A DNA stretch of 64,000 bases from a bacterium (GTDB taxonomy: Bacteria > Armatimonadota > Zipacnadia > Zipacnadales > UBA11051): positions 1 to 64,000 of the forward strand of contig JAUVVY010000020.1 in NCBI GenBank assembly GCA_030604405.1. The letters are read 5' to 3'. Positions 1-64,000 of the stretch are shown here, in pieces. A program made the position numbers and the translations under genes. Position 1 is the stretch's first letter, and every line of letters begins with the position of its first letter. The notes beneath the pieces were generated by a model that worked only from the letters and a program-made list of their open reading frames with translations, made no database searches and was not told the origin of the DNA.

Positions 1-256
1 AAGGGCTGCCCGACTCCGTTTTCATCGCGTAGGTCGGGCTTCCAGCCCGACTCCGTTGCCGTTGCTCCAGCCTTGCGGAGGGGCCTGCCGAAGGTGTGTT
101 TGGGCGTAGCCCAACATGCCTGAGCCTGGCCCACGGCTTCACACACCGCATGGCTCAGACATCCCAAATATATTCCCGTGGGTCGGGCATCCCAATAATT
201 ATCCCGTGGGTCGGGCATCCCGCAGGCCCTGAGCTTGCCGAAGGGCTGCCCGACTC
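1..256. repeat. REP-like palindrome cluster
   Basis: Several copies of a chromosomal repeat whose core is GTCGGGCT followed by its reverse complement AGCCCGAC (33-40 and 44-51, 3-base loop), usually flanked by CTACGCG or CCACGCG. Degenerate copies continue to about 256 and are separated by short spacers. The same element recurs in at least eight other intergenic sites of this window. It carries no convincing gene. It resembles REP/BIME-type extragenic palindromes. Confidence 0.7.
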
Positions 257-729
257 CGTTGCCTTTGCCGTTGTCCCCTCCCTGCGGGAGAGGGGTATCA
301 AAGGGGTGAGGGCGTTGCCTTTGCCCTCCGCAGGGCCCAGCCCTTCTCTGCCACCAGCATATTCACAAAAAATTCGCGAAAATGTTAGAAAAAGTTTCCT
401 CTTGAGCCCAGTAAAACGCCTCGCTCGCAGACACTCTTACTAGTGGGGGACACTATTTCCGGTGCATTGCGACGAGCCGCTTGCCCTAGACCTATTGGCT
501 TACCCAATAGAAAAAATTCCCGTTCTACCCTGCAACTTTGCATGCTGGCATGCAAAGTAGATTTCCTCCCCCCCTAGTAACAAAGCCCGCAGTATCAGGG
601 CCTCGTGGCGTTGGCGGCGATTCACTCCCCTAGAGCAAAACGCCAATTTGACCCCCCTCAGCAAGCCCTTGCTGAGGGGGGTCAGCCGCGGTCTCGTCTG
701 GGGAGTAGCATCCGCCGCCCGGGCTCCTG
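257..729. other. Non-coding region with nested inverted repeats
   Basis: I see no gene here. The stretch holds a 7-bp stem (492-498 with 504-510) and a perfect 11-bp inverted repeat (535-545 with 548-558). An 11-base outer arm around 441-451 is nearly complementary to 569-579, so 440-580 can be drawn as one nested fold. A separate 16-bp palindrome lies at 650-683. Possible readings are a structured RNA, a MITE remnant or a terminator cluster from a gene outside the window. Confidence 0.5.
650..683. repeat. Perfect 16-bp inverted repeat with 2-base loop
   Basis: GACCCCCCTCAGCAAG (650-665) is exactly complementary to 668-683 across a CC loop. No T-run follows on either strand, so it is not a classical intrinsic terminator. 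It lies about 50 bases upstream of the -35 box of rel and could be a cruciform, a protein-binding palindrome or a repeat element. Confidence 0.75.
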
Positions 730-758
730 TTGAGCGCGCGCATTTTGTGTGCTATATT
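730..758 (+). promoter_or_regulatory. Sigma70-like promoter of rel
   Basis: TTGAGC at 730-735 and TATATT at 753-758 are separated by exactly 17 bases. Transcription would begin near 765, about 45 bases before the ATG at 811. Confidence 0.55.
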
Positions 759-810
759 GACATCAACAAGATACTGACAATGGGCATTAGAAGTGCGGCG
801 AGATGGGAAT

Positions 811-3003
811 ATGCCAACCACCGTTGACCAGGTAATTCAACGCGTATCAGGCTACTGGCCGGGAGTGGATCGCAAGCTCCTGGTAGATGCCTACGATTTC
901 GCCGACAAAGCGCACGCCGGCCAGAAGCGCCTGAGCGGGGACCCCTACATTACTCACCCGCGCGAAGTCGGCGGCGTCCTCGCCGACATCGAAAGTGACG
1001 AACTGTCCATCGCCGGCGGCTTCCTCCACGATACGGTCGAAGACACCAACATATCTACCGGCGATATCCAGGAGCGCTTCGGCGATACGGTCGCCGGGCT
1101 CGTCGAGGGCGTTACGAATCTGCGCAAGCTCGATTTCGCCTCGCACCGCGAAGAGCAGGCACGGAACTTGCGGAAGATGTTTCTGGCTATGGCTGAGGAC
1201 ATCCGCGTAATTCTCATCAAATTGAGCGACCGGCTGCACAATATGCGCACCCTGGATTACCTGCCGCTGGAGAATCGGCTGCGCACCGCCGAGGAGACCC
1301 TGCACATATTCGCGCCGCTGTGTCACCGCCTGGGGATTCAGAGGCTCAGGGCCGAGATGGAAGACCTGGCGCTGCGGCACCTGGAGCCGGAGGAGTACCG
1401 CGAGATCGTGCACAAGATCGGCCGTACGCGGGAGGAGCGTCAAAAGGTCGTCGAGCGGGCGCGCGCCGAGATGGAGGAGCAACTGGATAAAGGCGGGTTG
1501 GAGGCGACGGTGCAAGGCCGCGCCAAGCACATCTACAGCATTTACCAGAAGATGAAGAGCCGGAATATTGATTTCAGCCAGCTTCGCGACCTCAATGCGC
1601 TACGCGTAGTAGTGAATGATGTCGCGGAATGCTATACGGTGCTGGGCATCGTTCACGATCTGTGGGTGCCAGTACCTGACACTTTCGGCGACCACATCGC
1701 CATGCCCAAGTCCAACAACTACCAGTCACTGCACACCACGGTGCTGGGGCCGGATCATTCGCCGATGGAGGTGCAGATCCGGTCCTATGACATGCACCGG
1801 ACGGCGGAGTACGGTGTGGCCTCGCACTGGCGCTACAAGGAGGGCGAGACCGACCGGCAGCTCGATGAGCAGGTGGCCTGGCTGCGTCAGGTGCTGGAGC
1901 TGGAGACCGACCTGTCGGAAAGCCACGAGTTCCTGGAGCTGCTGCAGGTGGACTTGTTCAGGGACCAGGTATTCGTCTTCACGCCCGACGGCGATGTCAT
2001 TGACCTGACGCGTGGCGCCGGACCACTGGACTTTGCCTACCGCATCCACACCGAGGTCGGGCACCAGTGCGTCGGAGCGGTCGTCAACGGGCAGCAGGTG
2101 GGGCTGGACTATCAATTCAAGCACGGGGACATCGCCAAGATCATCACTTCGTCCAGCGGCCAGCCGCGTCACGACTGGCTGCGGCTGGTGCAAAGCTCGC
2201 ACGCCAAGGCCAAGGTGCGTCGCTACCTGCGCGAAAAGAGCCGCGAGGAGAATATCGCCATCGGCACCGAGCGGCTGCAGCGGAGCATCGCCCGCCTGAG
2301 TCCTGCAGAGCGCGGCAAGGCGCAAGATGCTGACCGGGCCGAAGTCGCGGCCCATTTCGATTACCAGGACGAAGCGTCGCTGCTGGCAGCCATCGGCTAC
2401 GGCGTCGTCGAAGCGCAGACCGTGCTTGACCACATGCTGGAGAAAACGGCCAGGCCTCACAGCCTGGTCGAAGAGGCGCAGATGCTGCTGCCCACCGAGG
2501 TGTCGGCGGGGCAACTGGCGCGAGCCACAGGACCGCTGCCGGTGTCTGCGGGTGGCGTGGATGGGTTCTATTCGCGCATCTCCAAATGCTGCAACCCGCT
2601 GCCGGGTGACGCGATACGCGGGTACATCACGCGCGGCTCGGGGCTGGCGATCCATCGCGCTGACTGCAAGAATCTGGCCTATCGGGCGCAGTTGGAGCCG
2701 GAACGCATCGTGGAGCTGACCTGGTCATCGCAGGATCAAAGCACCGTCTTCCGCCAGGACATCGAGGTCGTCGCCGTTGACCGCGTGGGGCTGCTGTCGC
2801 ACATCACTGCCATCATCAGTGACGCGGACATCAATATCGCCCGCGCGCGCGTAGAACAAGCCAGCCCGCACCTGGCGCGGCTGGAGCTTACCCTGGAAAT
2901 CAACCGCCGCCAGGACCTCGACCGTGTGATCGAGCGTCTGGAGCAGCTCATTGACGTGGTCAACGTGCGGCTGCTGAGTGGCGAAGCCACGCCCGCCAGC
3001 TAG
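811..3003 (+). CDS. rel: Bifunctional (p)ppGpp synthetase/hydrolase (RelA/SpoT)
   Basis: Makes and degrades the stringent-response alarmone (p)ppGpp in the cytoplasm. About 730 residues, the usual full length. An N-terminal HD hydrolase domain carries the FLHDTVEDT motif (His73-Asp74). The nucleotidyltransferase domain (about 200-350) contains KSNNYQSLHTTV and the EVQIRS strand. A TGS domain (about 390-450) follows, then a conserved-cysteine region (ISKCCNPLPGD) and a C-terminal ACT domain (about 655-730). Both catalytic motif sets are intact, so a bifunctional Rel is expected. I chose ATG 811; an in-frame GTG at 793 would add six residues and cannot be excluded. It is monocistronic, with a promoter immediately upstream and a hairpin downstream. 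Confidence 0.96.
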   Translation: MPTTVDQVIQRVSGYWPGVDRKLLVDAYDFADKAHAGQKRLSGDPYITHPREVGGVLADIESDELSIAGGFLHDTVEDTNISTGDIQERFGDTVAGLVEGVTNLRKLDFASHREEQARNLRKMFLAMAEDIRVILIKLSDRLHNMRTLDYLPLENRLRTAEETLHIFAPLCHRLGIQRLRAEMEDLALRHLEPEEYREIVHKIGRTREERQKVVERARAEMEEQLDKGGLEATVQGRAKHIYSIYQKMKSRNIDFSQLRDLNALRVVVNDVAECYTVLGIVHDLWVPVPDTFGDHIAMPKSNNYQSLHTTVLGPDHSPMEVQIRSYDMHRTAEYGVASHWRYKEGETDRQLDEQVAWLRQVLELETDLSESHEFLELLQVDLFRDQVFVFTPDGDVIDLTRGAGPLDFAYRIHTEVGHQCVGAVVNGQQVGLDYQFKHGDIAKIITSSSGQPRHDWLRLVQSSHAKAKVRRYLREKSREENIAIGTERLQRSIARLSPAERGKAQDADRAEVAAHFDYQDEASLLAAIGYGVVEAQTVLDHMLEKTARPHSLVEEAQMLLPTEVSAGQLARATGPLPVSAGGVDGFYSRISKCCNPLPGDAIRGYITRGSGLAIHRADCKNLAYRAQLEPERIVELTWSSQDQSTVFRQDIEVVAVDRVGLLSHITAIISDADINIARARVEQASPHLARLELTLEINRRQDLDRVIERLEQLIDVVNVRLLSGEATPAS

Positions 3004-3085
3004 GGCCTGCTGGAGTCAATTCGCGTGACTTGGGCAAGTGGGCCGGACAGGCCGCAAGGCAATGGCACCCCTCACCCCTTTGATG

Positions 3086-3130
3086 CCCCTCTCTCACCCA
3101 CGCCTACGGCGTGGGTACCCGGGAGAGGGG
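3086..3130. terminator. Long hairpin between rel and the DUF481 gene
   Basis: ACCCACGCC (3096-3104) pairs perfectly with 3108-3116 around a TAC loop. An outer arm CCCCTCTC (3086-3093) matches GAGAGGGG at 3123-3130. It lies between convergent genes (rel ends at 3003, the DUF481 gene ends at 3167), so it could stop transcription from both sides. No T-run is visible, so it may equally be a repeat element. Confidence 0.45.
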
Positions 3131-3166
3131 AGCAAGGCAACGGCGTCGGGCTGGAAGGGGTTGGCC

Positions 3167-3883
3167 CTAGCGCTCGTAGGTTATGCCGATGAACTGGGTG
3201 CGGCGGGAATCGGCAGTGGTGTTGCCGAAAGTAAGCTGATAGGTGGCGCGCAGGCGATCGCCAATCTTATAGCCCAAATCGGTGTCCACGTTGTAGCGGA
3301 ACCTGTCGGCGCGACGCCGCACATCGCCCAGAACGCCCAGCTCGCCCTGCGGGTTGAGACCCCACGACAGCTTGCCCCACTGCTTTTCGTAACTGACCAG
3401 AGCGCCGATGTCGCCCACCCACGATTCAGAGGTCTGCAGGTCCTTGGAGGTGCCGGCAGTCAGCTCGATAAAGCCCCGATTGTAGTTCTTGCGGTATCCG
3501 AAGGCCGCCAGTGTGTGCAACTGGTCAATGCCGTGATCGCCTTCAGTGGAGATGAGAAACAGCGGTCGCCATTCTGTCTCGGGGATATCCTGCCAGATGT
3601 AGCGCCACCAGGTCTTGAGACGGTCGAACTTGGCGCCATCGTCGGACTTGGTGTACCTGGAATTGACCTGCAGCGAGAATTGACGCGGCACCGGCGTAAA
3701 GTTCCACGTTCCGTCCATCGCCCAGGCAGCGTCGGTGCTGCTGCCCGAGTCGCCACTCTTACTCGTTAAGCTAAGTGTGACCTTCAGCTTTTCCGTTTCC
3801 GCCGCCCCTGCACACGCGGCCACACACAAGCACAGGGCCAAGGCCACCAAGGCCGAATTCAGTCGGTGATTCAACAATACCAT
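3167..3883 (-). CDS. DUF481-family outer-membrane beta-barrel protein
   Basis: Predicted outer-membrane protein of the YdiY/DUF481 (salt-induced outer-membrane protein) type. A signal peptide with hydrophobic core ALVALALCLCVAACAGA is followed by about 210 residues of alternating short beta-strands (VNSRYTKSDD, GYRKNYNRGF, GDRLRATYQLTFG) ending in an aromatic-rich strand, ITYER. The AGGAG ribosome-binding site directly abuts ATG 3883, so translation probably starts at the TTG at 3877 or 3874. Substrate and function are unknown. It stands alone, with a REP-like element upstream. Confidence 0.8.
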   Translation of the reverse strand: MVLLNHRLNSALVALALCLCVAACAGAAETEKLKVTLSLTSKSGDSGSSTDAAWAMDGTWNFTPVPRQFSLQVNSRYTKSDDGAKFDRLKTWWRYIWQDIPETEWRPLFLISTEGDHGIDQLHTLAAFGYRKNYNRGFIELTAGTSKDLQTSESWVGDIGALVSYEKQWGKLSWGLNPQGELGVLGDVRRRADRFRYNVDTDLGYKIGDRLRATYQLTFGNTTADSRRTQFIGITYER

Positions 3884-3905
3884 CTCCTAGATTTGTCTGT
3901 TTTGG

Positions 3906-3995
3906 CGTCGGGCTGCCCTTCGACAAGCTCCCTTCGACAAGCTCAGGGCCTACGGGAAGCCTGACCCACGCGACAAGACCATGTAGGCGCCCGAC
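3906..3995. repeat. REP-like element
   Basis: Copy of the GTCGGGCT family with internal direct repeats of CCCTTCGACAAGCTC and the CCCACGCG edge. Its right end abuts the stop codon of the metallophosphoesterase gene. Confidence 0.6.
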
Positions 3996-4835
3996 CTACG
4001 CCGAATCAGGATTGAGGTCGAAGGCGCACATGCGGTAGCCGGCCCATCTGCCGCTGTTGAGATCGAGCACGTATTCGTGAATCTGCAGCCTGTCCTCGCT
4101 GAGTTCGTGCAGGTAGAAGCAGAACGGAGATCGGATGAAAGAGCGGGCCGTGAAGTACGGCGTCTTGTTAAGGATGTCTATTCGGCCGGCATGGTAATGG
4201 CTGTCGAGGACCGGTACGGGGCGGTCGTAGCTCTCGATTATCCTCATCGCCTCCGCCGCGGCCGGGTAGCTGAAGCCGTCAATGTCTGTCGGGTAGATGT
4301 AGAAATGCAGTAAGACCGCGGCCGGGGCCCCGTCGGCTTTGTCCAGCATGCTCTGCAATTGATCCAGCCCGGCCGCGAAAAGTTCCGGAGGATCAACGCC
4401 ATCTTGTGGGCCCATAACGCCGCTGTCGAGCACTGTAAAATGGCAGCCGTTGCAGGCAAAGCTGTAGATGGTTTCTCCGTAGAACTCCACATAGCGCTCG
4501 CGGGGGCGGTCGTGATTGCCGAAGACAAAATAGACAGGCACATCGTCTGAGCTGCAGTCGGCCAGCAGCTTGCGGAAGCCGTGCTGGTTGGCGAGGCCCT
4601 CCTCGTCCCAGCCGAGGTTGACCTGGTCGCCGGCATAAACAATGAAATCGGGGCGCAAGTCGGCATATATCTGCTCCAGGGCCATCGGCAGCATCGTGTC
4701 AATCAGCTCGGTCACGCACGGCTGGTCAGAGAGTTCTTCGACTAATCGCGGCCATTGCAGCCGCGGATGCGGTGGGACCACATAATGTACATCCGCGAAT
4801 TGCACGAACCGGCAGCTCGGCTGTTCGTTCTTCAT
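3996..4835 (-). CDS. Metallophosphoesterase (calcineurin-like)
   Basis: A 279-residue calcineurin-like phosphoesterase. The dimetal motifs are in order: FADVHY (Asp15, His17), YAGDQVN and FGNHDR, followed by HFYIYP and DSHYHAG, which supply the later histidines. No signal peptide is seen. The start is set at ATG 4835, which has ACGGAGCG directly upstream, 8 bases after the stop of the lyase gene. A longer reading frame to 4976 would overlap that gene. The last gene of a probable three-gene operon with a polysaccharide lyase-like protein, it may act on a phosphorylated sugar or phosphodiester released there, but the substrate is not shown by the sequence. Confidence 0.88.
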   Translation of the reverse strand: MKNEQPSCRFVQFADVHYVVPPHPRLQWPRLVEELSDQPCVTELIDTMLPMALEQIYADLRPDFIVYAGDQVNLGWDEEGLANQHGFRKLLADCSSDDVPVYFVFGNHDRPRERYVEFYGETIYSFACNGCHFTVLDSGVMGPQDGVDPPELFAAGLDQLQSMLDKADGAPAAVLLHFYIYPTDIDGFSYPAAAEAMRIIESYDRPVPVLDSHYHAGRIDILNKTPYFTARSFIRSPFCFYLHELSEDRLQIHEYVLDLNSGRWAGYRMCAFDLNPDSA

Positions 4836-4843
4836 CGCTCCGT

Positions 4844-7579
4844 CTAATCCAATTTCCAGTATGTGATGCCGTTTTCCACCGGCTCCGGCCATTCGGACTT
4901 CGGATGGCTCTGTACGCGGTACTGCCCATCCTCGGTGCGCTCGGCCAGGAGCGTGTTGACGATGGTGAAGTTGCACTCGCCCTGGATGCCCCAGCCCGGG
5001 TAGTAGTGCAGCTTGGTCAGGGCGCCATCGTCTTCGATGGTGATGCCCGCGTCTTCCTGAAGCACGATAAGTGAACCGCCTTCAGCAAGCGTTTCGATGC
5101 GGTCAATCAGGATGCTCTGCACCAGCTCGTCGCCATAATGCAGTATTACCGGCGCGCCGTTGAGGCTGCCATCAGTAGGCAATTGCGCGGCGGTCTGCAG
5201 GGCGTCGAGTTCGTCTCCGGTCTCTTTACGCCGGGTGTCGGTTATGATGCCGGTGTAGGCGGCAATGTTGTCGGTGATACTGAGGTCGCCAGCCTCGAGC
5301 TGGGCCAGTCCTACGCCGAAGGCACGCGTGATGGCGCCGTCGGGGGCGGTGCGCACGTGCACGGCCCTGCCGCGCACCTGCACCGGCATGCCCGCTCCCA
5401 CGTACAAAGCAGCGTTGTCGGCCTGCGGGTCAAAGCAGCTTATGAAGAGGTCCCTGGTGCCGTCGGCGAGGTTGATCTGTACACCTGCGTCCATGACATC
5501 GGCAGTGACCATCTGCGTCGGCTCAACGCTTGCGATCCTTGGCTGCTCGTCTGCGCCCCAGAACTCGTGTACTGCAACAAAGAGCGAACTGTAAGCGCTG
5601 TGGCGGACGAAGGTAAATGGGTTGTAGCCTTTGCGGCGCATGGCCGGCCCGCGGCCGATGTAAAGCTGGCTGCCTTCGGGCATCATCAGCCAGTGCCTGC
5701 TCTGTTTACCGGTCTCATATGCGAAGCTGAAATTGGCGACGCCGTCCAGACTTGCCACTTTCAACTGGTCAATGTACTTGTGCTGCTTGCCCTCTGTGTC
5801 GGTCAGCGTCAGATCGGTCTCTGCGGTGTAAGGGAATTCGAGGCATCCGTGCAGCATCCAGTCGTGCAGTTCGCCGCCCCTTACGCGGAATACGTCCACC
5901 AGATAGGTGTGCTGGTCATCTATCTCGATCATTGCCAGGGTGCGGCGGTAGAGGTCGGCCAGATCGTGGTAAGCCTCCTCGCCCTGGGCTTCTGAGATCT
6001 GCACCGCAGCGTACTCTGCGGCGAAGAAGCGGAGCTTGCCATCGGTGAGGCTGTCACCGTGACCATAGGCCCGGTAGCGCGGGTTGGGGAAGGGGAAGGC
6101 GTCAATCTCAGTGATCTTGCGACGGTGGCTGCTGAGGCGGCTCAACTGGTTGGTTTCGTTTATAACAACCGTGTTCTGGCCGGCGGCCATCGAGTGCCAC
6201 TCGCGGGTCGAGACATCATCGGGTATGGGGCGATAGCGCGTAGAGCTGATCATCTCCTGGCCCTGGCTCCAGGCGATGATGTGCAGAGAATCGAAATGCT
6301 CGTGGCCGTGCATACCTGAGAAGTGCAGATGGGCCTGCTGCTGGTTTTCGCCCTCGCCCTTCGCCATTATCGCATGGCCCATGCAGCCGAATAGCTTCGG
6401 ATTTGAGTGCGTCTTGGGCGGCATCCACCAGCACTGCTGGACGAAGGCAGTGTCGTGTATCACGGTGCAGATGCGGTTGGGCAAGGTGACCTTGCCGAGG
6501 GAGTCCCACATGCGCCTGAACTGGGTGGCGAATTTCTCGGTGAGGTTGAGATTGTCGAAGCGCGTCCCGTCCTGCTTACTGACAAAGCCCGGGGGATCGG
6601 AATAGCCGTTGAGCAGCGCCGGCACGGACCTGGTGATGCCCACCGTAATATCCTTGTGATAAGATGGCGTTCCCTCGTGCCAGAATCCGCTGACGTAAAA
6701 GCCGTAGTGGAGCAGGTTGGCCATCCGCTGCACGACGTGGTGGATGTACTCGGGCTGTGGCAAGAGCAGGCCGAATTGCGAATAGCTTCTGAGGTCGTAG
6801 TGGTCGAGATTGCCATATGTAGGCACGAATGTTTCGTTGAAGTCAATGTGGTGGCGCAACATGCTTGCGATATTCTCGCGGGTGCTGACCTCTTCCATCA
6901 TGCCGCTGTCGTAAATCAGGTCATAGGAGTACAGTAGCGGGAAGGCCCGGCCGACGAAGCTGGGAATCCAGGCTCCGTAGAAACCGGTCGCGTCCCAGCG
7001 CCACTTGAAGCGCTCATCATCCTGTGAAAAGCGCCCTTCGCCAGTGCGCTCCTTCAGCGGCCACTTGCGGATCACCTGATTGTAGCGGTCGAGAATTATC
7101 GCTGCCTGGCGCGCGGCCTGCTCGTCGCCGGTGAGATGATACAGCAGCGCCAGGTCGTAGGCGTGCTCCTTCATCTGTACGTTGAGCGGGTTGAAAGCGC
7201 CCTCTTCGTCCATCTGCTCGCGAAGACGCTTCTCGGACATGTTGTAGTATTCGGCGGTGGCCGCCTTGAGCATGGCGACGGCGATCTGCAGGCACTCTTC
7301 GCTGCCATTGCCCTCGAAGACTCTTATGGCGTTGGTCAGATGGGAGTAGAAGTCGCGGTTTTCGGAGTTTATGCGGCCGCCAGACTTATAGGTAGCCGCC
7401 AGAGCTTCAGCGCCCCTGGCAAAATCGCCCTTGCGTGCTTCATACAGCTTGTCGGGGTCGGCAGTCGTCAGCACCGTGAAGGGCGGCTTAGTGAGGAAGG
7501 GGCGCTGCTTAGGCTCTGCCTGGCCGAAGGCTATTGCGCACAGCCCGGCCAGCATGAATACGCACATTAGCAGTCTCAC
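4844..7579 (-). CDS. Secreted heparinase II/III-like polysaccharide lyase
   Basis: A 911-residue exported protein with signal peptide (hydrophobic residues 3-18, cleavage near AFGQA). The N-terminal half is helical, as in the (alpha/alpha)6 toroid of heparinase II/III family lyases. It includes the aromatic/His stretch around 300-310 (FWHEGTPSYH), where the catalytic Tyr/His of this family lie. The second half starts with HLHFSGMHGHEHFDSL (417-432), the typical His-rich metal-binding motif at the toroid/beta-sandwich boundary. It probably cleaves an acidic polysaccharide by beta-elimination in the periplasm or outside the cell. GTG start preceded by AAGGAG. It sits 20 bases after the membrane-anchored protein gene and 8 bases before the phosphoesterase gene. 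Which polysaccharide is unknown. Confidence 0.87.
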   Translation of the reverse strand: MRLLMCVFMLAGLCAIAFGQAEPKQRPFLTKPPFTVLTTADPDKLYEARKGDFARGAEALAATYKSGGRINSENRDFYSHLTNAIRVFEGNGSEECLQIAVAMLKAATAEYYNMSEKRLREQMDEEGAFNPLNVQMKEHAYDLALLYHLTGDEQAARQAAIILDRYNQVIRKWPLKERTGEGRFSQDDERFKWRWDATGFYGAWIPSFVGRAFPLLYSYDLIYDSGMMEEVSTRENIASMLRHHIDFNETFVPTYGNLDHYDLRSYSQFGLLLPQPEYIHHVVQRMANLLHYGFYVSGFWHEGTPSYHKDITVGITRSVPALLNGYSDPPGFVSKQDGTRFDNLNLTEKFATQFRRMWDSLGKVTLPNRICTVIHDTAFVQQCWWMPPKTHSNPKLFGCMGHAIMAKGEGENQQQAHLHFSGMHGHEHFDSLHIIAWSQGQEMISSTRYRPIPDDVSTREWHSMAAGQNTVVINETNQLSRLSSHRRKITEIDAFPFPNPRYRAYGHGDSLTDGKLRFFAAEYAAVQISEAQGEEAYHDLADLYRRTLAMIEIDDQHTYLVDVFRVRGGELHDWMLHGCLEFPYTAETDLTLTDTEGKQHKYIDQLKVASLDGVANFSFAYETGKQSRHWLMMPEGSQLYIGRGPAMRRKGYNPFTFVRHSAYSSLFVAVHEFWGADEQPRIASVEPTQMVTADVMDAGVQINLADGTRDLFISCFDPQADNAALYVGAGMPVQVRGRAVHVRTAPDGAITRAFGVGLAQLEAGDLSITDNIAAYTGIITDTRRKETGDELDALQTAAQLPTDGSLNGAPVILHYGDELVQSILIDRIETLAEGGSLIVLQEDAGITIEDDGALTKLHYYPGWGIQGECNFTIVNTLLAERTEDGQYRVQSHPKSEWPEPVENGITYWKLD

Positions 7580-7599
7580 TGTTATCTCCTTTTAGCAGC

Positions 7600-8280
7600 T
7601 TAGGGTGCAGACCAGATGGTCTGCTGGTCCTTGTCTCGAAGTCTAAGCTCTGGGCTCCCCTCGGAATCCACTTCGACACGTGCGCGTTGAATGCCTCTGG
7701 AATCCGAAATCCACAGCCCCCCGGTTCCGTCGGCGAGCCGCCTGAGGCCAGTGCTTCCCTGGCCGTCCGCTTCCTCCAGGACGATAGTCGCATCGTCGTC
7801 CTCATCTACCGCCAGCCGGATGCCGCCGCCGTCGCCCGTGCCACGGATCCGCAAGTGCGCATACTGCTCCTCCACGCTGCACTGTATGACTTTTCCACCG
7901 CGCTGGAGCATCAAGTATGGGACCCCGTTGGGTGCCACGGAAGCCGAGACGGTGCCGGAGCCTTTCTGGCCATTGGTCAGGCTGAGGCGCGGTAGCACCG
8001 TGTCCCCGTCGCCCAGTAAAAGGCGGATGTTGGCTCTGCTGCTGGGATCGTTCACGCGCAGACCCCAAGGGCCAAGGCTCGCGCGTGTATTGCCTTGCTC
8101 GTCCACGATGAGCAGCCGATGCGCTACAAGGGTTTCTTTTCCCGGCTCGGGAGCCAGACCTGAGATGTTCGCCTGCGCGGGCGCGGGTGTACTCCGGAGC
8201 ACTCGATCAGAGACCATCCCGCCGATCACTCCCGACACTACGACGGCCACCAGCACTATCCAGAACTGTTTGCCGCTCAT
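7600..8280 (-). CDS. Membrane-anchored protein of unknown function
   Basis: A 226-residue protein with one N-terminal transmembrane or signal-anchor segment (FWIVLVAVVVSGVIGGMVSD) and a soluble domain rich in short beta-strands. The domain repeats a pattern of the type R-x-x-L/V-G/D-x-x-G-x-P (TRASLGPWGLR, RARVEVDSEGSPELRLRDKD). This resembles uncharacterised proteins with DGxPxLxLxD repeats. Start ATG 8280 has AAGGAG nine bases upstream. It is the first gene of an apparent operon with the heparinase-like lyase and the phosphoesterase. No function is assigned. Confidence 0.75.
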   Translation of the reverse strand: MSGKQFWIVLVAVVVSGVIGGMVSDRVLRSTPAPAQANISGLAPEPGKETLVAHRLLIVDEQGNTRASLGPWGLRVNDPSSRANIRLLLGDGDTVLPRLSLTNGQKGSGTVSASVAPNGVPYLMLQRGGKVIQCSVEEQYAHLRIRGTGDGGGIRLAVDEDDDATIVLEEADGQGSTGLRRLADGTGGLWISDSRGIQRARVEVDSEGSPELRLRDKDQQTIWSAP

Positions 8281-8502
8281 GTAAAATCACTCCTTCACCT
8301 TACCGCAGATTGGTTACGATAGTCATCACGCGTGGTACGAGCTGTGCCTCGTGCTACTCCGACTTCGCCAAAGCCCCCGCCTTCGACAAGGCTACGGCGG
8401 ACGAGACGGTGGGCAAGCCCAGGCAATTGATAATGAGATAAATGAAAAAGCGCAGCCGGTCAGTCCATCCCCGCTACGCTCTTGTTGTGCTCAGACATAT
8501 TC
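8281..8502. other. Intergenic region with degraded repeat
   Basis: No gene. A fragment related to the REP-like family (CCTTCGACAAGGC and GGCAAGCCC) lies at about 8379-8421. I see no clear promoter for the operon to its left. Confidence 0.4.
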
Positions 8503-9078
8503 CTATTCGCCGGCGGCCGAGACCGCTTTCCTGCCGAGCTCTCTGGCCGCGGCCATCACGTCCTCCATCTCCGCCACAGCGCCCCTTTTTCCCGCCGACA
8601 CACAGACATCGCCAATGTATTCGCCGCGCCAGCGTTCGGCCCAGAACGCGATCGGCTCCGTGACCCATTTGCTCTGGTCCTGAGTGGGGTCGCCGTAGGC
8701 GCACAACACGGCCCAGATTTTGCCGGCAAAGCCCTGGTTGAGCCACTCGGCGGCGTAATAGCACGACCAGCGGTCAGCAAAGCACTTCATCTGCGCCGGA
8801 ACGCCCTGCCAATAGACCGGGGCGCCCCAGACCAGTACGTCGGCTTCGATCACCTTGTTCATCACCTTGCGCCAGTCGTCGTCAGCGCGCAGGTCCACCC
8901 TCATACCGAAATCATCGCAGACCTCGGCGATCGGGCGGATGTTGAGATCGTCGAGATAGATCTTCTCGATCTCCGCGCCTGCCTCGGCAGCGCCCTCGAG
9001 GAAGGCGTCGGCCAGACAGTCAGTATTGCCGCCCTTGCGCGGGCTGCCGATGAGTGCTAAGGCTTTCAAGAATATCAC
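8503..9078 (-). CDS. Flavodoxin-like NAD(P)H-dependent FMN reductase
   Basis: A 191-residue flavodoxin-fold protein. The N-terminal FMN-phosphate loop reads LIGSPRKGGNTDCLADAFLEG, followed by IYLDDLNIRPI, and ADVLVWGAPVYWQGVPAQMK is the characteristic second FMN-binding strand of the NADPH-dependent FMN reductase/iron-sulfur flavoprotein group. The CX(n)C iron-sulfur motif of Isf-type proteins is not visible. It probably reduces quinones or other small electron acceptors in the cytosol. Start is GTG 9078 (a TTG nine bases later is an alternative); the ribosome-binding site is weak. It stands alone between two intergenic repeats. Confidence 0.85.
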   Translation of the reverse strand: MIFLKALALIGSPRKGGNTDCLADAFLEGAAEAGAEIEKIYLDDLNIRPIAEVCDDFGMRVDLRADDDWRKVMNKVIEADVLVWGAPVYWQGVPAQMKCFADRWSCYYAAEWLNQGFAGKIWAVLCAYGDPTQDQSKWVTEPIAFWAERWRGEYIGDVCVSAGKRGAVAEMEDVMAAARELGRKAVSAAGE

Positions 9079-9113
9079 ATCGACTATTCTGTCGAATTGG
9101 ACTATATATTGGT

Positions 9114-9141
9114 GTCGGGCTGGGAGCCCGGCCTACGCGAT
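9114..9141. repeat. REP-like palindrome
   Basis: GTCGGGCT (9114-9121), GGG loop and AGCCCGGC (9125-9132), then CTACGCGAT. Same family as the other intergenic palindromes. Confidence 0.65.
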
Positions 9142-9407
9142 AAGTGAAGGACATTCCTGCATCATTGATGAGTAAAATGGAATGTGTAGCAATATTGGAC
9201 AGATAGGCCGTTCATAGATACATAGAGCGGCTTTTGCGAAGGGGCGCAAAATGACACACTGTAATCATGCAACGACCTCGGGCTGGAAAGCTGAGAACGC
9301 GATAACTCGCGTTCTTACCTGACCTGCGCTTGGCGCAGGTCAGGCCGAGCCACGCGTTTTGTGAATTGTTCGGGATAGATGTCAACAGCATGCCACACGA
9401 GCCGGCA
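9142..9407. other. Intergenic region with tandem hairpins after the SPFH gene
   Basis: No gene. Two adjacent perfect hairpins follow the SPFH gene in its direction of transcription. The first is CTGACCTGCGC (9319-9329) pairing with 9333-9343 around a 3-base loop. The second is AGAACGCGA (9294-9302) pairing with 9307-9315 around TAAC. They lack a T-run but are placed where a terminator or 3' stabiliser would be. Confidence 0.5.
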
Positions 9408-10397
9408 CTATATCTCTTTCAGGATTTCGGCCTTGCGGGCGGCGAACTCTTCGTCGGTGATAAGGCCTTTTTCTTTGAGGCTTGCCAGCTTTTCGAGGCG
9501 CTCTTCAACGCTCGCGCCACCACCGGCGGCCGGGGCTTGAGGCTGTTGCTGCATGGCTTGCTGCATGGCGCCCATCATCGCCGCGCCCATGCCGGCTCCT
9601 GCGCCAAGGCCCATGCCGACGCCGGCCGCGCCACCTCCGCCCTCGGCACTGGGTATGTCGCCTATCGCCTGGGCGGTGCGGAACTGCATGAAGCGCTGCA
9701 TATCGCCGACGGCCCCCATGCCGGAGCGGGCGTCAATCATCTCCAGGACGGCTTCGGGCGGAGCGATGGCCTCGATGAGGAAGTCAATAAGCTCGAGGCC
9801 GTAGTTCTCGAAATCCTGGCCGACACGGGCGCGCATGACCTCGCCGAGTTCGTCGTAGTGCTTGGGCAGGTCCAGCACCGTGTCCATAACCTCGCCGAGG
9901 ACGTCGTTAAAGCGCGCGACGATGAAATCGCGCAGCCAGGAGGCCACCAGATCGGTGTCGTACATGTGCTGGGTGCCGACCACCTCATTTACGAAAATCT
10001 GCGAATCGGCCACCCGGCATGTATAGGCGCCGAAGGCCCGCAGGCGGACCATGTCAAGCTCCGAGTCGCGGAATATTACCGGCGATGCGGTACCCCATTT
10101 GAGATCGGTGAAGGTGCGCATGTTGATGAAATAGACCTCGGCCTGAAAGGGCGTCTCGCCGCCGAAGGGGATGTTGATGATGGCCTGCAGCAGCGGGATG
10201 TTGGCCGTGGTGAGGGTGTGGCGCCCCACGTGGAAAACATCGAGCGCCTTGCCGTCGCGGAAAAAGATCGCCTCCTGGCTTTCGCGCACAGTCAACTGTG
10301 CGCCGAGCTTGATGGTACCCGGCCCATACTCCGGCCAGCGGTGGACAATCTCGTTACCGGTGACATCTCGCCATTCGATGACATCTATCGCCGCCAT
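9408..10397 (-). CDS. SPFH/band-7 domain protein with SHOCT tail
   Basis: A 329-residue cytoplasmic protein with no signal peptide. Residues 1-240 form an SPFH-type domain of the virion-core-protein-like/YdjI group (IEWRDVTGNEIVHRWP at the start, then TVRESQEAIFFRDGKALDVF). A Gly/Ala/Gln-rich linker follows (about 250-295). The C-terminus, LEKLASLKEKGLITDEEF, is a SHOCT-type oligomerisation hairpin. Clear AGGAGG eight bases before ATG 10397. It follows two genes for a DUF4178-like protein and a coiled-coil protein on the same strand, separated by a REP-like element. SPFH proteins scaffold membrane microdomains, and similar neighbourhoods occur around PspA/Snf7 envelope-stress genes, so a membrane-stress role is a reasonable inference. 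Confidence 0.88.
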   Translation of the reverse strand: MAAIDVIEWRDVTGNEIVHRWPEYGPGTIKLGAQLTVRESQEAIFFRDGKALDVFHVGRHTLTTANIPLLQAIINIPFGGETPFQAEVYFINMRTFTDLKWGTASPVIFRDSELDMVRLRAFGAYTCRVADSQIFVNEVVGTQHMYDTDLVASWLRDFIVARFNDVLGEVMDTVLDLPKHYDELGEVMRARVGQDFENYGLELIDFLIEAIAPPEAVLEMIDARSGMGAVGDMQRFMQFRTAQAIGDIPSAEGGGGAAGVGMGLGAGAGMGAAMMGAMQQAMQQQPQAPAAGGGASVEERLEKLASLKEKGLITDEEFAARKAEILKEI

Positions 10398-10434
10398 GTT
10401 GGTGTCCTCCTAATAATCGGACCTATGTGATTCG

Positions 10435-10488
10435 GTCGGGCTGCCCTTCGACTTCGCTCAGGGCCGGCGGGAAGCCCGACCTACGCGG
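10435..10488. repeat. REP-like element
   Basis: GTCGGGCT at 10435-10442 and AGCCCGAC at 10473-10480 bracket CCCTTCGACTTCGCTCAGGG, followed by CTACGCGGG. It lies between two genes of the SPFH module. Confidence 0.65.
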
Positions 10489-10528
10489 GATCAATGCGAT
10501 CCATAAGATGATCGCCAACTGCCGGCGA

Positions 10529-10960
10529 TCAAGCCGGGAATAATTCAACAAGCGCACTGTCAATGGGGCTGCCTTTGAATATCTGCGTCCGGCCCCGGTC
10601 TGTGATCGCCAGCGCAATGCTGTTGTCCTCAGCCACATAATAAATGAACTGGCAGCGGCTGAACTGGCGCTCCGAAGGCCCCGTCACCTCGCGCTGAGCA
10701 TCGCCCTGCCGGGCCAAGCGATAGCCCTCGTCGCGCAATTCCGCTACGGCGTCTTCTACTTCAGGCTGACTGAGACTTGTCTCGTAGAGGCGTCCCTTCA
10801 GCCTGGTAATCCATTGGTGTTGCTCCTGGCCCCTTAGCTGCACTTCCCACACGGCCCAGTTGAGGCCCGGGCTGGCATACTTGTCAACACCGACTATCTT
10901 CCCGTCCAGCCCGCGCAACGTGATCTCGTCGCCTACCTTGGCGCTCTTAACATTCGACAT
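10529..10960 (-). CDS. DUF4178-like small protein
   Basis: A 143-residue cytosolic protein. The N-terminal half (VGDEITLRGLDGKIVGV, then AVWEVQLRGQEQHQWITRLKGR) has the strand pattern of DUF4178 domains, which often sit beside PspA and SPFH genes; the match is by eye. The C-terminal half ends in LVELFPA. Start ATG 10960 is chosen because AGGTGG lies five bases upstream; a longer reading frame to 11005 would overlap the upstream gene. It is the middle gene of the three-gene module with the coiled-coil protein (upstream) and the SPFH protein (downstream). Confidence 0.6.
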   Translation of the reverse strand: MSNVKSAKVGDEITLRGLDGKIVGVDKYASPGLNWAVWEVQLRGQEQHQWITRLKGRLYETSLSQPEVEDAVAELRDEGYRLARQGDAQREVTGPSERQFSRCQFIYYVAEDNSIALAITDRGRTQIFKGSPIDSALVELFPA

Positions 10961-11014
10961 GAAGCCACCTGTTTTGAGATGGGAAACAGCCTCGTCGGCA
11001 GCCACGGCGTCTGT

Positions 11015-11539
11015 TCACTCATCGCCGGGGACGACGGAGCTTGCCACTTCGTCGCGGTCGTCAAGCATCTGCTCGAGGTAGTCCATCTCGGCTTCGAGTT
11101 CCGCAAGCAAGTCGTCATAGCCGGCGCTGTCGGCGTCGGCGAGTTCGGCTACTGTAGTGTTCATCTCGGCGATGTGACCCATCAGCGACATGTCATAGTC
11201 GTACATGCGGTCGAGTTCTTCTTCTCCGATCTTGATAGCGTCAAAAAAGCCGGTATAGCCGTAGCTGGCGTGATCAATCCGGTCGCGCAGGGCCGTCATC
11301 CGCCTCTGAGTACGGCCGATCTTTGAGGTCAGCTCAATGTCTGAGGTGCCGGACTCGCGCATGAGGTTCTCAAGCTTGCCCCTGATTGCGTCCAAGAGCT
11401 TGACCAGGTGGTCCCGCACCAGCCTGTCAGCGGTGCGGCGAATCTCTCGTTCACGATAGCCGTCGAAGCCGGGGATGGCCTCGGCCAGCTTCTGGAAAGC
11501 GTTTTCGTCCCCTGTAATACGGTCGCGCATATCTGACAT
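11015..11539 (-). CDS. Coiled-coil protein of the SPFH module
   Basis: A 174-residue, highly charged, mostly helical protein without membrane segments. It contains KLAEAIPGFDGYREREIRR near the N-terminus, heptad-like stretches (LVKLLDAIRGKLENLM, TQRRMTALRDRID), the motif YGYTGFFDAIKIGEEELD and an acidic C-terminus. Similar short proteins accompany SPFH genes in other bacteria as I recall them, but I cannot name the family. Start ATG 11539 is preferred over the longer frame to 11686 because the T-box promoter of the divergent ilv operon occupies 11671-11699. First gene of the module; function unknown. Confidence 0.65.
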   Translation of the reverse strand: MSDMRDRITGDENAFQKLAEAIPGFDGYREREIRRTADRLVRDHLVKLLDAIRGKLENLMRESGTSDIELTSKIGRTQRRMTALRDRIDHASYGYTGFFDAIKIGEEELDRMYDYDMSLMGHIAEMNTTVAELADADSAGYDDLLAELEAEMDYLEQMLDDRDEVASSVVPGDE

Positions 11540-11670
11540 GTACCAGCCCGCCTTTCTCAGAGATGAGTGGAGCCGCCAGTTGAGGTATTCGCCTCGACCA
11601 CGCTCGTTTCCTGCCTGCGGCGGAAAAAAGCCGTCACGGACCTTCAGGCGAAGCTGAGAGGGTCGGCAGC

Positions 11671-11699
11671 TTGACGAATTTACCATGCTGTACTATACT
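11671..11699 (+). promoter_or_regulatory. Sigma70-type promoter of the ilv operon
   Basis: TTGACG (11671-11676) and TATACT (11694-11699) are separated by exactly 17 bases. Transcription would begin near 11706, just before the base of the T-box Stem I at 11723. Confidence 0.8.
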
Positions 11700-11706
11700 G
11701 TGGACA

Positions 11707-11975
11707 ATCTGGATATTGCTTACGGCGAGGAAGGGGAGGAGTAAGCGGATCCCGCCAGGATACAGAGAGCCGTCGTGGTGCTGAGAGACGGCGCCAGCGG
11801 GCCGTTGAATGTCGCCCTCGAGCCGTCAGGCTGAACTGCGCAAGAGTAAGCCTGGCCGGGTGCGCCCGTTATCGCGCTAAAGGGTCCGGTGCAGCCGCAA
11901 GGTTGTGCCGGGAATCCGGGTGGTACCGCAGGAGCTAACAAGCCTCTTGTCCCGTTGTGGATGAGAGGGTTTTTT
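11707..11975 (+). ncRNA. T-box riboswitch leader of ilvD
   Basis: tRNA-sensing leader RNA. Stem I can be drawn from 11723-11730 pairing with 11816-11825. It has an upper helix 11751-11755/11797-11801 and an apical helix GCCGTC (11769-11774) with GACGGC (11787-11792), preceded by the AGAGAG motif. The T-box sequence GGGTGGTACCGC is at 11918-11929, and an intrinsic terminator follows at once. The specifier loop 3' side reads TTGAATGTCGC; by analogy with glyQS (GAA-N-codon-purine), the best specifier is GTC (11811-11813, valine), with CTC (leucine) at 11817-11819 as an alternative. Binding of uncharged tRNA at low amino-acid supply would form the antiterminator and switch on the branched-chain amino acid genes. 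Confidence 0.9.
11943..11975 (+). terminator. T-box intrinsic terminator
   Basis: CCTCTTGTCC (11943-11952) pairs with GGATGAGAGG (11959-11968), including two G-T pairs, and is followed by six T residues (11970-11975). It competes with the antiterminator that uses the T-box sequence just upstream. Confidence 0.88.
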
Positions 11976-12040
11976 GTACCTTGAATATCAGCAATGGTGC
12001 AGGCACGGCATCAGACAGTATTGGGGACGGGGGCAGTCAG

Positions 12041-13702
12041 ATGAAAAAGCATAGTGGACCACTGGTACAAGGCATCAGCCGCGCACCGGCGCGTGCGCTG
12101 CTGCACGCCTGCGGCTTTACGCCCGGACAGCTTTCGGATAATCCATTTATCGGCATCGCCAACAGCTACAGCGATATCGTGCCGGGGCACGTCGGAATGC
12201 AGCGGCTGTTGCGCGGTGTCGAGCTGGGCATCGCCGCCGCTGGCGGGACTCCTATGAGTTTTGGCATTCCTGCCATCTGCGATGGCGTGGCGATGGGCCA
12301 TGCCGGCATGTTCTACAGCCTGCCCAGCCGCGAACTAATCGCCGACAGCGTCGAGAGCATGGCGATCGCGCACGGCTTCGACGGCCTGGTACTGCTAACG
12401 AATTGCGACAAGATCACTCCGGGGATGCTGATGGCCGCCGGCCGGCTTGATATACCGGCTATTGCCATCACCGCCGGCCCGATGCACTCTGGCCGACTGG
12501 CGGGCAGGCCACTCTCGCTCGTCCGCGACACCTTCGAGGCCTTCAATAAGGCCGAGCGAGGCGTGATTACTGAGGCAGAACTCCACGAAGTGGAGATCGA
12601 AGCCTGCCCCGGCCCCGGAGCGTGCCAGGGCCTCTACACGGCCAATACGATGGCCTGCGTGACAGAGGCGATGGGGATGAGCCTGGTCGGGTGCGGCACG
12701 GCTCTGGCCGGTATGGCCAAGAAGGAGCGGCTGGCCTACGATACGGGCGTGGCCGCCTGCCGGCTGGTCGAGGAGGACATCACCGCCCGGCAGATCATCA
12801 CCGAGGCCAGCATCAGGAACGCCATCCGCATGGATATGACCCTGGGCGGCTCGACAAACTCGTGCCTGCACATTGCGGCGATCGCCTACGAGGCGGGTGT
12901 GGACATAAACCTGGAAGTCTTTGACCAGCTATCCAAAAAGACGCCGCAGATAGCGCACTTGCGTCCGGGTGGCGACTATATGATGGAAGACTTGGACTGG
13001 GCAGGCGGCATAGCCGGGGCCTTCTCGGTGCTGGCCGAGTTACTGGATGACAACATCACGGTCTCGGGCAAGACTGTTGCTGAGATCGCCAGCGAGGGCT
13101 GCGTGACCGACAGTGATGTGATCCGCTCCCTGGACAACGCCTACCGGGAAGAGGGTGGTATCGCCGTCCTGCGCGGTAATCTGTGCCCGGACGGTGCGGT
13201 TGTCAAGCAGTCCGCGGTGTCGGAGACGATGCGCAAGTTCCGCGGGACGGCGGTGTGCTTCGATTCAGAGGAAGAGGCGCTGGCGGCTATCATTGCCGAC
13301 ACTATTGCGGACGGCTCCTGGGTCATCATCCGCTACGAGGGTCCCAGAGGCGGCCCCGGGATGCGCGAGATGCTCAACCCGACGGCGACACTGACGGGCA
13401 TGGGCAAAGAGGAGTCAATAGGGCTGCTGACCGATGGGCGCTTCTCAGGTGGCACGCGCGGCCCCTGCGTCGGTCACATCTCGCCGGAGGCGGCGGCCGG
13501 TGGCACGCTGGCACTGGTGCAAGACGGCGATGAAATAGCCATTGACCTGGATGCTCGGAGCCTGGAGCTTCTGGTGGATGAGGCAGAACTGGCCAGGCGT
13601 CGCGAAGCCTGGCAGGCGGCAGAGCCGAAGATCACAACCGGCTGGCTGGCGCGCTATGCACGCTGTGTGCAGTCGGCGGCTTCTGGCGCGGTAATGAAAT
13701 AA
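12041..13702 (+). CDS. ilvD: Dihydroxy-acid dehydratase
   Basis: Dehydrates 2,3-dihydroxy-isovalerate and 2,3-dihydroxy-3-methylvalerate to the 2-keto acids of valine and isoleucine. 553 residues, full length. Signature motifs: [12 protein letters not shown] (Cys122), [16 protein letters not shown], and [15 protein letters not shown] near the C-terminus. The early motif reads [10 protein letters not shown], with Gly-His where [2Fe-2S] enzymes have Cys (PCN). This matches the E. coli-type oxygen-sensitive [4Fe-4S] enzyme. Start ATG 12041 has a G-rich Shine-Dalgarno upstream. First gene after the T-box leader and therefore under tRNA control. Confidence 0.96.
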
Positions 13703-13728
13703 TCTCGCAACGGCTTCAGTATCGCGGA

Positions 13729-13756
13729 GTCGGGCTGGAAGCCCGACCCACGCGAT
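13729..13756. repeat. REP-like palindrome between ilvD and ilvB
   Basis: GTCGGGCT (13729-13736), GGA loop, AGCCCGAC (13740-13747), then CCACGCGAT. It lies inside the ilv transcription unit and could modulate expression between ilvD and ilvB. Confidence 0.7.
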
Positions 13757-13797
13757 GAGCGTACAGTGAAGCCTTGCGGATCTGAGGAGGTAATATC

Positions 13798-15495
13798 GTG
13801 AGTGAGAAAATGATCAACGGCGCCGTGGGGATGCTCCAGGTGCTGGAGGAAGAAGATGTGGATATCATCTTCGGGTATCCGGGCGGCGCTGTGATACCGA
13901 TTTATGACGCGCTGTACGATTCGAAGATAAGGAACATCCTGCCGCGCCACGAGCAGGGGGCAGCCCACGCCGCCGACGGCTACGCGCGCTCGACCGGCAG
14001 GGTCGGGGTGTGCCTGGCCACCAGCGGCCCGGGTGCGCTGAACCTGGTCACCGGGCTGGCGAACGCCTACATGGACTCGGTGCCGATGGTAGCTATCACC
14101 GGCCAGGTCAAGAGGCACCTGATCGGCAAGGATTCCTTTCAGGAGGCCGACACTACCGGCGTTACAATCCCGGTTACGAAGCACAACTACCTGGTGACCA
14201 ACACGGCCGAGCTGGTGGACATCTGCCGGGAGGCGTTTTACCTGGCGCGGACGGGTCGTCCCGGGCCGGTGCTGGTGGACGTGCCGTTCGACGTCAGCAT
14301 CGGTGATGTGCCCTGGACTGAGCGCAACATCGAGGGTCTCGACGGCTACGAGCAGCCGAAGCCGGTTGATGATGAACTGATCCGCCGAGCCGCGCAGATG
14401 ATCGACGAGGCAAAAAAGCCAGTCCTGCTGATTGGCGGTGGTGTGGTTGCGTCGGGCGCTTCGGAGAAGCTGCTTGAGTTCGCCACAAAGTGCAATATCG
14501 GTGTGATCCACACGCTGATGGGCAAGGGCGCTTTCCCGGAGAGCCACGAGCTTTCGATGGGGATGCCGGGGATGCACGGGATGGCGTACGCCTCGCTGGC
14601 GCTGCAGAACAGCGACCTGATGATCGTCATCGGCGCGCGCTTTGACGACCGCATTACCGGCGACCTGGAGAAATTCGCCCCCGGGGCCCGGGTAATTCAC
14701 ATTGATGTTGACGCCGCTGAAATCGAGAAGGTGCGCCCGGTCAGGATCGGTATTTGCGCTGACGCAGGCGATGCTCTGGACAAACTGATTCCGGCCTGCA
14801 AGCCGCGGGACAAGGGCCCGTGGGAGCAACAGCTTTTTGAGTGGCGGCGCACGCACCCGCTAACATATCCAACGCCTGATGAGGGCATCGCGCCACAGTA
14901 CATAGTCGAGCAGCTATACGAGCTGACCGGCGGCAGTGCGATAATCGCCACCGAGGTTGGGCAGAACCAGATGTGGGCGGCGCAGTATTACAAGCTCGAA
15001 AAGCCCCGGCGGTTCCTGAGTTCCGGAGGCCTGGGCACCATGGGCTACGGCTTTCCGGCGGCCATCGGCGCTCAGGTGGGCAACCCGGGCGAGCTGGTCG
15101 TTGACATCGCCGGTGATGGCAGCATCCAGATGAACCAGCAGGAGCTGACCACCGCCAGCATCAATAAGCTGCCAGTTAAGGTGGTTATTCTCAACAACGG
15201 CTACCTGGGCCTGGTGCGGCAGTGGCAGGAGATGTTCTTCGACAACCGGCTTTCGGGTGTTGACTTGACCGGCAACCCGGACTTCGCGAAGATGGCCGAG
15301 GCGCACGGGGGAGTGGGACTGCGCTGTGCTGAACCCGATAAGGTCCGCGAGACCCTCGAGCAAGGCCTGGAGGTCAATGATAGGCCGGTGTTCATGGACT
15401 TCTTAGTCCACAAGGAAGAGAACGTGTTCCCGTTCATACCCGCCGGCAAGAGCGTTGATGACATTATGATGGAGCAACCCGAGAAGCAGAAATGA
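13798..15495 (+). CDS. ilvB: Acetolactate synthase, large (catalytic) subunit
   Basis: Thiamine-diphosphate enzyme that condenses two pyruvates, or pyruvate and 2-ketobutyrate, in the first common step of valine/leucine/isoleucine synthesis. 565 residues in three domains. The N-terminal Pyr domain contains the catalytic Glu in RHEQGAAHAADGYAR. A central FAD-type domain has DDRITGDLEKFAP. The C-terminal PP domain carries the ThDP-Mg motif GDGSIQMNQQEL with ILNN. GTG start with an excellent TGAGGAGG upstream. It pairs with the ilvN regulatory subunit just downstream. Confidence 0.97.
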   Translation: MSEKMINGAVGMLQVLEEEDVDIIFGYPGGAVIPIYDALYDSKIRNILPRHEQGAAHAADGYARSTGRVGVCLATSGPGALNLVTGLANAYMDSVPMVAITGQVKRHLIGKDSFQEADTTGVTIPVTKHNYLVTNTAELVDICREAFYLARTGRPGPVLVDVPFDVSIGDVPWTERNIEGLDGYEQPKPVDDELIRRAAQMIDEAKKPVLLIGGGVVASGASEKLLEFATKCNIGVIHTLMGKGAFPESHELSMGMPGMHGMAYASLALQNSDLMIVIGARFDDRITGDLEKFAPGARVIHIDVDAAEIEKVRPVRIGICADAGDALDKLIPACKPRDKGPWEQQLFEWRRTHPLTYPTPDEGIAPQYIVEQLYELTGGSAIIATEVGQNQMWAAQYYKLEKPRRFLSSGGLGTMGYGFPAAIGAQVGNPGELVVDIAGDGSIQMNQQELTTASINKLPVKVVILNNGYLGLVRQWQEMFFDNRLSGVDLTGNPDFAKMAEAHGGVGLRCAEPDKVRETLEQGLEVNDRPVFMDFLVHKEENVFPFIPAGKSVDDIMMEQPEKQK

Positions 15496-15547
15496 CGTGC
15501 TGCAAACCAGCGGAATCTCAGATTTCGCACTGGGGAAGGTGACGAAT

Positions 15548-16033
15548 ATGACACACACGTTATCAGCACTGGTGAAGAACCGCCCGCGGGTCCTGGCGCG
15601 TGTGGCAGGGCTATTCGCCAGGCGTGATTTCAATATCGAGAGCCTGGCTGTCAGCACTACCGAGGACCCCGCGATCTCACGTATGACCATCGCCGTGGAC
15701 GCTTCCGGGACGCCGCTGGAGCAGGTGCGCAAGCAACTGGAGAAACTGCACGATGTGGTCACTGTAATAGACCACACCGAGCATGCCGTGGTAGAGCGCG
15801 AGTTGTGTATGATTAAGGTGAGGGTGAAACCGTCGCAGCGAGCCGAAGTTGCCGCCCTGGTCGAGATCTTCCGCGGCGATATCATTGACATCGGCAACGG
15901 TGCGCTGATCGTGCAGTCCATCGGTAATTCAGATAAGATTGATGCCTTCATCGAAAACTTTGATGATTACGGCATTGTTGAGCTAGTGCGTACCGGCAAG
16001 GTCGTGTTAGCACGCGGCGCACAGAAGACCTGA
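15548..16033 (+). CDS. ilvN: Acetolactate synthase, small (regulatory) subunit
   Basis: 161 residues. An N-terminal ACT domain (HTLSALVKNRPRVLARVAGL, then FNIESLAV, where valine binds) is followed by the C-terminal dimerisation domain of IlvN/IlvH (ERELCMIKVRV and EIFRGDIIDIG). It confers valine feedback inhibition and full activity on the large subunit. Start ATG 15548 (MTHTLSALV) has GAAGGTG upstream and agrees with the family start. The next two genes are not biosynthetic. Confidence 0.96.
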   Translation: MTHTLSALVKNRPRVLARVAGLFARRDFNIESLAVSTTEDPAISRMTIAVDASGTPLEQVRKQLEKLHDVVTVIDHTEHAVVERELCMIKVRVKPSQRAEVAALVEIFRGDIIDIGNGALIVQSIGNSDKIDAFIENFDDYGIVELVRTGKVVLARGAQKT

Positions 16034-16108
16034 GCCGGGCGCGTTCGTGGCAGCCGCTCCGCCAATAGCCGCGCGCCGTTACCTGTCGTCGAAAGGAGCA
16101 TGCAGACC

Positions 16109-16825
16109 ATGTCAGCTTCGTGGAAGGCCGTGTTGGTCGTAGGAATTCTGGTGGTGGCCACCTTTGCCATTGCCGGACAGGGCAGCGCGCAGGCCTCGCC
16201 CCTGCACTTCGAGGACACTGACCTGACTGAGCCGGAGTTCCGGAATCTGACCATGAATAGCCCGGAATTCTACGACGTCAACCTGCGGGACAGCCTCTTC
16301 GAACGGTGCAAGTTCACGAATGGGAAATTCACGAACTGCGGTTTCTCTGAGGTGAGCTTCAGTAACTCAAAGATGCATAAGCCGAGCTTCAAGCAAATGA
16401 CGTTCGAGTATCCATCGTTCCATACAGGCACCTTCAGGTACGGCCGCTTCGAGCGGATGGAGTTCGATGGGACCCGCTTTTACGACTGCGACATGGATGA
16501 CGTCATCTGGGAGTACAGCGAAAGCGATGACCTGCATCTGCTCCGCTGCAGCGGCACGGACTGGTACATAGAGCGGGTCGAGCTGCGCAATCTGCGCGCC
16601 GAATACTTCAAGGCCAGATATGCCCGTTGGAGCAGTTGCGAATTTGACCACGGGGATTTTTCTCACACCGACTTTTCATTCAGCACGATGGAGAACGCCG
16701 ACCTGCGGCGCACTACCATCAAGTACTCCGATCTTTCGGATGTGTCCATCGAGCGCTGCAACATCCGCGGCCTGGAGATAGATGGGGTGAATATCGAAGA
16801 ACTGTTGCGCAAAGCAGGGCATTAG
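16109..16825 (+). CDS. Exported pentapeptide-repeat-like protein
   Basis: A 238-residue protein with signal peptide (AVLVVGILVVATFAIAGQGSAQA) and a degenerate pentapeptide-repeat body. Segments such as LFERCKFTNGKFTNCGFSEV, FEYPSFHTGTFRYGRFERM and ADLRRTTIKYSDLSDV follow the A/C-D/N-L/F-x-x rhythm of right-handed quadrilateral beta-helices, but with many Phe at the centre. The start is at ATG 16109, 10 bases after GGAG; ATG 16100 is too close to it. It lies inside the ilv operon, between ilvN and ilvC. The role is unknown, and nothing in the sequence ties it to amino acid synthesis. Confidence 0.8.
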   Translation: MSASWKAVLVVGILVVATFAIAGQGSAQASPLHFEDTDLTEPEFRNLTMNSPEFYDVNLRDSLFERCKFTNGKFTNCGFSEVSFSNSKMHKPSFKQMTFEYPSFHTGTFRYGRFERMEFDGTRFYDCDMDDVIWEYSESDDLHLLRCSGTDWYIERVELRNLRAEYFKARYARWSSCEFDHGDFSHTDFSFSTMENADLRRTTIKYSDLSDVSIERCNIRGLEIDGVNIEELLRKAGH

Positions 16826-16862
16826 GTATATATTGAGTGAAGGGCGCGGCAGGAGGCGGAAG

Positions 16863-17252
16863 GTGAACCCGCAGCTAACAGAGATTGTTGACCTGGCACA
16901 GGTGGATGCGTTCATGATCTACCTGGCCATCGCTGCGCCGCTGCTGGGGCTGCTCATCGGCGCCATCGCCGGAGGTCTGCAGGGCCGTTTGCTGGAGGGC
17001 CTGGGCCGAGGAATAGCGTTCGGAATGCTGGGGCCGATCGTGCTGGTGATGTGGCGCTTTTACCGCCACATGGTCCGCTATGACCCGGAAACGGGATACG
17101 TCGGGCTGCACAAGATGTCGGTGTTCGTGCTCAATGTCTGCATATTCGCTGTTGTGGGAATCGTACTGGGCGCGCTCTATGGCAAACTGATTCGTGGTGC
17201 AGGGCCGCCGGCTGAGAAGGAAGAAGATAATCCGGAAAGTGTTGGCAGTTGA
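16863..17252 (+). CDS. Small membrane protein between ilvN and ilvC
   Basis: A 129-residue protein with probable hydrophobic segments around 16-38 ([21 protein letters not shown]), 47-62 ([13 protein letters not shown]) and 85-106 ([20 protein letters not shown]), and an acidic C-terminal tail. GTG 16863 is chosen because AGGAGG lies six bases upstream; a TTG at 16833 would add ten residues. It ends four bases past the first base of an alternative upstream frame of ilvC, and ilvC proper starts 20 bases later. Function unknown; its position suggests co-transcription with the ilv genes. Confidence 0.72.
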
Positions 17253-17272
17253 TCGTTAAGGAGGAATTTCCC

Positions 17273-18274
17273 ATGGCTGTTACGATCTACTACGACGACG
17301 ATGCTGATCTGAGCGTACTCGATGGCAAGAAGATCGCCATCATCGGCTATGGCATCCAGGGCTCGGCGCAGTCAATGTGTTTGCGCGATTCCGGGGTGGA
17401 TGTCATAGTATCGGAGCTGGAGGGTACGCCGAATTTCGAGAAGGCCGTTGCTGACGGCTGGGAGGTATATGCCAATGCCGCCGATGCCGCCAGGGAAGCC
17501 GACCTGATCCAGATCCTGACACAGGACCACGTGCAGGCAACGGTCTATAAGAACCTGATCGAGCCGAACCTGGCAGAGGGCAATGCGCTGATCTTCTCGC
17601 ACGGCTTCAACATCCACTACAAGCAGATCGCGCCGCCCGACTTCGTGGATGTCTTTATGGTCGCGCCCAAGGGCCCGGGTGCGCTGGTGCGGGAGTGCTA
17701 TCTGTCCGACACCGGTGTGCCGTGCCTGCTGGCCGTGTATCAGGACGCCACCGGCATGGCCAAGCAGTACGGCCTGGCCTACGCGAAGGCGATCAAGGGT
17801 ACCAAGGCCGGCCTGCTCGAGACCACCTTCGCCGAGGAAACCATCACCGACCTTTTCGGCGAGCAAGTCGTGTTGTGCGGCGGAGTGACCGAATTGATCA
17901 CCGCCGCTTTTGACACCCTCGTTGAGGCCGGCTACGCGCCCGAGATGGCGTACTTCGAGGTCCTCCACGAACTGAAACTAATCATGGACCTGGTCTATAA
18001 CAAGGGCATCATCGGTATGCGGCGCGGTGTGTCCGACACCGCCACCTACGGCGACCTGAGCCGCGGGCCACGGATCATCAACGAAGGCACCCGGGCGGAG
18101 ATGCGAAAGATTCTGCGCGAGGTGGAAGACGGCTCGTTCGCCAGGGAATGGATCCTGGAGAACCAGGCCGGTCGCACGGTCTTTAACGCGCTGCTCGAAG
18201 AGTCGGCCGACCACCCGATCGAAAAGATCGGTAAAGAGCTGCGCGCAATGATGCCGTGGATTCAAGACGACTGA
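17273..18274 (+). CDS. ilvC: Ketol-acid reductoisomerase (class I)
   Basis: Isomerises and reduces acetolactate to dihydroxy-isovalerate. 333 residues, class I length. The Rossmann motif GYGIQG (25-30) and the metal site are present: DLFGEQ, and the Glu pair in [12 protein letters not shown], followed by [12 protein letters not shown]. The cofactor loop after strand 2 reads SELEGTPNF (47-55), with acidic Glu48/Glu50 and no Arg/Ser phosphate-binding residues, unlike NADPH enzymes (GLRxGS). This suggests NADH use. The usual His after GYGxQG is also replaced ([12 protein letters not shown]). Start ATG 17273 follows AAGGAGG. Last gene of the T-box operon. Confidence 0.95.
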
Positions 18275-18296
18275 GCTAGCGCATCCTGGACAGTGG

Positions 18297-20222
18297 CTAG
18301 TCGGACATCTTGTGTATCAGATAATCGTACACGGCCTGGGCGGTTTTGCGGTTCATACCCGGGACGGCGGCCAGCTCATCTACCGAGGCGCTACGCATCG
18401 CCTGGATGGATGGGAAGGCCTTGAGCAGTTCGGCGCGGCGCTTGGGGCCGATGCCCTCGATCTCGTCAAGCTGGGAACTGCTCATGGTCTTGACGCGCAG
18501 TCCACGGTGGTAGGCTATCGCAAAGCGGTGGGCTTCGTCGCGGATCCGCTGCAACAGGAATTGCCCCCGGGGGTGCGCAGTCATATCCAGCGGCGCGCGG
18601 TGGCCCCGCACGAACACCTCTTCCTCAGCCTTAGCCAGACCGGCCAGCGCGATATTGGCCTCGCCCGCGACCTCGTCCAGAACCTTCCCAACAGCATTCA
18701 CCTGACCCTTGCCACCATCCACGACAATCAGGTCGGGCAGCGGCAGGAATTTGCTGTTGCCGGCCTGCGCCGCTCCCAGCCGGCGAGCCAGCACCTCTGC
18801 CAGCATCGCATAGTCGTCCTGGCCGGCGACGGTGCGGATGCGGAAGCGGCGGTAGCTGGATTTGTCCGGCACCCCGTCGGCGAAGACCACCATCGAGCCT
18901 ACAGCATGATCGCCCTGCAAGTTGGATATATCGTAGCATTCAATTCGGCGCAGGGGCTGCTCAAACGCCAACGCCTCGGCCAGATCGGCGAGTGCGGCGT
19001 CACTGTCTGCGGCGCGGCTTTGCCACTGCTGTGCGAGCGCTTCCAGGGCAGTTTTCGCGTTCATCTGCGCCAGTTGAATCAGCCGGCGCCGCTCACCGCG
19101 CTGGGGCACTGCGAGATCAACGGGGCCACCACGCATCTGCGAAAGCAACTCCTCCCACTCCTGCTGCTCTGCAAGCGGCGCGGCGAGGAGGACGTGGCGG
19201 GCCGGAATGTTGCCGGCGGCATAGTGCAGCGTCATCGCCGCTTCGATGATCTCGCCGAGGGAGCGACCGCCGGTATGGGCCAGGCTGTAGGTTTCTTGTG
19301 TAGTCAGGCGCCCGCCGCGTACCCCCAGCAGCTTGACCAGCGCGCGCTCGTGTTCACTGGCCGCGCCGAAGATGTCCTGCTCGCGGTTGTCGTTGGCCAC
19401 CATGAGCTGGTCTTCGCTGCTGCGTTCGATGGCCTGGAGCTTGTCGCGGAGCATCGCCGCCCGCTCAAAGTCAAGCTCCTGTGCGGCCCGCTCCATTTCG
19501 CCTCTGATCTTGTCGGTGATCTGTTTGGTCTTGCCGTCGAGGAAGCTGATGACCCGCTCGACGACCTGGCTGTACTGCTCATCGCTGACCTTGCCCGTAC
19601 ACGGGCCTACACAATGGCCGAGATGGTAGTAGAGGCATGGCTTGCCGGTGGGGGTGCCGTCGAGTTTGCGGCGGCACTGGCGCAGGCCGAATAGCTGGCT
19701 GGCCATGCGGCGGGCGCGCCACATGACGCTGGCCGTGGGGTATGGGCCGAAGATCTCGCCGGCGCTGAAGCCATAGACCTCGTGGCGCTTGGGGTCGTGA
19801 AAGCCGCGCCGGTATTTGCCGCCGCCTCCGGGTATGCGCACGCGGGCGTCGCTCGGCAGGTCGCGGATTACCAGCAGGCGCGCGTATTTCTCGGTGGTGA
19901 GACACAGGTACGGGTAGCTCTTGTCATCGCGCAGGCGGATGTTGAAGCGGGGCTTGTGCTGCTTAATCAGAGTCGCTTCGAGGATCAGGGCCTCGACCTC
20001 GGTGCGAGTGACGATGTAGTCGAAGTCGGCCAACTTCTGGTGCATCACCGGCGCCCAGCCACCGATACGGTCGCTGTCACCGCGCACGTGCTGGCGTAGG
20101 CGGGCTGCCAGGGACCGCGCCTTGCCGACATAGATAATCTGCCCGTCGGCGTCCATAATGTTATAGACGCCCGGCTTGGATGGGACCTGGTCGAGTTTTT
20201 CGAGGAGGTTTTGCTGGTTCAT
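18297..20222 (-). CDS. uvrC: UvrABC excinuclease subunit C
   Basis: Makes both incisions around UvrB-marked DNA lesions in nucleotide excision repair. About 641 residues. An N-terminal GIY-YIG nuclease (KPGVYNIMDADGQIIYVGKA) is followed by a Cys-rich segment (CLYYHLGHCVGPC) and a UVR motif around 210-245 (MERAAQELDFERAAMLRDKL). The RNase H-like nuclease contains CYDISNLQGDHAVGSMVVF, and the C-terminal tandem HhH has EIEGIGPKRRAELLK and AVPGMNRKTAQ. ATG 20222 matches the family start; an in-frame GTG at 20243 is possible. It directly follows uvrB on the same strand and converges with ilvC. Confidence 0.95.
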   Translation of the reverse strand: MNQQNLLEKLDQVPSKPGVYNIMDADGQIIYVGKARSLAARLRQHVRGDSDRIGGWAPVMHQKLADFDYIVTRTEVEALILEATLIKQHKPRFNIRLRDDKSYPYLCLTTEKYARLLVIRDLPSDARVRIPGGGGKYRRGFHDPKRHEVYGFSAGEIFGPYPTASVMWRARRMASQLFGLRQCRRKLDGTPTGKPCLYYHLGHCVGPCTGKVSDEQYSQVVERVISFLDGKTKQITDKIRGEMERAAQELDFERAAMLRDKLQAIERSSEDQLMVANDNREQDIFGAASEHERALVKLLGVRGGRLTTQETYSLAHTGGRSLGEIIEAAMTLHYAAGNIPARHVLLAAPLAEQQEWEELLSQMRGGPVDLAVPQRGERRRLIQLAQMNAKTALEALAQQWQSRAADSDAALADLAEALAFEQPLRRIECYDISNLQGDHAVGSMVVFADGVPDKSSYRRFRIRTVAGQDDYAMLAEVLARRLGAAQAGNSKFLPLPDLIVVDGGKGQVNAVGKVLDEVAGEANIALAGLAKAEEEVFVRGHRAPLDMTAHPRGQFLLQRIRDEAHRFAIAYHRGLRVKTMSSSQLDEIEGIGPKRRAELLKAFPSIQAMRSASVDELAAVPGMNRKTAQAVYDYLIHKMSD

Positions 20223-20255
20223 GGTCTGTATAGACTTAGCCACTAGCCGCGGCGT

Positions 20256-22232
20256 TCAGTCGTCCAGCATCTTCTGCAGCTCTTTGATTTCATCGCGCAG
20301 TTCGGCCGCGTGCTCGAAATCAAGCTCCTCGGCGGCCTTGTGCATTTCGATCTCCAGCGCGGCAATGACGTCCCCCATATCGTCAGTGTCCATGATGGAG
20401 GCTGCTTCCGGGCTGACCACACGGCGGGCGCGTTCGGCTATCATCGCCCGGACCGGCTCCCGCACCGCCTTCTTCACCGTCCGCGGCACGATACCGTGGG
20501 CTTCGTTATGGGCCTTCTGCTTTGTGCGACGGCGGTTAGTCTCATCAATAGCCGCCCGCATCGCGGGGGTAATCTCATGGGCGTACATGATGACCTTGCC
20601 CTCTTCGTGGCGGGCGGCGCGCCCCATGTTCTGCATCAGCGAGGTCTCAGAGCGCAGAAAGCCCTCACGGTCGGCGTCCAGTATCGCCATCAGCGACACC
20701 TCCGGCAGGTCCAGGCCCTCGCGCAGCAGGTTTATGCCGACCAGCACGTCGTAGGCCCCCAGCCGCAGATCGCGTAGCAGCTCAGTGCGCTCCAGGGTGT
20801 CTATGTCGGAGTGCAGGTAATGGACGCGGATTGACATCTCGGCCAGGTACTCGCAGAGATCCTCGGCCATGCGCTTGGTCAGGGTGGTGACCAGCACACG
20901 CTGCTGCTTGTCCACGCGCGCTTTTATTTCAGCAATCAGGTCGTCAATCTGGCCCTTGGTCGGCCGCACCTGCACCTCCGGGTCGAGCAGGCCGGTGGGG
21001 CGGATCACACATTCCACAATGCGGCCGGCCCTCTTTGTCTCGTAGGGACCGGGCGTTGCGGAGGTGTAAATGACCTGGTTAACATGCTGCTCCCATTCGC
21101 TGAAGGTCAGCGGCCGGTTGTCGTAGGCGGAGGGCAGGCGGAAGCCGTGCTCGACGAGGCTGTCTTTACGCGAGCGGTCGCCCTGGTACATGCCGCGGAT
21201 CTGCGGAATGCTCTGGTGCGATTCGTCAACAACAAGCAAGAAGTCATCGGGGAAGTAATTCATCAGCGTGTGTGGCGGCTGGCCGGCTTTGCGGCCGTCG
21301 AGGTGACGGGAGTAGTTCTCGATGCCCTGGCAATAGCCGATCTCCCGGATCATCTCCAGGTCGTAGTCGGCGCGCTGCTGCAGGCGCTGGGCCTCGAGCA
21401 GCTTGCCCTGCTTCTCAAACCAGGCGACTCTTTCGCTCAACTCGTGGCGGATGCCGACCATCGCCTCCTGCAGCCGCTCGGCGGAAGTCACAAAGTGGCT
21501 GGTCGGGAACAGCAGTACGGTGTCGGTGGTTTCGACGATCTCGCCGGTGACTTCGTTGATGCGACTGATGCGCTCGACCTCGTCACCGAACAGCTCCAGC
21601 CGGGTAATGAAATCCTCGTCAACCGGGTGAACCTCGATGACATCGCCGCGGACGCGAAAGGTGCCGCGCTCCAGCGCAAGATCGTTGCGGCTGAACTGCA
21701 TAGTGACCAACTGGCGCAGGATGGCGTCGCGCTCGATCTGCTGACCCACTCTGAGTTCGAGAGTGATCTGCTTGTACTCCTCGGGCGAGCCAAGGCCAAA
21801 GATGCATGAGACCGAGGCGACGACTATCGTATCGCGCCGCGAGGCGACCGAATGTGTGGCGGAGTGGCGCAGCCGCTCAATCTCCTCGTTAATCTCGGCG
21901 TCCTTTTCGATGTAAGTGTCGGTCGCGGGCAAGTACGCCTCGGGCTGGTAATAGTCGTAATAGCTGACGAAGTACTCGACGGCGTTGTTGGGAAAGAAGT
22001 CGCGAAACTCCATGCAAAGCTGGCCGGCCAGTGTCTTGTTGTGGACCAGTACCAGCGTCGGCCGCTGTACCGTCTCGATGACCTTGGCAATCACATAGGT
22101 CTTGCCGGAGCCGGTGATGCCAAGCAGCACCTGATCGCGCTCGCCGTCGCGAATCCCCTGGCTGAGCGCCTCGATGGCCTGTGCCTGGTCACCCTTGGGC
22201 TCATATTCTGATATTACTTCAAGCTCAGGCAC
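20256..22232 (-). CDS. uvrB: UvrABC excinuclease subunit B
   Basis: DNA-damage verification helicase of nucleotide excision repair. 658 residues. Walker A (LGITGSGKTYVIA), the damage-binding beta-hairpin region (FVSYYDYYQPEAYLP), DEAD-type DESHQSIPQ, helicase motifs V/VI (VGINLLREGLDLPEVSLM and QNMGRAARHEEGKVIMYA), and a C-terminal UVR motif (AAEELDFEHAAELRDEI) that binds UvrC. GTG 22232 is preferred because GGAGAAG lies seven bases before it and the product then begins like other UvrB proteins. A TATAAT box lies at 22277-22282 on this strand, with a weak -35. Confidence 0.96.
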   Translation of the reverse strand: MPELEVISEYEPKGDQAQAIEALSQGIRDGERDQVLLGITGSGKTYVIAKVIETVQRPTLVLVHNKTLAGQLCMEFRDFFPNNAVEYFVSYYDYYQPEAYLPATDTYIEKDAEINEEIERLRHSATHSVASRRDTIVVASVSCIFGLGSPEEYKQITLELRVGQQIERDAILRQLVTMQFSRNDLALERGTFRVRGDVIEVHPVDEDFITRLELFGDEVERISRINEVTGEIVETTDTVLLFPTSHFVTSAERLQEAMVGIRHELSERVAWFEKQGKLLEAQRLQQRADYDLEMIREIGYCQGIENYSRHLDGRKAGQPPHTLMNYFPDDFLLVVDESHQSIPQIRGMYQGDRSRKDSLVEHGFRLPSAYDNRPLTFSEWEQHVNQVIYTSATPGPYETKRAGRIVECVIRPTGLLDPEVQVRPTKGQIDDLIAEIKARVDKQQRVLVTTLTKRMAEDLCEYLAEMSIRVHYLHSDIDTLERTELLRDLRLGAYDVLVGINLLREGLDLPEVSLMAILDADREGFLRSETSLMQNMGRAARHEEGKVIMYAHEITPAMRAAIDETNRRRTKQKAHNEAHGIVPRTVKKAVREPVRAMIAERARRVVSPEAASIMDTDDMGDVIAALEIEMHKAAEELDFEHAAELRDEIKELQKMLDD

Positions 22233-22321
22233 TTTGCTTCTCCGAAAAGCTGAGAATGGGCAATGGTACAAGAGGTATTATAGCAGAAATTGGCGGAGTT
22301 TTGTGCCAGCGGCCGGGGAAC

Positions 22322-24304
22322 TTAAAAGGTGGCGAAGCCGCCGAACTCCAGAGAAAGCCGTCCGGTCTCTTCGCTGTAGGTAAGGCCGATCTCCCGCTGA
22401 CCGAACACGCGCGCGAGGCTGAGTTCCCATTCGTTATATGAGGCGTCCTCGAAGCTATAAAAGGTGCCGGCCAACTCCCAGCGCCAGCGCTCGCTTTGGT
22501 AGTAGTTGAGGTCGAGGTAGGCGAAGGTGTCATCAAAGGTAGCATTGTGGGTGCCGAATGCGTACAGATACCACTTGTCGCGTTGGGCGCTGAGGTCGAG
22601 GCTGAGGATCTGCTCGATGCCATCAACCCTCGCGTCGCCGCTGAAATACTCGGCGCTGTAACCAAGGCCGATGGTGGAATTGGAACTGAGTCGGTGCGCA
22701 AAGTCCAGGTCGGCACGCAGGCCGTTGGCGCTGTAGCCGCTGGTGTCCCAGGCGAACGTATTGCGCAGCACCGGGCGCAGGGTGGTCTTGCGGCCGAGAT
22801 CATAGGTGCCCCAGTTCAGTTCCGCGAACAGCCCGCTGCCGAACTCAACAGCGCCGGTCTCACGGTGGTGCTCGGCGCCGGCGGTTAGACCAAGGCGGTA
22901 TGACTTGCGCTCGTCCAAAGCAATGGGGTTGGAAAGCCAGTCGCCCACCAGGCCGTAGCCTGTGTCGTAGTCGCGAGGATCGTCGTAGTAGCCGCGCAGG
23001 TTGAAACGGCCCCTGTCAGTGTAGCGATAGACGCTGGCGTCGGAAAAGATGCTGTGATGGTCGGGCATGCTGAAATTGAGGTAGCAATTGGCGTCGCGCC
23101 AGACGGTGCGCTGATCCTGCCATTGCAGGCCCCAGCTCGAGCGCGGCAGGCCGGCGATCTCGATCGAGCCCTCGTAATCATCAGTAAGCGAGCGATACTC
23201 GCGCTCCCATGCCAGCGACCAGCCGCCGCGGGCGGCGGCGACTGAACCCGATGTGGTGCCGTGTTGTAGCTTCACGGCGCCGGTTGTGGTGTCGGTGACG
23301 CTATAGAAGAAGGGGAAGTCGAGAGCCACACCGCCACCGGTATCGGCGCCGAACATGTTGTTGTTGGTGCTGCCGGTGTAGCCCGGTTCGCCGATGACCC
23401 AATATGGCGGGAAGCTGAGAATCTTTTTCTGATGAATCCATGCGGAGCCATGGCGCAGCACTATCTTTTCGCCGATGAAATAGGAGATGCTATCGGCGAT
23501 GAGCCAGGTCTGCGTCTCGCGGGCGTCGTAGCTGAAGGCATCCGAGGGCAGCTCCCATTCAGTTTCCAGGGGCTGCAGGTCATAGGCATCAAAGTACACC
23601 CGCTCGATGCCGGACACCCCGGCCCCGCGCAACACTCCGCGGCGGGTGCCGATGTCGAAGTAGAGCTGCTTGCCGGAAAGCTCCCGTCCGCCCCTGCTAA
23701 CGACAACGCCCGCCTCTTCCAACGAGAATGCGCGCAGGGAGAAGTCGTTGAGGTCAACGTCTATTGTGTCGCTGGCTTCGACGGTCAACTGGCCGAGGCG
23801 GACCTGTGCCCGATCACGGGCTTCGAGCACGCGGTGGTCAACACTGAAGCCGGTCCATTTGCCTTTGATATGAATCACTTTGGCTACCGGGCGGGCCACC
23901 TCGCCCTCAGGCAGATAGCGGATGGTGGTGCTGCTGCGGGAGTCGCGAACCCAGGCGGTAATGGTGGCGAGGCCGGGGGTGTTGCTGCTGGCGAACACGG
24001 TCGCCACGCCGCCGATAGCACGCACCTGGAGGCTCTGCTGGCGCGACACATGGTCGGTGGAAAGATACCCGAGACTGGCGCTGACGACGACCTCGACTTC
24101 TTCGGTGGCCAACTGTCCGCTCTCGGTGCGCACCTCAATGTGCACACGGGCCTCGGTCTTGTTGTCAGCCGGGCGTTGTGGAGGGATGGCGGTGAGCTTG
24201 AGGCGGTATTGGCCGCTGCGGGCCACCTGGGCGCAAGTCTGCGGGCTGCCCAGCCCTATAAGCACCGCCGCGCAGAGCAGTAGTCTTAAGTGGCGACTCA
24301 ACAT
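22322..24304 (-). CDS. LptD/OstA-like outer-membrane barrel with N-terminal Ig-like domain
   Basis: A 660-residue exported protein with signal peptide (LLLCAAVLIGLGSPQTCA). Residues about 30-130 resemble an invasin/Big-type Ig domain (RVHIEVRTESGQLATEEVEVVVSA). A beta-jellyroll-like OstA segment follows (DYVNDFSL-type repeats, then YFDIGTRRGVLRGAGV). From about 270 on there is an LptD-like barrel with many amphipathic, aromatic strands; it includes KKILSFPPYW, which resembles the LptD periplasm-to-barrel junction, and it ends in Phe (LEFGGFATF). It probably inserts lipopolysaccharide or another lipid, or acts as a related porin. An Ig-like domain fused to LptD is unusual. It is followed by uvrB. 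Confidence 0.7.
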   Translation of the reverse strand: MLSRHLRLLLCAAVLIGLGSPQTCAQVARSGQYRLKLTAIPPQRPADNKTEARVHIEVRTESGQLATEEVEVVVSASLGYLSTDHVSRQQSLQVRAIGGVATVFASSNTPGLATITAWVRDSRSSTTIRYLPEGEVARPVAKVIHIKGKWTGFSVDHRVLEARDRAQVRLGQLTVEASDTIDVDLNDFSLRAFSLEEAGVVVSRGGRELSGKQLYFDIGTRRGVLRGAGVSGIERVYFDAYDLQPLETEWELPSDAFSYDARETQTWLIADSISYFIGEKIVLRHGSAWIHQKKILSFPPYWVIGEPGYTGSTNNNMFGADTGGGVALDFPFFYSVTDTTTGAVKLQHGTTSGSVAAARGGWSLAWEREYRSLTDDYEGSIEIAGLPRSSWGLQWQDQRTVWRDANCYLNFSMPDHHSIFSDASVYRYTDRGRFNLRGYYDDPRDYDTGYGLVGDWLSNPIALDERKSYRLGLTAGAEHHRETGAVEFGSGLFAELNWGTYDLGRKTTLRPVLRNTFAWDTSGYSANGLRADLDFAHRLSSNSTIGLGYSAEYFSGDARVDGIEQILSLDLSAQRDKWYLYAFGTHNATFDDTFAYLDLNYYQSERWRWELAGTFYSFEDASYNEWELSLARVFGQREIGLTYSEETGRLSLEFGGFATF

Positions 24305-24351
24305 TTGCTTTGTACCGGGAGGCTGTTGAAACCTGCTGTTATGTCATAATG

Positions 24352-24380
24352 CGTCGGATTGGAAAGCTCGACCCACGCGG
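24352..24380. repeat. Degenerate REP-like element
   Basis: GTCGGATTGGAAAGCTCGAC followed by CCACGCGG: the same layout as the intact copies, with mismatches in the left arm. Confidence 0.45.
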
Positions 24381-24394
24381 TGGGGAGAACAGTT

Positions 24395-24426
24395 CCGCCC
24401 TCGGGCTGAGGGCTACCCGGGGGCGG
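24395..24426 (-). terminator. Hairpin after the exported-protein operon
   Basis: CCGCCC-T-CGGG (24395-24405) pairs with CCCG-G-GGGCGG (24416-24426). It lies 30 bases after the stop of the FN3 gene in the direction of transcription. There is no T-run, so it may be a weak or Rho-assisted stop. Confidence 0.4.
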
Positions 24427-24455
24427 CACAAATAGACGCCTGCCAGACTCTGGCG

Positions 24456-25520
24456 TCAGGTCCGTGTGAAGGCGAGAGACCCTGAGTGAGTGTATTGTGA
24501 GGTCTGTGAGTTGGTGTACATCACTCGCACGCGATACTGGTAGATGTGTCTGCCTGAGAGTGTGCTGGTGTCCGTGTATTGTGTCTCGGCGGGCCCGACG
24601 TTGTCGGACAGAAGGCTAAAGCCGCCACCATCAACACTGCGCCATATCTGGTATTTCAGTCTCGTCAGTGTGGTGCCGGTTGGCGGGTTCCACGTGAGGC
24701 GGATATTGGTCTGCAGCTCCGTGAGATACAAGTTGGTCACCGGCTTGGCCTGCTCGGCAACGCCGGCCGGGGCGTCGCTACTGGTGGAGTTATTGACCGC
24801 AATGATCAGCACAGTAACGGCCAGCGCATAAAGTAGCCACCTCCACGCTTTGCTCTTGCCCTTGGCAGGCGGCTGGTATTCCACCGGTATGCCGGCCAGC
24901 GTCCTGGCAGCCTTGTAGGCGGCGTCGCGCAGGGCCTCAGCGATAAGCGGCGAGTCGCTACCTGTATAGTGGGCGCGCGCCTGGCTGCTGCCCGATACGC
25001 CAAAGGCGCGATAGACGGTCGGCTCTTCAACTACTTCGCCGGTGGCTTCATCAACATTGCCCTTGACCTCGTACGCCTGGCCGGACAATATGATCTTAAC
25101 CTGTCGCGGCTCTTCCTCAATATCGAATGACTGCACGCTGGAAATCACAACATAGTCCATACCCAGTACGCTGCCGATGAATAGAGCCAGGCTGGCAGAG
25201 GCGGTTTCGCCGGCTTCTACATCAACCTGGCGCAGACGGCCCTCGGAGACCGCGCGTATCACCAGTGCGGAATGGGGCGAAAACCTGCTGGCTGCGAACT
25301 CGGCCTGGGCGTCAACGGCCATCTGCAGGGATGCGGTTGCCTTGTAGCCGATACCTGTCTTGCCGCTTTCACTCTCATCAAGCACCGGGAAAATCAAAAC
25401 GGATCTGGTGCCCGTCTCCGCGGCGCCGGCGAAGCTGATTGGTATCAGCGACGTCAACATGCAGAGTGCAACCAGGAAGCTGATAGTGCGAGAGATGCCT
25501 CGTTTTCTTATTGCGTGCAT
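24456..25520 (-). CDS. Exported CsgG/TolB-N-like domain protein with transmembrane segment and FN3 domain
   Basis: A 354-residue protein. Signal peptide (FLVALCMLTSLIPISFAGA). An N-terminal domain about 40-225 begins SVLIFPVLDESESGKTGIGY and resembles CsgG/TolB-N-like periplasmic domains. A hydrophobic helix (WLLYALAVTVLIIAV) preceded by the basic stretch KGKSK follows. Then a C-terminal fibronectin type III domain (PVTNLYLTELQTNIRLTWNP to YQYRVRVMY). ATG 25520 has AGGGGAAG upstream; a longer frame would run into the next gene. Its architecture mirrors that of the 35028-33103 protein in the same block. The function may be in surface assembly; that is inference. Confidence 0.65.
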   Translation of the reverse strand: MHAIRKRGISRTISFLVALCMLTSLIPISFAGAAETGTRSVLIFPVLDESESGKTGIGYKATASLQMAVDAQAEFAASRFSPHSALVIRAVSEGRLRQVDVEAGETASASLALFIGSVLGMDYVVISSVQSFDIEEEPRQVKIILSGQAYEVKGNVDEATGEVVEEPTVYRAFGVSGSSQARAHYTGSDSPLIAEALRDAAYKAARTLAGIPVEYQPPAKGKSKAWRWLLYALAVTVLIIAVNNSTSSDAPAGVAEQAKPVTNLYLTELQTNIRLTWNPPTGTTLTRLKYQIWRSVDGGGFSLLSDNVGPAETQYTDTSTLSGRHIYQYRVRVMYTNSQTSQYTHSGSLAFTRT

Positions 25521-25534
25521 TGCATCACTTCCCC

Positions 25535-28375
25535 TTACGGGCTGATATTGAATGTCCGCAGGACATTGGCAACCTGTCCGGTTTCCGGACACCGGGCGGT
25601 AATATGACAGATGTAACAGCCGCTTGGCACCGCGGCACCCTTCTGGTTGTGGCCGGCCCAAACCACACTGTTAGTGCCCTGGGGCGACATCTGGTTGGAG
25701 GCCACGCGCGCTATGGGCACGCCGGATATGTTGCGGATAACGATGTCAACATTAGCCGGTACGGTCAGGCCGTAGGTGATGGCGACCTGTCCGCCGCGAG
25801 CCTGCTGCGCGCTGAGGGTGGTCACCATGAGCGTATTGGCGCCACGCTGCCGGACGATCAGTTGGAATACTCGCGTCTCGCTGTCCTGTCTGGTGCGGTA
25901 GGTGTAGGAACTGGCTGTTCGCATGTAGCAGCGTCTGCCGGTGGTTGTATCAACAAGCGTAGGCACCAGGTCGCCGCTCATCGGTGCGAGGTCATCCCAA
26001 CTGACCGTGACATCCTGGTCGGCAACGCCGGTGAAGACGGCAAAGCGCCAGGTGGTATTGGGCGCGGGCGGCCTGATGTCAACGAGCAGGCGCCCAGCCT
26101 CGTCCGCCGACGCGTCACCACACAGGAAACCAGCATTGAGTGCCCTTGCACCATCAGCGACTGCCACCGGCGGCTGGGGCATGTCGTTGCGGTCGTAGCC
26201 GTCCTTGGCGCCCGGGCAGGTGCCGAAGGCACGGTTGGTTCTGACCTGCTCGCCGGCGGTTACCGACAGCTTCACAGCCCAGCGGTCACGGTCCGGTGCG
26301 GCGGTTGCGACCGGCCGCTGGGCGGTCGCCGCGGCGGGCGAGAAGAGACTTGGCGGCGGGAACTGCAGAGTTATGTCGTCATAGCACAGCAGCCAGTAGC
26401 CTTTGTACGGATCCAGCCGCGCCTCGGATAGCTCGGTGGACCACGCGTAGTCATTGAAGAGCGGATCGTATTCAAAGATGGTGGGCACCAACAGCAGGCG
26501 GGTATAGGCCTCCCACATCGAGTACTCGCCGCCGGCCGGCCCAATCACGCGGACCTGGTCCAGACGCAAGGGTATGGTAAAGGGGTTGCCAATCTGGTTC
26601 CAGCCCGCCGGAAGGCGGACACTGTAGGTGCGGTCGGTAGATACAGGAGTGGCGTCAGCAGGGAGCTCGACGGTCTCACGGGTCAGGTTCAACAGCCAGA
26701 AGCCTACGCCCGGCTCGACGTTGGTCGTGCTGGGATCGGGGAACCAACGGTACTGACCAGTATGCGGGTCCCAGCGTACGATGGTAGCATTGCCACCCGG
26801 CTGCAGACTGCCCAAGTCCTGGAATACCCACTCCGCATCCGTATTGCTGAATTCATAAGGTATCGAGACCATCTCCAGCCCGCGCAGCGACTCCAGCGGA
26901 TTGAGTACCGGCACGGCAGGGATGTTGATGACTCGCTCAAGCACCTTGCCCCGCGGCCCCGTGAACTTGACCGAGTAGCGCCCCGGGCGGGCGGCAGTGG
27001 CCCGGATCATCCAACTGACCCACTTCAGTTCGTTGCGCCGCACCACGCCCACCGACTTTGTAAGGCTTTCGCCCTCCATCAGTTCCAGCCCCATAGGCAG
27101 CCGGATGCGGACGCTGGCGTCCAGTAGCGCCTCGGCCCCATAGTTATCTATGTAGGCTGCTATCGGGAAGGGGGAGCGGCCCTCGGAATCGCTGAGGTAG
27201 TAGTCTTCGACCAGGTCTGGTGTGGCTGGATCATCCCCGGTCTGCTGGATAAGCGAGAAAGGGGTATAGACGAGAAATGCATAGGGACGGTCATAGTCGG
27301 GAGTTGACATGCCCACACCGTAATAGGTGACAAAGCGGCACGACTGGCCCGGTGATATCTCTTGGGGGTCCCACTTGACCGCATAGCCCCAGTCTTCGCC
27401 CAGCAGCAAGGCTTGCGGATTCGGAGTGAAATAGTATTGGTTGGTCAGCCCGATGTTGCGCATCTGGCCCCAGGCAATCGAGTCAGGCAGGCCTGCGCTC
27501 CTGCTGGCCGGCCCGGGCTCGAAGACTTCCTGGGCGTTGGTTACGCCGCGTATAGCTACGGTGGGAGCCATCGGGTCGTCGTATGTGACCCAGGTGTCCG
27601 GCAATAGTTGGCCACTGGTAGCATCCGGCAACTGAGTTTCCCTGGTAATGGTGGCCCCATCAGGCAGGATGACGGCCTGGCCGTCCTGCACGGTGGCGCT
27701 GCCAAAGATTCCGTCAAACACAATGCGGACGCCGACACGCTGTTGCTGGGCGCTGGTGTTATAGACGATGTATTCAGCCTGTAGAGCGTCGCCGATGAGA
27801 GTGAATGCCTGGCGCACTTCAATCCATGCCGTAGGAAGATCGTCGTCATCAAGAGCAACGGGCAGACGATAAGTGCCAATTAGATCTCTGGTGCCAGCCA
27901 CCGGAGCGGCGGTCCAGTAGTTGGTCAGGTCGGCCGGCGAGGCTTGGGGATCCTCATTAGCCATTAGCTGGTGAATGTCGTAGAAGTACCCCAGGTCTTC
28001 GTCGTCCTCAACATCTTCAGCGCGTCGAGGATTGATCGCGATAGTGGTCTTGCTGGTAAAAGAGCCTGCCGCTGCGACGCTGGCGATGTTGCGGTTCTCG
28101 TCACCTGTGCGGGTGGGATCGCCGCCAATAGGAGCTGAGGCGCCGGTCCAGAGCTGGAAGCGGCCGGCGGGGTAGTACATCCACTCATCGTCGACTATGA
28201 TCAGTGCGGGGTCTTCCAACTCCAATCTGGTCAGCCCACCTGGGTGCAGAACCGAGACCGTGTGGGTGGGCTGCTGACAGAAGACGGGAGCCAGACTGAC
28301 GAGCACCAGCACTAGAGCCCACAGCAATACGGTCTGCCGCGGCAGTTGTCGTTCAAGACTGGTTTGAGGGCCCAC
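25535..28375 (-). CDS. Large exported protein with shared C-terminal FlgD-like module
   Basis: A 946-residue protein; signal peptide around residues 14-33 (TVLLWALVLVLVSLAPVFCQ). The N-terminal ~500 residues are beta-rich and match no domain I can name. From about 500 comes a module shared with two other proteins of this block. It has a SIPY strand, PAGWNQIGNPF, KGYWLL, a segment with W-x-x-K-x-S...YDRNDMPQPP, and a final FlgD-like Ig domain (IVIRNISGVPIARV, then VVWAGHNQKGAAVPSGCYICHI). GTG start with GAGGAG ten bases upstream. 31 bases after the subtilisin gene and 14 before the FN3 gene. Probably cell-surface or extracellular. Confidence 0.75.
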   Translation of the reverse strand: MGPQTSLERQLPRQTVLLWALVLVLVSLAPVFCQQPTHTVSVLHPGGLTRLELEDPALIIVDDEWMYYPAGRFQLWTGASAPIGGDPTRTGDENRNIASVAAAGSFTSKTTIAINPRRAEDVEDDEDLGYFYDIHQLMANEDPQASPADLTNYWTAAPVAGTRDLIGTYRLPVALDDDDLPTAWIEVRQAFTLIGDALQAEYIVYNTSAQQQRVGVRIVFDGIFGSATVQDGQAVILPDGATITRETQLPDATSGQLLPDTWVTYDDPMAPTVAIRGVTNAQEVFEPGPASRSAGLPDSIAWGQMRNIGLTNQYYFTPNPQALLLGEDWGYAVKWDPQEISPGQSCRFVTYYGVGMSTPDYDRPYAFLVYTPFSLIQQTGDDPATPDLVEDYYLSDSEGRSPFPIAAYIDNYGAEALLDASVRIRLPMGLELMEGESLTKSVGVVRRNELKWVSWMIRATAARPGRYSVKFTGPRGKVLERVINIPAVPVLNPLESLRGLEMVSIPYEFSNTDAEWVFQDLGSLQPGGNATIVRWDPHTGQYRWFPDPSTTNVEPGVGFWLLNLTRETVELPADATPVSTDRTYSVRLPAGWNQIGNPFTIPLRLDQVRVIGPAGGEYSMWEAYTRLLLVPTIFEYDPLFNDYAWSTELSEARLDPYKGYWLLCYDDITLQFPPPSLFSPAAATAQRPVATAAPDRDRWAVKLSVTAGEQVRTNRAFGTCPGAKDGYDRNDMPQPPVAVADGARALNAGFLCGDASADEAGRLLVDIRPPAPNTTWRFAVFTGVADQDVTVSWDDLAPMSGDLVPTLVDTTTGRRCYMRTASSYTYRTRQDSETRVFQLIVRQRGANTLMVTTLSAQQARGGQVAITYGLTVPANVDIVIRNISGVPIARVASNQMSPQGTNSVVWAGHNQKGAAVPSGCYICHITARCPETGQVANVLRTFNISP

Positions 28376-28406
28376 GCAACTTCAGCTCCTCTCGAAGGCC
28401 GATAGT

Positions 28407-31400
28407 TCACCTTATCTTATCGAAGACTGCGATAGCCTGTACGGTCTGGCCTTCCGCGGTGGACGCGGTCAGGCGTACCAGGTACCTGCCATTGGGAACT
28501 CTGGCGCCGCTGTGATTGCGGCCATTCCAGGACATCGTTTGGGTCACGCCGCCGGTCGCTTCAGCCGGCGTCAGACGCGCGATCGGCACACCCGCTATGT
28601 TGCGGATATCGGCAGTAACAGTGGCAGCACGTGTCAACGTGTAACTGACAGTCACGCCGCCGTCGGTGGCATTGGCCGTGTTAAGCGCCGAGACGGCCAG
28701 GCTGCCCGACTGCGCAACGGTGGCGATTATCCTGAAATGCCGTATCTCCTGTCCATCTCCGGTGCGGAATGTGTAGCCGCTGGTTGTGCGCATGTAGGTG
28801 TCACGGTTGCCGTCCAGGTCGCGCAAAATCAGCCGGACGTTTTGCGGCACCGTCCGATTGAGTTCCGCCCAGGTGAGGGTTACGGGAGCCCGTGAGAGGG
28901 CGGAAGCGACTTCGATGTCCCACTCCTGGCGGGCGCTGAGGCTACTTCGCAGATCGCGCACATAGTGTCCGGCGCGGCTACCCCAGTCGGGCTGCGGCAT
29001 GTACAGCGCGAGGCCCTGGGTCAGAGCAGGCGGCTCACTCAGGTCCAGACCGATGTCATAGCCCTGGGTGCCTTCAGGGTGTACGCCGATGTAGTTGACA
29101 GGATCCTGGAACTGGCCGCTATAAGCTGAAATCTTCAGTGTCCACTGGTCCTTGGTAGGCGCGTTGCTTAGCCTGGCGGGCCTGGGCCTCTCGACGACCG
29201 CAGTGGTCACTGCCGGGTTGTACATGACCAGGGTGGCATCGCGCAAGACGTGCACCCAGTAGCCGCGCATGTACTCCAGTATGTCTTCGGACGGATCAGA
29301 CGAGAATTGGTAGTAGCCGCCGGTGGCCGTGGAGACGAAGTCGAACAGCACGCCCTCCGTGAGCGCGACCTCTTCAGACATCGCTTCGCGCAGGTCATAG
29401 CGCTGGCCATCGGCCTCGAAGCTAACCGTGCCCCAGTCAACCACCGACTCATAGGGGTTACCGATGAGGTTCCAGCCGCGCGGCGGATCGGTTCCATAGA
29501 TGAGCTTGATTTGGTACGATTCCATATCGCTAAGCGGGCCGGCGCCGCCTGTGTTGAGGGTGCAGCGTGTCGGCAGGCGCACGAAGAATCCGAGGCCGGC
29601 GGGCGGGTGGCTGACTATGGGATTGGAGCCGCGCGCATCGGGCGGGTTGAAGGTGGCATATTCGTCGGGATAGATGTGATACTTGACCGGCCGTGCGTCG
29701 TCCGGCACCCAGCGCGCCAGTTGCAACTGCTCGTACGGTACGCCGAATACCAGAGAGGGGTCCGCATTGACCAGATCCGCATAAGGCAAGCTTATCAGGT
29801 GCAATCCGGCGTCAATTGATGGAGCCGCGACGCGGAAATTGCTTACCGCGGTGGTGGCCTCGTTGCCATCATAGTCTTTAGCGTCAATGGTCAAGGTGTG
29901 TTCGCTGCGAGTAAGCTCCGTCCCGGCCGGCACCGTGTATGTGAGCAGGCCGTTGCTGGGCGCATAGTTCCCGGTCACCAGATTGCCGTCCAATCGGATC
30001 TCAATTGTGGCCTCGTCCACGCCGCCGCCGACATCGGTGATGGTGGCGATTAGCGTTGGTGTGGCGTCAGTGATTGTGCTGCCGTTGTGCGGGAAAGTGA
30101 TCCTGATCTGTGGCGGGACGGTGTCAGTGCCGACACGCAGTCTCAGCCGTCCGTGGCCGTAGGTGTTGTCGGGCATCGGTTGGTTGGTGGACGGGTCGGT
30201 TTGCAGCTTATCCTTGACGGCCAGCGTCTGCAGTGTAGCAGCGAGCATGGCCGGGGTCCTGGTGCCGTCCTCAGCCAGCAGCAGTGCCGCGGCTCCGGCG
30301 ACGTGCGGTGCCGCAGCCGAGGTGCCCGAGAAGGGATCGTACGGCGTGTCAACCAGACTGGTGGTCACATAATCGGGAGCTGACAGATTGGGCTTCAGCA
30401 GACCGCTAAGCGAAGGGCCGCGAGAGCTGAATTCTTCAATCTCGTCTATGGGCAGCACCGGCTCGCCCACGACGATTCGCAGTGAGCCACGCGTGGCGCC
30501 GACGGTGAACGAGCCACTGGCTTCGGCGGGAACCGGCAGACTGTGCTCGAGTACTTGGTGTATGCCCTCTACATCAACATCAGGCAGGAAAAGCTGGAAA
30601 TGATCGTCGGCAGGAATTGAGTCGGGTGACATGCGCTCAATGCGCAGGGAGTAGATGGCCATCTCAGGCAGGTACGCCACCAGCATCTCGTCAGGCGGAT
30701 CATCGCCGTTCTGTGTTACCGCCGACCGGGTAACCTCGGCGCCGCTCGCGTTCACCAGCACCAGATCATAGTCATGGTTGGTGGTGGCGCCGGCAGTCTC
30801 ATACCAACTCAGGAACGCCTGAAATGTGCCGGCGGGCAGGCTCAGGTCCATGTCCTGGTCGCCAGAGCTCCATTCGTGGAATCGGTCGCTGTTGCGGTCG
30901 CTCCAGTCGCCTTCGTAGTGACGCTGGGCGTGGTTACCGGCGGCATTTACCCAGAAGACTCCCGAGGCGCGTGCAACATTTACCTTCTGCGATACCGAAT
31001 GAGTGCCATCGTAGGGGCCCTCAAAGATCCCCAGTGACATTACCGCAACGTCAAAGTCATTGTCCCGCACATAGGCGATCGCCTGCTCGATGGCGAGGTT
31101 AGTGTCAACTGCAACCAGATAGATCTCGGCCCCGGGGGCCATATCGGCGACTACTTCGGCCACTGCTGTACCGTGCTGCGACCCGCCCATGCCGCCGCCG
31201 CCGATAAATGATATTGTACGCCCAGAACCCTCACCGACGCCCGGAATCTCTGCTTCGTCGTAGCCGCCAAAACCGATGTCTATGACCGCTACTGTGACGC
31301 CGGAGCCGATGATGCCAAAGGTGTGCATCGCAGTGGCAGCGGTGAGTTGGACGCCCTCGGAGCAGGCCGCCCCGAAGCCCTGCAGCGGCACCGGCCTACG

Positions 31401-31787
31401 CGGCAGGCGAACCTGCGCCACCTGGGGCAGTTCGGCAACCGTGTTCAAGCAGCCGGCAGGCAGCCAAGCCTGGACGCGTCTGTCCATACGAATGTCCACG
31501 CGGCCGCCATACGCAGCTAAGTTGGTTGAGAACGCCGCCAGAGGACTGTGGAAGATAATCTCAACTTGCACCAGGCCGCCCTGGCTGCGCACCAGTGGGC
31601 TTACAGCGGCCGGCGCCGCCCGGCCTGAGGCGGCCGCAGCAGCAACTACGCGCAACGGACCAGCCAGGTCGTCAGATACCTTCGGTGCTGCCTCGGTCGC
31701 TGCGCCGCACACCAGAAGCAGTGCGACCAGAGCGATTGCACAGACACTTTGCAGTCGAGCTTTTGCAAGGCGGCCATGATGCCTCAA
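28407..31787 (-). CDS. Secreted subtilisin-like serine protease (S8) with FlgD-like tail
   Basis: An 1126-residue exported protease. The catalytic triad is visible: Asp in VAVIDIGFGGYDE, His in GGSQHGTAVAEVV and Ser in FSGTSAAAPHVAGAAAL. An Ig-like domain follows (PPQIRITFPHNGSTITDATPTL). The last ~480 residues carry the shared module: LHLISLPYADL, RGWNLIGNPY, MRGYWVHVL, the GYDIGLDLSEPP segment, and a FlgD-like Ig domain ending near RVPNGRYLVRLTAS. The start is a TTG at 31787, with GGAGGAGGAATTCCA directly before it, giving a clean signal peptide (VCAIALVALLLVCGAATEA). It lies next to a clostripain-like protease; the two may mature or shed neighbouring surface proteins. Confidence 0.87.
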   Translation of the reverse strand: MRHHGRLAKARLQSVCAIALVALLLVCGAATEAAPKVSDDLAGPLRVVAAAAASGRAAPAAVSPLVRSQGGLVQVEIIFHSPLAAFSTNLAAYGGRVDIRMDRRVQAWLPAGCLNTVAELPQVAQVRLPRRPVPLQGFGAACSEGVQLTAATAMHTFGIIGSGVTVAVIDIGFGGYDEAEIPGVGEGSGRTISFIGGGGMGGSQHGTAVAEVVADMAPGAEIYLVAVDTNLAIEQAIAYVRDNDFDVAVMSLGIFEGPYDGTHSVSQKVNVARASGVFWVNAAGNHAQRHYEGDWSDRNSDRFHEWSSGDQDMDLSLPAGTFQAFLSWYETAGATTNHDYDLVLVNASGAEVTRSAVTQNGDDPPDEMLVAYLPEMAIYSLRIERMSPDSIPADDHFQLFLPDVDVEGIHQVLEHSLPVPAEASGSFTVGATRGSLRIVVGEPVLPIDEIEEFSSRGPSLSGLLKPNLSAPDYVTTSLVDTPYDPFSGTSAAAPHVAGAAALLLAEDGTRTPAMLAATLQTLAVKDKLQTDPSTNQPMPDNTYGHGRLRLRVGTDTVPPQIRITFPHNGSTITDATPTLIATITDVGGGVDEATIEIRLDGNLVTGNYAPSNGLLTYTVPAGTELTRSEHTLTIDAKDYDGNEATTAVSNFRVAAPSIDAGLHLISLPYADLVNADPSLVFGVPYEQLQLARWVPDDARPVKYHIYPDEYATFNPPDARGSNPIVSHPPAGLGFFVRLPTRCTLNTGGAGPLSDMESYQIKLIYGTDPPRGWNLIGNPYESVVDWGTVSFEADGQRYDLREAMSEEVALTEGVLFDFVSTATGGYYQFSSDPSEDILEYMRGYWVHVLRDATLVMYNPAVTTAVVERPRPARLSNAPTKDQWTLKISAYSGQFQDPVNYIGVHPEGTQGYDIGLDLSEPPALTQGLALYMPQPDWGSRAGHYVRDLRSSLSARQEWDIEVASALSRAPVTLTWAELNRTVPQNVRLILRDLDGNRDTYMRTTSGYTFRTGDGQEIRHFRIIATVAQSGSLAVSALNTANATDGGVTVSYTLTRAATVTADIRNIAGVPIARLTPAEATGGVTQTMSWNGRNHSGARVPNGRYLVRLTASTAEGQTVQAIAVFDKIR

Positions 31788-31941
31788 TGGAATTCCTCCT
31801 CCTCGCTGTAAGGCGCCGACACATGCCCTGCGCTGCACAGCGCGGTGGCATCAGATATGTGAATTATTGTGATCCATTCTTCGCAGCGCGGGCAGCCTGA
31901 GCCGCCGCGCTGCACGCCACTTCTATTGTCAAACCGACAAG

Positions 31942-33090
31942 CTAATTTCCGCTGATGTCGTAGTAGGCCTGCAAGAACTTGGCCCACCCGGTCTCAGCAG
32001 CGAGACGGTAAGTGCTCCCGTAATGTGGCGGGACCTGTTCCCACGTGGCCGGGAAGAAGATTCCCAGATTGCCCACATGGACATTTGCGTTCGCTGCCTG
32101 TCGGCCGGGGCCCGGGACTAGCGCGCGCTCCAGGCTTGCCTCCAATTCGCCGGCACGCTGCGAGACTTCCCTTGTGGCGGCCATCTCGTGCAGCAGCCGA
32201 GCCAGATACAACAGATCGCACATCTCGTCTCGGTACCCCCAGTTGGGACTGCGGCTGCGTACCAAGCGCAGTGCGGGCGCATTGGCACGCGTATCCGCAC
32301 TCAATGCTTCGACCAAAGCCTTCAGGCGTGCTGCGACATCAACTACCGCGCGCAGATCGAGCCGCCCAAGCGCACGCTCGTATTCGGCGTACAGCGCCAC
32401 GACGGCCGCACGGCCGTCATCGCAGCCATTCAATCGCGGCAGGACCTGCGCCCAGGGCAGACCCGGGCTCGGCACGCGGTCGGGCGAGGCCACCAGGTAA
32501 TTCGCCGTCTGCCGCAGGCTGTAGGCCACTTCAATACTTGCGGCGTAGCAAGCCTGCAGAGATACCAGCTCGATGGGCCTGTCCGCCACGTGTGCCTCGG
32601 CAAGGGCGGCGGACAACTCAGCGATACTCAACGTGTCGCTGCTGCCACCATCAAAAGCCACACCGCTAAGGTCCGGCGCGAGGGTGGCCAGGCCGGTACC
32701 GTGGCCCATAACGATGAGCAGATAGCGGTCCGCCGACAGATTGCCGCGTGCCCATTCCAGAAACCGCGTCAGTGTCGGCTGCGCGCCCATATTGACAAGG
32801 CCTAGCGGCTGCCAGTTGCAGTGATTGCCGGGCACGGCCAGCCACCTGGCACAGACGTATGGTCCGTCAATCTGCACCGCAGCGGCGCAATGGCCGTCCG
32901 CGGCGGCTTTGATTATGGCCTGCCAGTAGGCGGCGGCTTCCTGCTCAAGCCCGCCCTGTCCGCTCAGGTACGCCATTACGCCCCATTTCGGGCGCACAGC
33001 GGCGAACGCATTGTCAAGGAGCAACACGGAGCATACTGTAAAGACGACGAATACGAGTGCCGCCTGCCTGGGCGGCCGTGGCCATTGCAT
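31942..33090 (-). CDS. Exported clostripain-like cysteine protease (C11)
   Basis: A 382-residue protein with signal peptide (ALVFVVFTVCSVLLLDNAFA). The caspase-fold catalytic dyad is His in YLLIVMGHGTGLATL and Cys in IELVSLQACYAASIEVAYSL. The strand AVRPKWGVMAYLSGQGGLE opens the domain, as in C11/clostripain peptidases, and the S1 pocket loop follows (YLVASPDRVPSPGLPW). The C-terminus, FFPATWEQVPPHYGSTYRL, is typical of family ends. Twelve bases after the preceding gene, and 154 bases before the subtilisin start. It probably cleaves after Arg/Lys outside the cytoplasm. Confidence 0.82.
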   Translation of the reverse strand: MQWPRPPRQAALVFVVFTVCSVLLLDNAFAAVRPKWGVMAYLSGQGGLEQEAAAYWQAIIKAAADGHCAAAVQIDGPYVCARWLAVPGNHCNWQPLGLVNMGAQPTLTRFLEWARGNLSADRYLLIVMGHGTGLATLAPDLSGVAFDGGSSDTLSIAELSAALAEAHVADRPIELVSLQACYAASIEVAYSLRQTANYLVASPDRVPSPGLPWAQVLPRLNGCDDGRAAVVALYAEYERALGRLDLRAVVDVAARLKALVEALSADTRANAPALRLVRSRSPNWGYRDEMCDLLYLARLLHEMAATREVSQRAGELEASLERALVPGPGRQAANANVHVGNLGIFFPATWEQVPPHYGSTYRLAAETGWAKFLQAYYDISGN

Positions 33091-33102
33091 GTCGGCTCCG
33101 GG

Positions 33103-35028
33103 TCAGCGGCCAACGCTGCCGTGTTTAACTCGCCAGAAGCCGGGCTTGTGGGTGGCCGGTTTGGTGTTGTCGTTGTTGACGTCCAAGGGGCCCGGAGGCC
33201 CTACGACGGTACGGAATTCCCACATTGGGCTGTACAGGTGGCCGACCTGGTTGAGGTCCCTGTTGTGCGGCCTGGCTGTGTCGCCGCTGGCCCAGGCCCC
33301 GACACGCCAGTAGTAGGGCGTGTCCGGAGTGAGCCCGTCAGCCGGATCGGGGGCGGTGAAGGAGGCGCTCATCGTTGCCGCGCCGCCGCCGGCACGGAGG
33401 TCTCCGCTCCGCCAGTAGAGATTGCCCCTGCCGTTGGGATCGGTGGGGCCGAACAGTTCGACCCTGTACATGTCCGCGCCGGTGGTCACCTGCCAGGTGA
33501 AGCGCACGTTGGCGACGTCCTGGTTTGGCGCGCCGTGAGAGGGGCTGGAAAGCTGCGGTGGCACGAAGTATGTAAGCGGCCCGAAATGGTTGCTGGCCGC
33601 GGACAAGCCCTCGCCGCCTTCTACCTCGAGTTCGAAGGTCGGCTCGACCGGCTCCTCCGCCTGCTGGGTGGCTATCGGCGGGTTGAAGCCCGGCGGGCGC
33701 AAGGGCTCGATTATTCTGCGTACGGCGTAGAAATATCTACTGCCCGGGCTCATTGGCATGTGGTTCCATGAGGCGGTGACGTCGGCTTCTTCCTGTTCGC
33801 CTTCTTCGACAAAATAGTAGTATGTAAATTCAAAGTCCTCGATGTACTCAGTGAGATTGGGGTCGTCACTGTAGCTATTGGAGGGCAGGTCCTTGCCCTG
33901 GATTACATCAATCATGTTGTAAGGGGTGGGCGGGAAGTAAGGGTTGTTGGCCGCCCGGTAAATGACCCAGCCGTGGGTTCTTTCCCGTTCGGTATTGTCC
34001 GTGCGCACCTTCAGAACCACGGTCGGAGCCGCTCCGCACGTTGCCTGAGAGAGGTTGCCGGCAAGGTCGGAGGCAGTGGCGATCGAGCTGCCGGTGCCAG
34101 TGGCGGTGATGCCTATCAGTAGAGCAATAGCGGCGACCGCCTGGATGATGCCCTTCCGAGACTTAGCGCGGTGTTCAGCCTTTTGGCGCGTAGGCGGCTT
34201 GTACAGCTTGTACACCCTGTCACCCGTCTGAGGGGGAGACCCCTTGACAATACCACCCCAGGCCATGTCGGTGGTCACCTCGCTGATCGATACTATACCA
34301 ACGCGCCGCATAACTGTTATTTCCAGGTCCGCAGACCAGGTGGGGCGCATTACAAGCAACTCGGTGCCGATTTCGATACCATCGCCGATGCCGAGGCCGA
34401 TGTTGACTTCACCGCGGTCGGTTACCAGGTCCACGTGGCCACGGCGCACGCGCCTGGCCATCATCTGGGTCACGGCGGCCTCGGCCGCTGCGCGCATGGC
34501 GTCGTTGACAACATTGGTGATATCGCCGCTCCAGCCGGGTATCGGACTGGTGGCAGCGGTTGCCACCGCGCCATCCAGAAAGTCCTGCACGCTGATGTCA
34601 AGCATCTTGACCTCAATGCTGCAGCGGGCTTGACCGGTGTCCTTGTTGACAGACAGCTCGCTGATGGTGCCGGTGAGGACTTTCTCGACCTTTAGTGCCC
34701 CGCCAAGCCTCACCTGCTCACCCTTCGAGACCGGCGAGCGTATGCCCAAGGCCGCCATTTCGCGGTTCAGATCCAGAGTCGAGGTGACCACGAATTCTCG
34801 TGAGCCCTCCAGCGAAAGTGCGACCGCCGCCGCAGCTTTTTCCGGCAGCAGCGGGTCATCGTGACCGGTAGCATTAGTGAAGGGCAGCACCACACAGGAG
34901 GTGACAGTCCGTCCCACACCTGACGACACCGTTCGCTGGCCGAAAGATATGCCGCAGGGAAGGCTTATCGCTGCGATGAGAAAGTAAATCAGCTTGCGCA
35001 TTATTGGACTTCTTCGAATGTGCTGCAT
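33103..35028 (-). CDS. CsgG/FlgT-like domain protein with transmembrane segment and FN3 domain
   Basis: About 641 residues. Signal peptide (KLIYFLIAAISLPCGISFG). An N-terminal domain (SCVVLPFTNATGHDDPLLPEKAA, then LGGALKVEKVLTGTISEL) fits CsgG/TolB-N-like folds. A FlgT-like beta-barrel follows (GLGIGDGIEIGTELLVMRP, SPPQTGDRVYKLY). Next comes a strongly basic stretch (RQKAEHRAKSRKG) directly before a hydrophobic helix (IIQAVAAIALLIGITATG), then FN3-like domains (FTWQVTTGADMYRVELF, PYYWRVGAW). Start ATG 35028 has GGAGGGAG upstream; ATG 35001 is an alternative. It has its own promoter and shares the plan of the 25520-24456 protein. Confidence 0.65.
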   Translation of the reverse strand: MQHIRRSPIMRKLIYFLIAAISLPCGISFGQRTVSSGVGRTVTSCVVLPFTNATGHDDPLLPEKAAAAVALSLEGSREFVVTSTLDLNREMAALGIRSPVSKGEQVRLGGALKVEKVLTGTISELSVNKDTGQARCSIEVKMLDISVQDFLDGAVATAATSPIPGWSGDITNVVNDAMRAAAEAAVTQMMARRVRRGHVDLVTDRGEVNIGLGIGDGIEIGTELLVMRPTWSADLEITVMRRVGIVSISEVTTDMAWGGIVKGSPPQTGDRVYKLYKPPTRQKAEHRAKSRKGIIQAVAAIALLIGITATGTGSSIATASDLAGNLSQATCGAAPTVVLKVRTDNTERERTHGWVIYRAANNPYFPPTPYNMIDVIQGKDLPSNSYSDDPNLTEYIEDFEFTYYYFVEEGEQEEADVTASWNHMPMSPGSRYFYAVRRIIEPLRPPGFNPPIATQQAEEPVEPTFELEVEGGEGLSAASNHFGPLTYFVPPQLSSPSHGAPNQDVANVRFTWQVTTGADMYRVELFGPTDPNGRGNLYWRSGDLRAGGGAATMSASFTAPDPADGLTPDTPYYWRVGAWASGDTARPHNRDLNQVGHLYSPMWEFRTVVGPPGPLDVNNDNTKPATHKPGFWRVKHGSVGR

Positions 35029-35084
35029 CGAGATAGTTCTCCCTCCGACGCAGAAATGATGTGAGCCACTGCTGCCACTCAGGC

Positions 35085-35113
35085 AGTATAGCATACGTGA
35101 TTGAGTCTGTAAA
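35085..35113 (-). promoter_or_regulatory. Sigma70-type promoter inside the exported-protein block
   Basis: On the minus strand TTTACA (35113-35108) and TATACT (35090-35085) are 17 bases apart. Transcription would start near 35078, about 50 bases before the CsgG/FlgT-like gene. It shows that this gene and those after it can be expressed apart from the giant upstream gene. Confidence 0.75.
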
Positions 35114-35184
35114 AGTCCCCTTGAGTCTAAGGCCACCAAGTGTCGCAGATCAGCGTGACTTGTCTGCCGCGCTATTGCAGCCCG

Positions 35185-38100
35185 CTAACGGGTTATCGCG
35201 ACCTGGGCCAACGCCTGTACCTGCTGACCGTCCTCGGTGTGTGCGCTGATCCGGATGAGATAGCAGCCGTTGGGCACCCTCAGGCCCGCCTGGTTGCGGC
35301 CGTTCCAGGCGACGGACTGCAGGCCGGCGGCCTGGCTCTGATCCTGCACCACACGGCTGATGAGGCGGCCGCTGATATTGTGCACATCAATGGTCACTTG
35401 AGCGTTCTTCGACAGCGTGTAGCTGACGGCCGCGCTCGCAGCCCTGGTGGAAGCAACTGCTGCGGTTATGGCCAACTGGCCAACGCCTGCCGCTGAGGTG
35501 CTGACCTGTAGCCTGCGGCTGTGCCCGTCAGCCTCGAAGGTATAAGCGCGGTTAGTGCGCATGTACACCCGCTTGCCGCTAGCCAGATCGGTCAAGATAG
35601 GCTGGGTGCCGCGCGGCAGGCTGGACATATCGGGCCAGGATACTTCGATCGGCTGGCCGTTGAGGTTGGTCTGCACCTCAATGTCCCACTGTTGTTGCCT
35701 GGACTGCTGGCTGCGAATGTCAACTGCCATATTCAGGGCATTTGCACCTTGTAGTGACAAATAGACATACCCGCCGCTAATCGGCACCGGCGGCTTGGCC
35801 TGGTCGAGGCCGGGATCGAAGCCGTCAGAGGCCCCGGCTGCGGTGCCGATGTAGGCTGCGGTGTCCTGGAGACCGGCGACAGTGGCCGTGGTCTGTAACT
35901 GCAAGAGCCAACCGTCGGCCGGGACCGGGACGGCCGGTCTGGCCGCCTGTGCCGCTACCGCCAGCGTGTCTGTGCTCTCATCAATGAACAGCCTGCAGGG
36001 CTCGTTGGCGTGGAGCCAGTAGCCGACATAGGGTGTCAGGGCTGAGACGACGCGGTAGCCGCCCAGCATATAGGCGAACAGGCCGGAACCAAGCACGTTT
36101 CGGGACATGGCGTCCTGCACCGACCGCAACACTCCGTCCTGTTCGCGGACACTGGCTGCGTAGAAGTCTATGCTGGACAAGAAGGGGTTACCGATGAGGT
36201 TCCAGCCTGGCACCAGGGGGGTCTCGTAAATGGTTGTGGCCAGCGTGCCTTCCTGGGCCAGGTCGGCGGCGTTTGCCAGGTTCAGCCAGTAGCCGCTACC
36301 GAGGCGGAAGCGGTCGGCAGGAGCGTTAGGATAGACGCGGTAACGCCCACCGTCGGTCTCCCAGGTGGCCATGCGGAACTCGGCGGGGGCAACGCCGAGC
36401 AGTGCCGCAGCATCCCGGTCGCTGAAGTCCCAGGGCAAGGACATGAGCTGTAGGCCGGCCGGGAAGACATGCAGGCTTTCCAGCACAAAGCTTACGCCAG
36501 TGGTGGTTTCACCGCTGACTACGGTCACAACGCGCTGCTGGGGCTGTGGCTTGTAGCCTGAGACCACGGGCTGAACAACTACTTCGCCGGCCGGGATTCT
36601 ATTGTCAGGATCAGGATCATTGTCATCGAAGATATAGTTGTAGGGCGGTGTGCCGTCGCCCGGGTCGGTGAGCGTACCGCTGGTGACGGTACTGCGGATG
36701 ACAGTGCCACCCGACAGGACCCTTATCTCTACGCCGCCCACCGGCTGGCCCGTAGTTGCAGAGGCGACTTTGCCGGAGATGCCGCCATCAGGCACCCTGT
36801 TGAGCGCTATGTCCAGAACTGCGATCTCCTGAGAAAACACCACAACGCCCTGCAGGGCTGAGCTTTCGTAGCCGGCGCACGAGGCTCGCACCTGATAGGT
36901 GCCGGCAGCCACAGCGATATTGGCTATACCAGTCGCGTCGGTTACCGGGGCGGGCACAACTACCTGCTGGCCGTTCTCATCGAGGACCGCGATTGTGGCA
37001 TTGTCAATGTCGTCGCCAGTGTCGGCGCTGGTCACATGGACCTGAAGAACTCCGTCAGCAGCACCGAGTATGAAGACCACGTGCGTGGTATTGCCCGGTG
37101 TGACGGTCACCAGGAGCTGCTGCGTACCATAGCCGACATCAGTACCGTCAGCGACCACGATGTAGTCTCCGGGCGGAATTCCCGGTATCACGAACGTGCC
37201 GTCAGCCGCGCTGATACCTTCGCCGATGGGATCTCCCAGCTCGTCAATGGGGATATCGCCGTCGGCCTGAGCGGCGGTGACGGACTCTATTGCCTCTTCA
37301 TCTTCCTCTTCTTCTTCCTCCACAGGTGCCGGATAGACGCGTATGATGACGTTGCTGATGAAGTCGCCGGTTGCCTCGGAGGTCACGATTCCAGCGATGG
37401 CCCCGGGCTGAGCTTCTTTGATTGCGAAGTCCACCTGCACAGGTTCCTGACCGCCATGGACCCAGGCCCATGTCCCGTGGTCTATTTCGAACCCGGTGCG
37501 TATCACGTCGAAGATGTAATGGCCCGGGTTGAGGCCCTGCATGATATAGGTGCCGTCCTTCTGGCAGCGGACGGCATACTTATACTCGGTGACCTCCCCT
37601 ACCAGGCCGTCGCCGTCATCGGGCTCTTCTCTGACTCCTGCCAACAGGGTGGCGATCACGACCGGCTCAGGGTCGGTAACGGGCTTTGCGCCCTCGCTGA
37701 TGGAGACGACGCGCCCCTGGAAGGTGGCGGTGCGCATCCAGCACTTGGCATTGTGGGCCAGGTGGCTGCGGTGGTTGGCGCAGTGGGCCGGGATAGGATC
37801 GTGTGCGTTAATATACCGCCGGTGAATCTGTTCAAAGCCGAATGAGAGAAAGGCGACCCGTGCACCGGTAGTGAAATTTTGATATCTGGTGCCGGCACCG
37901 GTGCCGTCGAAGTCCCCATACCCGTACATCTTTACATCTCCCACCGGGGTGATGCCATCGGCCCAGTCTGAGAATTCCGCCGCGTCGCAAAGACAGGGCT
38001 GGGTGGCAGTTTGGTTCTGTGGGGTCACCAGATCGATCGGATTATCCGCTGGCTCCCACCAGTTAGGGGCAAACATCGGGGGGGCGTGGTAGTGCACACT

Positions 38101-40362
38101 TGAGCTTTCAACCCAGGCGTCCCAGGAGACGGGATCAGTGTCGACCCCCTCGACCGTAAAGCCCCACGTGCCGGCGGCATCGGTGAAATAACTGGCGCGC
38201 AAATAGTTGGTCAGGAAGTTGTTGGTGGTCTTGTCCTCCATGGTCAGGGCCCAGGCGAGGTCCTGGCCGGATATGAAGAGCCGGCCGCCCTGGTCCAGGA
38301 ACTGGCTCATCTGGGCCTGGGTGGCTGCATCCAACATCGTGCCATCGCATATCCAGACATCTCCGGTGTGGGGTGCGGCCCAGAACACCATGCGGTTGGC
38401 GACCGGAACCTCCCGCGTGGCCTTTGCGGTCGTGGGACTGGCGAGGGCGTCGGCCGGGTCTAACTGGTAATCCGAGCTCGGCAGGTAGTTGCGCAGAATC
38501 GTGGCGGGTATCGCACCGCGGCAGATGATGCGCCAGACGTCGTAGCTCTCGTTGAATGGGCCGGCTATGCTGTCGAAATCAGTGCTCCACTCCAAGCCCT
38601 CTGCGTAGCCGGGATTGTAGCGCCAGTAGCTTTCGTTGGGAAACGCGGCAGGATAGTCGGTATTGTAGCCGGTCATCCAGATGAACATCTGGCCCTCGCA
38701 ATAATCATCCACGAACAGTACGCGGTCGTCGGGGTTGAAGGTTACTGTGCTGAAGCCATAGATGTCGTCGTAGGTCAGCGAGTTGCCCATATTATCGGTT
38801 GTGGCAACGTCAATAATGTAATCCCTGGGCACACTAGTTGTCGTATACGTACCGGTGAAGACGCCGTCTCCCGCCGTCGAGTCTGGAGCCACCCCATCGT
38901 CAAACAACTGGGTGGAGCCGATGGTCACGCAGTCCCATTCGAGGGCCTGATGACAACCGGCTTCTGTTCCCATCCATTGCTCAAAGCGCGCGCCGTCCCA
39001 CCAGAGATAGACTTTGACGTCAGGGTCCTTGAACATCGCTACGACCGAGCTAACCCCGCTATCCTTGTCATAGACAGCGACAGATACTGTGATGTCGGAG
39101 CCGGGCGGCGGATTACGGTCATCAACCCAAGGCAGTGCATCCTCACGGCCAGGAGCATTGACCAGTACAGGCGGCATGGTGTCCCGGACGAAGGTAGCCC
39201 AGATGTCGGGCTCACTGCCGGCGGCGTCGGGGCGGGTTGATTGAAAGACGAACCGCATTCTGGCCCGCTGGTCCAGGTCAGGTGACCATGTCGGGTTAGT
39301 GTCATCGTACTCGTCATCGAGAACGTCAAGGGTGGCAATCGTCGCATCTGCGCCGACTGCTTCGCCGACGGCGGACATGCGCCAGATATTGAAATCATTG
39401 GTAGTATCGCCGGGGCCTGTCGGTCGGGACGACGAGAAGACAATGCTCTGGCCGGTCGGTTGCCATGCCGGATCTACATCGTCGGCGTCCGGGTAGCCGC
39501 CGCCGGTACTCAGACCCGTCACATTGCCACCGTCGCCGTCCATGGCCAGAATACGCTCCACAGTGCCCACGGTGGTCTGGAAGGCAATGTAGGGGGATGT
39601 CGGCGACCAGGCGGGAGATGTCTCGTCATTTGAGCTGACGGCAAGCGGCACTTCTGAGCCAGCACCGGTGGACGGGATCTTGTAGATATCCCAGTTGCCG
39701 CTGCGGTCACACTGGAAGGCAATCGAGTTGCTGTCAGGCGACCAGGTCGGATGGCGCTTGTTGCCGGCGCCACCCCCCGGAGTGGTAATCTGCCAGATGA
39801 CGCCTGTGCTAATCTCGATGGTATATATCTGATAAGTGCCGGTCTGATTGGAGGCGTATGCCAACAGCCTGCCACTGGGATTGAAAGCGGGCTCGCGCTG
39901 GTCACCCGGCAAATCAACAAGCTGCACTTGCTGGGTGCCATCGGGCCGCATCAGCCAGATGTTGAAGTTGGGCTCGTCAGGCAATGTGGGGTCAATCTGG
40001 CGGTCGCCGTCGGCGTCTTCGCCGTTGCTCACGAAGGCGATAGAGTTGGCGCCGGTAACAGGAGATGAATTGGGGTCAAATTCCTCCGTCGCCACCGCGT
40101 TTGCGGTGATATCATCATCCGGGTCCGGGCCCTGTTGCGTATCCACGCCACCATCACGCTCCGGGCACTCCATACAGCCGATGACTTGGCGCGGAGGTCC
40201 TGGCAACGGCTCACGCTGCAGCCTGTCCAGCGACAACAGCGGCCCCGCAGCACGTAGGCGTGAGGACTGCGTCGAGGCGACGGATGATATGATAAGTAAA
40301 ATCGCGACCAGCACACAGAAGAGCAATAGTGAAGCCAGAGGTCTGGTGTGGCCCTTTTGCAA
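35185..40362 (-). CDS. Giant exported protein: TolB-like propeller, carboxypeptidase-regulatory-like domains and FlgD-like tail
   Basis: 1725 residues. Signal peptide (ASLLLFCVLVAILLIISSVAS). Six PD40/TolB-type propeller blades follow, each with an F/W-x-P-x-G/S core (AFNPSGRLLAYASN, TWSPDSNSIAFQ, AWQPTGQSIVFSSSRP). The middle part, containing a DDYCEGQMFIW motif, is of unknown type. Then come several carboxypeptidase-regulatory-like/CNA-B-type domains (AIAGIVTSEATGDFISNVII, GISGKVASATTGQPVGGVEI). The last ~450 residues carry the shared module (LQLMSLPW, PGWNLIGNPF, VGYWLHAN, GFDPGLDQAKPP, VPNGCYLIRISAH). TTG 40362 is chosen for its GAGGAG eight bases upstream. Probably a surface-displayed or extracellular protein; first gene of the block. 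Confidence 0.8.
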   Translation of the reverse strand: MQKGHTRPLASLLLFCVLVAILLIISSVASTQSSRLRAAGPLLSLDRLQREPLPGPPRQVIGCMECPERDGGVDTQQGPDPDDDITANAVATEEFDPNSSPVTGANSIAFVSNGEDADGDRQIDPTLPDEPNFNIWLMRPDGTQQVQLVDLPGDQREPAFNPSGRLLAYASNQTGTYQIYTIEISTGVIWQITTPGGGAGNKRHPTWSPDSNSIAFQCDRSGNWDIYKIPSTGAGSEVPLAVSSNDETSPAWSPTSPYIAFQTTVGTVERILAMDGDGGNVTGLSTGGGYPDADDVDPAWQPTGQSIVFSSSRPTGPGDTTNDFNIWRMSAVGEAVGADATIATLDVLDDEYDDTNPTWSPDLDQRARMRFVFQSTRPDAAGSEPDIWATFVRDTMPPVLVNAPGREDALPWVDDRNPPPGSDITVSVAVYDKDSGVSSVVAMFKDPDVKVYLWWDGARFEQWMGTEAGCHQALEWDCVTIGSTQLFDDGVAPDSTAGDGVFTGTYTTTSVPRDYIIDVATTDNMGNSLTYDDIYGFSTVTFNPDDRVLFVDDYCEGQMFIWMTGYNTDYPAAFPNESYWRYNPGYAEGLEWSTDFDSIAGPFNESYDVWRIICRGAIPATILRNYLPSSDYQLDPADALASPTTAKATREVPVANRMVFWAAPHTGDVWICDGTMLDAATQAQMSQFLDQGGRLFISGQDLAWALTMEDKTTNNFLTNYLRASYFTDAAGTWGFTVEGVDTDPVSWDAWVESSSVHYHAPPMFAPNWWEPADNPIDLVTPQNQTATQPCLCDAAEFSDWADGITPVGDVKMYGYGDFDGTGAGTRYQNFTTGARVAFLSFGFEQIHRRYINAHDPIPAHCANHRSHLAHNAKCWMRTATFQGRVVSISEGAKPVTDPEPVVIATLLAGVREEPDDGDGLVGEVTEYKYAVRCQKDGTYIMQGLNPGHYIFDVIRTGFEIDHGTWAWVHGGQEPVQVDFAIKEAQPGAIAGIVTSEATGDFISNVIIRVYPAPVEEEEEEDEEAIESVTAAQADGDIPIDELGDPIGEGISAADGTFVIPGIPPGDYIVVADGTDVGYGTQQLLVTVTPGNTTHVVFILGAADGVLQVHVTSADTGDDIDNATIAVLDENGQQVVVPAPVTDATGIANIAVAAGTYQVRASCAGYESSALQGVVVFSQEIAVLDIALNRVPDGGISGKVASATTGQPVGGVEIRVLSGGTVIRSTVTSGTLTDPGDGTPPYNYIFDDNDPDPDNRIPAGEVVVQPVVSGYKPQPQQRVVTVVSGETTTGVSFVLESLHVFPAGLQLMSLPWDFSDRDAAALLGVAPAEFRMATWETDGGRYRVYPNAPADRFRLGSGYWLNLANAADLAQEGTLATTIYETPLVPGWNLIGNPFLSSIDFYAASVREQDGVLRSVQDAMSRNVLGSGLFAYMLGGYRVVSALTPYVGYWLHANEPCRLFIDESTDTLAVAAQAARPAVPVPADGWLLQLQTTATVAGLQDTAAYIGTAAGASDGFDPGLDQAKPPVPISGGYVYLSLQGANALNMAVDIRSQQSRQQQWDIEVQTNLNGQPIEVSWPDMSSLPRGTQPILTDLASGKRVYMRTNRAYTFEADGHSRRLQVSTSAAGVGQLAITAAVASTRAASAAVSYTLSKNAQVTIDVHNISGRLISRVVQDQSQAAGLQSVAWNGRNQAGLRVPNGCYLIRISAHTEDGQQVQALAQVAITR

Positions 40363-40753
40363 GGCAATCACTCCTCGGCAGGTGCTTTGATGCATTCTAC
40401 GTTGACCGGCTAGCGCCAACCACAGCAGCCCCACCCCTGGCCACCTACCAGATATATTCGTGCTTAGCAGCGCGTAAGGCAGTGCTTACATTGCGCGCCG
40501 GGCAACAATTCTCCCGTGAGCGCCAAGGCCTTGGTATTATAACACACCGTCTTGCGGCTTGCCAAGAGGCAATGCCGGCTGCCAGCTACAATTTGTGGAA
40601 CTCCCCCCCGAAATCGCCCTGGCACACACCGGGAGCCGCCAATATATCTGCGCCGAAGCCGGGGTGGCTTGCTTTAGCATATACCCGATACTTTAAGACA
40701 AGAAACCAGCGATTTCGGTTCCGCGAAATATCCATGTCCAGCGTCGTGAGCCA
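40363..40753 (-). promoter_or_regulatory. Promoter and long leader of the exported-protein block
   Basis: No gene. On the minus strand TTGGCA (40565-40560) and TATAAT (40541-40536) are 18 bases apart. The transcript would start near 40529 and carry a leader of about 165 bases before the TTG at 40362. A hairpin in the leader pairs GTAAG (40474-40478) with CTTAC (40485-40489), with flanking GCGC arms. I recognise no riboswitch class in it. Confidence 0.6.
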
Positions 40754-41362
40754 CTAAGTACCACGCCCGGTCAGCCGTTGGTACAATGCTTCTACTTCCC
40801 CCTGCAGTTGACCTGCATTTGTGTCGGTGTTTATCTCAAAATCGGCTCGGCTGTCGTCCAAGCCGGCGGCTGCGTGGGCGTCGAGACGACGCCTGGTCTC
40901 GGCCACAGTCAGATTGTCTCTATTGCGTATGCGCTGTTCCCGCACGGGTCGGGGGGCAGTGACATTCAATATATGATGAACCAGCCTGTCGGCGCCCATT
41001 TCGTAGAGATTGGCAGCCTCCACAGCCACCACCGCCGGCGGGGCTGTTGCTTCACGCAACTGCGCGAGGCGCTGCTGCAGCAGGACTACCATTGCTGGAT
41101 ACATGATATCATTGAGCCGCTGGCGTGCCTCCTCGCTGGCAAAGATCAATTCGGCCAATCTGCTCCGCAGCAGGTTGCCTTCGCTGTCGAAAAACTCGTC
41201 GCCGAAAGTTTGTCTGATCTTGCCCGTCAGCGCTGCACCCGGCTGCAGCAACTCCCTTGACAGGTCATCGGCCTTGATGGTCACAGCCCCGAGCCGGCCC
41301 AGGATCTCCAGCACAAAGGTCTTGCCGGATCCCATCGGCCCGACTATGCCGAGAACGGTCAT
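40754..41362 (-). CDS. coaE: Dephospho-CoA kinase
   Basis: Phosphorylates dephospho-CoA in the last step of coenzyme A synthesis. 202 residues. P-loop GIVGPMGSGKTFVLEIL at the N-terminus, DDLSRELLQPG next (substrate Asp), and the lid/helix region typical of CoaE (VVAVEAANLYEMGADRLVH). A few bases after the end of the S1-domain protein gene, as in many bacteria where coaE and rpsA-like genes neighbour each other. Confidence 0.94.
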   Translation of the reverse strand: MTVLGIVGPMGSGKTFVLEILGRLGAVTIKADDLSRELLQPGAALTGKIRQTFGDEFFDSEGNLLRSRLAELIFASEEARQRLNDIMYPAMVVLLQQRLAQLREATAPPAVVAVEAANLYEMGADRLVHHILNVTAPRPVREQRIRNRDNLTVAETRRRLDAHAAAGLDDSRADFEINTDTNAGQLQGEVEALYQRLTGRGT

Positions 41363-41395
41363 CCCAGCTTCATCCCTGTCACTACAAGAGTATGC

Positions 41396-43075
41396 CTATT
41401 CATCCGCCTTTTCGGGCTGGTCTTGTTTGTCCGCAGCGTCCTTATCTTTTTTGGCCTTCTTGGTCTCTTTGGCTTTCTTGGTGCTAGCGGCTTTCTTCGG
41501 CTTCTTGGGCTTTTCGGCTTCTTCTTCGGTCTTTTCCTCGGCCATTTCTTTGGTTTCTTCTGCTTCCTCTTCAGCCGCTTTTTCTTCCGCTTCTTTTTCG
41601 GCTGCCTCTTCAGCCGCTTTTTCTTGCGCTTCTTTTTCGGCTGCCTCTTCAGCCGCTTTTTCTTCCGCTTCTTTTTCGGCTGCCTCTTCAGCCGCCTTTT
41701 CTTCCGCTTCTTTCTCGGCTGCCTCTTCAGCCGCCTTTTCTTCCGCTTCTTCGTCGGCTTCTTCTGCGGCTTCTTCGACTGCTTGTTCAGGTTCTCGTTC
41801 GGGCTCTTCTTCTGCTGGTTCTGCTTCGACTGCCTCGGTTTCATCTCCGACTGCTGCCTGCTGCAGGACATCACCGAACTGGTCGCCGAGAGTTACCTTG
41901 GACTGCTCCTGGCTGGCCATGTATTGCTGGTACTCCTGCCGCTCCTTCTCCTGGTCGGCGGCGACCAGGCTCAGGCTCATGCGGCGCGCCTTGATACGCA
42001 CATCAATGACCTTCAGATCAACCATCTGGCCGTCGCTAACCACGTCCGAGGCCTCTGAGATGCGTTTGGTGCTCATTTCGGATATCGGTATGAAGCCCTC
42101 GATTTCGTAGTCGAGCAACTGCGCGAAAGCGCCGGTGCGCACGACACGGGTGATACGTGCCTTGAGGACGCTGCCGATCCGAATACTGGGCGCAGCCTCC
42201 TTCCACGGATCGGGCAGAATCTGGCGCCTCGAAAGTGAGATACGATCGTTTTCGCGGTCAATGTCCAGCACGGCGACGCGAACTGTATCCCCCACCGTGA
42301 GCACTTCGGAGGGATGCTTGATGCGTGTCCAGGCCATTTCGGAGATGTGGAGCAGGCCGTCAACGCCGCCCAGATCAATGAAAGCGCCATAGTTGGTCAG
42401 GTTGCGCACTTTGCCTTCACAGACCACGCCTTCTTCGAGCGTGCTGAGTGTCTCCTGGCGACGCCGTTCGCGTTCTTCCTCGATCGCCACACGGTGCGAG
42501 AGGATTACCTTCTTCGACTCGCGGTCGGCTTCGAGCACGCGCAGGCGCAGAGATTGGCCGACAAAGCGCTCGAGGTTGCGCACGTTGCGGGTCGCCACGT
42601 GCTTGGCGGGTATGAATCCGGGTACGCCCACGTCCACGCGCAATCCGCCTTTCACGCGCTCGGTAACGATCGCCTCGACTATCTCGCCGGTTTCAACGGC
42701 CTCGGTGAGGCGGTTCCAGACCCGCTCGTAGTCGGCCCTGCGCTTGGACAGCCTGATAACGCTTTCTTCATCATCAACTCTGACAACGGCGACCTCTATT
42801 TCATCGTCCACGGCCGGCAGCTCATCAGGGCCGGCGAACTCGGATGTGGGTATGATGCCTTCATACTTGCTGCCGATATCAACGCTGACGACTCGATCCT
42901 CAACAGCCGCGACGACGCCTGTAACTATATCGCCTTTTTTGACTTGCACCGGCGGTGCCTGGTTGAGGGCGGCCTGCATTGGGTCGGTGGTTGTTTCTGA
43001 CGCTTTCTCAGACGATGACTCAGCTTCATTCTCGCGCTTCTTTTCCTTGTCGGTGTCTTCAAAGTCCCAAGCCAT
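41396..43075 (-). CDS. rpsA: Four-domain ribosomal protein S1-like RNA-binding protein with Glu/Ala-rich repeat tail
   Basis: 559 residues. Four S1/OB domains lie at about 47-112, 130-196, 215-284 and 299-371. The third is the most canonical (VRNLTNYGAFIDLGGVDGLLHISEM). Canonical S1 of Gram-negative bacteria has six domains, so this is the short form. Residues about 410-559 are a highly acidic, helix-forming tail built of a 13-residue repeat (EKAAEEAAEKEAE), then a Lys/Pro-rich end. It probably bridges mRNA and the 30S subunit. Start ATG has GGGAGA upstream. Located before coaE. Confidence 0.9.
   Translation of the reverse strand: MAWDFEDTDKEKKRENEAESSSEKASETTTDPMQAALNQAPPVQVKKGDIVTGVVAAVEDRVVSVDIGSKYEGIIPTSEFAGPDELPAVDDEIEVAVVRVDDEESVIRLSKRRADYERVWNRLTEAVETGEIVEAIVTERVKGGLRVDVGVPGFIPAKHVATRNVRNLERFVGQSLRLRVLEADRESKKVILSHRVAIEEERERRRQETLSTLEEGVVCEGKVRNLTNYGAFIDLGGVDGLLHISEMAWTRIKHPSEVLTVGDTVRVAVLDIDRENDRISLSRRQILPDPWKEAAPSIRIGSVLKARITRVVRTGAFAQLLDYEIEGFIPISEMSTKRISEASDVVSDGQMVDLKVIDVRIKARRMSLSLVAADQEKERQEYQQYMASQEQSKVTLGDQFGDVLQQAAVGDETEAVEAEPAEEEPEREPEQAVEEAAEEADEEAEEKAAEEAAEKEAEEKAAEEAAEKEAEEKAAEEAAEKEAQEKAAEEAAEKEAEEKAAEEEAEETKEMAEEKTEEEAEKPKKPKKAASTKKAKETKKAKKDKDAADKQDQPEKADE
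41575..41745 (-). repeat. 39-bp tandem repeats inside the S1-like gene
   Basis: About 4-5 near-identical copies of a 39-base unit encode the 13-residue EKAAEEAAEKEAE repeats. Because the unit is a multiple of three, copy-number changes keep the frame. Confidence 0.85.
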
Positions 43076-43147
43076 GCGAAGAATCTCCCTTCAGCCGTCT
43101 CTGGTGGACGGCTATACCAAGTTGAGCTACTCGATGTCGAATTCTCT

Positions 43148-43206
43148 GTCGGGCTGGAGCCTACTTCGCCATAGTATCCGTAGGCTACGTCGGCTGAAAG
43201 CCCGAC
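43148..43206. repeat. REP-like element between polA and the S1-like gene
   Basis: GTCGGGCT (43148-43155) and AGCCCGAC (43199-43206) enclose a second stem GCCTAC (43159-43164)/GTAGGC (43180-43185). The longest and most complete copy of the family here. Confidence 0.65.
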
Positions 43207-43260
43207 CACGTGAAACTGAAGATAGGACGTTAGATGTCACAAATTGACTGGAGTCGGTAG

Positions 43261-45924
43261 TCACTCATGCAAAGGTTGCACATCACGCCAGTTCTCTCCC
43301 ACAGAAACATCCACGGTCAATGGCACACTGAGTGCGTAGGCGCTTTCCATCACCTCCCTGACGACCACAGCCAGATCGGGAACGATGCCAGCAGGCGCTC
43401 GCAAAACGATTTCATCATGGACTTGCAGAAGCATGTCTGCCTCGGGGAAATCGGCCTGCAGCGCCGCGTCGAGCTCAATCATAGCAAGTTTGACTATGTC
43501 GGCCGCACTCCCCTGCATGGGGGTATTGGTCGCGGCGCGTTCGGCATACCCGCGGGCCCGGGCGTTGGCCGCATCGAGGTCAGGAACCGGCCGGCGGCGC
43601 CCCATGATCGTGCTCACGTAGCCAGTCTGCCGCGCTTGCTCCAGAGTGGCGCTCAAGAACTCCTGCACTTTCGGCACCCGCTTGTGATAGTTCTCGATGA
43701 ACTCCTTGGCATCCTGCACACTCATGTCCAGCGCGTCAGCCAGAGCCCTGGGGCCCATACCATATAACACGGCGTAGTTGACGGTCTTGGCCGCGCTTCG
43801 CATCTGATAGTTGACTTCGTCGCGCTCGCAGTCGAAGATCAGAGTGGCGGTGTAAGTGTGGATATCTTCATGGTTGGCGAAGGCATCAAGGAGCGTGGGA
43901 TCCTGGGACAGGTGAGCCAGGATGCGCAGTTCGATTTGCGAATAGTCGGCGCAGATTAGGCTGTAGCCCGCGACACCGCTGCAGAAGCAACTGCGGATCT
44001 GCCGACCCCACTCGGTGCGCACGGGGATGTTTTGCAGATTAGGGCTGCGACTCGACAGCCGGCCGGTGGCGGTGACCGTCTGCTCGAAGCTGGTGTGAAC
44101 CAGGCCAGTTGCGGGATCTATCTCGCGCTCCAGGCCGTCAACATAAGTACTGCGCAGCTTGGCGTACTCCCGATACTCCAGAATCAATGCGACGATCTCG
44201 TGCTCCTTGGCGAGGTCATCAAGCACGCCGGCAGCCGTTGACCAGCCGGTCTTGGTTTTGCGACCCTTGGGCAACTCAAGCCGCTCGAACAGGACCTCAC
44301 CGACTTGCTTGGGTGAGTCGAGGTTAAACTCTTCGCCGGCCAGCTCAAAGATGCGCGCGGAGAGCTGTTCCATCATGCCAGAAAGCTCCCGGCCGGCCGC
44401 TTGCAGCCGCTCCAGATCCACGCCAATGCCGGCCCGCTCCATCTTGGCCAAGAGCGGCACCAGCGGCATCTCCACATCAGCGAAGAGTTCCAGCATCCCC
44501 TGCTGCTTCAGGTCACGCCGCAGCCGCGATTGCAACTGCGCCGTCGCCAGAGCCTCGATGCAGCCCCGGGCCTGCCACGCAGGCATGCCATAGGCGTCGG
44601 CGGCGTCACTTTCGGGCAGCTCCCAGCCGAGATACTGGGCCGCCCACAAGCCGATGCCGTGGTCCGAACGCTGCGGTGCCAGCAGGTAAGAGGCGATCTC
44701 GGCGTCGAAAGCTAAATTACAGGCGGCAAGCTCGTGTCCGCGCAGCAAGTGGTCAAGGCGCTTGAGGCGGCAGCCGCTTATGGCTATGTCCGGGTCGGTC
44801 AGGATTTCGACCAACGCCTCAGGGATGGGGTTATCCTGATCTTCGTCGGCGAAAAGGCCGGCCTGCCGGGCATCTTCGGCCGACGCCGGTGGCAGAATAA
44901 GGCTGATGGCGATATCAGTGCCGGCGGCAAGCGCCAGCGCCGCGGCTCCCCCATGCTCGGTCGGCACGACAATAATGGTGTCGCCCTGCCTGGCCTTGTC
45001 GCATATTGCGGCGAGGCTGTCGGGGTCGGCGGCGGCTACTGCGCCCTCCGTGCTCGGGGCCTCGGAGCGGGGCAAGCGCTTCAGCAGGCTGCTGAACTCC
45101 AGTTCTGCCAGCAGCTTGCGCAGCGCCTCGGCGTCCAGGCCGCGCCAGGCCAGGTCGTCGGCCTCCTGCTCCAGCGGCACCTCGCACTCGATGCGGGCTA
45201 GACGCTTCCACAGCAGCGCATCTTGTTCATTTCCCGCCAGCTTGCTGCGCACAGTGCCAGGGATGTCGTCGGCGTGTTCGAATACCGCCTCTACGGTGCC
45301 GTATTCGGAAAGCAGGCCTGCGGCCGTCTTTTCTCCGATGCCGGCAATCCCGGGGATGTTGTCGGAAGTGTCGCCCGCAAATGCCTTCATGTCAGCGAGT
45401 TGGTCCGGCGCTATGCCGTATTGTTCGGTGAACTTTTCCACATCGTAAGCGATTACCTGTTTTGTGCCGCGAGTGGTAATCAGGACCTGCACGCCTCCAT
45501 CGAGTAGTTGCAGCAGATCGCGGTCGCCAGTGACTATCACGATCTCGTAGCCTTCGCTGCCGGCGCGAGCGGCGAGGGCGCCGATGACGTCATCAGCCTC
45601 ATAACCGGCCCGTTCCAGCGCCACCAGTCCCATAGCCTGCACGAGCCGGCGGATAATGGGAAACTGAGAGACCAGTTCCTCGTCCATTTCGGGGCGGTTG
45701 GCCTTGTACTGGTCGTACATCTCATGGCGGAAGGTTGGGCCCGGGGCGTCGAAGACCATGACCGCTTCATCAGGTGCCTGCTCTTCGAGCAGGGCCAGCA
45801 GCATCTGAGCGAGACCAAAGGCGGCATTGGTGGGCTGGCCGTCGGCGGTGCTCAGATGCGGCAGGGCGTGGAAGGCCCGGTGAATGAGGCTATTTGCGTC
45901 TATCAACAGCAGCTTGCGCGCCAC
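43261..45924 (-). CDS. polA: DNA polymerase I
   Basis: 887 residues. An N-terminal 5'-3' exonuclease (LLLIDANSLIHRAFHALP; GTRGTKQVIAY; PDQLADMKAFAGDTSDNIPGI) is followed by a 3'-5' exonuclease-like domain. That domain's first motif is IVVPTEHGG instead of the FDTET type, so the first metal Asp (Asp355 of E. coli) is missing and proofreading is probably lost. The C-terminal polymerase has motifs A (LICADYSQIELRILAHLS), B (RSAAKTVNYAVLYG) and C (QVHDEIVL). It fills gaps and removes RNA primers. GTG start with AGGAG upstream. Confidence 0.96.
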   Translation of the reverse strand: MARKLLLIDANSLIHRAFHALPHLSTADGQPTNAAFGLAQMLLALLEEQAPDEAVMVFDAPGPTFRHEMYDQYKANRPEMDEELVSQFPIIRRLVQAMGLVALERAGYEADDVIGALAARAGSEGYEIVIVTGDRDLLQLLDGGVQVLITTRGTKQVIAYDVEKFTEQYGIAPDQLADMKAFAGDTSDNIPGIAGIGEKTAAGLLSEYGTVEAVFEHADDIPGTVRSKLAGNEQDALLWKRLARIECEVPLEQEADDLAWRGLDAEALRKLLAELEFSSLLKRLPRSEAPSTEGAVAAADPDSLAAICDKARQGDTIIVVPTEHGGAAALALAAGTDIAISLILPPASAEDARQAGLFADEDQDNPIPEALVEILTDPDIAISGCRLKRLDHLLRGHELAACNLAFDAEIASYLLAPQRSDHGIGLWAAQYLGWELPESDAADAYGMPAWQARGCIEALATAQLQSRLRRDLKQQGMLELFADVEMPLVPLLAKMERAGIGVDLERLQAAGRELSGMMEQLSARIFELAGEEFNLDSPKQVGEVLFERLELPKGRKTKTGWSTAAGVLDDLAKEHEIVALILEYREYAKLRSTYVDGLEREIDPATGLVHTSFEQTVTATGRLSSRSPNLQNIPVRTEWGRQIRSCFCSGVAGYSLICADYSQIELRILAHLSQDPTLLDAFANHEDIHTYTATLIFDCERDEVNYQMRSAAKTVNYAVLYGMGPRALADALDMSVQDAKEFIENYHKRVPKVQEFLSATLEQARQTGYVSTIMGRRRPVPDLDAANARARGYAERAATNTPMQGSAADIVKLAMIELDAALQADFPEADMLLQVHDEIVLRAPAGIVPDLAVVVREVMESAYALSVPLTVDVSVGENWRDVQPLHE

Positions 45925-45965
45925 AGGAAAGGCTCCTGGACAGAATCTGTTGTGCAGCTTGGGTG

Positions 45966-47114
45966 CTAAGGTGCAAGCCGCACAGGCATGGCTTGCAGCA
46001 TCAGGTTATTGTACGTGAAAGGCTCGATCAGCATCGGCCCGCTCAAATTCAGCAGACTGTGCCGGGAAGAGAACGGGAAAAGCTGCTCCGCGCCGAACAG
46101 CTCGCCCCAGAGGCCTTCAGCACCGCCGAAGATCTTGACCTTCGGCTCCCCCTTGATGCCGCCTTCCTTGCCAGCTAATTCGACGGCATCGTAATAGGAG
46201 CCCAGCTCGTCCACCAGGCCCAACTTGAGGGCCTGGCGTCCGGTGAAAATCTTTCCGTCGGCGAGCTCGAGCACCTTTTCCCGGGGCATGTCGCGGCCCT
46301 CGGCTACCGCGTCCACAAACTGGTCATAAACGTCCTGTACCAGTCCCTGTAACAACTGCCTTTCATCTGGCTGCATCGGGCGCCAGGGAGAGCCGATGTC
46401 TTTGTACTTACCGCTGGTGATGGTGTGGTCATCCACACCGATCTTGTCCATCAGGCCGTAGTAGGCAATGCCGGACATGATGACACCGATGCTGCCGGTC
46501 ATGGTGGAGCCATTAGCCATTATCTTGTCGGCGCCGCAGGCGACATAGTAGCCGCCTGAGGCCGCTACATCATCCATCGCGGCGATAACGGGCTTCTTCT
46601 CGGCGAGGGCAGCGACCTCTTTGTAGATAGCCTGTGAAGCGGCCGCAGATCCGCCTGGGCTGTTGACGTATAGCACCACGGCCTTGATGTCCTTCTCGTC
46701 CTTGGCGGCGCGCACGTCGGCCATGATCGCCCGGGAGCCCGCAGGGCCGCCGAATAGCGGCGAGCCGCGGCCACCGGACATAATCACGCCCTGCACCATC
46801 ACAACACCGACCTTCTCACCCCGCGCCAGGCCCGAGGGTTCAGTATCCGTGATCGAGCTGACCAAGAGCGCCAGGCCCACAATGCTGGCCAGTGCCAGGC
46901 CCAGTAAGATCAGGACGATGACTATCACGGTTACGACGCCGCGGCCCCGCTTTGGAGGCGGCTGAGCGCCACCAGGCGGCTGGCCGCCACCATAGCCCGA
47001 AGCGGGCGGCACCGGGGGCTGAGCCTGCTGCGCCGGCACGGGCTGCGACGCTTCCGCTTCGCTGCCTGGAGCTGTCGGCTGACCGGGTTGTGGCGTGGAA
47101 TTATCAGTTCCCAT
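45966..47114 (-). CDS. sppA: Signal peptide peptidase SppA (short type)
   Basis: Membrane serine protease that degrades cleaved signal peptides. 382 residues. A Pro/Gln-rich cytoplasmic N-terminus is followed by one transmembrane helix (VVTVIVIVLILLGLALASIVG) and the catalytic domain. The Ser lies in MDDVAASGGYYVACGAD and the Lys in ITSGKYKDIGSPW, in the single-domain (SppA36K) arrangement. GTVGVI-type oxyanion strand STMTGSIGVIMSG is present. It stands between polA and a tRNA gene. Confidence 0.93.
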   Translation of the reverse strand: MGTDNSTPQPGQPTAPGSEAEASQPVPAQQAQPPVPPASGYGGGQPPGGAQPPPKRGRGVVTVIVIVLILLGLALASIVGLALLVSSITDTEPSGLARGEKVGVVMVQGVIMSGGRGSPLFGGPAGSRAIMADVRAAKDEKDIKAVVLYVNSPGGSAAASQAIYKEVAALAEKKPVIAAMDDVAASGGYYVACGADKIMANGSTMTGSIGVIMSGIAYYGLMDKIGVDDHTITSGKYKDIGSPWRPMQPDERQLLQGLVQDVYDQFVDAVAEGRDMPREKVLELADGKIFTGRQALKLGLVDELGSYYDAVELAGKEGGIKGEPKVKIFGGAEGLWGELFGAEQLFPFSSRHSLLNLSGPMLIEPFTYNNLMLQAMPVRLAP

Positions 47115-47143
47115 GATCTCTCTTCACCTTTGCCGAATGTACT

Positions 47144-47172
47144 TGACAATTCACCTCTCGGCTCCATATACT
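47144..47172 (+). promoter_or_regulatory. Consensus sigma70 promoter of tRNA-Leu
   Basis: TTGACA (47144-47149) is a perfect -35 and TATACT (47167-47172) a near-perfect -10, exactly 17 bases apart. Transcription would begin near 47179, 27 bases before the tRNA. Confidence 0.88.
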
Positions 47173-47205
47173 GGTAGCGTGCCCTGGTGCATCTCGGGTA
47201 CAGCC

Positions 47206-47294
47206 GCCGGAGTGGCGGAATTGGCAGACGCACTGGACTCAAAATCCAGCGGGGCTCAAACCCCGTGTCGGTTCGAATCCGACCTCCGGCACCA
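47206..47294 (+). tRNA. tRNA-Leu (anticodon CAA)
   Basis: A class II tRNA with a long variable arm. The acceptor stem GCCGGAG (47206-47212) pairs with CTCCGGC (47284-47290), followed by A and an encoded CCA (47292-47294). The anticodon stem is CTGGA/TCCAG around the loop CTCAAAA, anticodon CAA at 47240-47242, decoding UUG. The TTCGAAT T-loop is present at 47272-47278. It has its own promoter and is flanked by protein genes on the other strand. Confidence 0.96.
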
Positions 47295-47359
47295 GCACTA
47301 TTATTCAGGGCTGCGGCTGAGTCAGTTGCAGTCCTTTGCTTGTGCTTCGGGCCGGTGTG

Positions 47360-48331
47360 TCAGCTCTCCGCCAGGCCCTCGGGGGCGCCCATGCGGCGGA
47401 ATTTTTCGTAGCGCTGCTCTATCAGTTGCTCGGGCACAATGCCGTCAAGAGCAGCTACGGCCTCCCGCAATGCGAGCTTGAGGTTGGCGCAGGCTGCCTG
47501 CGGATTGCGATGCGCCCCGCCGACGGGTTCGGCGACGATCGTGTCAATGACCCCCAGTTTCATTGCGTCCTGGGCGGTCAGCTTCAAGGCCCGGGCGGCT
47601 TCCTCGCGCAGCGACGCGTCGCGCCACAGAATAGCGGCGCACGCCTCGGGGGTAATCACTGAATAGTACGCGTGCTCCATCATCAGGAGCCGGTCGCCGA
47701 CACCGATGCCGATGGCGCCACCACTGCCGCCTTCGCCGATTATGGCGCAGATTATCGGCACCGGCAAACAGAACATATCGCGCTGGTTGGCGGCGATAGC
47801 CTCTGCTATGCCGCGACTTTCTGAGTCTTCGAGGCAGTCCGCACCCGGGGTGTCAATCAGCGTCACGATCGGGCGTTTCACGCGGGCGGCCAACCGCATC
47901 AGACGCATGGTCTTGCGGTAGCCTTCAGGCCGCGACATTCCGAAATTGTGCTCGCGGCGTTCGGCGGCGGTACGGCCCTTCTCCTGGGCAATAACCGCCA
48001 CCGGCCGGCCTTCGAGGAATGCCAGACCGGTGATGACCGCCTTGTCATCACCAAAGCGGCGGTCGCCGTGCAGCTCCACGAAGTCGTCAAAGACGGCTGC
48101 AATGTAATCCGAGGAATGCGGGCGCCTCTCGTGCCTGGCCAGTGTCACCTTGTCCCAGGAGGTCAACTCAGAGCAGATCTCCCTGGCCAGATCTTCGGCC
48201 TTCTGTTCCAATTGGCGCAGCTCCCCTTCATAGCTTTCCTGACCGCTTTGCACCAGGCGTCGCAGCTCGGCGATACGCGCGTCGAGCTCGTCAAGCGATC
48301 CTCGCAATGTTTCGAACTTGCTGTCACTCAT
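47360..48331 (-). CDS. accA: Acetyl-CoA carboxylase carboxyltransferase, alpha subunit
   Basis: Transfers the carboxyl from biotin to acetyl-CoA together with AccD. 323 residues with the family N-terminal helix (ELDARIAELRRLVQ), KVTLARHERRP, ITGLAFLEGRPVAVIAQEKG, GMSRPEGYRKTMRLMRLA, and TLIDTPGADCLEDSESRG followed by GEGGSGGAIGIGVGDRL. It is separated from accD by a toxin-antitoxin-like pair on the same strand. Confidence 0.96.
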   Translation of the reverse strand: MSDSKFETLRGSLDELDARIAELRRLVQSGQESYEGELRQLEQKAEDLAREICSELTSWDKVTLARHERRPHSSDYIAAVFDDFVELHGDRRFGDDKAVITGLAFLEGRPVAVIAQEKGRTAAERREHNFGMSRPEGYRKTMRLMRLAARVKRPIVTLIDTPGADCLEDSESRGIAEAIAANQRDMFCLPVPIICAIIGEGGSGGAIGIGVGDRLLMMEHAYYSVITPEACAAILWRDASLREEAARALKLTAQDAMKLGVIDTIVAEPVGGAHRNPQAACANLKLALREAVAALDGIVPEQLIEQRYEKFRRMGAPEGLAES

Positions 48332-48541
48332 CTTCTTATCACAACGGGCCTGTAAATGCGCAGACGTATCCCGGCCAGTCAGCCTTCCTATAGGGCTACC
48401 CAGTTTGCTCAGGCAATCCCTATCGTCCCCGAGTCGGATTGGTGAAATGTCACATTTGACGCGGGGTATAGAAGCCAGCGAACTAGATGGTGAATGTCAG
48501 GCCGGATGGTCATTGCTCTCGTGCCCACAGTTGAGGCCATG
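48332..48541. other. Intergenic region upstream of accA
   Basis: No gene. I see no clear promoter, palindrome or repeat copy. Confidence 0.4.
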
Positions 48542-48970
48542 TTACCTGGTTTGTTCCTCCGTCGCTATCAAGACCTTGAATCCCTCCTGCGTAAAGTGGT
48601 GATCGTGGGTCAGAATCTCGCTGACCGACTGCGAACGCATCGCATTCATCGAGATACAGTCGGTCAGACTGTATTCCTTGTCAAGGCGTTCTTCATACAA
48701 TTCCACTCCCCGAAGAAAGGAATCTCGCGATTGCGGAACCACGGTGACATTTGGGTCGTTGAGGATCGCCCGCACCAACCGCGCAGCTTGACGACGAAGA
48801 TGCTCGCCGGCGTTTGACAACACGTTCAAGAACTCAGTTAGGACCTCATCCGTCGTCAACAGGCGCACATTCCCAAGCCCATCCCTCGCCTGCTTGGCGG
48901 TCTCTGCGTACTTGTCCTTCACCTTGATGATGGCAACCCAATATAGGGTGTCAGCAAACACCACTTTCAT
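48542..48970 (-). CDS. PIN-domain ribonuclease (VapC-like toxin)
   Basis: A 142-residue PIN protein. The conserved acidic residues are in order: Asp6 (VVFADTLYW), Glu in TTDEVLTEFLNVLS, Asp in EYSLTDCISM, and the fourth in ILTHDHHF. This matches the VapC family of Mg-dependent endoribonuclease toxins. ATG 48970 overlaps the stop of the upstream gene (ATGA), a sign of translational coupling. A chromosomal toxin-antitoxin role with the upstream gene is inferred from this pairing. Confidence 0.85.
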   Translation of the reverse strand: MKVVFADTLYWVAIIKVKDKYAETAKQARDGLGNVRLLTTDEVLTEFLNVLSNAGEHLRRQAARLVRAILNDPNVTVVPQSRDSFLRGVELYEERLDKEYSLTDCISMNAMRSQSVSEILTHDHHFTQEGFKVLIATEEQTR

Positions 48971-49881
48971 CGTTTGGGGCCTCCGTAGAGATAGTGATCC
49001 AAGTTGTCTGTGAGGTCAGGCGGCAACCTGTTCCACTCCTCCTCCGGCACTTCAGCAGCCAACTCAGCCGCGACATCTTCAATTGGACGAGCCGTGGGAT
49101 CATACGGTACCTCCCCGACCGGCCGAAGCTCCAGTTTCTCCACTTGTGTTATACGCAGGAGTGCGCCCAACGGCGAGAATTCACCTCGTCCTATGACTCG
49201 TAGGTGAAGGGTTCGGTGATCCCGGAGGGCGTTTGTTACCTCATTTTCCTGTTCCGGTGAGAAAGACACCGTGATGCCTGTTTTCTCGTCCAACCACACC
49301 TCGAAACGGTTCTGGCGGACGTCGGCTGCCAACACCTCTCCCGTTACATCCACGTGATCCTCATGTTCGACGTCTCGGAAAGCCGCCAAGCGGGAACCTG
49401 ACACTGCGGTCACCCGTACCGGTTCCTGGTCGCCTACAGAGACCTCAATCGCTTCGTCCTCTCCCAGGCCTTGGCCCCATTTTTCATACTCGGGCAGTAG
49501 CGACTTAGGCAAATTCTCTGGGAGCGGCTCGTCCCTCTCAACAGCTCGAAAGGCTTGCTGCACTAGCGCAATCGCCTCGTTGGCCTCGGTAGGCTCCCGC
49601 TCAAGCAACTCCGGCGGGTCGGGTTCCTCCATATATACTTCCAATGGTGCCACGGCACTTCTACCTTCGATCCTACGTAGGCACAGACGTGTGCGCTCTT
49701 CAAACTGCTTTGGAAGGCGTTCGCGTTCGGGATGCGCAGCGCGCCACAGAGCCTTCGCAGTCTCGGCCACCATCTTCTGAAACTGGCTCATTTCGGTAAT
49801 TGCGCCAAGATCCAATGCGTGGTCGCGAAACCGCTCACCCTTGAAGGCGAGCCTAACGACCTCTTTCCATTGTCCGCTCAT
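48967..49881 (-). CDS. Large antitoxin-like partner of the PIN toxin
   Basis: A 304-residue acidic protein of unrecognised family. The N-terminal part (QWKEVVRLAFKGERFRDHAL) is helical, the middle (about 150-245) is beta-rich, and the C-terminus ends in RLPPDLTDNLDHYLYGGPKR. That tail resembles the C-termini of small antitoxins that precede PIN toxins of this type, as I recall them. The stop overlaps the toxin ATG by four bases, so it is plausibly the antitoxin, but about three times longer than usual. AGGAGG before ATG 49881. Inserted between accD and accA. Not a named family. Confidence 0.7.
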   Translation of the reverse strand: MSGQWKEVVRLAFKGERFRDHALDLGAITEMSQFQKMVAETAKALWRAAHPERERLPKQFEERTRLCLRRIEGRSAVAPLEVYMEEPDPPELLEREPTEANEAIALVQQAFRAVERDEPLPENLPKSLLPEYEKWGQGLGEDEAIEVSVGDQEPVRVTAVSGSRLAAFRDVEHEDHVDVTGEVLAADVRQNRFEVWLDEKTGITVSFSPEQENEVTNALRDHRTLHLRVIGRGEFSPLGALLRITQVEKLELRPVGEVPYDPTARPIEDVAAELAAEVPEEEWNRLPPDLTDNLDHYLYGGPKR

Positions 49882-50054
49882 CAGTGTACCTCCTTTTCCT
49901 GCTTCCGAGAGTCTGCCACCTGCCTAACCTTCGGCTATACAAAAGCACTCCACCGTACCTCACCGAGGCCTGCCGGATCGTGACGTTTATGTGTCGGCCT
50001 AGCGACTGGCGGCTTAGGATGAAAAAGTGCGTGGTCAACTGCATAGTCTGTAAT

Positions 50055-50879
50055 CTATACGGTACACCACCGCAGTATGTTGTGCAGTGCCGGCCGGATA
50101 TCCTTGCGTGGCAGCAGCATGTCAATCATGCCGTGCTGGTACTGGAACTCGGCGGTTTGCACCCCGGGCGGTATCTTCAGGCCGGTCAGCTCCACCACGC
50201 GCGGACCGGCAAAGCCCATGGCTGCCCCGGCCTCGGCAATTATGATATCACCGAGAAAGGCAAAGCTGGCCATGACTCCGCCGTAGGTCGGATGGGTGAG
50301 AACGGTTATATAGAGCAGGCCGGCTTGTGCAAGCCTGCCGACCGCGGCGCTGGTCTTGGCCATCTGCATGAGAGAGATGAGGCTTTCCTGCATGCGTGCG
50401 CCGCCGGAGGCACAGAATACTGTCACCGGCAGCCGCTGCTGTACGGCGCGCTCCATCAGCCGCGTGAGCCGCTCGCCCACCGTCCAGCCCATGCTGCCGC
50501 CGATAAAGCTCAAGTCCATGAGTCCGATCGCCAGAGGAATGCCGTCGAGAGTGGCCTCTCCTGTGAGCACCGCCTCGGTCATGCCGGTCTTCTCGCGAGC
50601 CGCCTGCGTCTTGTCGGGGTACTCAGGGAAGTCGAGCGGGTCATGCAGCGGCAAGTCATGGTCCCATTCCTCGAAACTGCCCGGGTCGGTGGTCACCTGC
50701 AGCCGCTGCCAGACGGTGAGGCGGAAATGATGCCCACACTTGACGCAGACCCACAAGTCGGCCTCCAGGTCGGGTGCGTAAATGAGCTGGTTGCACTCCG
50801 GGCACGCCTGCCAGAGATCCGGCGGGATGTCGTCGGATGTAAGCCCGGGCGGTGCTTTTTCATCTTCTGATGATGTCAT
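50055..50879 (-). CDS. accD: Acetyl-CoA carboxylase carboxyltransferase, beta subunit
   Basis: Beta half of the carboxyltransferase. 274 residues. An N-terminal zinc ribbon (CPECNQLIYAPDLEADLWVC, then CGHHF) is followed by the crotonase-like fold: GEATLDGIPLAIGLMDLSFIGGSMG and VFCASGGARMQESLISLMQM. AGGAG before ATG 50879. The zinc-ribbon Cys are all present. Confidence 0.96.
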   Translation of the reverse strand: MTSSEDEKAPPGLTSDDIPPDLWQACPECNQLIYAPDLEADLWVCVKCGHHFRLTVWQRLQVTTDPGSFEEWDHDLPLHDPLDFPEYPDKTQAAREKTGMTEAVLTGEATLDGIPLAIGLMDLSFIGGSMGWTVGERLTRLMERAVQQRLPVTVFCASGGARMQESLISLMQMAKTSAAVGRLAQAGLLYITVLTHPTYGGVMASFAFLGDIIIAEAGAAMGFAGPRVVELTGLKIPPGVQTAEFQYQHGMIDMLLPRKDIRPALHNILRWCTV

Positions 50880-50959
50880 ACTTACTCCTCAGGCCCGGGA
50901 ACGCTCGCCGGGTAGGCCCCTCGGGTGTCTTCCTGGCCTGTGTTACAGGCTCTTGTCTA

Positions 50960-51289
50960 TCAACGCAGGTTCTTGCGGTGCACGGAGAATCGGTTCTCAG
51001 ACATTGGCGTCATTTCAAGCTTTGGAGGGGCGCCCTTTGGCCATGGCGCCAGCCCTGCTTGCCGAAGCCACTTACCGATCTCTTTCCTGACAAGTTGGCC
51101 GCACACACCGTCCCAGAACGAGGGCTTATCAATGTTCACCTCGACTGGCCTCGAAGCTCCTTCGAGTTCCAATGTCACGACCCCCCATTCACGTTTGAAG
51201 AATCTCTTAATATCGTCATCGTGAACTTTGAGACCATAGCTGGTGTCTTTTTCGGGATCCTGACCATTGTGCCACGCGGTGATTATCAT
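50960..51289 (-). CDS. Small conserved protein of unknown function
   Basis: A 109-residue cytosolic protein beginning MIITAWHNGQ, with VTLELEGASRPVEVNIDKPSFWDGVCGQLV, then KWLRQAGLAPWPKG and a basic C-terminus. The FWDGVCGQL...GKWLR pattern looks like a recurrent small family, but I cannot name it. ATG 51289 is chosen for AGGA eight bases upstream; a longer TTG frame to 51319 exists. Close upstream of accD, possibly co-transcribed. Confidence 0.65.
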   Translation of the reverse strand: MIITAWHNGQDPEKDTSYGLKVHDDDIKRFFKREWGVVTLELEGASRPVEVNIDKPSFWDGVCGQLVRKEIGKWLRQAGLAPWPKGAPPKLEMTPMSENRFSVHRKNLR

Positions 51290-51391
51290 TATCTTTTCCT
51301 GAGTCGAGTCGTTAGCCAATTGCCCACAATATACTCACTGTGATATGTAGAATAACGCTGAAATATGTGCGAAGGCGTCTTGGTGCGCGCG

Positions 51392-51420
51392 TTGCTTGAT
51401 TGCTTGCTTTATGGTACTAT
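51392..51420 (+). promoter_or_regulatory. Sigma70-like promoter of pheA
   Basis: TTGCTT (51392-51397) and TACTAT (51415-51420), 17 bases apart. Transcription would start near 51427. A GCTGCG/CGCAGC stem can form in the short leader before the ATG at 51485. Confidence 0.6.
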
Positions 51421-51484
51421 CCCCAACACTGAGATTACTCGGCGCTGCGACGCGTCTTAGCTCGCGCAGCCAAGGAGAGCGCCT

Positions 51485-52549
51485 ATGTCACTGCAAGCAG
51501 CTCGTGAAAGCGTTGACCAAATAGACGAACAGATCATGCAACTTCTGCGGCAGCGTGGTCAGACAGTTCAGGAAATCGGCCGGATAAAGGGCGCTAGCGG
51601 TCTTGCTGTGTATGATCCGGCCCGGGAGGCGCAGCTTCTGGACAAGCTCACCTCCGGTAATCTGGCGCCGCTGGATGAAGAGGCCGTCGTCGCCATCTAC
51701 CGGCAAATCATTGCCGCCTGCCGCAACCTGCAGCGTCCCCTGCGGGTGGCCTTCTTGGGGCCGCAGTACACGTTCAGCCACATCGCCGCACTGCAGTATT
51801 TCGGCCAAACCGCCGAACTGTCCTCCGCCGCTGCCATCGAAGAGATCTTCTCTACGGTGGAGCGTGGTGCTGCTGACTACGGAATCGTTCCGATCGAGAA
51901 TTCGATCCAGGGCGTCGAGGCGAGGACCCTCGACTGCCTGTTTGAATCTAACCTGCTAATATGTGCCGAAAGCTACGTGCCGATCCACCTGCACCTGCTG
52001 GCCAACTGTGACCTGGAGCAGGTCCAAGCCGTGCACTCGCATCCGCAACCGCTGGGTCAGTGCCGGCAGTGGCTGCGCGCTAATCTGCCCGAGGCGGAGC
52101 TGGTGCATGAGTCAAGCACCGCCGCGGCCGCCGCAGCCATCATCGAGGAACCGTATCATGCCGCGATCGCCGCAGCGGAAGCCGCCGATGCCTACGGTCT
52201 GCAGGTGCTGGCCTCCGATATCGAAGACCAGGCCGACAACCGCACGCGCTTTTTCGTGATTGGCCAGCACAGCGCCACCTCTAGCGGCCGGGACAAGACC
52301 TCGCTCGTTTTCACCACCGAGCACCAGTCGGGGGCGCTGTACCGCGCCTTGACTCCCTTTAGCGACCACAACATCAGCCTGACCCTGATTCAGTCGCGGC
52401 CTGCTCGCGGGGCCGTCGCCGGCCCTTACTACTTCTATGTTGACTTCGACGGGCACGCCGATTCAGTTGAGGTGGCCGAGGCTGTGAAGGCGCTGAGAGA
52501 GTGCTGTTCGTTTGTCAAGATACTGGGCAGCTACCCGGAGGCGGGCTGA
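51485..52549 (+). CDS. pheA: Chorismate mutase/prephenate dehydratase (P-protein)
   Basis: Two steps of phenylalanine synthesis in one protein of 354 residues. An AroQ-type chorismate mutase lies at about 1-90 (VDQIDEQIMQLLRQRGQTVQEIGRIK). Prephenate dehydratase (about 95-275) has VAFLGPQYTFSHIAALQYFG, GIVPIENSIQGVEARTLDCL and TRFFVIG. A C-terminal ACT domain (SLVFTTEHQSGALYRAL, then SLTLIQSRP) gives Phe feedback control. Start ATG has AAGGAG upstream. Its end overlaps the convergent M48 gene by 19 bases. Confidence 0.96.
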   Translation: MSLQAARESVDQIDEQIMQLLRQRGQTVQEIGRIKGASGLAVYDPAREAQLLDKLTSGNLAPLDEEAVVAIYRQIIAACRNLQRPLRVAFLGPQYTFSHIAALQYFGQTAELSSAAAIEEIFSTVERGAADYGIVPIENSIQGVEARTLDCLFESNLLICAESYVPIHLHLLANCDLEQVQAVHSHPQPLGQCRQWLRANLPEAELVHESSTAAAAAAIIEEPYHAAIAAAEAADAYGLQVLASDIEDQADNRTRFFVIGQHSATSSGRDKTSLVFTTEHQSGALYRALTPFSDHNISLTLIQSRPARGAVAGPYYFYVDFDGHADSVEVAEAVKALRECCSFVKILGSYPEAG

Positions 52550-53538
52550 GCCGCGCCGGCCTGCCTGCGGATTTCATCCATCTTCTCGAACGCCGTCTTG
52601 CCCTCATCGCTTTTTATGAACTCGCGCATCTCCTCAATGCGCTCCCCCAGATTGGGCTGGGAGGAGATAAAGGTGCCGATGCGGAACTGGCGCTCCATCT
52701 GGGCCGCGTCAGTGGAGATGTCACTGCTGCTTTCCAGGTAGGTCCGCAACTCCTCCGGGGTGATGTCAGCCTGCTTGTCGGCAAGCACCGCCATCTTCAC
52801 AAGGGCCTTGTTCAGCCCTGCCGCGTCGCCGGTCAACAGCACGGCGAAGCGGTCGGCGGTAAAATTGGCCAAGTCCATCCAGCCGCCGGCAAACAACTTG
52901 ATCATCAGCAGCGGGAACAGCAAGACCTTGAATATCGGGTTGGCGTTGGTGATGTAGTTTATCGCCAGCGTGGTGCGGACATGGTGGGAATTGATGTGTC
53001 CTATCTCATGGGCGATGAGCGCACTGAGGTCATCCTCTTCCAGGTCGTCGCGCAGTCCTGTTGAGACTACAATGGTGCCGGGGCCACCCGGGATGGTGTA
53101 AATGTAGGGCGCCTCGTCCTGCAGGAGATACATATTCGGCAGCTTCATTCCGGCCAGCTTGACATGGTCGGCCAGCACCCGGTGCAATTCTGGGTAGTTA
53201 TTGGGCATGACCTTCGCCTGCCGGCCCACTTGCTTGATGTCCGCGGCCGAATGTCTGGTAGCCAAGATGTTAGCGGCCAGAATGGCTAGCCAGGGGAAAA
53301 CTACAATCACGACGGTTGCCCAGATAGGCCAGCCGATCCCGCCCAAGCCTGACCACTGCTTCTCTCCGAAAAGACTGGCTCTGAAGACGAACGCCATAAC
53401 ACCCGCCCAGATGAACAACCCCAGAGTGATACCTATAGCAGTCCAGTAGCCGTTCTTTTCACCTGGAAACTGATAGTCAGTCAACTTCAGTTTCAGTTCT
53501 TCTTTTTTCTTCCGTCTGCGCCTGCTCTTTCGTGCCAT
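52531..53538 (-). CDS. M48 family membrane metallopeptidase
   Basis: 335 residues. A basic N-terminus is followed by two transmembrane segments near residues 33-55 and 68-92, and then the protease domain with the zinc motif HEIGH (AHEIGHINSHHV). Further on come GGWMDLANFTADRF (third zinc ligand Glu/Asp region) and GTIVVSTGL. It is HtpX-like: an intramembrane-facing quality-control peptidase. Overlaps the CNNM gene start by one base, so it is probably co-transcribed with both CNNM genes. Confidence 0.88.
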   Translation of the reverse strand: MARKSRRRRKKKEELKLKLTDYQFPGEKNGYWTAIGITLGLFIWAGVMAFVFRASLFGEKQWSGLGGIGWPIWATVVIVVFPWLAILAANILATRHSAADIKQVGRQAKVMPNNYPELHRVLADHVKLAGMKLPNMYLLQDEAPYIYTIPGGPGTIVVSTGLRDDLEEDDLSALIAHEIGHINSHHVRTTLAINYITNANPIFKVLLFPLLMIKLFAGGWMDLANFTADRFAVLLTGDAAGLNKALVKMAVLADKQADITPEELRTYLESSSDISTDAAQMERQFRIGTFISSQPNLGERIEEMREFIKSDEGKTAFEKMDEIRRQAGAAQPASG

Positions 53539-54821
53539 CAGTCTTCGCCACCGCCTCTGAATCTAACAGTTATGCGCACTCGTTCGATGTGCTGCTCGTC
53601 GCTGTCTTCTACAGTCAGCACGACGCCGTCTATCTCAAATGCTTCCCCAGCCTTGGGAATGTGGTTGGCCAGTCCCGTTATCAGCCCGCCAATTGTGTCG
53701 TACTGGTCGTCAGGCAGTGACACCAGGAGTTGCTCGTTCACATCCTCGATCCGCTCTTTGGCCGAGACGACCGCCTCGTCAGCGCTGATCAGCACCATGT
53801 CTTGTGAGACGGTGTCGTGTTCGTCTTCGATCTCGCCGACCAGCTCTTCAAGGATGTCTTCGATGGTCACCAGGCCCTCGGTGCCGCCGAATTCGTCCAC
53901 GATGATGGCCAGATGTACGGCCCGTTCGCGCATTTCAGAGAACAATTCGTCCAACAGCTTGCTCTCCGGCACATAGAATGGCTCTCTGGCAATTGCCGCC
54001 AGGTCCACCTCCGAGCCGCCGTCTTTGAGCCTTATCAAGAGGTCGTTTGCGTAGAGGATGCCGGTTATGTTGTCCAGGGTGCCGCTGTATATTGGTATGC
54101 GCGAGTAGCCGCTTTCGATGACCACCCGCAGGATATGTTGCAGTTTGTCGTTTTCGTCAAGTGCCACAATGTCCACGCGCGGGACCATGACCTCGCTGAC
54201 CTTGGCCATGCTGAGTTCCAGGACGCTGTCAATCATCTCCCCTTCTTCGGGTTCCAGCGCGCCTTCTTCCTCACTGACGTCGGCGGCGACCCGGATCTCG
54301 TCTCTAGTCACAAAACCGATCTCGTCGCCGGCCTTTACGCCGAAAAGACGCAGTATGCCGTAGGCAATAGCGGTGATCACAACCATCGCCGGGCCGAGGA
54401 TTCTCAGCAGAATGCTCATCGGCCGCGCCACACGCAGAGCCACACGCTCGGCGAATAGCGCCCCGTAGGTCTTCGGCGCGATCTCGGCCACTATCAGCAT
54501 GAAAAACACCATGCCGATATGGATAGCTTCTTCGTGCCAGGTACCATGCACTGAAGCGCTGCGCGAAGCCAGCACGGTCATAATTGTAGAGATGGTTATG
54601 ATGCAAACATTGACCCCTACGATTATGACAGTGAGAAACTCATGGCTGCTGACCAGACCGCGCAAAAGTGCGGCTCTGGGGTCACCGCTCTTGCACAGGG
54701 CGCGTAGTCGTATGTCGCTAATCCCCAGCAAGGCGGCCTCAGAAAAGGACAGAAAACCCAGGCCAAACATGCAGGCGCCTATTACTAAGCACCCGATGAT
54801 CAAGAATAGTGGGTCTTCCAA
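53538..54821 (-). CDS. CNNM/CorC-type transporter-associated protein (HlyC/TerC-like)
   Basis: 427 residues. A DUF21/CNNM membrane domain with four probable helices (LFLIIGCLVIGACMFGLG and following) is followed by a pair of CBS domains (MVPRVDIVALDENDK, ELVGEIEDEHD) and a C-terminal CorC_HlyC domain (YDTIGGLITGL). Family members act in Mg2+/cation export. TTG start 54821 has AGGAGG upstream, although a little far. It lies directly after its paralogue. Confidence 0.88.
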   Translation of the reverse strand: MEDPLFLIIGCLVIGACMFGLGFLSFSEAALLGISDIRLRALCKSGDPRAALLRGLVSSHEFLTVIIVGVNVCIITISTIMTVLASRSASVHGTWHEEAIHIGMVFFMLIVAEIAPKTYGALFAERVALRVARPMSILLRILGPAMVVITAIAYGILRLFGVKAGDEIGFVTRDEIRVAADVSEEEGALEPEEGEMIDSVLELSMAKVSEVMVPRVDIVALDENDKLQHILRVVIESGYSRIPIYSGTLDNITGILYANDLLIRLKDGGSEVDLAAIAREPFYVPESKLLDELFSEMRERAVHLAIIVDEFGGTEGLVTIEDILEELVGEIEDEHDTVSQDMVLISADEAVVSAKERIEDVNEQLLVSLPDDQYDTIGGLITGLANHIPKAGEAFEIDGVVLTVEDSDEQHIERVRITVRFRGGGED

Positions 54822-54838
54822 CAGTTAGTTACTACCTC

Positions 54839-56116
54839 CTAAGGTTCGCTTTCCGTTACGGCTTGCGTTTCTATCACGCGAACTTTTTCGATGTGCGTGT
54901 CGGTGACCTGCTCCACAATCAGCTTCAGGCCGTTGACTTCGAAACTCTCCCCGGCCTCGGGAATTCGGCCGGCCAAATCGAGCAGCCACCCGCCCAGTGA
55001 GTCAAACTCTTCCACGGGCAGCGGCTGACGGATGTAGTTGGACAAGATGCGCAGGCTTACGCCGGCGTCACAGAGGTATTCGGTCGGGCCCAGCGGCAGT
55101 ACCTCCGGCTCCTCCTGGTCGTACTCGTCGAGGATTTCGCCGACGATTTCCTCAAGCAGGTCCTCGACCGTGATCAGGCCGGCAGTGCCGCCATACTCGT
55201 CTTTGACGATAGCCATCAACTGCCTGGCGGTCTGAAGCTGCTTGAGAGCGACATCGGCGGGCAGACCCTCAAGTATGTGGTACGCCGGGCGAGCAGCGAT
55301 TTTGCACGGCTTGTCCATCTCGCTACTGGCCAGGTAAGGCAGTAGGTCCTTTAGCGAAAGCACGCCTACGATATCGTCCGGCGTCTCGTCATACACTGGC
55401 AGCCGCGAATGTCGCGACTCAATGCCCACATCCAGAGCGTGCTGCAAGCTGTCGCTTTCTTCGACACAGACCATGTCACGGCGCGGGGTCATGACTTCCG
55501 TGACCGTCTGGTCCCCGAACTCCAGGACCCCGCGTAGCATTCGCCGCTCGGAGGCATCTAGTTCGCCCTGTTCCTCGCCGGCCTCGATCATCTCCTTCAA
55601 GTGGTCTTCACTGACGCTTGGCAGCACAGTGGTGGCATACACTCCGAACAGCCGCAGCAGGCCACGCGCGGCACTTGACATGATGAAGACAAGCGGGGTC
55701 AGGAGAACGGAGAGCACGAACACCGGCACGCCGGTGATGCGGATCGCGCGTTCGGGACTGGCGACGGCCCAGTGCATCGGCGTGGCCTCGCAAAACACCA
55801 ACACGATGCACGTCATCGTCACAAGGGCAATCCCGGGACCGATCGCTGCGCCGACCCAATCGGTGGCCACACCGGTGGCAATGCGCTCGGCCATGTAGTT
55901 ACACGTCGTGATGCCGAGTAGCAACACGGAAAGCAGCAGCGCACGACGGCCATGCAGATAGGACACCACACGTGCCGCCCACCCCCCGCTTTCACGCCAT
56001 TGCTCAACCCGGCTGCGTCTGATTGCCAGAAATGCGATCTCCGAAGCCGTGAAAAAGGCTGAGGCGAAAAGTAACAGTAGTATTGTCAATAGCTGACCAG
56101 TAGCGGTCAATGTCAA
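54839..56116 (-). CDS. CNNM/CorC-type transporter-associated protein (second copy)
   Basis: 425 residues with the same plan as the downstream gene: DUF21 membrane region ([18 protein letters not shown]), tandem CBS ([41 protein letters not shown]) and CorC_HlyC domain ([13 protein letters not shown]). The two genes are a tandem duplication, but have diverged strongly. TTG start with GGAGGGGG about ten bases upstream. First of the three-gene M48/CNNM unit. Confidence 0.88.
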
Positions 56117-56478
56117 TTACGCCGGGCCCCCTCCGCAGGATGCTGTGCATCCTCGCGAGCCAACAACCAAACCCCGATTATCGGTGCCAACGATTATATC
56201 ATACAGCTTTGCGCAGGCAAAGCCTGCAAATGCTAAACTACTGCAATAGTTCCCTGCCGCCAGCCGGTTTACCTGCCGTCACTGCGGCGCTACGAGCGGC
56301 AAAGCGGCGTGGCGATCGGCAGTAAGCTGTACCGCGAAAGTGCCCTTTGCCATGAGTCCCAGCCCTAAACGCGCGATACCGCGCCGTGTTGGCGCGGTAT
56401 CACATAATCCGTCAACATGATGAAAGCACATGTCGGTGACATAAGTTCATAGTTACAAGCCCTGACCGTATGGCCAGC
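56117..56478. other. Intergenic region after the ribosomal operon
   Basis: No gene. A hairpin GATACCGCGCC (56375-56385) pairs with 56391-56401 around a GTGTT loop, 78 bases after the rpsI stop. It would be the end of the alpha-operon transcript. No T-run follows. The rest (56117-56374) may hold a promoter for the CNNM unit that I could not place with confidence. Confidence 0.5.
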
Positions 56479-56874
56479 CTAGCGCTTCGAGAACTGCTTG
56501 CGGCGGCGTGCGCCCCGGCAGAACTGCTTCTTGCGCTCTTTGGCTCGCGGGTCACGCGTTAACAGGCCGAGCGGCCCCAGCTTCAAGCGATTGGTCTCGT
56601 CCATATCCACCAGCGCCTTGGCAATGCCGTGACGCAGCGCGTCGGCCTGTCCGGCAATGCCGCCACCCTTGGTGTATGCTCTGATGCTCACTTTATCTTC
56701 ATTCTGAGTGGCAGCCAGAGGTTGCCTGGCCCGATCAACAAGCGCGAAGCGGACAAAGTACTCTTCCATCGGCACATCATTGACAATGAACTCGCCATCG
56801 CCAGGGCTGATCCATACGCGAGCGATCGAGGTCTTGCGCCGACCCGTACCATACGCAGTCTGTGTGTCCAGCAA
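56479..56874 (-). CDS. rpsI: 30S ribosomal protein S9
   Basis: 131 residues, normal length. YGTGRRKTSIARVWI at the N-terminus, and KGGGIAGQADALRHGIAKAL; the C-terminal tail ends RRKQFSKR, the P-site-contacting end. Follows rplM by 53 bases, the usual rplM-rpsI pair. Confidence 0.97.
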   Translation of the reverse strand: MLDTQTAYGTGRRKTSIARVWISPGDGEFIVNDVPMEEYFVRFALVDRARQPLAATQNEDKVSIRAYTKGGGIAGQADALRHGIAKALVDMDETNRLKLGPLGLLTRDPRAKERKKQFCRGARRRKQFSKR

Positions 56875-56927
56875 AGTTGGTCCTCCTCAAGTTCGTTGCA
56901 GTTTGCCTGGCACAGTTCAGAGAACGC

Positions 56928-57365
56928 CTACATCTCCAGCGGCTTGGGCTCCTGGGCTTCATGGGGATGCTCAGAATCCGCGTACACTTTCAGCTTGCGC
57001 AGCATCTGGCGGCCCAGCACGTTGTGCGGCAGCATCCCCTTTATCGCCTTGATGATGACTTTCTCGGGCTGCTCGGCCAAGAAGTGGCGGTACTGCTGCT
57101 CCTTCAGGTGGCCGGGCCGGGTGCTGGCACGGTAGTAGATCTTCTGCCGCAGCTTGTCACCAGTCAGCATCACTTCAGAGGCATCGGTAACGATGACGAA
57201 ATCGCCGGTGTCCACGTGCGGCGTATAGATCGGCTTGTGCTTGCCGCGCAGCACCGACGCCACCTTGGCGGCCAGACGGCCCAGCGCAATGCCCCGGGCG
57301 CTGATTATCCACCAGTCCCTGGTGATGTCTTGTTCTTTTGCGGATCTAGTCCTCATGCCATTCAT
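56928..57365 (-). CDS. rplM: 50S ribosomal protein L13
   Basis: 145 residues. DWWIISARGIALGRLAAKVA near the start, HVDTGDFVIVTDASEVMLTG, and VIIKAIKGMLPHNVLGR. ATG 57365 has GGAGG eight bases upstream, better than the TTG-like longer frame to 57401. Directly after truA. Confidence 0.97.
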   Translation of the reverse strand: MNGMRTRSAKEQDITRDWWIISARGIALGRLAAKVASVLRGKHKPIYTPHVDTGDFVIVTDASEVMLTGDKLRQKIYYRASTRPGHLKEQQYRHFLAEQPEKVIIKAIKGMLPHNVLGRQMLRKLKVYADSEHPHEAQEPKPLEM

Positions 57366-57404
57366 TGCAGAAGCCTCCGATGGGCTTGTAGCCAACACCA
57401 CAGT

Positions 57405-58139
57405 CTAATATTCCACTTTCACCAGGCACAGGCCCTGCGGTGGCGCAGGAGGCGGTGCTTGTGCACGGTCGCGGCCCTCAAGAATTGCTGCCACATCCGC
57501 TACCACAAGCCTGCCCTTGCCTGCCTCTACCAGGGCGCCCATGATGTTTCTGACCATCATGTACAAGAACCCGTCACCGCCGATGCGACTCTCAATCAGC
57601 TCGCCTTCTGTTTCGATGTCCAGCCGACAGATTTCGCGGACCGTGGTCTGCGCGGAGCCACCGGCAGCGGCGAAGGCGGCAAAATCGTGCCTCCCCAGTA
57701 GCGGCTCAGCCGCCTGCCGCATTGCCTCGACGTCTAGTAGTTCCCCCACATGCCATGCATACCGGCTGATAAACGGCGAGCGCAGCGGCCGGTTGAGAAT
57801 TCGGTAAGAATACAGCTTTCCCGTCGCGCTGTAGCATGGGTGAAAGTCTGCAGGCACCTCGGTACATGCCGCGGCCGCTATCGCCGGTGGCAGGATGTCG
57901 TTTACGGCCTTCAGGAGGGCTGCTTCCGGGATGGGGTTGTCGGTCTGAAACGCGATTACCTGGCCCATCGCGTGCACCCCTGCGTCGGTGCGACCGGCGC
58001 CGATAACCCTGACCTGATGTTGTAAAAGTTCACTTAGCGCTGTTTCCAACTCGGCCTGAACTGTCCACACTTGCGGCTGTATCTGAAACCCGGCATACTC
58101 GGTGCCGTCGTACTGAACCGTAAGCGCAATGTGGCGCAT
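57405..58139 (-). CDS. truA: tRNA pseudouridine synthase A
   Basis: Converts U38-40 of the tRNA anticodon stem to pseudouridine. 244 residues. The catalytic Asp lies in GAGRTDAGVHAMGQV. YDGTEYAGFQIQP and FLYMMVRNIMGALVEAG complete the family signature. GGAGCATGCAAA precedes ATG 58139. Between rplQ and rplM, its normal place in many genomes. Confidence 0.95.
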   Translation of the reverse strand: MRHIALTVQYDGTEYAGFQIQPQVWTVQAELETALSELLQHQVRVIGAGRTDAGVHAMGQVIAFQTDNPIPEAALLKAVNDILPPAIAAAACTEVPADFHPCYSATGKLYSYRILNRPLRSPFISRYAWHVGELLDVEAMRQAAEPLLGRHDFAAFAAAGGSAQTTVREICRLDIETEGELIESRIGGDGFLYMMVRNIMGALVEAGKGRLVVADVAAILEGRDRAQAPPPAPPQGLCLVKVEY

Positions 58140-58157
58140 TTTGCATGCTCCGGACCG

Positions 58158-58511
58158 CTACTCAGTCAATTCGAGGATAGCCATCTGGGTGCCATCGCCG
58201 CGCTGCTTGCCGGCGCGGATGACGCGGGTGTAGCCACCCTCGCGGTCAGCGAAACGCCTGGCGATCTCATCGAAAAGATGAGCGACCAGATCAGCGTCCC
58301 TGATCTGGGCCAGGACCTGCCGGCGTGCGGCCAGGTCTCCACGCTTAGCCAAAGTAATCATCCTGTCGGCAAGCCGGCTGGTTTCCTTCGCCTTGGCCAG
58401 AGTTGTCTTTATCTGGTCGTACTTGAACAGTGCGGCCACTTCCGCACGCAGCAATGCCAGCCGCTGCTGTGTTGATCTGTTTAGTTTGCGATGGTCTTTG
58501 CGGTGTTTCAT
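58158..58511 (-). CDS. rplQ: 50S ribosomal protein L17
   Basis: 117 residues. KLNRSTQQRLALLRAEVAAL near the N-terminus and TTLAKAKETSRLADRMITLAK. The C-terminus GDGTQMAILELTE is typical. Follows rpoA by 11 bases. Confidence 0.96.
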   Translation of the reverse strand: MKHRKDHRKLNRSTQQRLALLRAEVAALFKYDQIKTTLAKAKETSRLADRMITLAKRGDLAARRQVLAQIRDADLVAHLFDEIARRFADREGGYTRVIRAGKQRGDGTQMAILELTE

Positions 58512-58522
58512 TACATCTGCCT

Positions 58523-59488
58523 CTATTCCTCTTCATCACCTGCGTCGGCCAGATGCATGTCATAGCTTTCGAGCCGCTGGATGACTTCTTCAAGCGACCG
58601 TTTGCCGAAGTTGCGGATGTTGAGGAGTTCCTCCTCGGTTCTCTGCACCAGTTCGCCGAGGCTGTTGACGTTTTCTTTCTTGAGACAGTTGAAGGTGCGG
58701 ACCGAGAAGTCCACGTCTTCGATGGGAATATCATGATGCTTTTCGGCGACCAGTTCTTCCTCGACGGCCTCCGCCTCGTCTTCAAGCAACTCTTCGGTCA
58801 CGTCCATGAATATCCGCACATAGGACCACAACTCGCGGGCAGCCATGCGCAGAGCTTCATCGGGGCTAACTGAGCCATCGCCCCACAGCTCCAGGATCAG
58901 CCGATCGAGGTCGGTGCGGCTGCCCAGACGAGTGGCCTCGACACGGAAGCCGGCCCGATGGATCGGCGAGAACACTGAATCTATGGGAAGCACGTCAACA
59001 CCGCGTTTACCGCGAGGGCGCTCGTCGGCCTGCACGTAGCCGACGCCCCGCTCGACCCACATGTCAATTTCCAACTCAGCGTCGTCGGCGGCGATCTCTG
59101 CAATGCGCAACTCCGGGTTGACGACTTCAACGCCAGGCGGCGTCTGGATGTCTGCAACCAGCACTTCGCCCTGGCCCTTGGCCCGGATCTGCAGCACAAG
59201 CTCCTCGTCTTCAGCGGCCTCTGCGGTAATGCGGACCGCGATTTCCTTGATATTGAGCATGATCTCGGTGCTGTCTTCCACGATGCCCGAAATGGTACTG
59301 AACTCGTGAAGCACGCCGTTGATCCGCACATCTGTGACCGCGGCCCCCGCGATGTGGGCCAGCACGACGCGGCGGAAGGCACTTCCGAGGGTGTTGCCGT
59401 AGCCCCGCTCCAGCGGCTCAATGGCGAACTTGCCGTACTTGTCATCTAGATGTAGCGCACGTACGTTAGGGCTAATTCCTTCTTGCAT
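58523..59488 (-). CDS. rpoA: RNA polymerase alpha subunit
   Basis: 321 residues. The N-terminal dimerisation domain contains FAIEPLERGYGNTLGSAFRR, and the C-terminal domain (EDVDFSVRTFNCLKKENVNSLG) binds UP-elements and activators. ATG 59488 is set because GGGAG lies seven bases before it; two codons upstream (GTG CTG) abut the Shine-Dalgarno. Confidence 0.97.
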   Translation of the reverse strand: MQEGISPNVRALHLDDKYGKFAIEPLERGYGNTLGSAFRRVVLAHIAGAAVTDVRINGVLHEFSTISGIVEDSTEIMLNIKEIAVRITAEAAEDEELVLQIRAKGQGEVLVADIQTPPGVEVVNPELRIAEIAADDAELEIDMWVERGVGYVQADERPRGKRGVDVLPIDSVFSPIHRAGFRVEATRLGSRTDLDRLILELWGDGSVSPDEALRMAARELWSYVRIFMDVTEELLEDEAEAVEEELVAEKHHDIPIEDVDFSVRTFNCLKKENVNSLGELVQRTEEELLNIRNFGKRSLEEVIQRLESYDMHLADAGDEEE

Positions 59489-59560
59489 CAGCACACTCCC
59501 TTGCCTGGCTACTTACATTCCGAGCTTGAATGTAGCCGCCTCTACTGCCGACATCGGACA

Positions 59561-60193
59561 CTATCGGGAGTAGAACTCGATAACCTGCTGTTCGTCAGCG
59601 CCGGTTTCAATCTTGTCGGGCTCCGGTAGCCCTACCACGGTAACGGTTGCATTCTCCAGGTCCGCTTGTAGCCATTCCGGCGGCGCAACGGCGCCAGCGT
59701 TGGCTATGGCCTGTGCGATGGGCACGATCTCGCGGCTCTTTTCCCTTACTTTGATAATGTCGCCGGGCCGCACCGAGAATGACGGGATGTTGACAATGCG
59801 ATCGTTGACGGTTATGTGGCGGTGGTTAACGACCTGACGCGCCTGGGCTCTGCTGACAGCCAGGCCGGCCCGATAGACGACATTATCCAGCCGGCACTCG
59901 AGTGCCTGAACCAGCAATTCGCTGGTAACACCATCTCTGCGCTCAGCCTGCCGCACATAGCGGCGGAACTGCTTCTCCAGCAGGCCATAGACGGTCTTCA
60001 TCTTCTGCTTTTCACGCAATTGCAGGGCATAGTCGCTGGGACGGCGCCTGCGCCGGTCGTCACCAAACATGCCGGGGGCATAGCCCTTCCTCTCAAAGGT
60101 ACACTTTGGTGACTGACACTTCTGGCCTTTGAGGAATAGCTTCTTGCCCTCTCTGCGACACAGCCGGCACGCGGCCGCTCGATATCTAGCCAT
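59561..60193 (-). CDS. rpsD: 30S ribosomal protein S4
   Basis: 210 residues, the long bacterial form with an N-terminal zinc motif (CRLCRREGKKLF, then QKCQSPKC), followed by the S4 RNA-binding domain (ECRLDNVVYRAGLAVSRAQARQVV). It nucleates the 30S subunit body. GGAGG 10 bases before ATG 60193. Confidence 0.97.
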   Translation of the reverse strand: MARYRAAACRLCRREGKKLFLKGQKCQSPKCTFERKGYAPGMFGDDRRRRRPSDYALQLREKQKMKTVYGLLEKQFRRYVRQAERRDGVTSELLVQALECRLDNVVYRAGLAVSRAQARQVVNHRHITVNDRIVNIPSFSVRPGDIIKVREKSREIVPIAQAIANAGAVAPPEWLQADLENATVTVVGLPEPDKIETGADEQQVIEFYSR

Positions 60194-60240
60194 TTAAGCT
60201 GGCCCTCCTCCGATGAATCCGATACGGCGATAGCTCCGGT

Positions 60241-60636
60241 TCACACCCGACGCCGCTTAGGTGGCCGGCAGCCGTTGTGCGGAATCGGTGTCACGTCTTT
60301 GATTGTGCCGATGGCCAGGCCGGCAGCCTCCAGCGCACGAATGGCGGTTTCGCGACCCGAGCCCGGGCCCTTGACCAAGCAGTCAACCCGCTGAACGCCG
60401 AACTCCTGGGCTTTGCGGACAACGCTTTCGGCGGCCAACTGGGCGGCAAAGGGCGTGTTCTTCTTGGTGCCCTGGAAGCCAATGGTTCCAGCGCTGGCCC
60501 AGCACAGCACATTGCCCTGTTGGTCGGCAATAGATATTATCGTGTTGTTGAACGTTGACTTGATATAGGCTCGGCCGTACGGCACCTGCCTCTTCGTTTT
60601 CCTTGCGCTTTCACTCTGCGAGTTCTCTGTTGCCAT
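60241..60636 (-). CDS. rpsK: 30S ribosomal protein S11
   Basis: 131 residues. [19 protein letters not shown] and the C-terminal basic end [17 protein letters not shown] are diagnostic. GGAGG before ATG 60636. Confidence 0.97.
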
Positions 60637-60685
60637 TAGCCTGCCTCCAAGTATCGCAACGGCTTACTGACTGGCGGTCTGACGC

Positions 60686-61069
60686 CTATTTCTTGACTGC
60701 TGTGCGCTTGTGGATGGAGACGGTCTTGCGCCTGCCTTTGCGCGTGCGGGCGTTGGTGCGCGTGCGCTGGCCTCTGACTGGCAGTCCGCGGCGATGGCGC
60801 TGGCCGCGATAGGTGCCGATCTCAATCAGCCGCTGAATATTGCTTTGTACCTCGCGGCGCTTGTCACCCTCGATGGTGTAGTCGCGCTCTATGATCTCAC
60901 GCAGCTTGGCTGCCTCCTCCTCCGTGATGTCACGCATGCGCGTGTCTTCCGAGATCCCTGCGTCTCGGCAGATTTTTGTCGCGGTTGACCGGCCGATGCC
61001 ATATATGTAGGTCAAAGCGATTTCCAGACGCTTGTCGCGGGGCAGATCTACACCTGCAATTCTGGGCAT
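60686..61069 (-). CDS. rpsM: 30S ribosomal protein S13
   Basis: 127 residues. [20 protein letters not shown] at the N-terminus, [16 protein letters not shown] (helix-turn-helix-like) and [19 protein letters not shown] at the C-terminus. AGGAGG before ATG 61069. Confidence 0.97.
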
Positions 61070-61087
61070 GGCAATTCCTCCTATTGT

Positions 61088-61144
61088 GTCGGGCTCAAAG
61101 CTCGTCCTGCGCGAAGTCGAAGCAGAAGCCCGATCTACCCGATA
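61088..61144. repeat. REP-like element within the ribosomal operon
   Basis: A degenerate copy of the family (GTCGGGCTCAAAGCTCG at 61088, AGCCCGATCTACCCGATA at its right end) lies in the unusually wide 140-base gap between rpmJ and rpsM. The other gaps in this cluster are between 10 and 100 bases. Confidence 0.55.
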
Positions 61145-61209
61145 ATCGTTATAGGCATGGGCGAACTGAACCGCCGATCGGCCTGGCTGAAACGGGCCTG
61201 GTCCTCAGC

Positions 61210-61332
61210 TCAGCCCTGTCGCTGCTTGTGCCTTGGGTTCTCACAGATTACGCGCACAACGCCTTTGCGCCGCACGATCTTGCACTTATCACAACGCTTT
61301 TTCACTGAAGCCTGTACTTTCACGATAGCCAT
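61210..61332 (-). CDS. rpmJ: 50S ribosomal protein L36
   Basis: A 40-residue protein that begins [17 protein letters not shown]. It carries the zinc-binding set Cys14, Cys17, Cys30 and His35 (ICENPRH), the C+ form. Between infA and rpsM, its usual place. Too short for most automatic reading-frame calls. Confidence 0.95.
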
Positions 61333-61396
61333 CCTATCCTCACCACGCCAGGTCATGCGGCGAGGCTTAAGTCAAATTGTTCGCTGCGCTCCCGGA

Positions 61397-61621
61397 CTAT
61401 TTGTGCAGCCAAGTGATCCGTCCCCGGGTCAGGTCATAGGGCGAAAGCTCCACCGTCACCTTGTCACCGGCCATGATGCGGATAAAGCGCATTCGGATCT
61501 TGCCGGAAACGTGTGCCAGCACTTCATGCCCATTCTCCAACTCCACCCGGAACTTGGCGTCGGGCAACTTTTCCTTCACCGTACCCAGAGCGCGGATCGC
61601 TTTGCTATCTTTTTTTGCCAT
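61397..61621 (-). CDS. infA: Translation initiation factor IF-1
   Basis: 74 residues, one S1-like OB fold. [20 protein letters not shown] and [20 protein letters not shown] match IF-1. Between map and rpmJ. Confidence 0.97.
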
Positions 61622-61638
61622 CTGGCGGTTGCGTCACC

Positions 61639-62430
61639 TCAAGTACGCGGCGTGAGTATCCGCGATTCATCCTTGGTCACCACTATTGTGTGCTCAAAGT
61701 GGGCACTGAGACTACCGTCAGCGGTCCGTGTCGTCCAGCAGTCTTCGTCCACTGCTATTTCGGGTCCGCCTATGTTGATCATCGGCTCGATAGCCAGGGT
61801 CATTCCCGGACGCAGGCGCAGCTCATATTCCGGAAATTCACCGGGCTCATAATAGTTGGGCACCTGCGGCGGCTCATGCATTTGCCGCCCAATGCCGTGG
61901 CCTAACAATTGCCGTACAATACTGTAACCGTGAGCCTCGACATGCTCCTGTATCGCTATTGAAATCTCCTTCAGCGTGTTCCCGGCAACGGCTTGAGCAA
62001 TGCCAAGGTACAGAGCCTCTTCGGCGACCTGTAACAGCTTGCGGGCCTCTTCAGAGACCTCGCCGATGGCCTTCGTGGCCGCATTGTCCCCGTGAAATCC
62101 GCCCTCAAAGTAGGCTCCCACATCAATTCCGACGATGTCGCCCGCCTTTACCCGCAACTCATCGCTGGGGATGCCGTGGACGACCACGTCGTTGATCGAG
62201 ATGCACGTGCTCGCCGGGTAGCCGCGGAAGCCCTTGAAACTGGGAAATGCTCCTGCTTCCCGGATTGCCTGCTCCGTCGCCCGATCAACTTTCAAGGTAC
62301 TCACGCCAGGAACCAGCATCGCCAATGCTGTTTGCAAAGCCTGCGCAGCTATTGCTCCGGCCTGCGCCATGGCCTCGATCTCGCCTGAGCTCTTGCGTAT
62401 TACCCCGCCACGTTTGCTCCGTCCATACAT
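61639..62430 (-). CDS. map: Methionine aminopeptidase (type I)
   Basis: 263 residues. Dinuclear metal site: GDIVGIDVGAYFEGGFHGDN (Asp pair), GHGIGRQMHEPPQVPNY (His) and LAIEPMI (Glu), with a final Glu in EHTIVVTKD. Removes N-terminal Met from nascent proteins. ATG 62430 is used; a TTG frame would overlap the adk end by 17 bases. The N-terminal residues MYGRSKRGGVI are not conserved. Confidence 0.94.
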   Translation of the reverse strand: MYGRSKRGGVIRKSSGEIEAMAQAGAIAAQALQTALAMLVPGVSTLKVDRATEQAIREAGAFPSFKGFRGYPASTCISINDVVVHGIPSDELRVKAGDIVGIDVGAYFEGGFHGDNAATKAIGEVSEEARKLLQVAEEALYLGIAQAVAGNTLKEISIAIQEHVEAHGYSIVRQLLGHGIGRQMHEPPQVPNYYEPGEFPEYELRLRPGMTLAIEPMINIGGPEIAVDEDCWTTRTADGSLSAHFEHTIVVTKDESRILTPRT

Positions 62431-62464
62431 ACTGTCAAGTGCCCCAAATGCCTGCCTGAGCCCA

Positions 62465-63127
62465 TCAGGTAAGGCTTGCAATCACCCGTTCGTAAACCGC
62501 GTCAGCGTCTGCATTGCCGTCTATATCAGTCAGCAGGCCGCGCTCGGTGTAATGGCCGATCAGCGGCGCAGTCTGCTCGTAGTAGGTGCGCAGCCGCTCG
62601 GCGACAGTCTCCGGCTTATCGTCGCTGCGCTGGTAGAGCTTGCCGCCCTCGCATTCCGAGCAGTCATCGCCGACGTCAACTCCGTCGCGGTCAAGATTAA
62701 AGATCGCATCACAGTTGTCGCACATGCGCCTGCCCGACAGCCGGCGGATCAGCACCTCGTCAGATACCGAGAGATTGATTACGAGCAGACCGGTCAACTC
62801 TAGCTGCGCTATGACCTCGGCAAGCGCTTGGGCTTGCGCGATGGTGCGCGGAAAGCCGTCCAGCAGTACACCTCGCTGCTTGGTGTCAGCCTCGGCAAGC
62901 CGGTCGCGGACGATGCCGATCACCAGTTCGTCAGGCACCAATTCGCCGGCGTCCATGTATGCTTTGGCCTGCTTGCCCAGTTCGGTGCCGGCGGCCTCCG
63001 CCTCGCGCAGGATGTTGCCGGTGGACAGATGCACCAGCCCGTAGTCTTCAACCAATCTTTCGGCGTGGGTGCCCTTGCCTGCTCCCGGGGGCCCCAACAG
63101 TATTACGTTGCGCTCGGCCACAGTCAA
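62465..63127 (-). CDS. adk: Adenylate kinase
   Basis: 220 residues, long form. P-loop LLGPPGAGKGTHAERL. The lid contains a four-Cys zinc site (CDNCDAIF and CSEC), found mostly in Gram-positive and some deep-branching enzymes. DGFPRTIAQA and the NMP-binding site are intact. TTG 63127 is used, with GAGAGGG upstream; a GTG six bases downstream would drop two residues. Confidence 0.96.
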   Translation of the reverse strand: MTVAERNVILLGPPGAGKGTHAERLVEDYGLVHLSTGNILREAEAAGTELGKQAKAYMDAGELVPDELVIGIVRDRLAEADTKQRGVLLDGFPRTIAQAQALAEVIAQLELTGLLVINLSVSDEVLIRRLSGRRMCDNCDAIFNLDRDGVDVGDDCSECEGGKLYQRSDDKPETVAERLRTYYEQTAPLIGHYTERGLLTDIDGNADADAVYERVIASLT

Positions 63128-63137
63128 TGTCGCCCTC

Positions 63138-64000
63138 TCATGACAGGAAGCCTGTGTAGTGGCGCATCAACAGGTGCGCTTCAATCTGCTGCATGGTGTC
63201 AAGCGCCACACCTACAACGATGAGAAGCGATGTGCCACCGACCAGAGTAAAGGTCTGCACCCCGGTGATGGGGCCTATGTAGTACTGCATCAGTGCCACA
63301 CAGCCCAGGAACAAGGCGCCGGCCAGCGTAATGCGGTAGAGTATCTTGTCCAGATAGTCCCGCGTCTTTTCCCCCGGGCGGATGCCTCTGATCGCGCCGC
63401 CGTTCTTCTGCAGGTTCTCGGCGATCTGCTCCGGATTAAAGGTAACGGCCGTGTAGAAGTAGGTAAAGATTACCACCAGAATAAAGTACAAGAATGATGC
63501 AAAGCCGTTCGCGCCGGGAGTTGTGAACTCCACTATCGAAAAGATGGCCCCCTCAATGGCGCCCTCTTTCAATCCGAAGGTGCCGGACAGGAAGTTAACG
63601 ACTGCCGGGCCCTTCAGCAACTGGCTAACGGTAGCCGGAAATAGAGCCACCGAAATGGCAAAGATGATCGGGATGACGCCCGCCTGGTTCACCCGCAGCG
63701 GCAGATGGGAGGTCTGCCCACCCCAGACCTTGTTGCCCTTAATTCGCTTGGCGTATTGCACAGGTATCTCGCGCTGCGCTTGCTGGACCTTCACAATACC
63801 GTAGATAGTCGCAATGAATATCACGGTCAAGAACAGTAGATTTGCGACGCCGATTTCGCCGCCCTGCCACAGCGTTATCGTGCGCATCAGCTCTTCCGGC
63901 ATAACCGTCATGATGCCGACAAAGATAATCAGTGACACGCCCTGGCCGATGCCCTGGTCGGTGATCATATCACCCAGCCACATCAGGAAGGCGGTCCCGG
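63138..64000 (-). CDS. secY: Protein translocase subunit SecY (partial, N-terminus missing)
   Basis: The C-terminal part of the Sec channel; the reading frame continues past the right end of the window. Visible are GDMITDQGIGQGVSLIIF, YAKRIKGNKVWGGQTSHLPL, NQAGVIPIIFAISVALFPA, FTYFYTAVTFNPEQIAENLQ, and VGVALDTMQQIEAHLLMRHY at the end. At least six membrane spans remain. It is followed by adk, as in the spc operon. Confidence 0.96.
   Translation of the reverse strand, partial: GTAFLMWLGDMITDQGIGQGVSLIIFVGIMTVMPEELMRTITLWQGGEIGVANLLFLTVIFIATIYGIVKVQQAQREIPVQYAKRIKGNKVWGGQTSHLPLRVNQAGVIPIIFAISVALFPATVSQLLKGPAVVNFLSGTFGLKEGAIEGAIFSIVEFTTPGANGFASFLYFILVVIFTYFYTAVTFNPEQIAENLQKNGGAIRGIRPGEKTRDYLDKILYRITLAGALFLGCVALMQYYIGPITGVQTFTLVGGTSLLIVVGVALDTMQQIEAHLLMRHYTGFLS

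Follow-up and report, generated by a model that had tools for sequence, protein, structure and literature searches.

Does an SPFH protein that is encoded beside a highly charged coiled-coil protein, at a locus where no PspA gene is found, belong to a PspA-type membrane-stress module, and does the coiled-coil protein take the place of PspA? This question is raised by a stretch of 64,000 nucleotides of an Armatimonadota contig (the whole stretch that was analysed, hereafter the window), in which an initial annotation had described a SHOCT-tailed SPFH protein, a DUF4178-like protein and a coiled-coil protein (hereafter CC) as a candidate module of this kind.

Locus organization and domain content

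As described, the three genes lie in a row on one strand, in the order CC, DUF4178 gene, SPFH gene, all on the minus strand and spanning positions 9408-11539. The features of the locus are as follows:

11539-11015, minus strand: CC gene, encoding a soluble helical protein of 174 amino acids (36% charged)
10965-10970, minus strand: Shine-Dalgarno sequence AGGTGG ahead of the DUF4178 gene
10960-10529, minus strand: DUF4178 gene, 143 amino acids, PF13785
10406-10411, minus strand: Shine-Dalgarno sequence AGGAGG ahead of the SPFH gene
10397-9408, minus strand: SPFH gene, 329 amino acids, PF13421 Band_7_1 and PF09851 SHOCT
8503-9078, minus strand: NADPH-dependent FMN reductase gene (PF03358), downstream neighbour of the SPFH gene

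The intergenic gaps are 54 nucleotides (CC/DUF4178) and 131 nucleotides (DUF4178/SPFH), and the ribosome-binding sites of the DUF4178 and SPFH genes are both good. Upstream, a T-box leader (RF00230, 106 bits, 11719-11957, plus strand) precedes ilvD (dihydroxy-acid dehydratase) and heads an ilvD-ilvB-ilvN...ilvC run divergent from CC; because this divergent run has its own leader, the trio is probably a separate transcription unit. A promoter scan of the minus strand found no sigma-70-like site for the trio. All three genes are under purifying selection (dN/dS = 0.04 to 0.32 against genome G001). A GC-rich hairpin-like sequence (GCCCTTCGACTTCGCTCAGGGC with its flanks) occupies positions 10437-10492 between the DUF4178 and SPFH genes and is present as a single copy in the window. 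The host genome comprises 4.4 Mb in 96 contigs, with the trio on contig C74; PADLOC reported no defence system, and no plasmid-borne relatives were found.

The domain assignments of the initial annotation are borne out. The SPFH protein matches Band_7_1 with 218 bits (cut-off 24) over positions 1-210 of 211, followed by a linker rich in Gly, Ala and Met and by a SHOCT domain at the C terminus (34.7 bits, cut-off 27), and the middle protein matches PF13785 with 36.6 bits (cut-off 25). The predicted DUF4178 structure is mostly beta (pLDDT 92.6), and its fold has no convincing match in the PDB. The SPFH protein lacks any hydrophobic stretch of the kind seen in transmembrane helices, and no transmembrane segment was found in CC, in the DUF4178 protein or in the SPFH protein. 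Three proteins devoid of such segments would suit a different, cytosolic function of CC and SPFH unrelated to membrane stress (for instance regulating a protease, or controlling redox state with the FMN reductase), as would the FMN reductase gene itself. This gene may be a fourth member of the module; of 33 related loci, 14 have it downstream on the same strand, in families f1, f5 and f6. We nevertheless judge a cytosolic function unlikely, because membership in the SPFH family points to the membrane, as do the membrane partner with zinc ribbons that sister lineages carry and an NfeD-stomatin insertion in family f4, both described below.

Relationship of CC to PspA and ESCRT-III proteins

CC resembles PspA and Vipp1, which belong to the ESCRT-III proteins, in being helical, soluble and a neighbour of SPFH. 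It is also charged, and its position and partners are like those in Bacillus subtilis pspA-ydjGHI. Such likenesses favour the proposal of the initial annotation that CC substitutes for PspA, in which case the SPFH protein would recruit it as a divergent polymer of the ESCRT-III type. The profile comparison that the initial annotation had suggested for the 174-residue protein speaks against this proposal: hhalign gave a probability of 1.9% for CC against 27 PspA proteins of the phylum and 0.3 to 0.5% against the two halves of that set, whereas the control of one PspA half against the other gave 99.9%, and a Pfam scan of CC returned no match to PspA_IM30. The AlphaFold2 model of CC shows a short bundle of four helices and lacks the long hairpin of PspA (mean pLDDT 77, which is moderate; pTM 0.70), and no ESCRT-III chain appeared among its best 50 Foldseek hits. 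By the profiles, CC is thus not detectably homologous to PspA, and by the structural search an ESCRT-III fold is rejected, the latter as judged from a predicted model of moderate confidence. More generally, no PDB match to the CC model had an E value below 0.001, and its relatives among solved structures are weak, chance-level matches only.

The genomic distribution of PspA bears on the same proposal. Canonical PspA is absent from the locus, as the initial annotation held, but not from the genome, which carries three PspA genes on contigs C36, C57 and C78, none of them adjoining the locus. These three PspA-family proteins of the window's genome (G000) are divergent, and none is encoded on a contig with Band_7_1 matches. 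Family f3, in which 14 of 15 genomes have CC and 1 of 15 has PspA, favours substitution; against this, families f1, f4 and f5 mostly hold CC and PspA together. Taking profiles, model and distribution together, we find substitution for PspA improbable. Since f3 keeps the CC-SPFH pair almost entirely without PspA, the pair is independent of PspA.

CC does have identifiable relatives. The CC alignment contains an invariant set of residues, PGxxGYxxxxxRRxxD, and a nearly invariant YGYxG loop, and all 33 aligned CC proteins are matched by the profile NF047596 (LIMLP_15305), with a best E value of 4e-16. The CC protein of the window scores 44.9 bits (E = 1e-11), far under the equivalog cut-off of 210 bits. 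Judged by these profile matches, CC is homologous to the NF047596 family as a distant branch of its superfamily and not as an equivalog. The family takes its name, LIMLP_15305, from a Leptospira locus tag.

Conservation of the CC-SPFH pair and variation around it

Across 41 genomes of the window's order, CC is present in 36 and a full-length SPFH protein in 35, and wherever one contig holds both, CC lies upstream of SPFH on the same strand. No related locus showing both genes departs from this order, so the arrangement is not a product of chance. Among the remaining genomes, G002 and G011 show the SPFH side only, on contigs that end there; CC is cut by a contig end in G039; G038 and G012 carry, respectively, a 31-residue fragment of CC and a truncated CC, each without SPFH; and G022, G025 and G032 have neither gene. 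The pair also occurs in five genomes outside the order (G043, G044, G076, G096 and G112). In a sample of 151 genomes from the phylum, CC was found in 20 of the 40 with full-length Band_7_1 and in none of the 111 without it (Fisher p = 3e-14, uncorrected for phylogeny). CC and SPFH form an ancient, near-obligate gene pair, and the co-occurrence analysis that the initial annotation had suggested supports their association, though the conserved neighbourhood could reflect co-expression only. The initial annotation had staked the module on an ESCRT-III-like fold and on conservation of the genes together; the predicted CC model lacks the former, and the latter holds for CC and SPFH. As a unit of three, the trio is less constant: the CC-SPFH order is kept throughout, but only 15 of the 33 related loci have a gene between the two.

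The C-terminal tail of the SPFH protein varies as well. CC-linked SPFH proteins mostly end in a zinc ribbon, usually a double one. The SHOCT tail, which the initial annotation had noted, is present here but specific to the window's genus; since it is confined to G000-G003 and the ribbon is retained in G004, of the same genus, it is most simply explained as a recent swap for the zinc ribbon. In the SPFH tree, CC-linked and zinc-ribbon-linked proteins are split by a branch with 100/100 support. The phylum's remaining Band_7_1 proteins group apart, and their genomes carry a zinc-ribbon membrane partner (A4), which combines two zinc ribbons with a hydrophobic segment at its C terminus. Of the 18 genomes with this non-CC SPFH clade, 17 have A4, as do all five CC genomes from outside the window's order, and in G112 it adjoins CC-SPFH; within the order, the window's genome included, no match to A4 was better than E = 1e-5. 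This distribution is read most simply as the addition of CC to an SPFH-zinc-ribbon system, followed by loss of the membrane protein in the window's order. An origin of CC as a replacement of the zinc-ribbon membrane protein is ruled out, as five genomes hold both.

The gene between CC and SPFH is present in f1 (except G005), f4, f5 and one f2 genome and absent from f3, f6 and f9. Pfam recognises DUF4178 in some of these middle genes; several relatives score under the cut-off, and those of loci L025, L027 and L050 are too diverged for confident naming. All DUF4178 matches within the window's order lie at the CC-SPFH locus, where the DUF4178 gene is an accessory that some families have and others lack. 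At two f4 loci (L042 and L053), NfeD and stomatin-like genes are inserted between DUF4178 and SPFH, giving two SPFH proteins per run; NfeD and stomatin-like genes are membrane-module genes.

Elsewhere in the phylum, DUF4178 accompanies DUF350 and spermine synthase, a described context of this domain (PMC11237479). At one locus (L142 in G173, positions 6986-12807), a Band_7_1 SPFH gene stands divergently beside a run of two DUF4178 genes, DUF350 and spermine synthase, linking two known module types. The trio could accordingly be seen as the remnant of a polyamine-linked module (DUF4178, DUF350, spermine synthase) whose enzymes were lost, a view favoured by the related SPFH gene in G173, by three other genomes of the phylum with DUF4178 in that operon, and by the description of a band-7/SHOCT variant of the polyamine operon (PMC11237479). 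Such an origin seems to us very doubtful, given that CC-SPFH loci without DUF4178 are common, deep-branching ones included, and that DUF350 is found above cut-off nowhere in the window's order and was not found in the window's genome. For the window's order, a polyamine link is rejected on this lack of DUF350.

A proposed PspA-independent module and its known counterparts

We consider it somewhat probable that the locus is a YdjI-type SPFH module in which CC serves as the dedicated helical partner and which works without PspA. The SPFH protein, whose architecture is YdjI-like as read from its sequence, would assemble into a large ring or cage on the membrane's inner face. With its gene first in the same operon, CC would bind the SPFH protein as an adaptor or assembly regulator. 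Docking of the complex to membrane proteins or clients may fall to the tail, in which zinc ribbon and SHOCT are interchangeable, and to the DUF4178 protein, which is small and beta-rich. The result would be membrane organisation or maintenance with no need of PspA, and we hypothesize a membrane-stress role for the module. More speculatively, and with appreciably less confidence, CC might be the founding member of a new class of obligate SPFH adaptors, small helical proteins that would arrange SPFH rings at the membrane in the absence of any ESCRT-III protein, at least in Armatimonadota and, as homology suggests, in Leptospira, so that these lineages would have PspA-independent membrane maintenance.

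YdjI-type SPFH proteins are known chiefly for linking PspA to the membrane. A large lineage that pairs such a protein with an unrelated helical partner, often without PspA, would show the scaffold's own role, and the pairing would supply a testable function for an unnamed protein family that is also present in Leptospira.

Among known systems, SPFH and DUF4178 are partners in PspA-type and polyamine modules (PMC11237479), in agreement with the initial annotation as regards the former. The band-7/SHOCT and DUF4178 polyamine operons share with the window locus an SPFH protein with SHOCT and a DUF4178 protein; the window locus differs in having CC and in being without DUF350, spermine synthase and PspA. 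The closer comparison is with B. subtilis, in which PF13421 is also present. YdjI is a soluble SPFH protein with a low-complexity region and a zinc finger near its C terminus (PMC8581546), which matches the plan of most CC-linked SPFH proteins, taken as the ancestral one; the window's genus has this plan (linker, no transmembrane helix), but with SHOCT in the position of the YdjI zinc ribbon. Unlike pspA-ydjGHI, the window locus has no YdjG/H-like membrane protein. Both are small operons in which the SPFH protein has a helical partner, but in B. subtilis that partner is PspA, to which CC shows no sequence-profile or fold relationship, and in the window it is CC.
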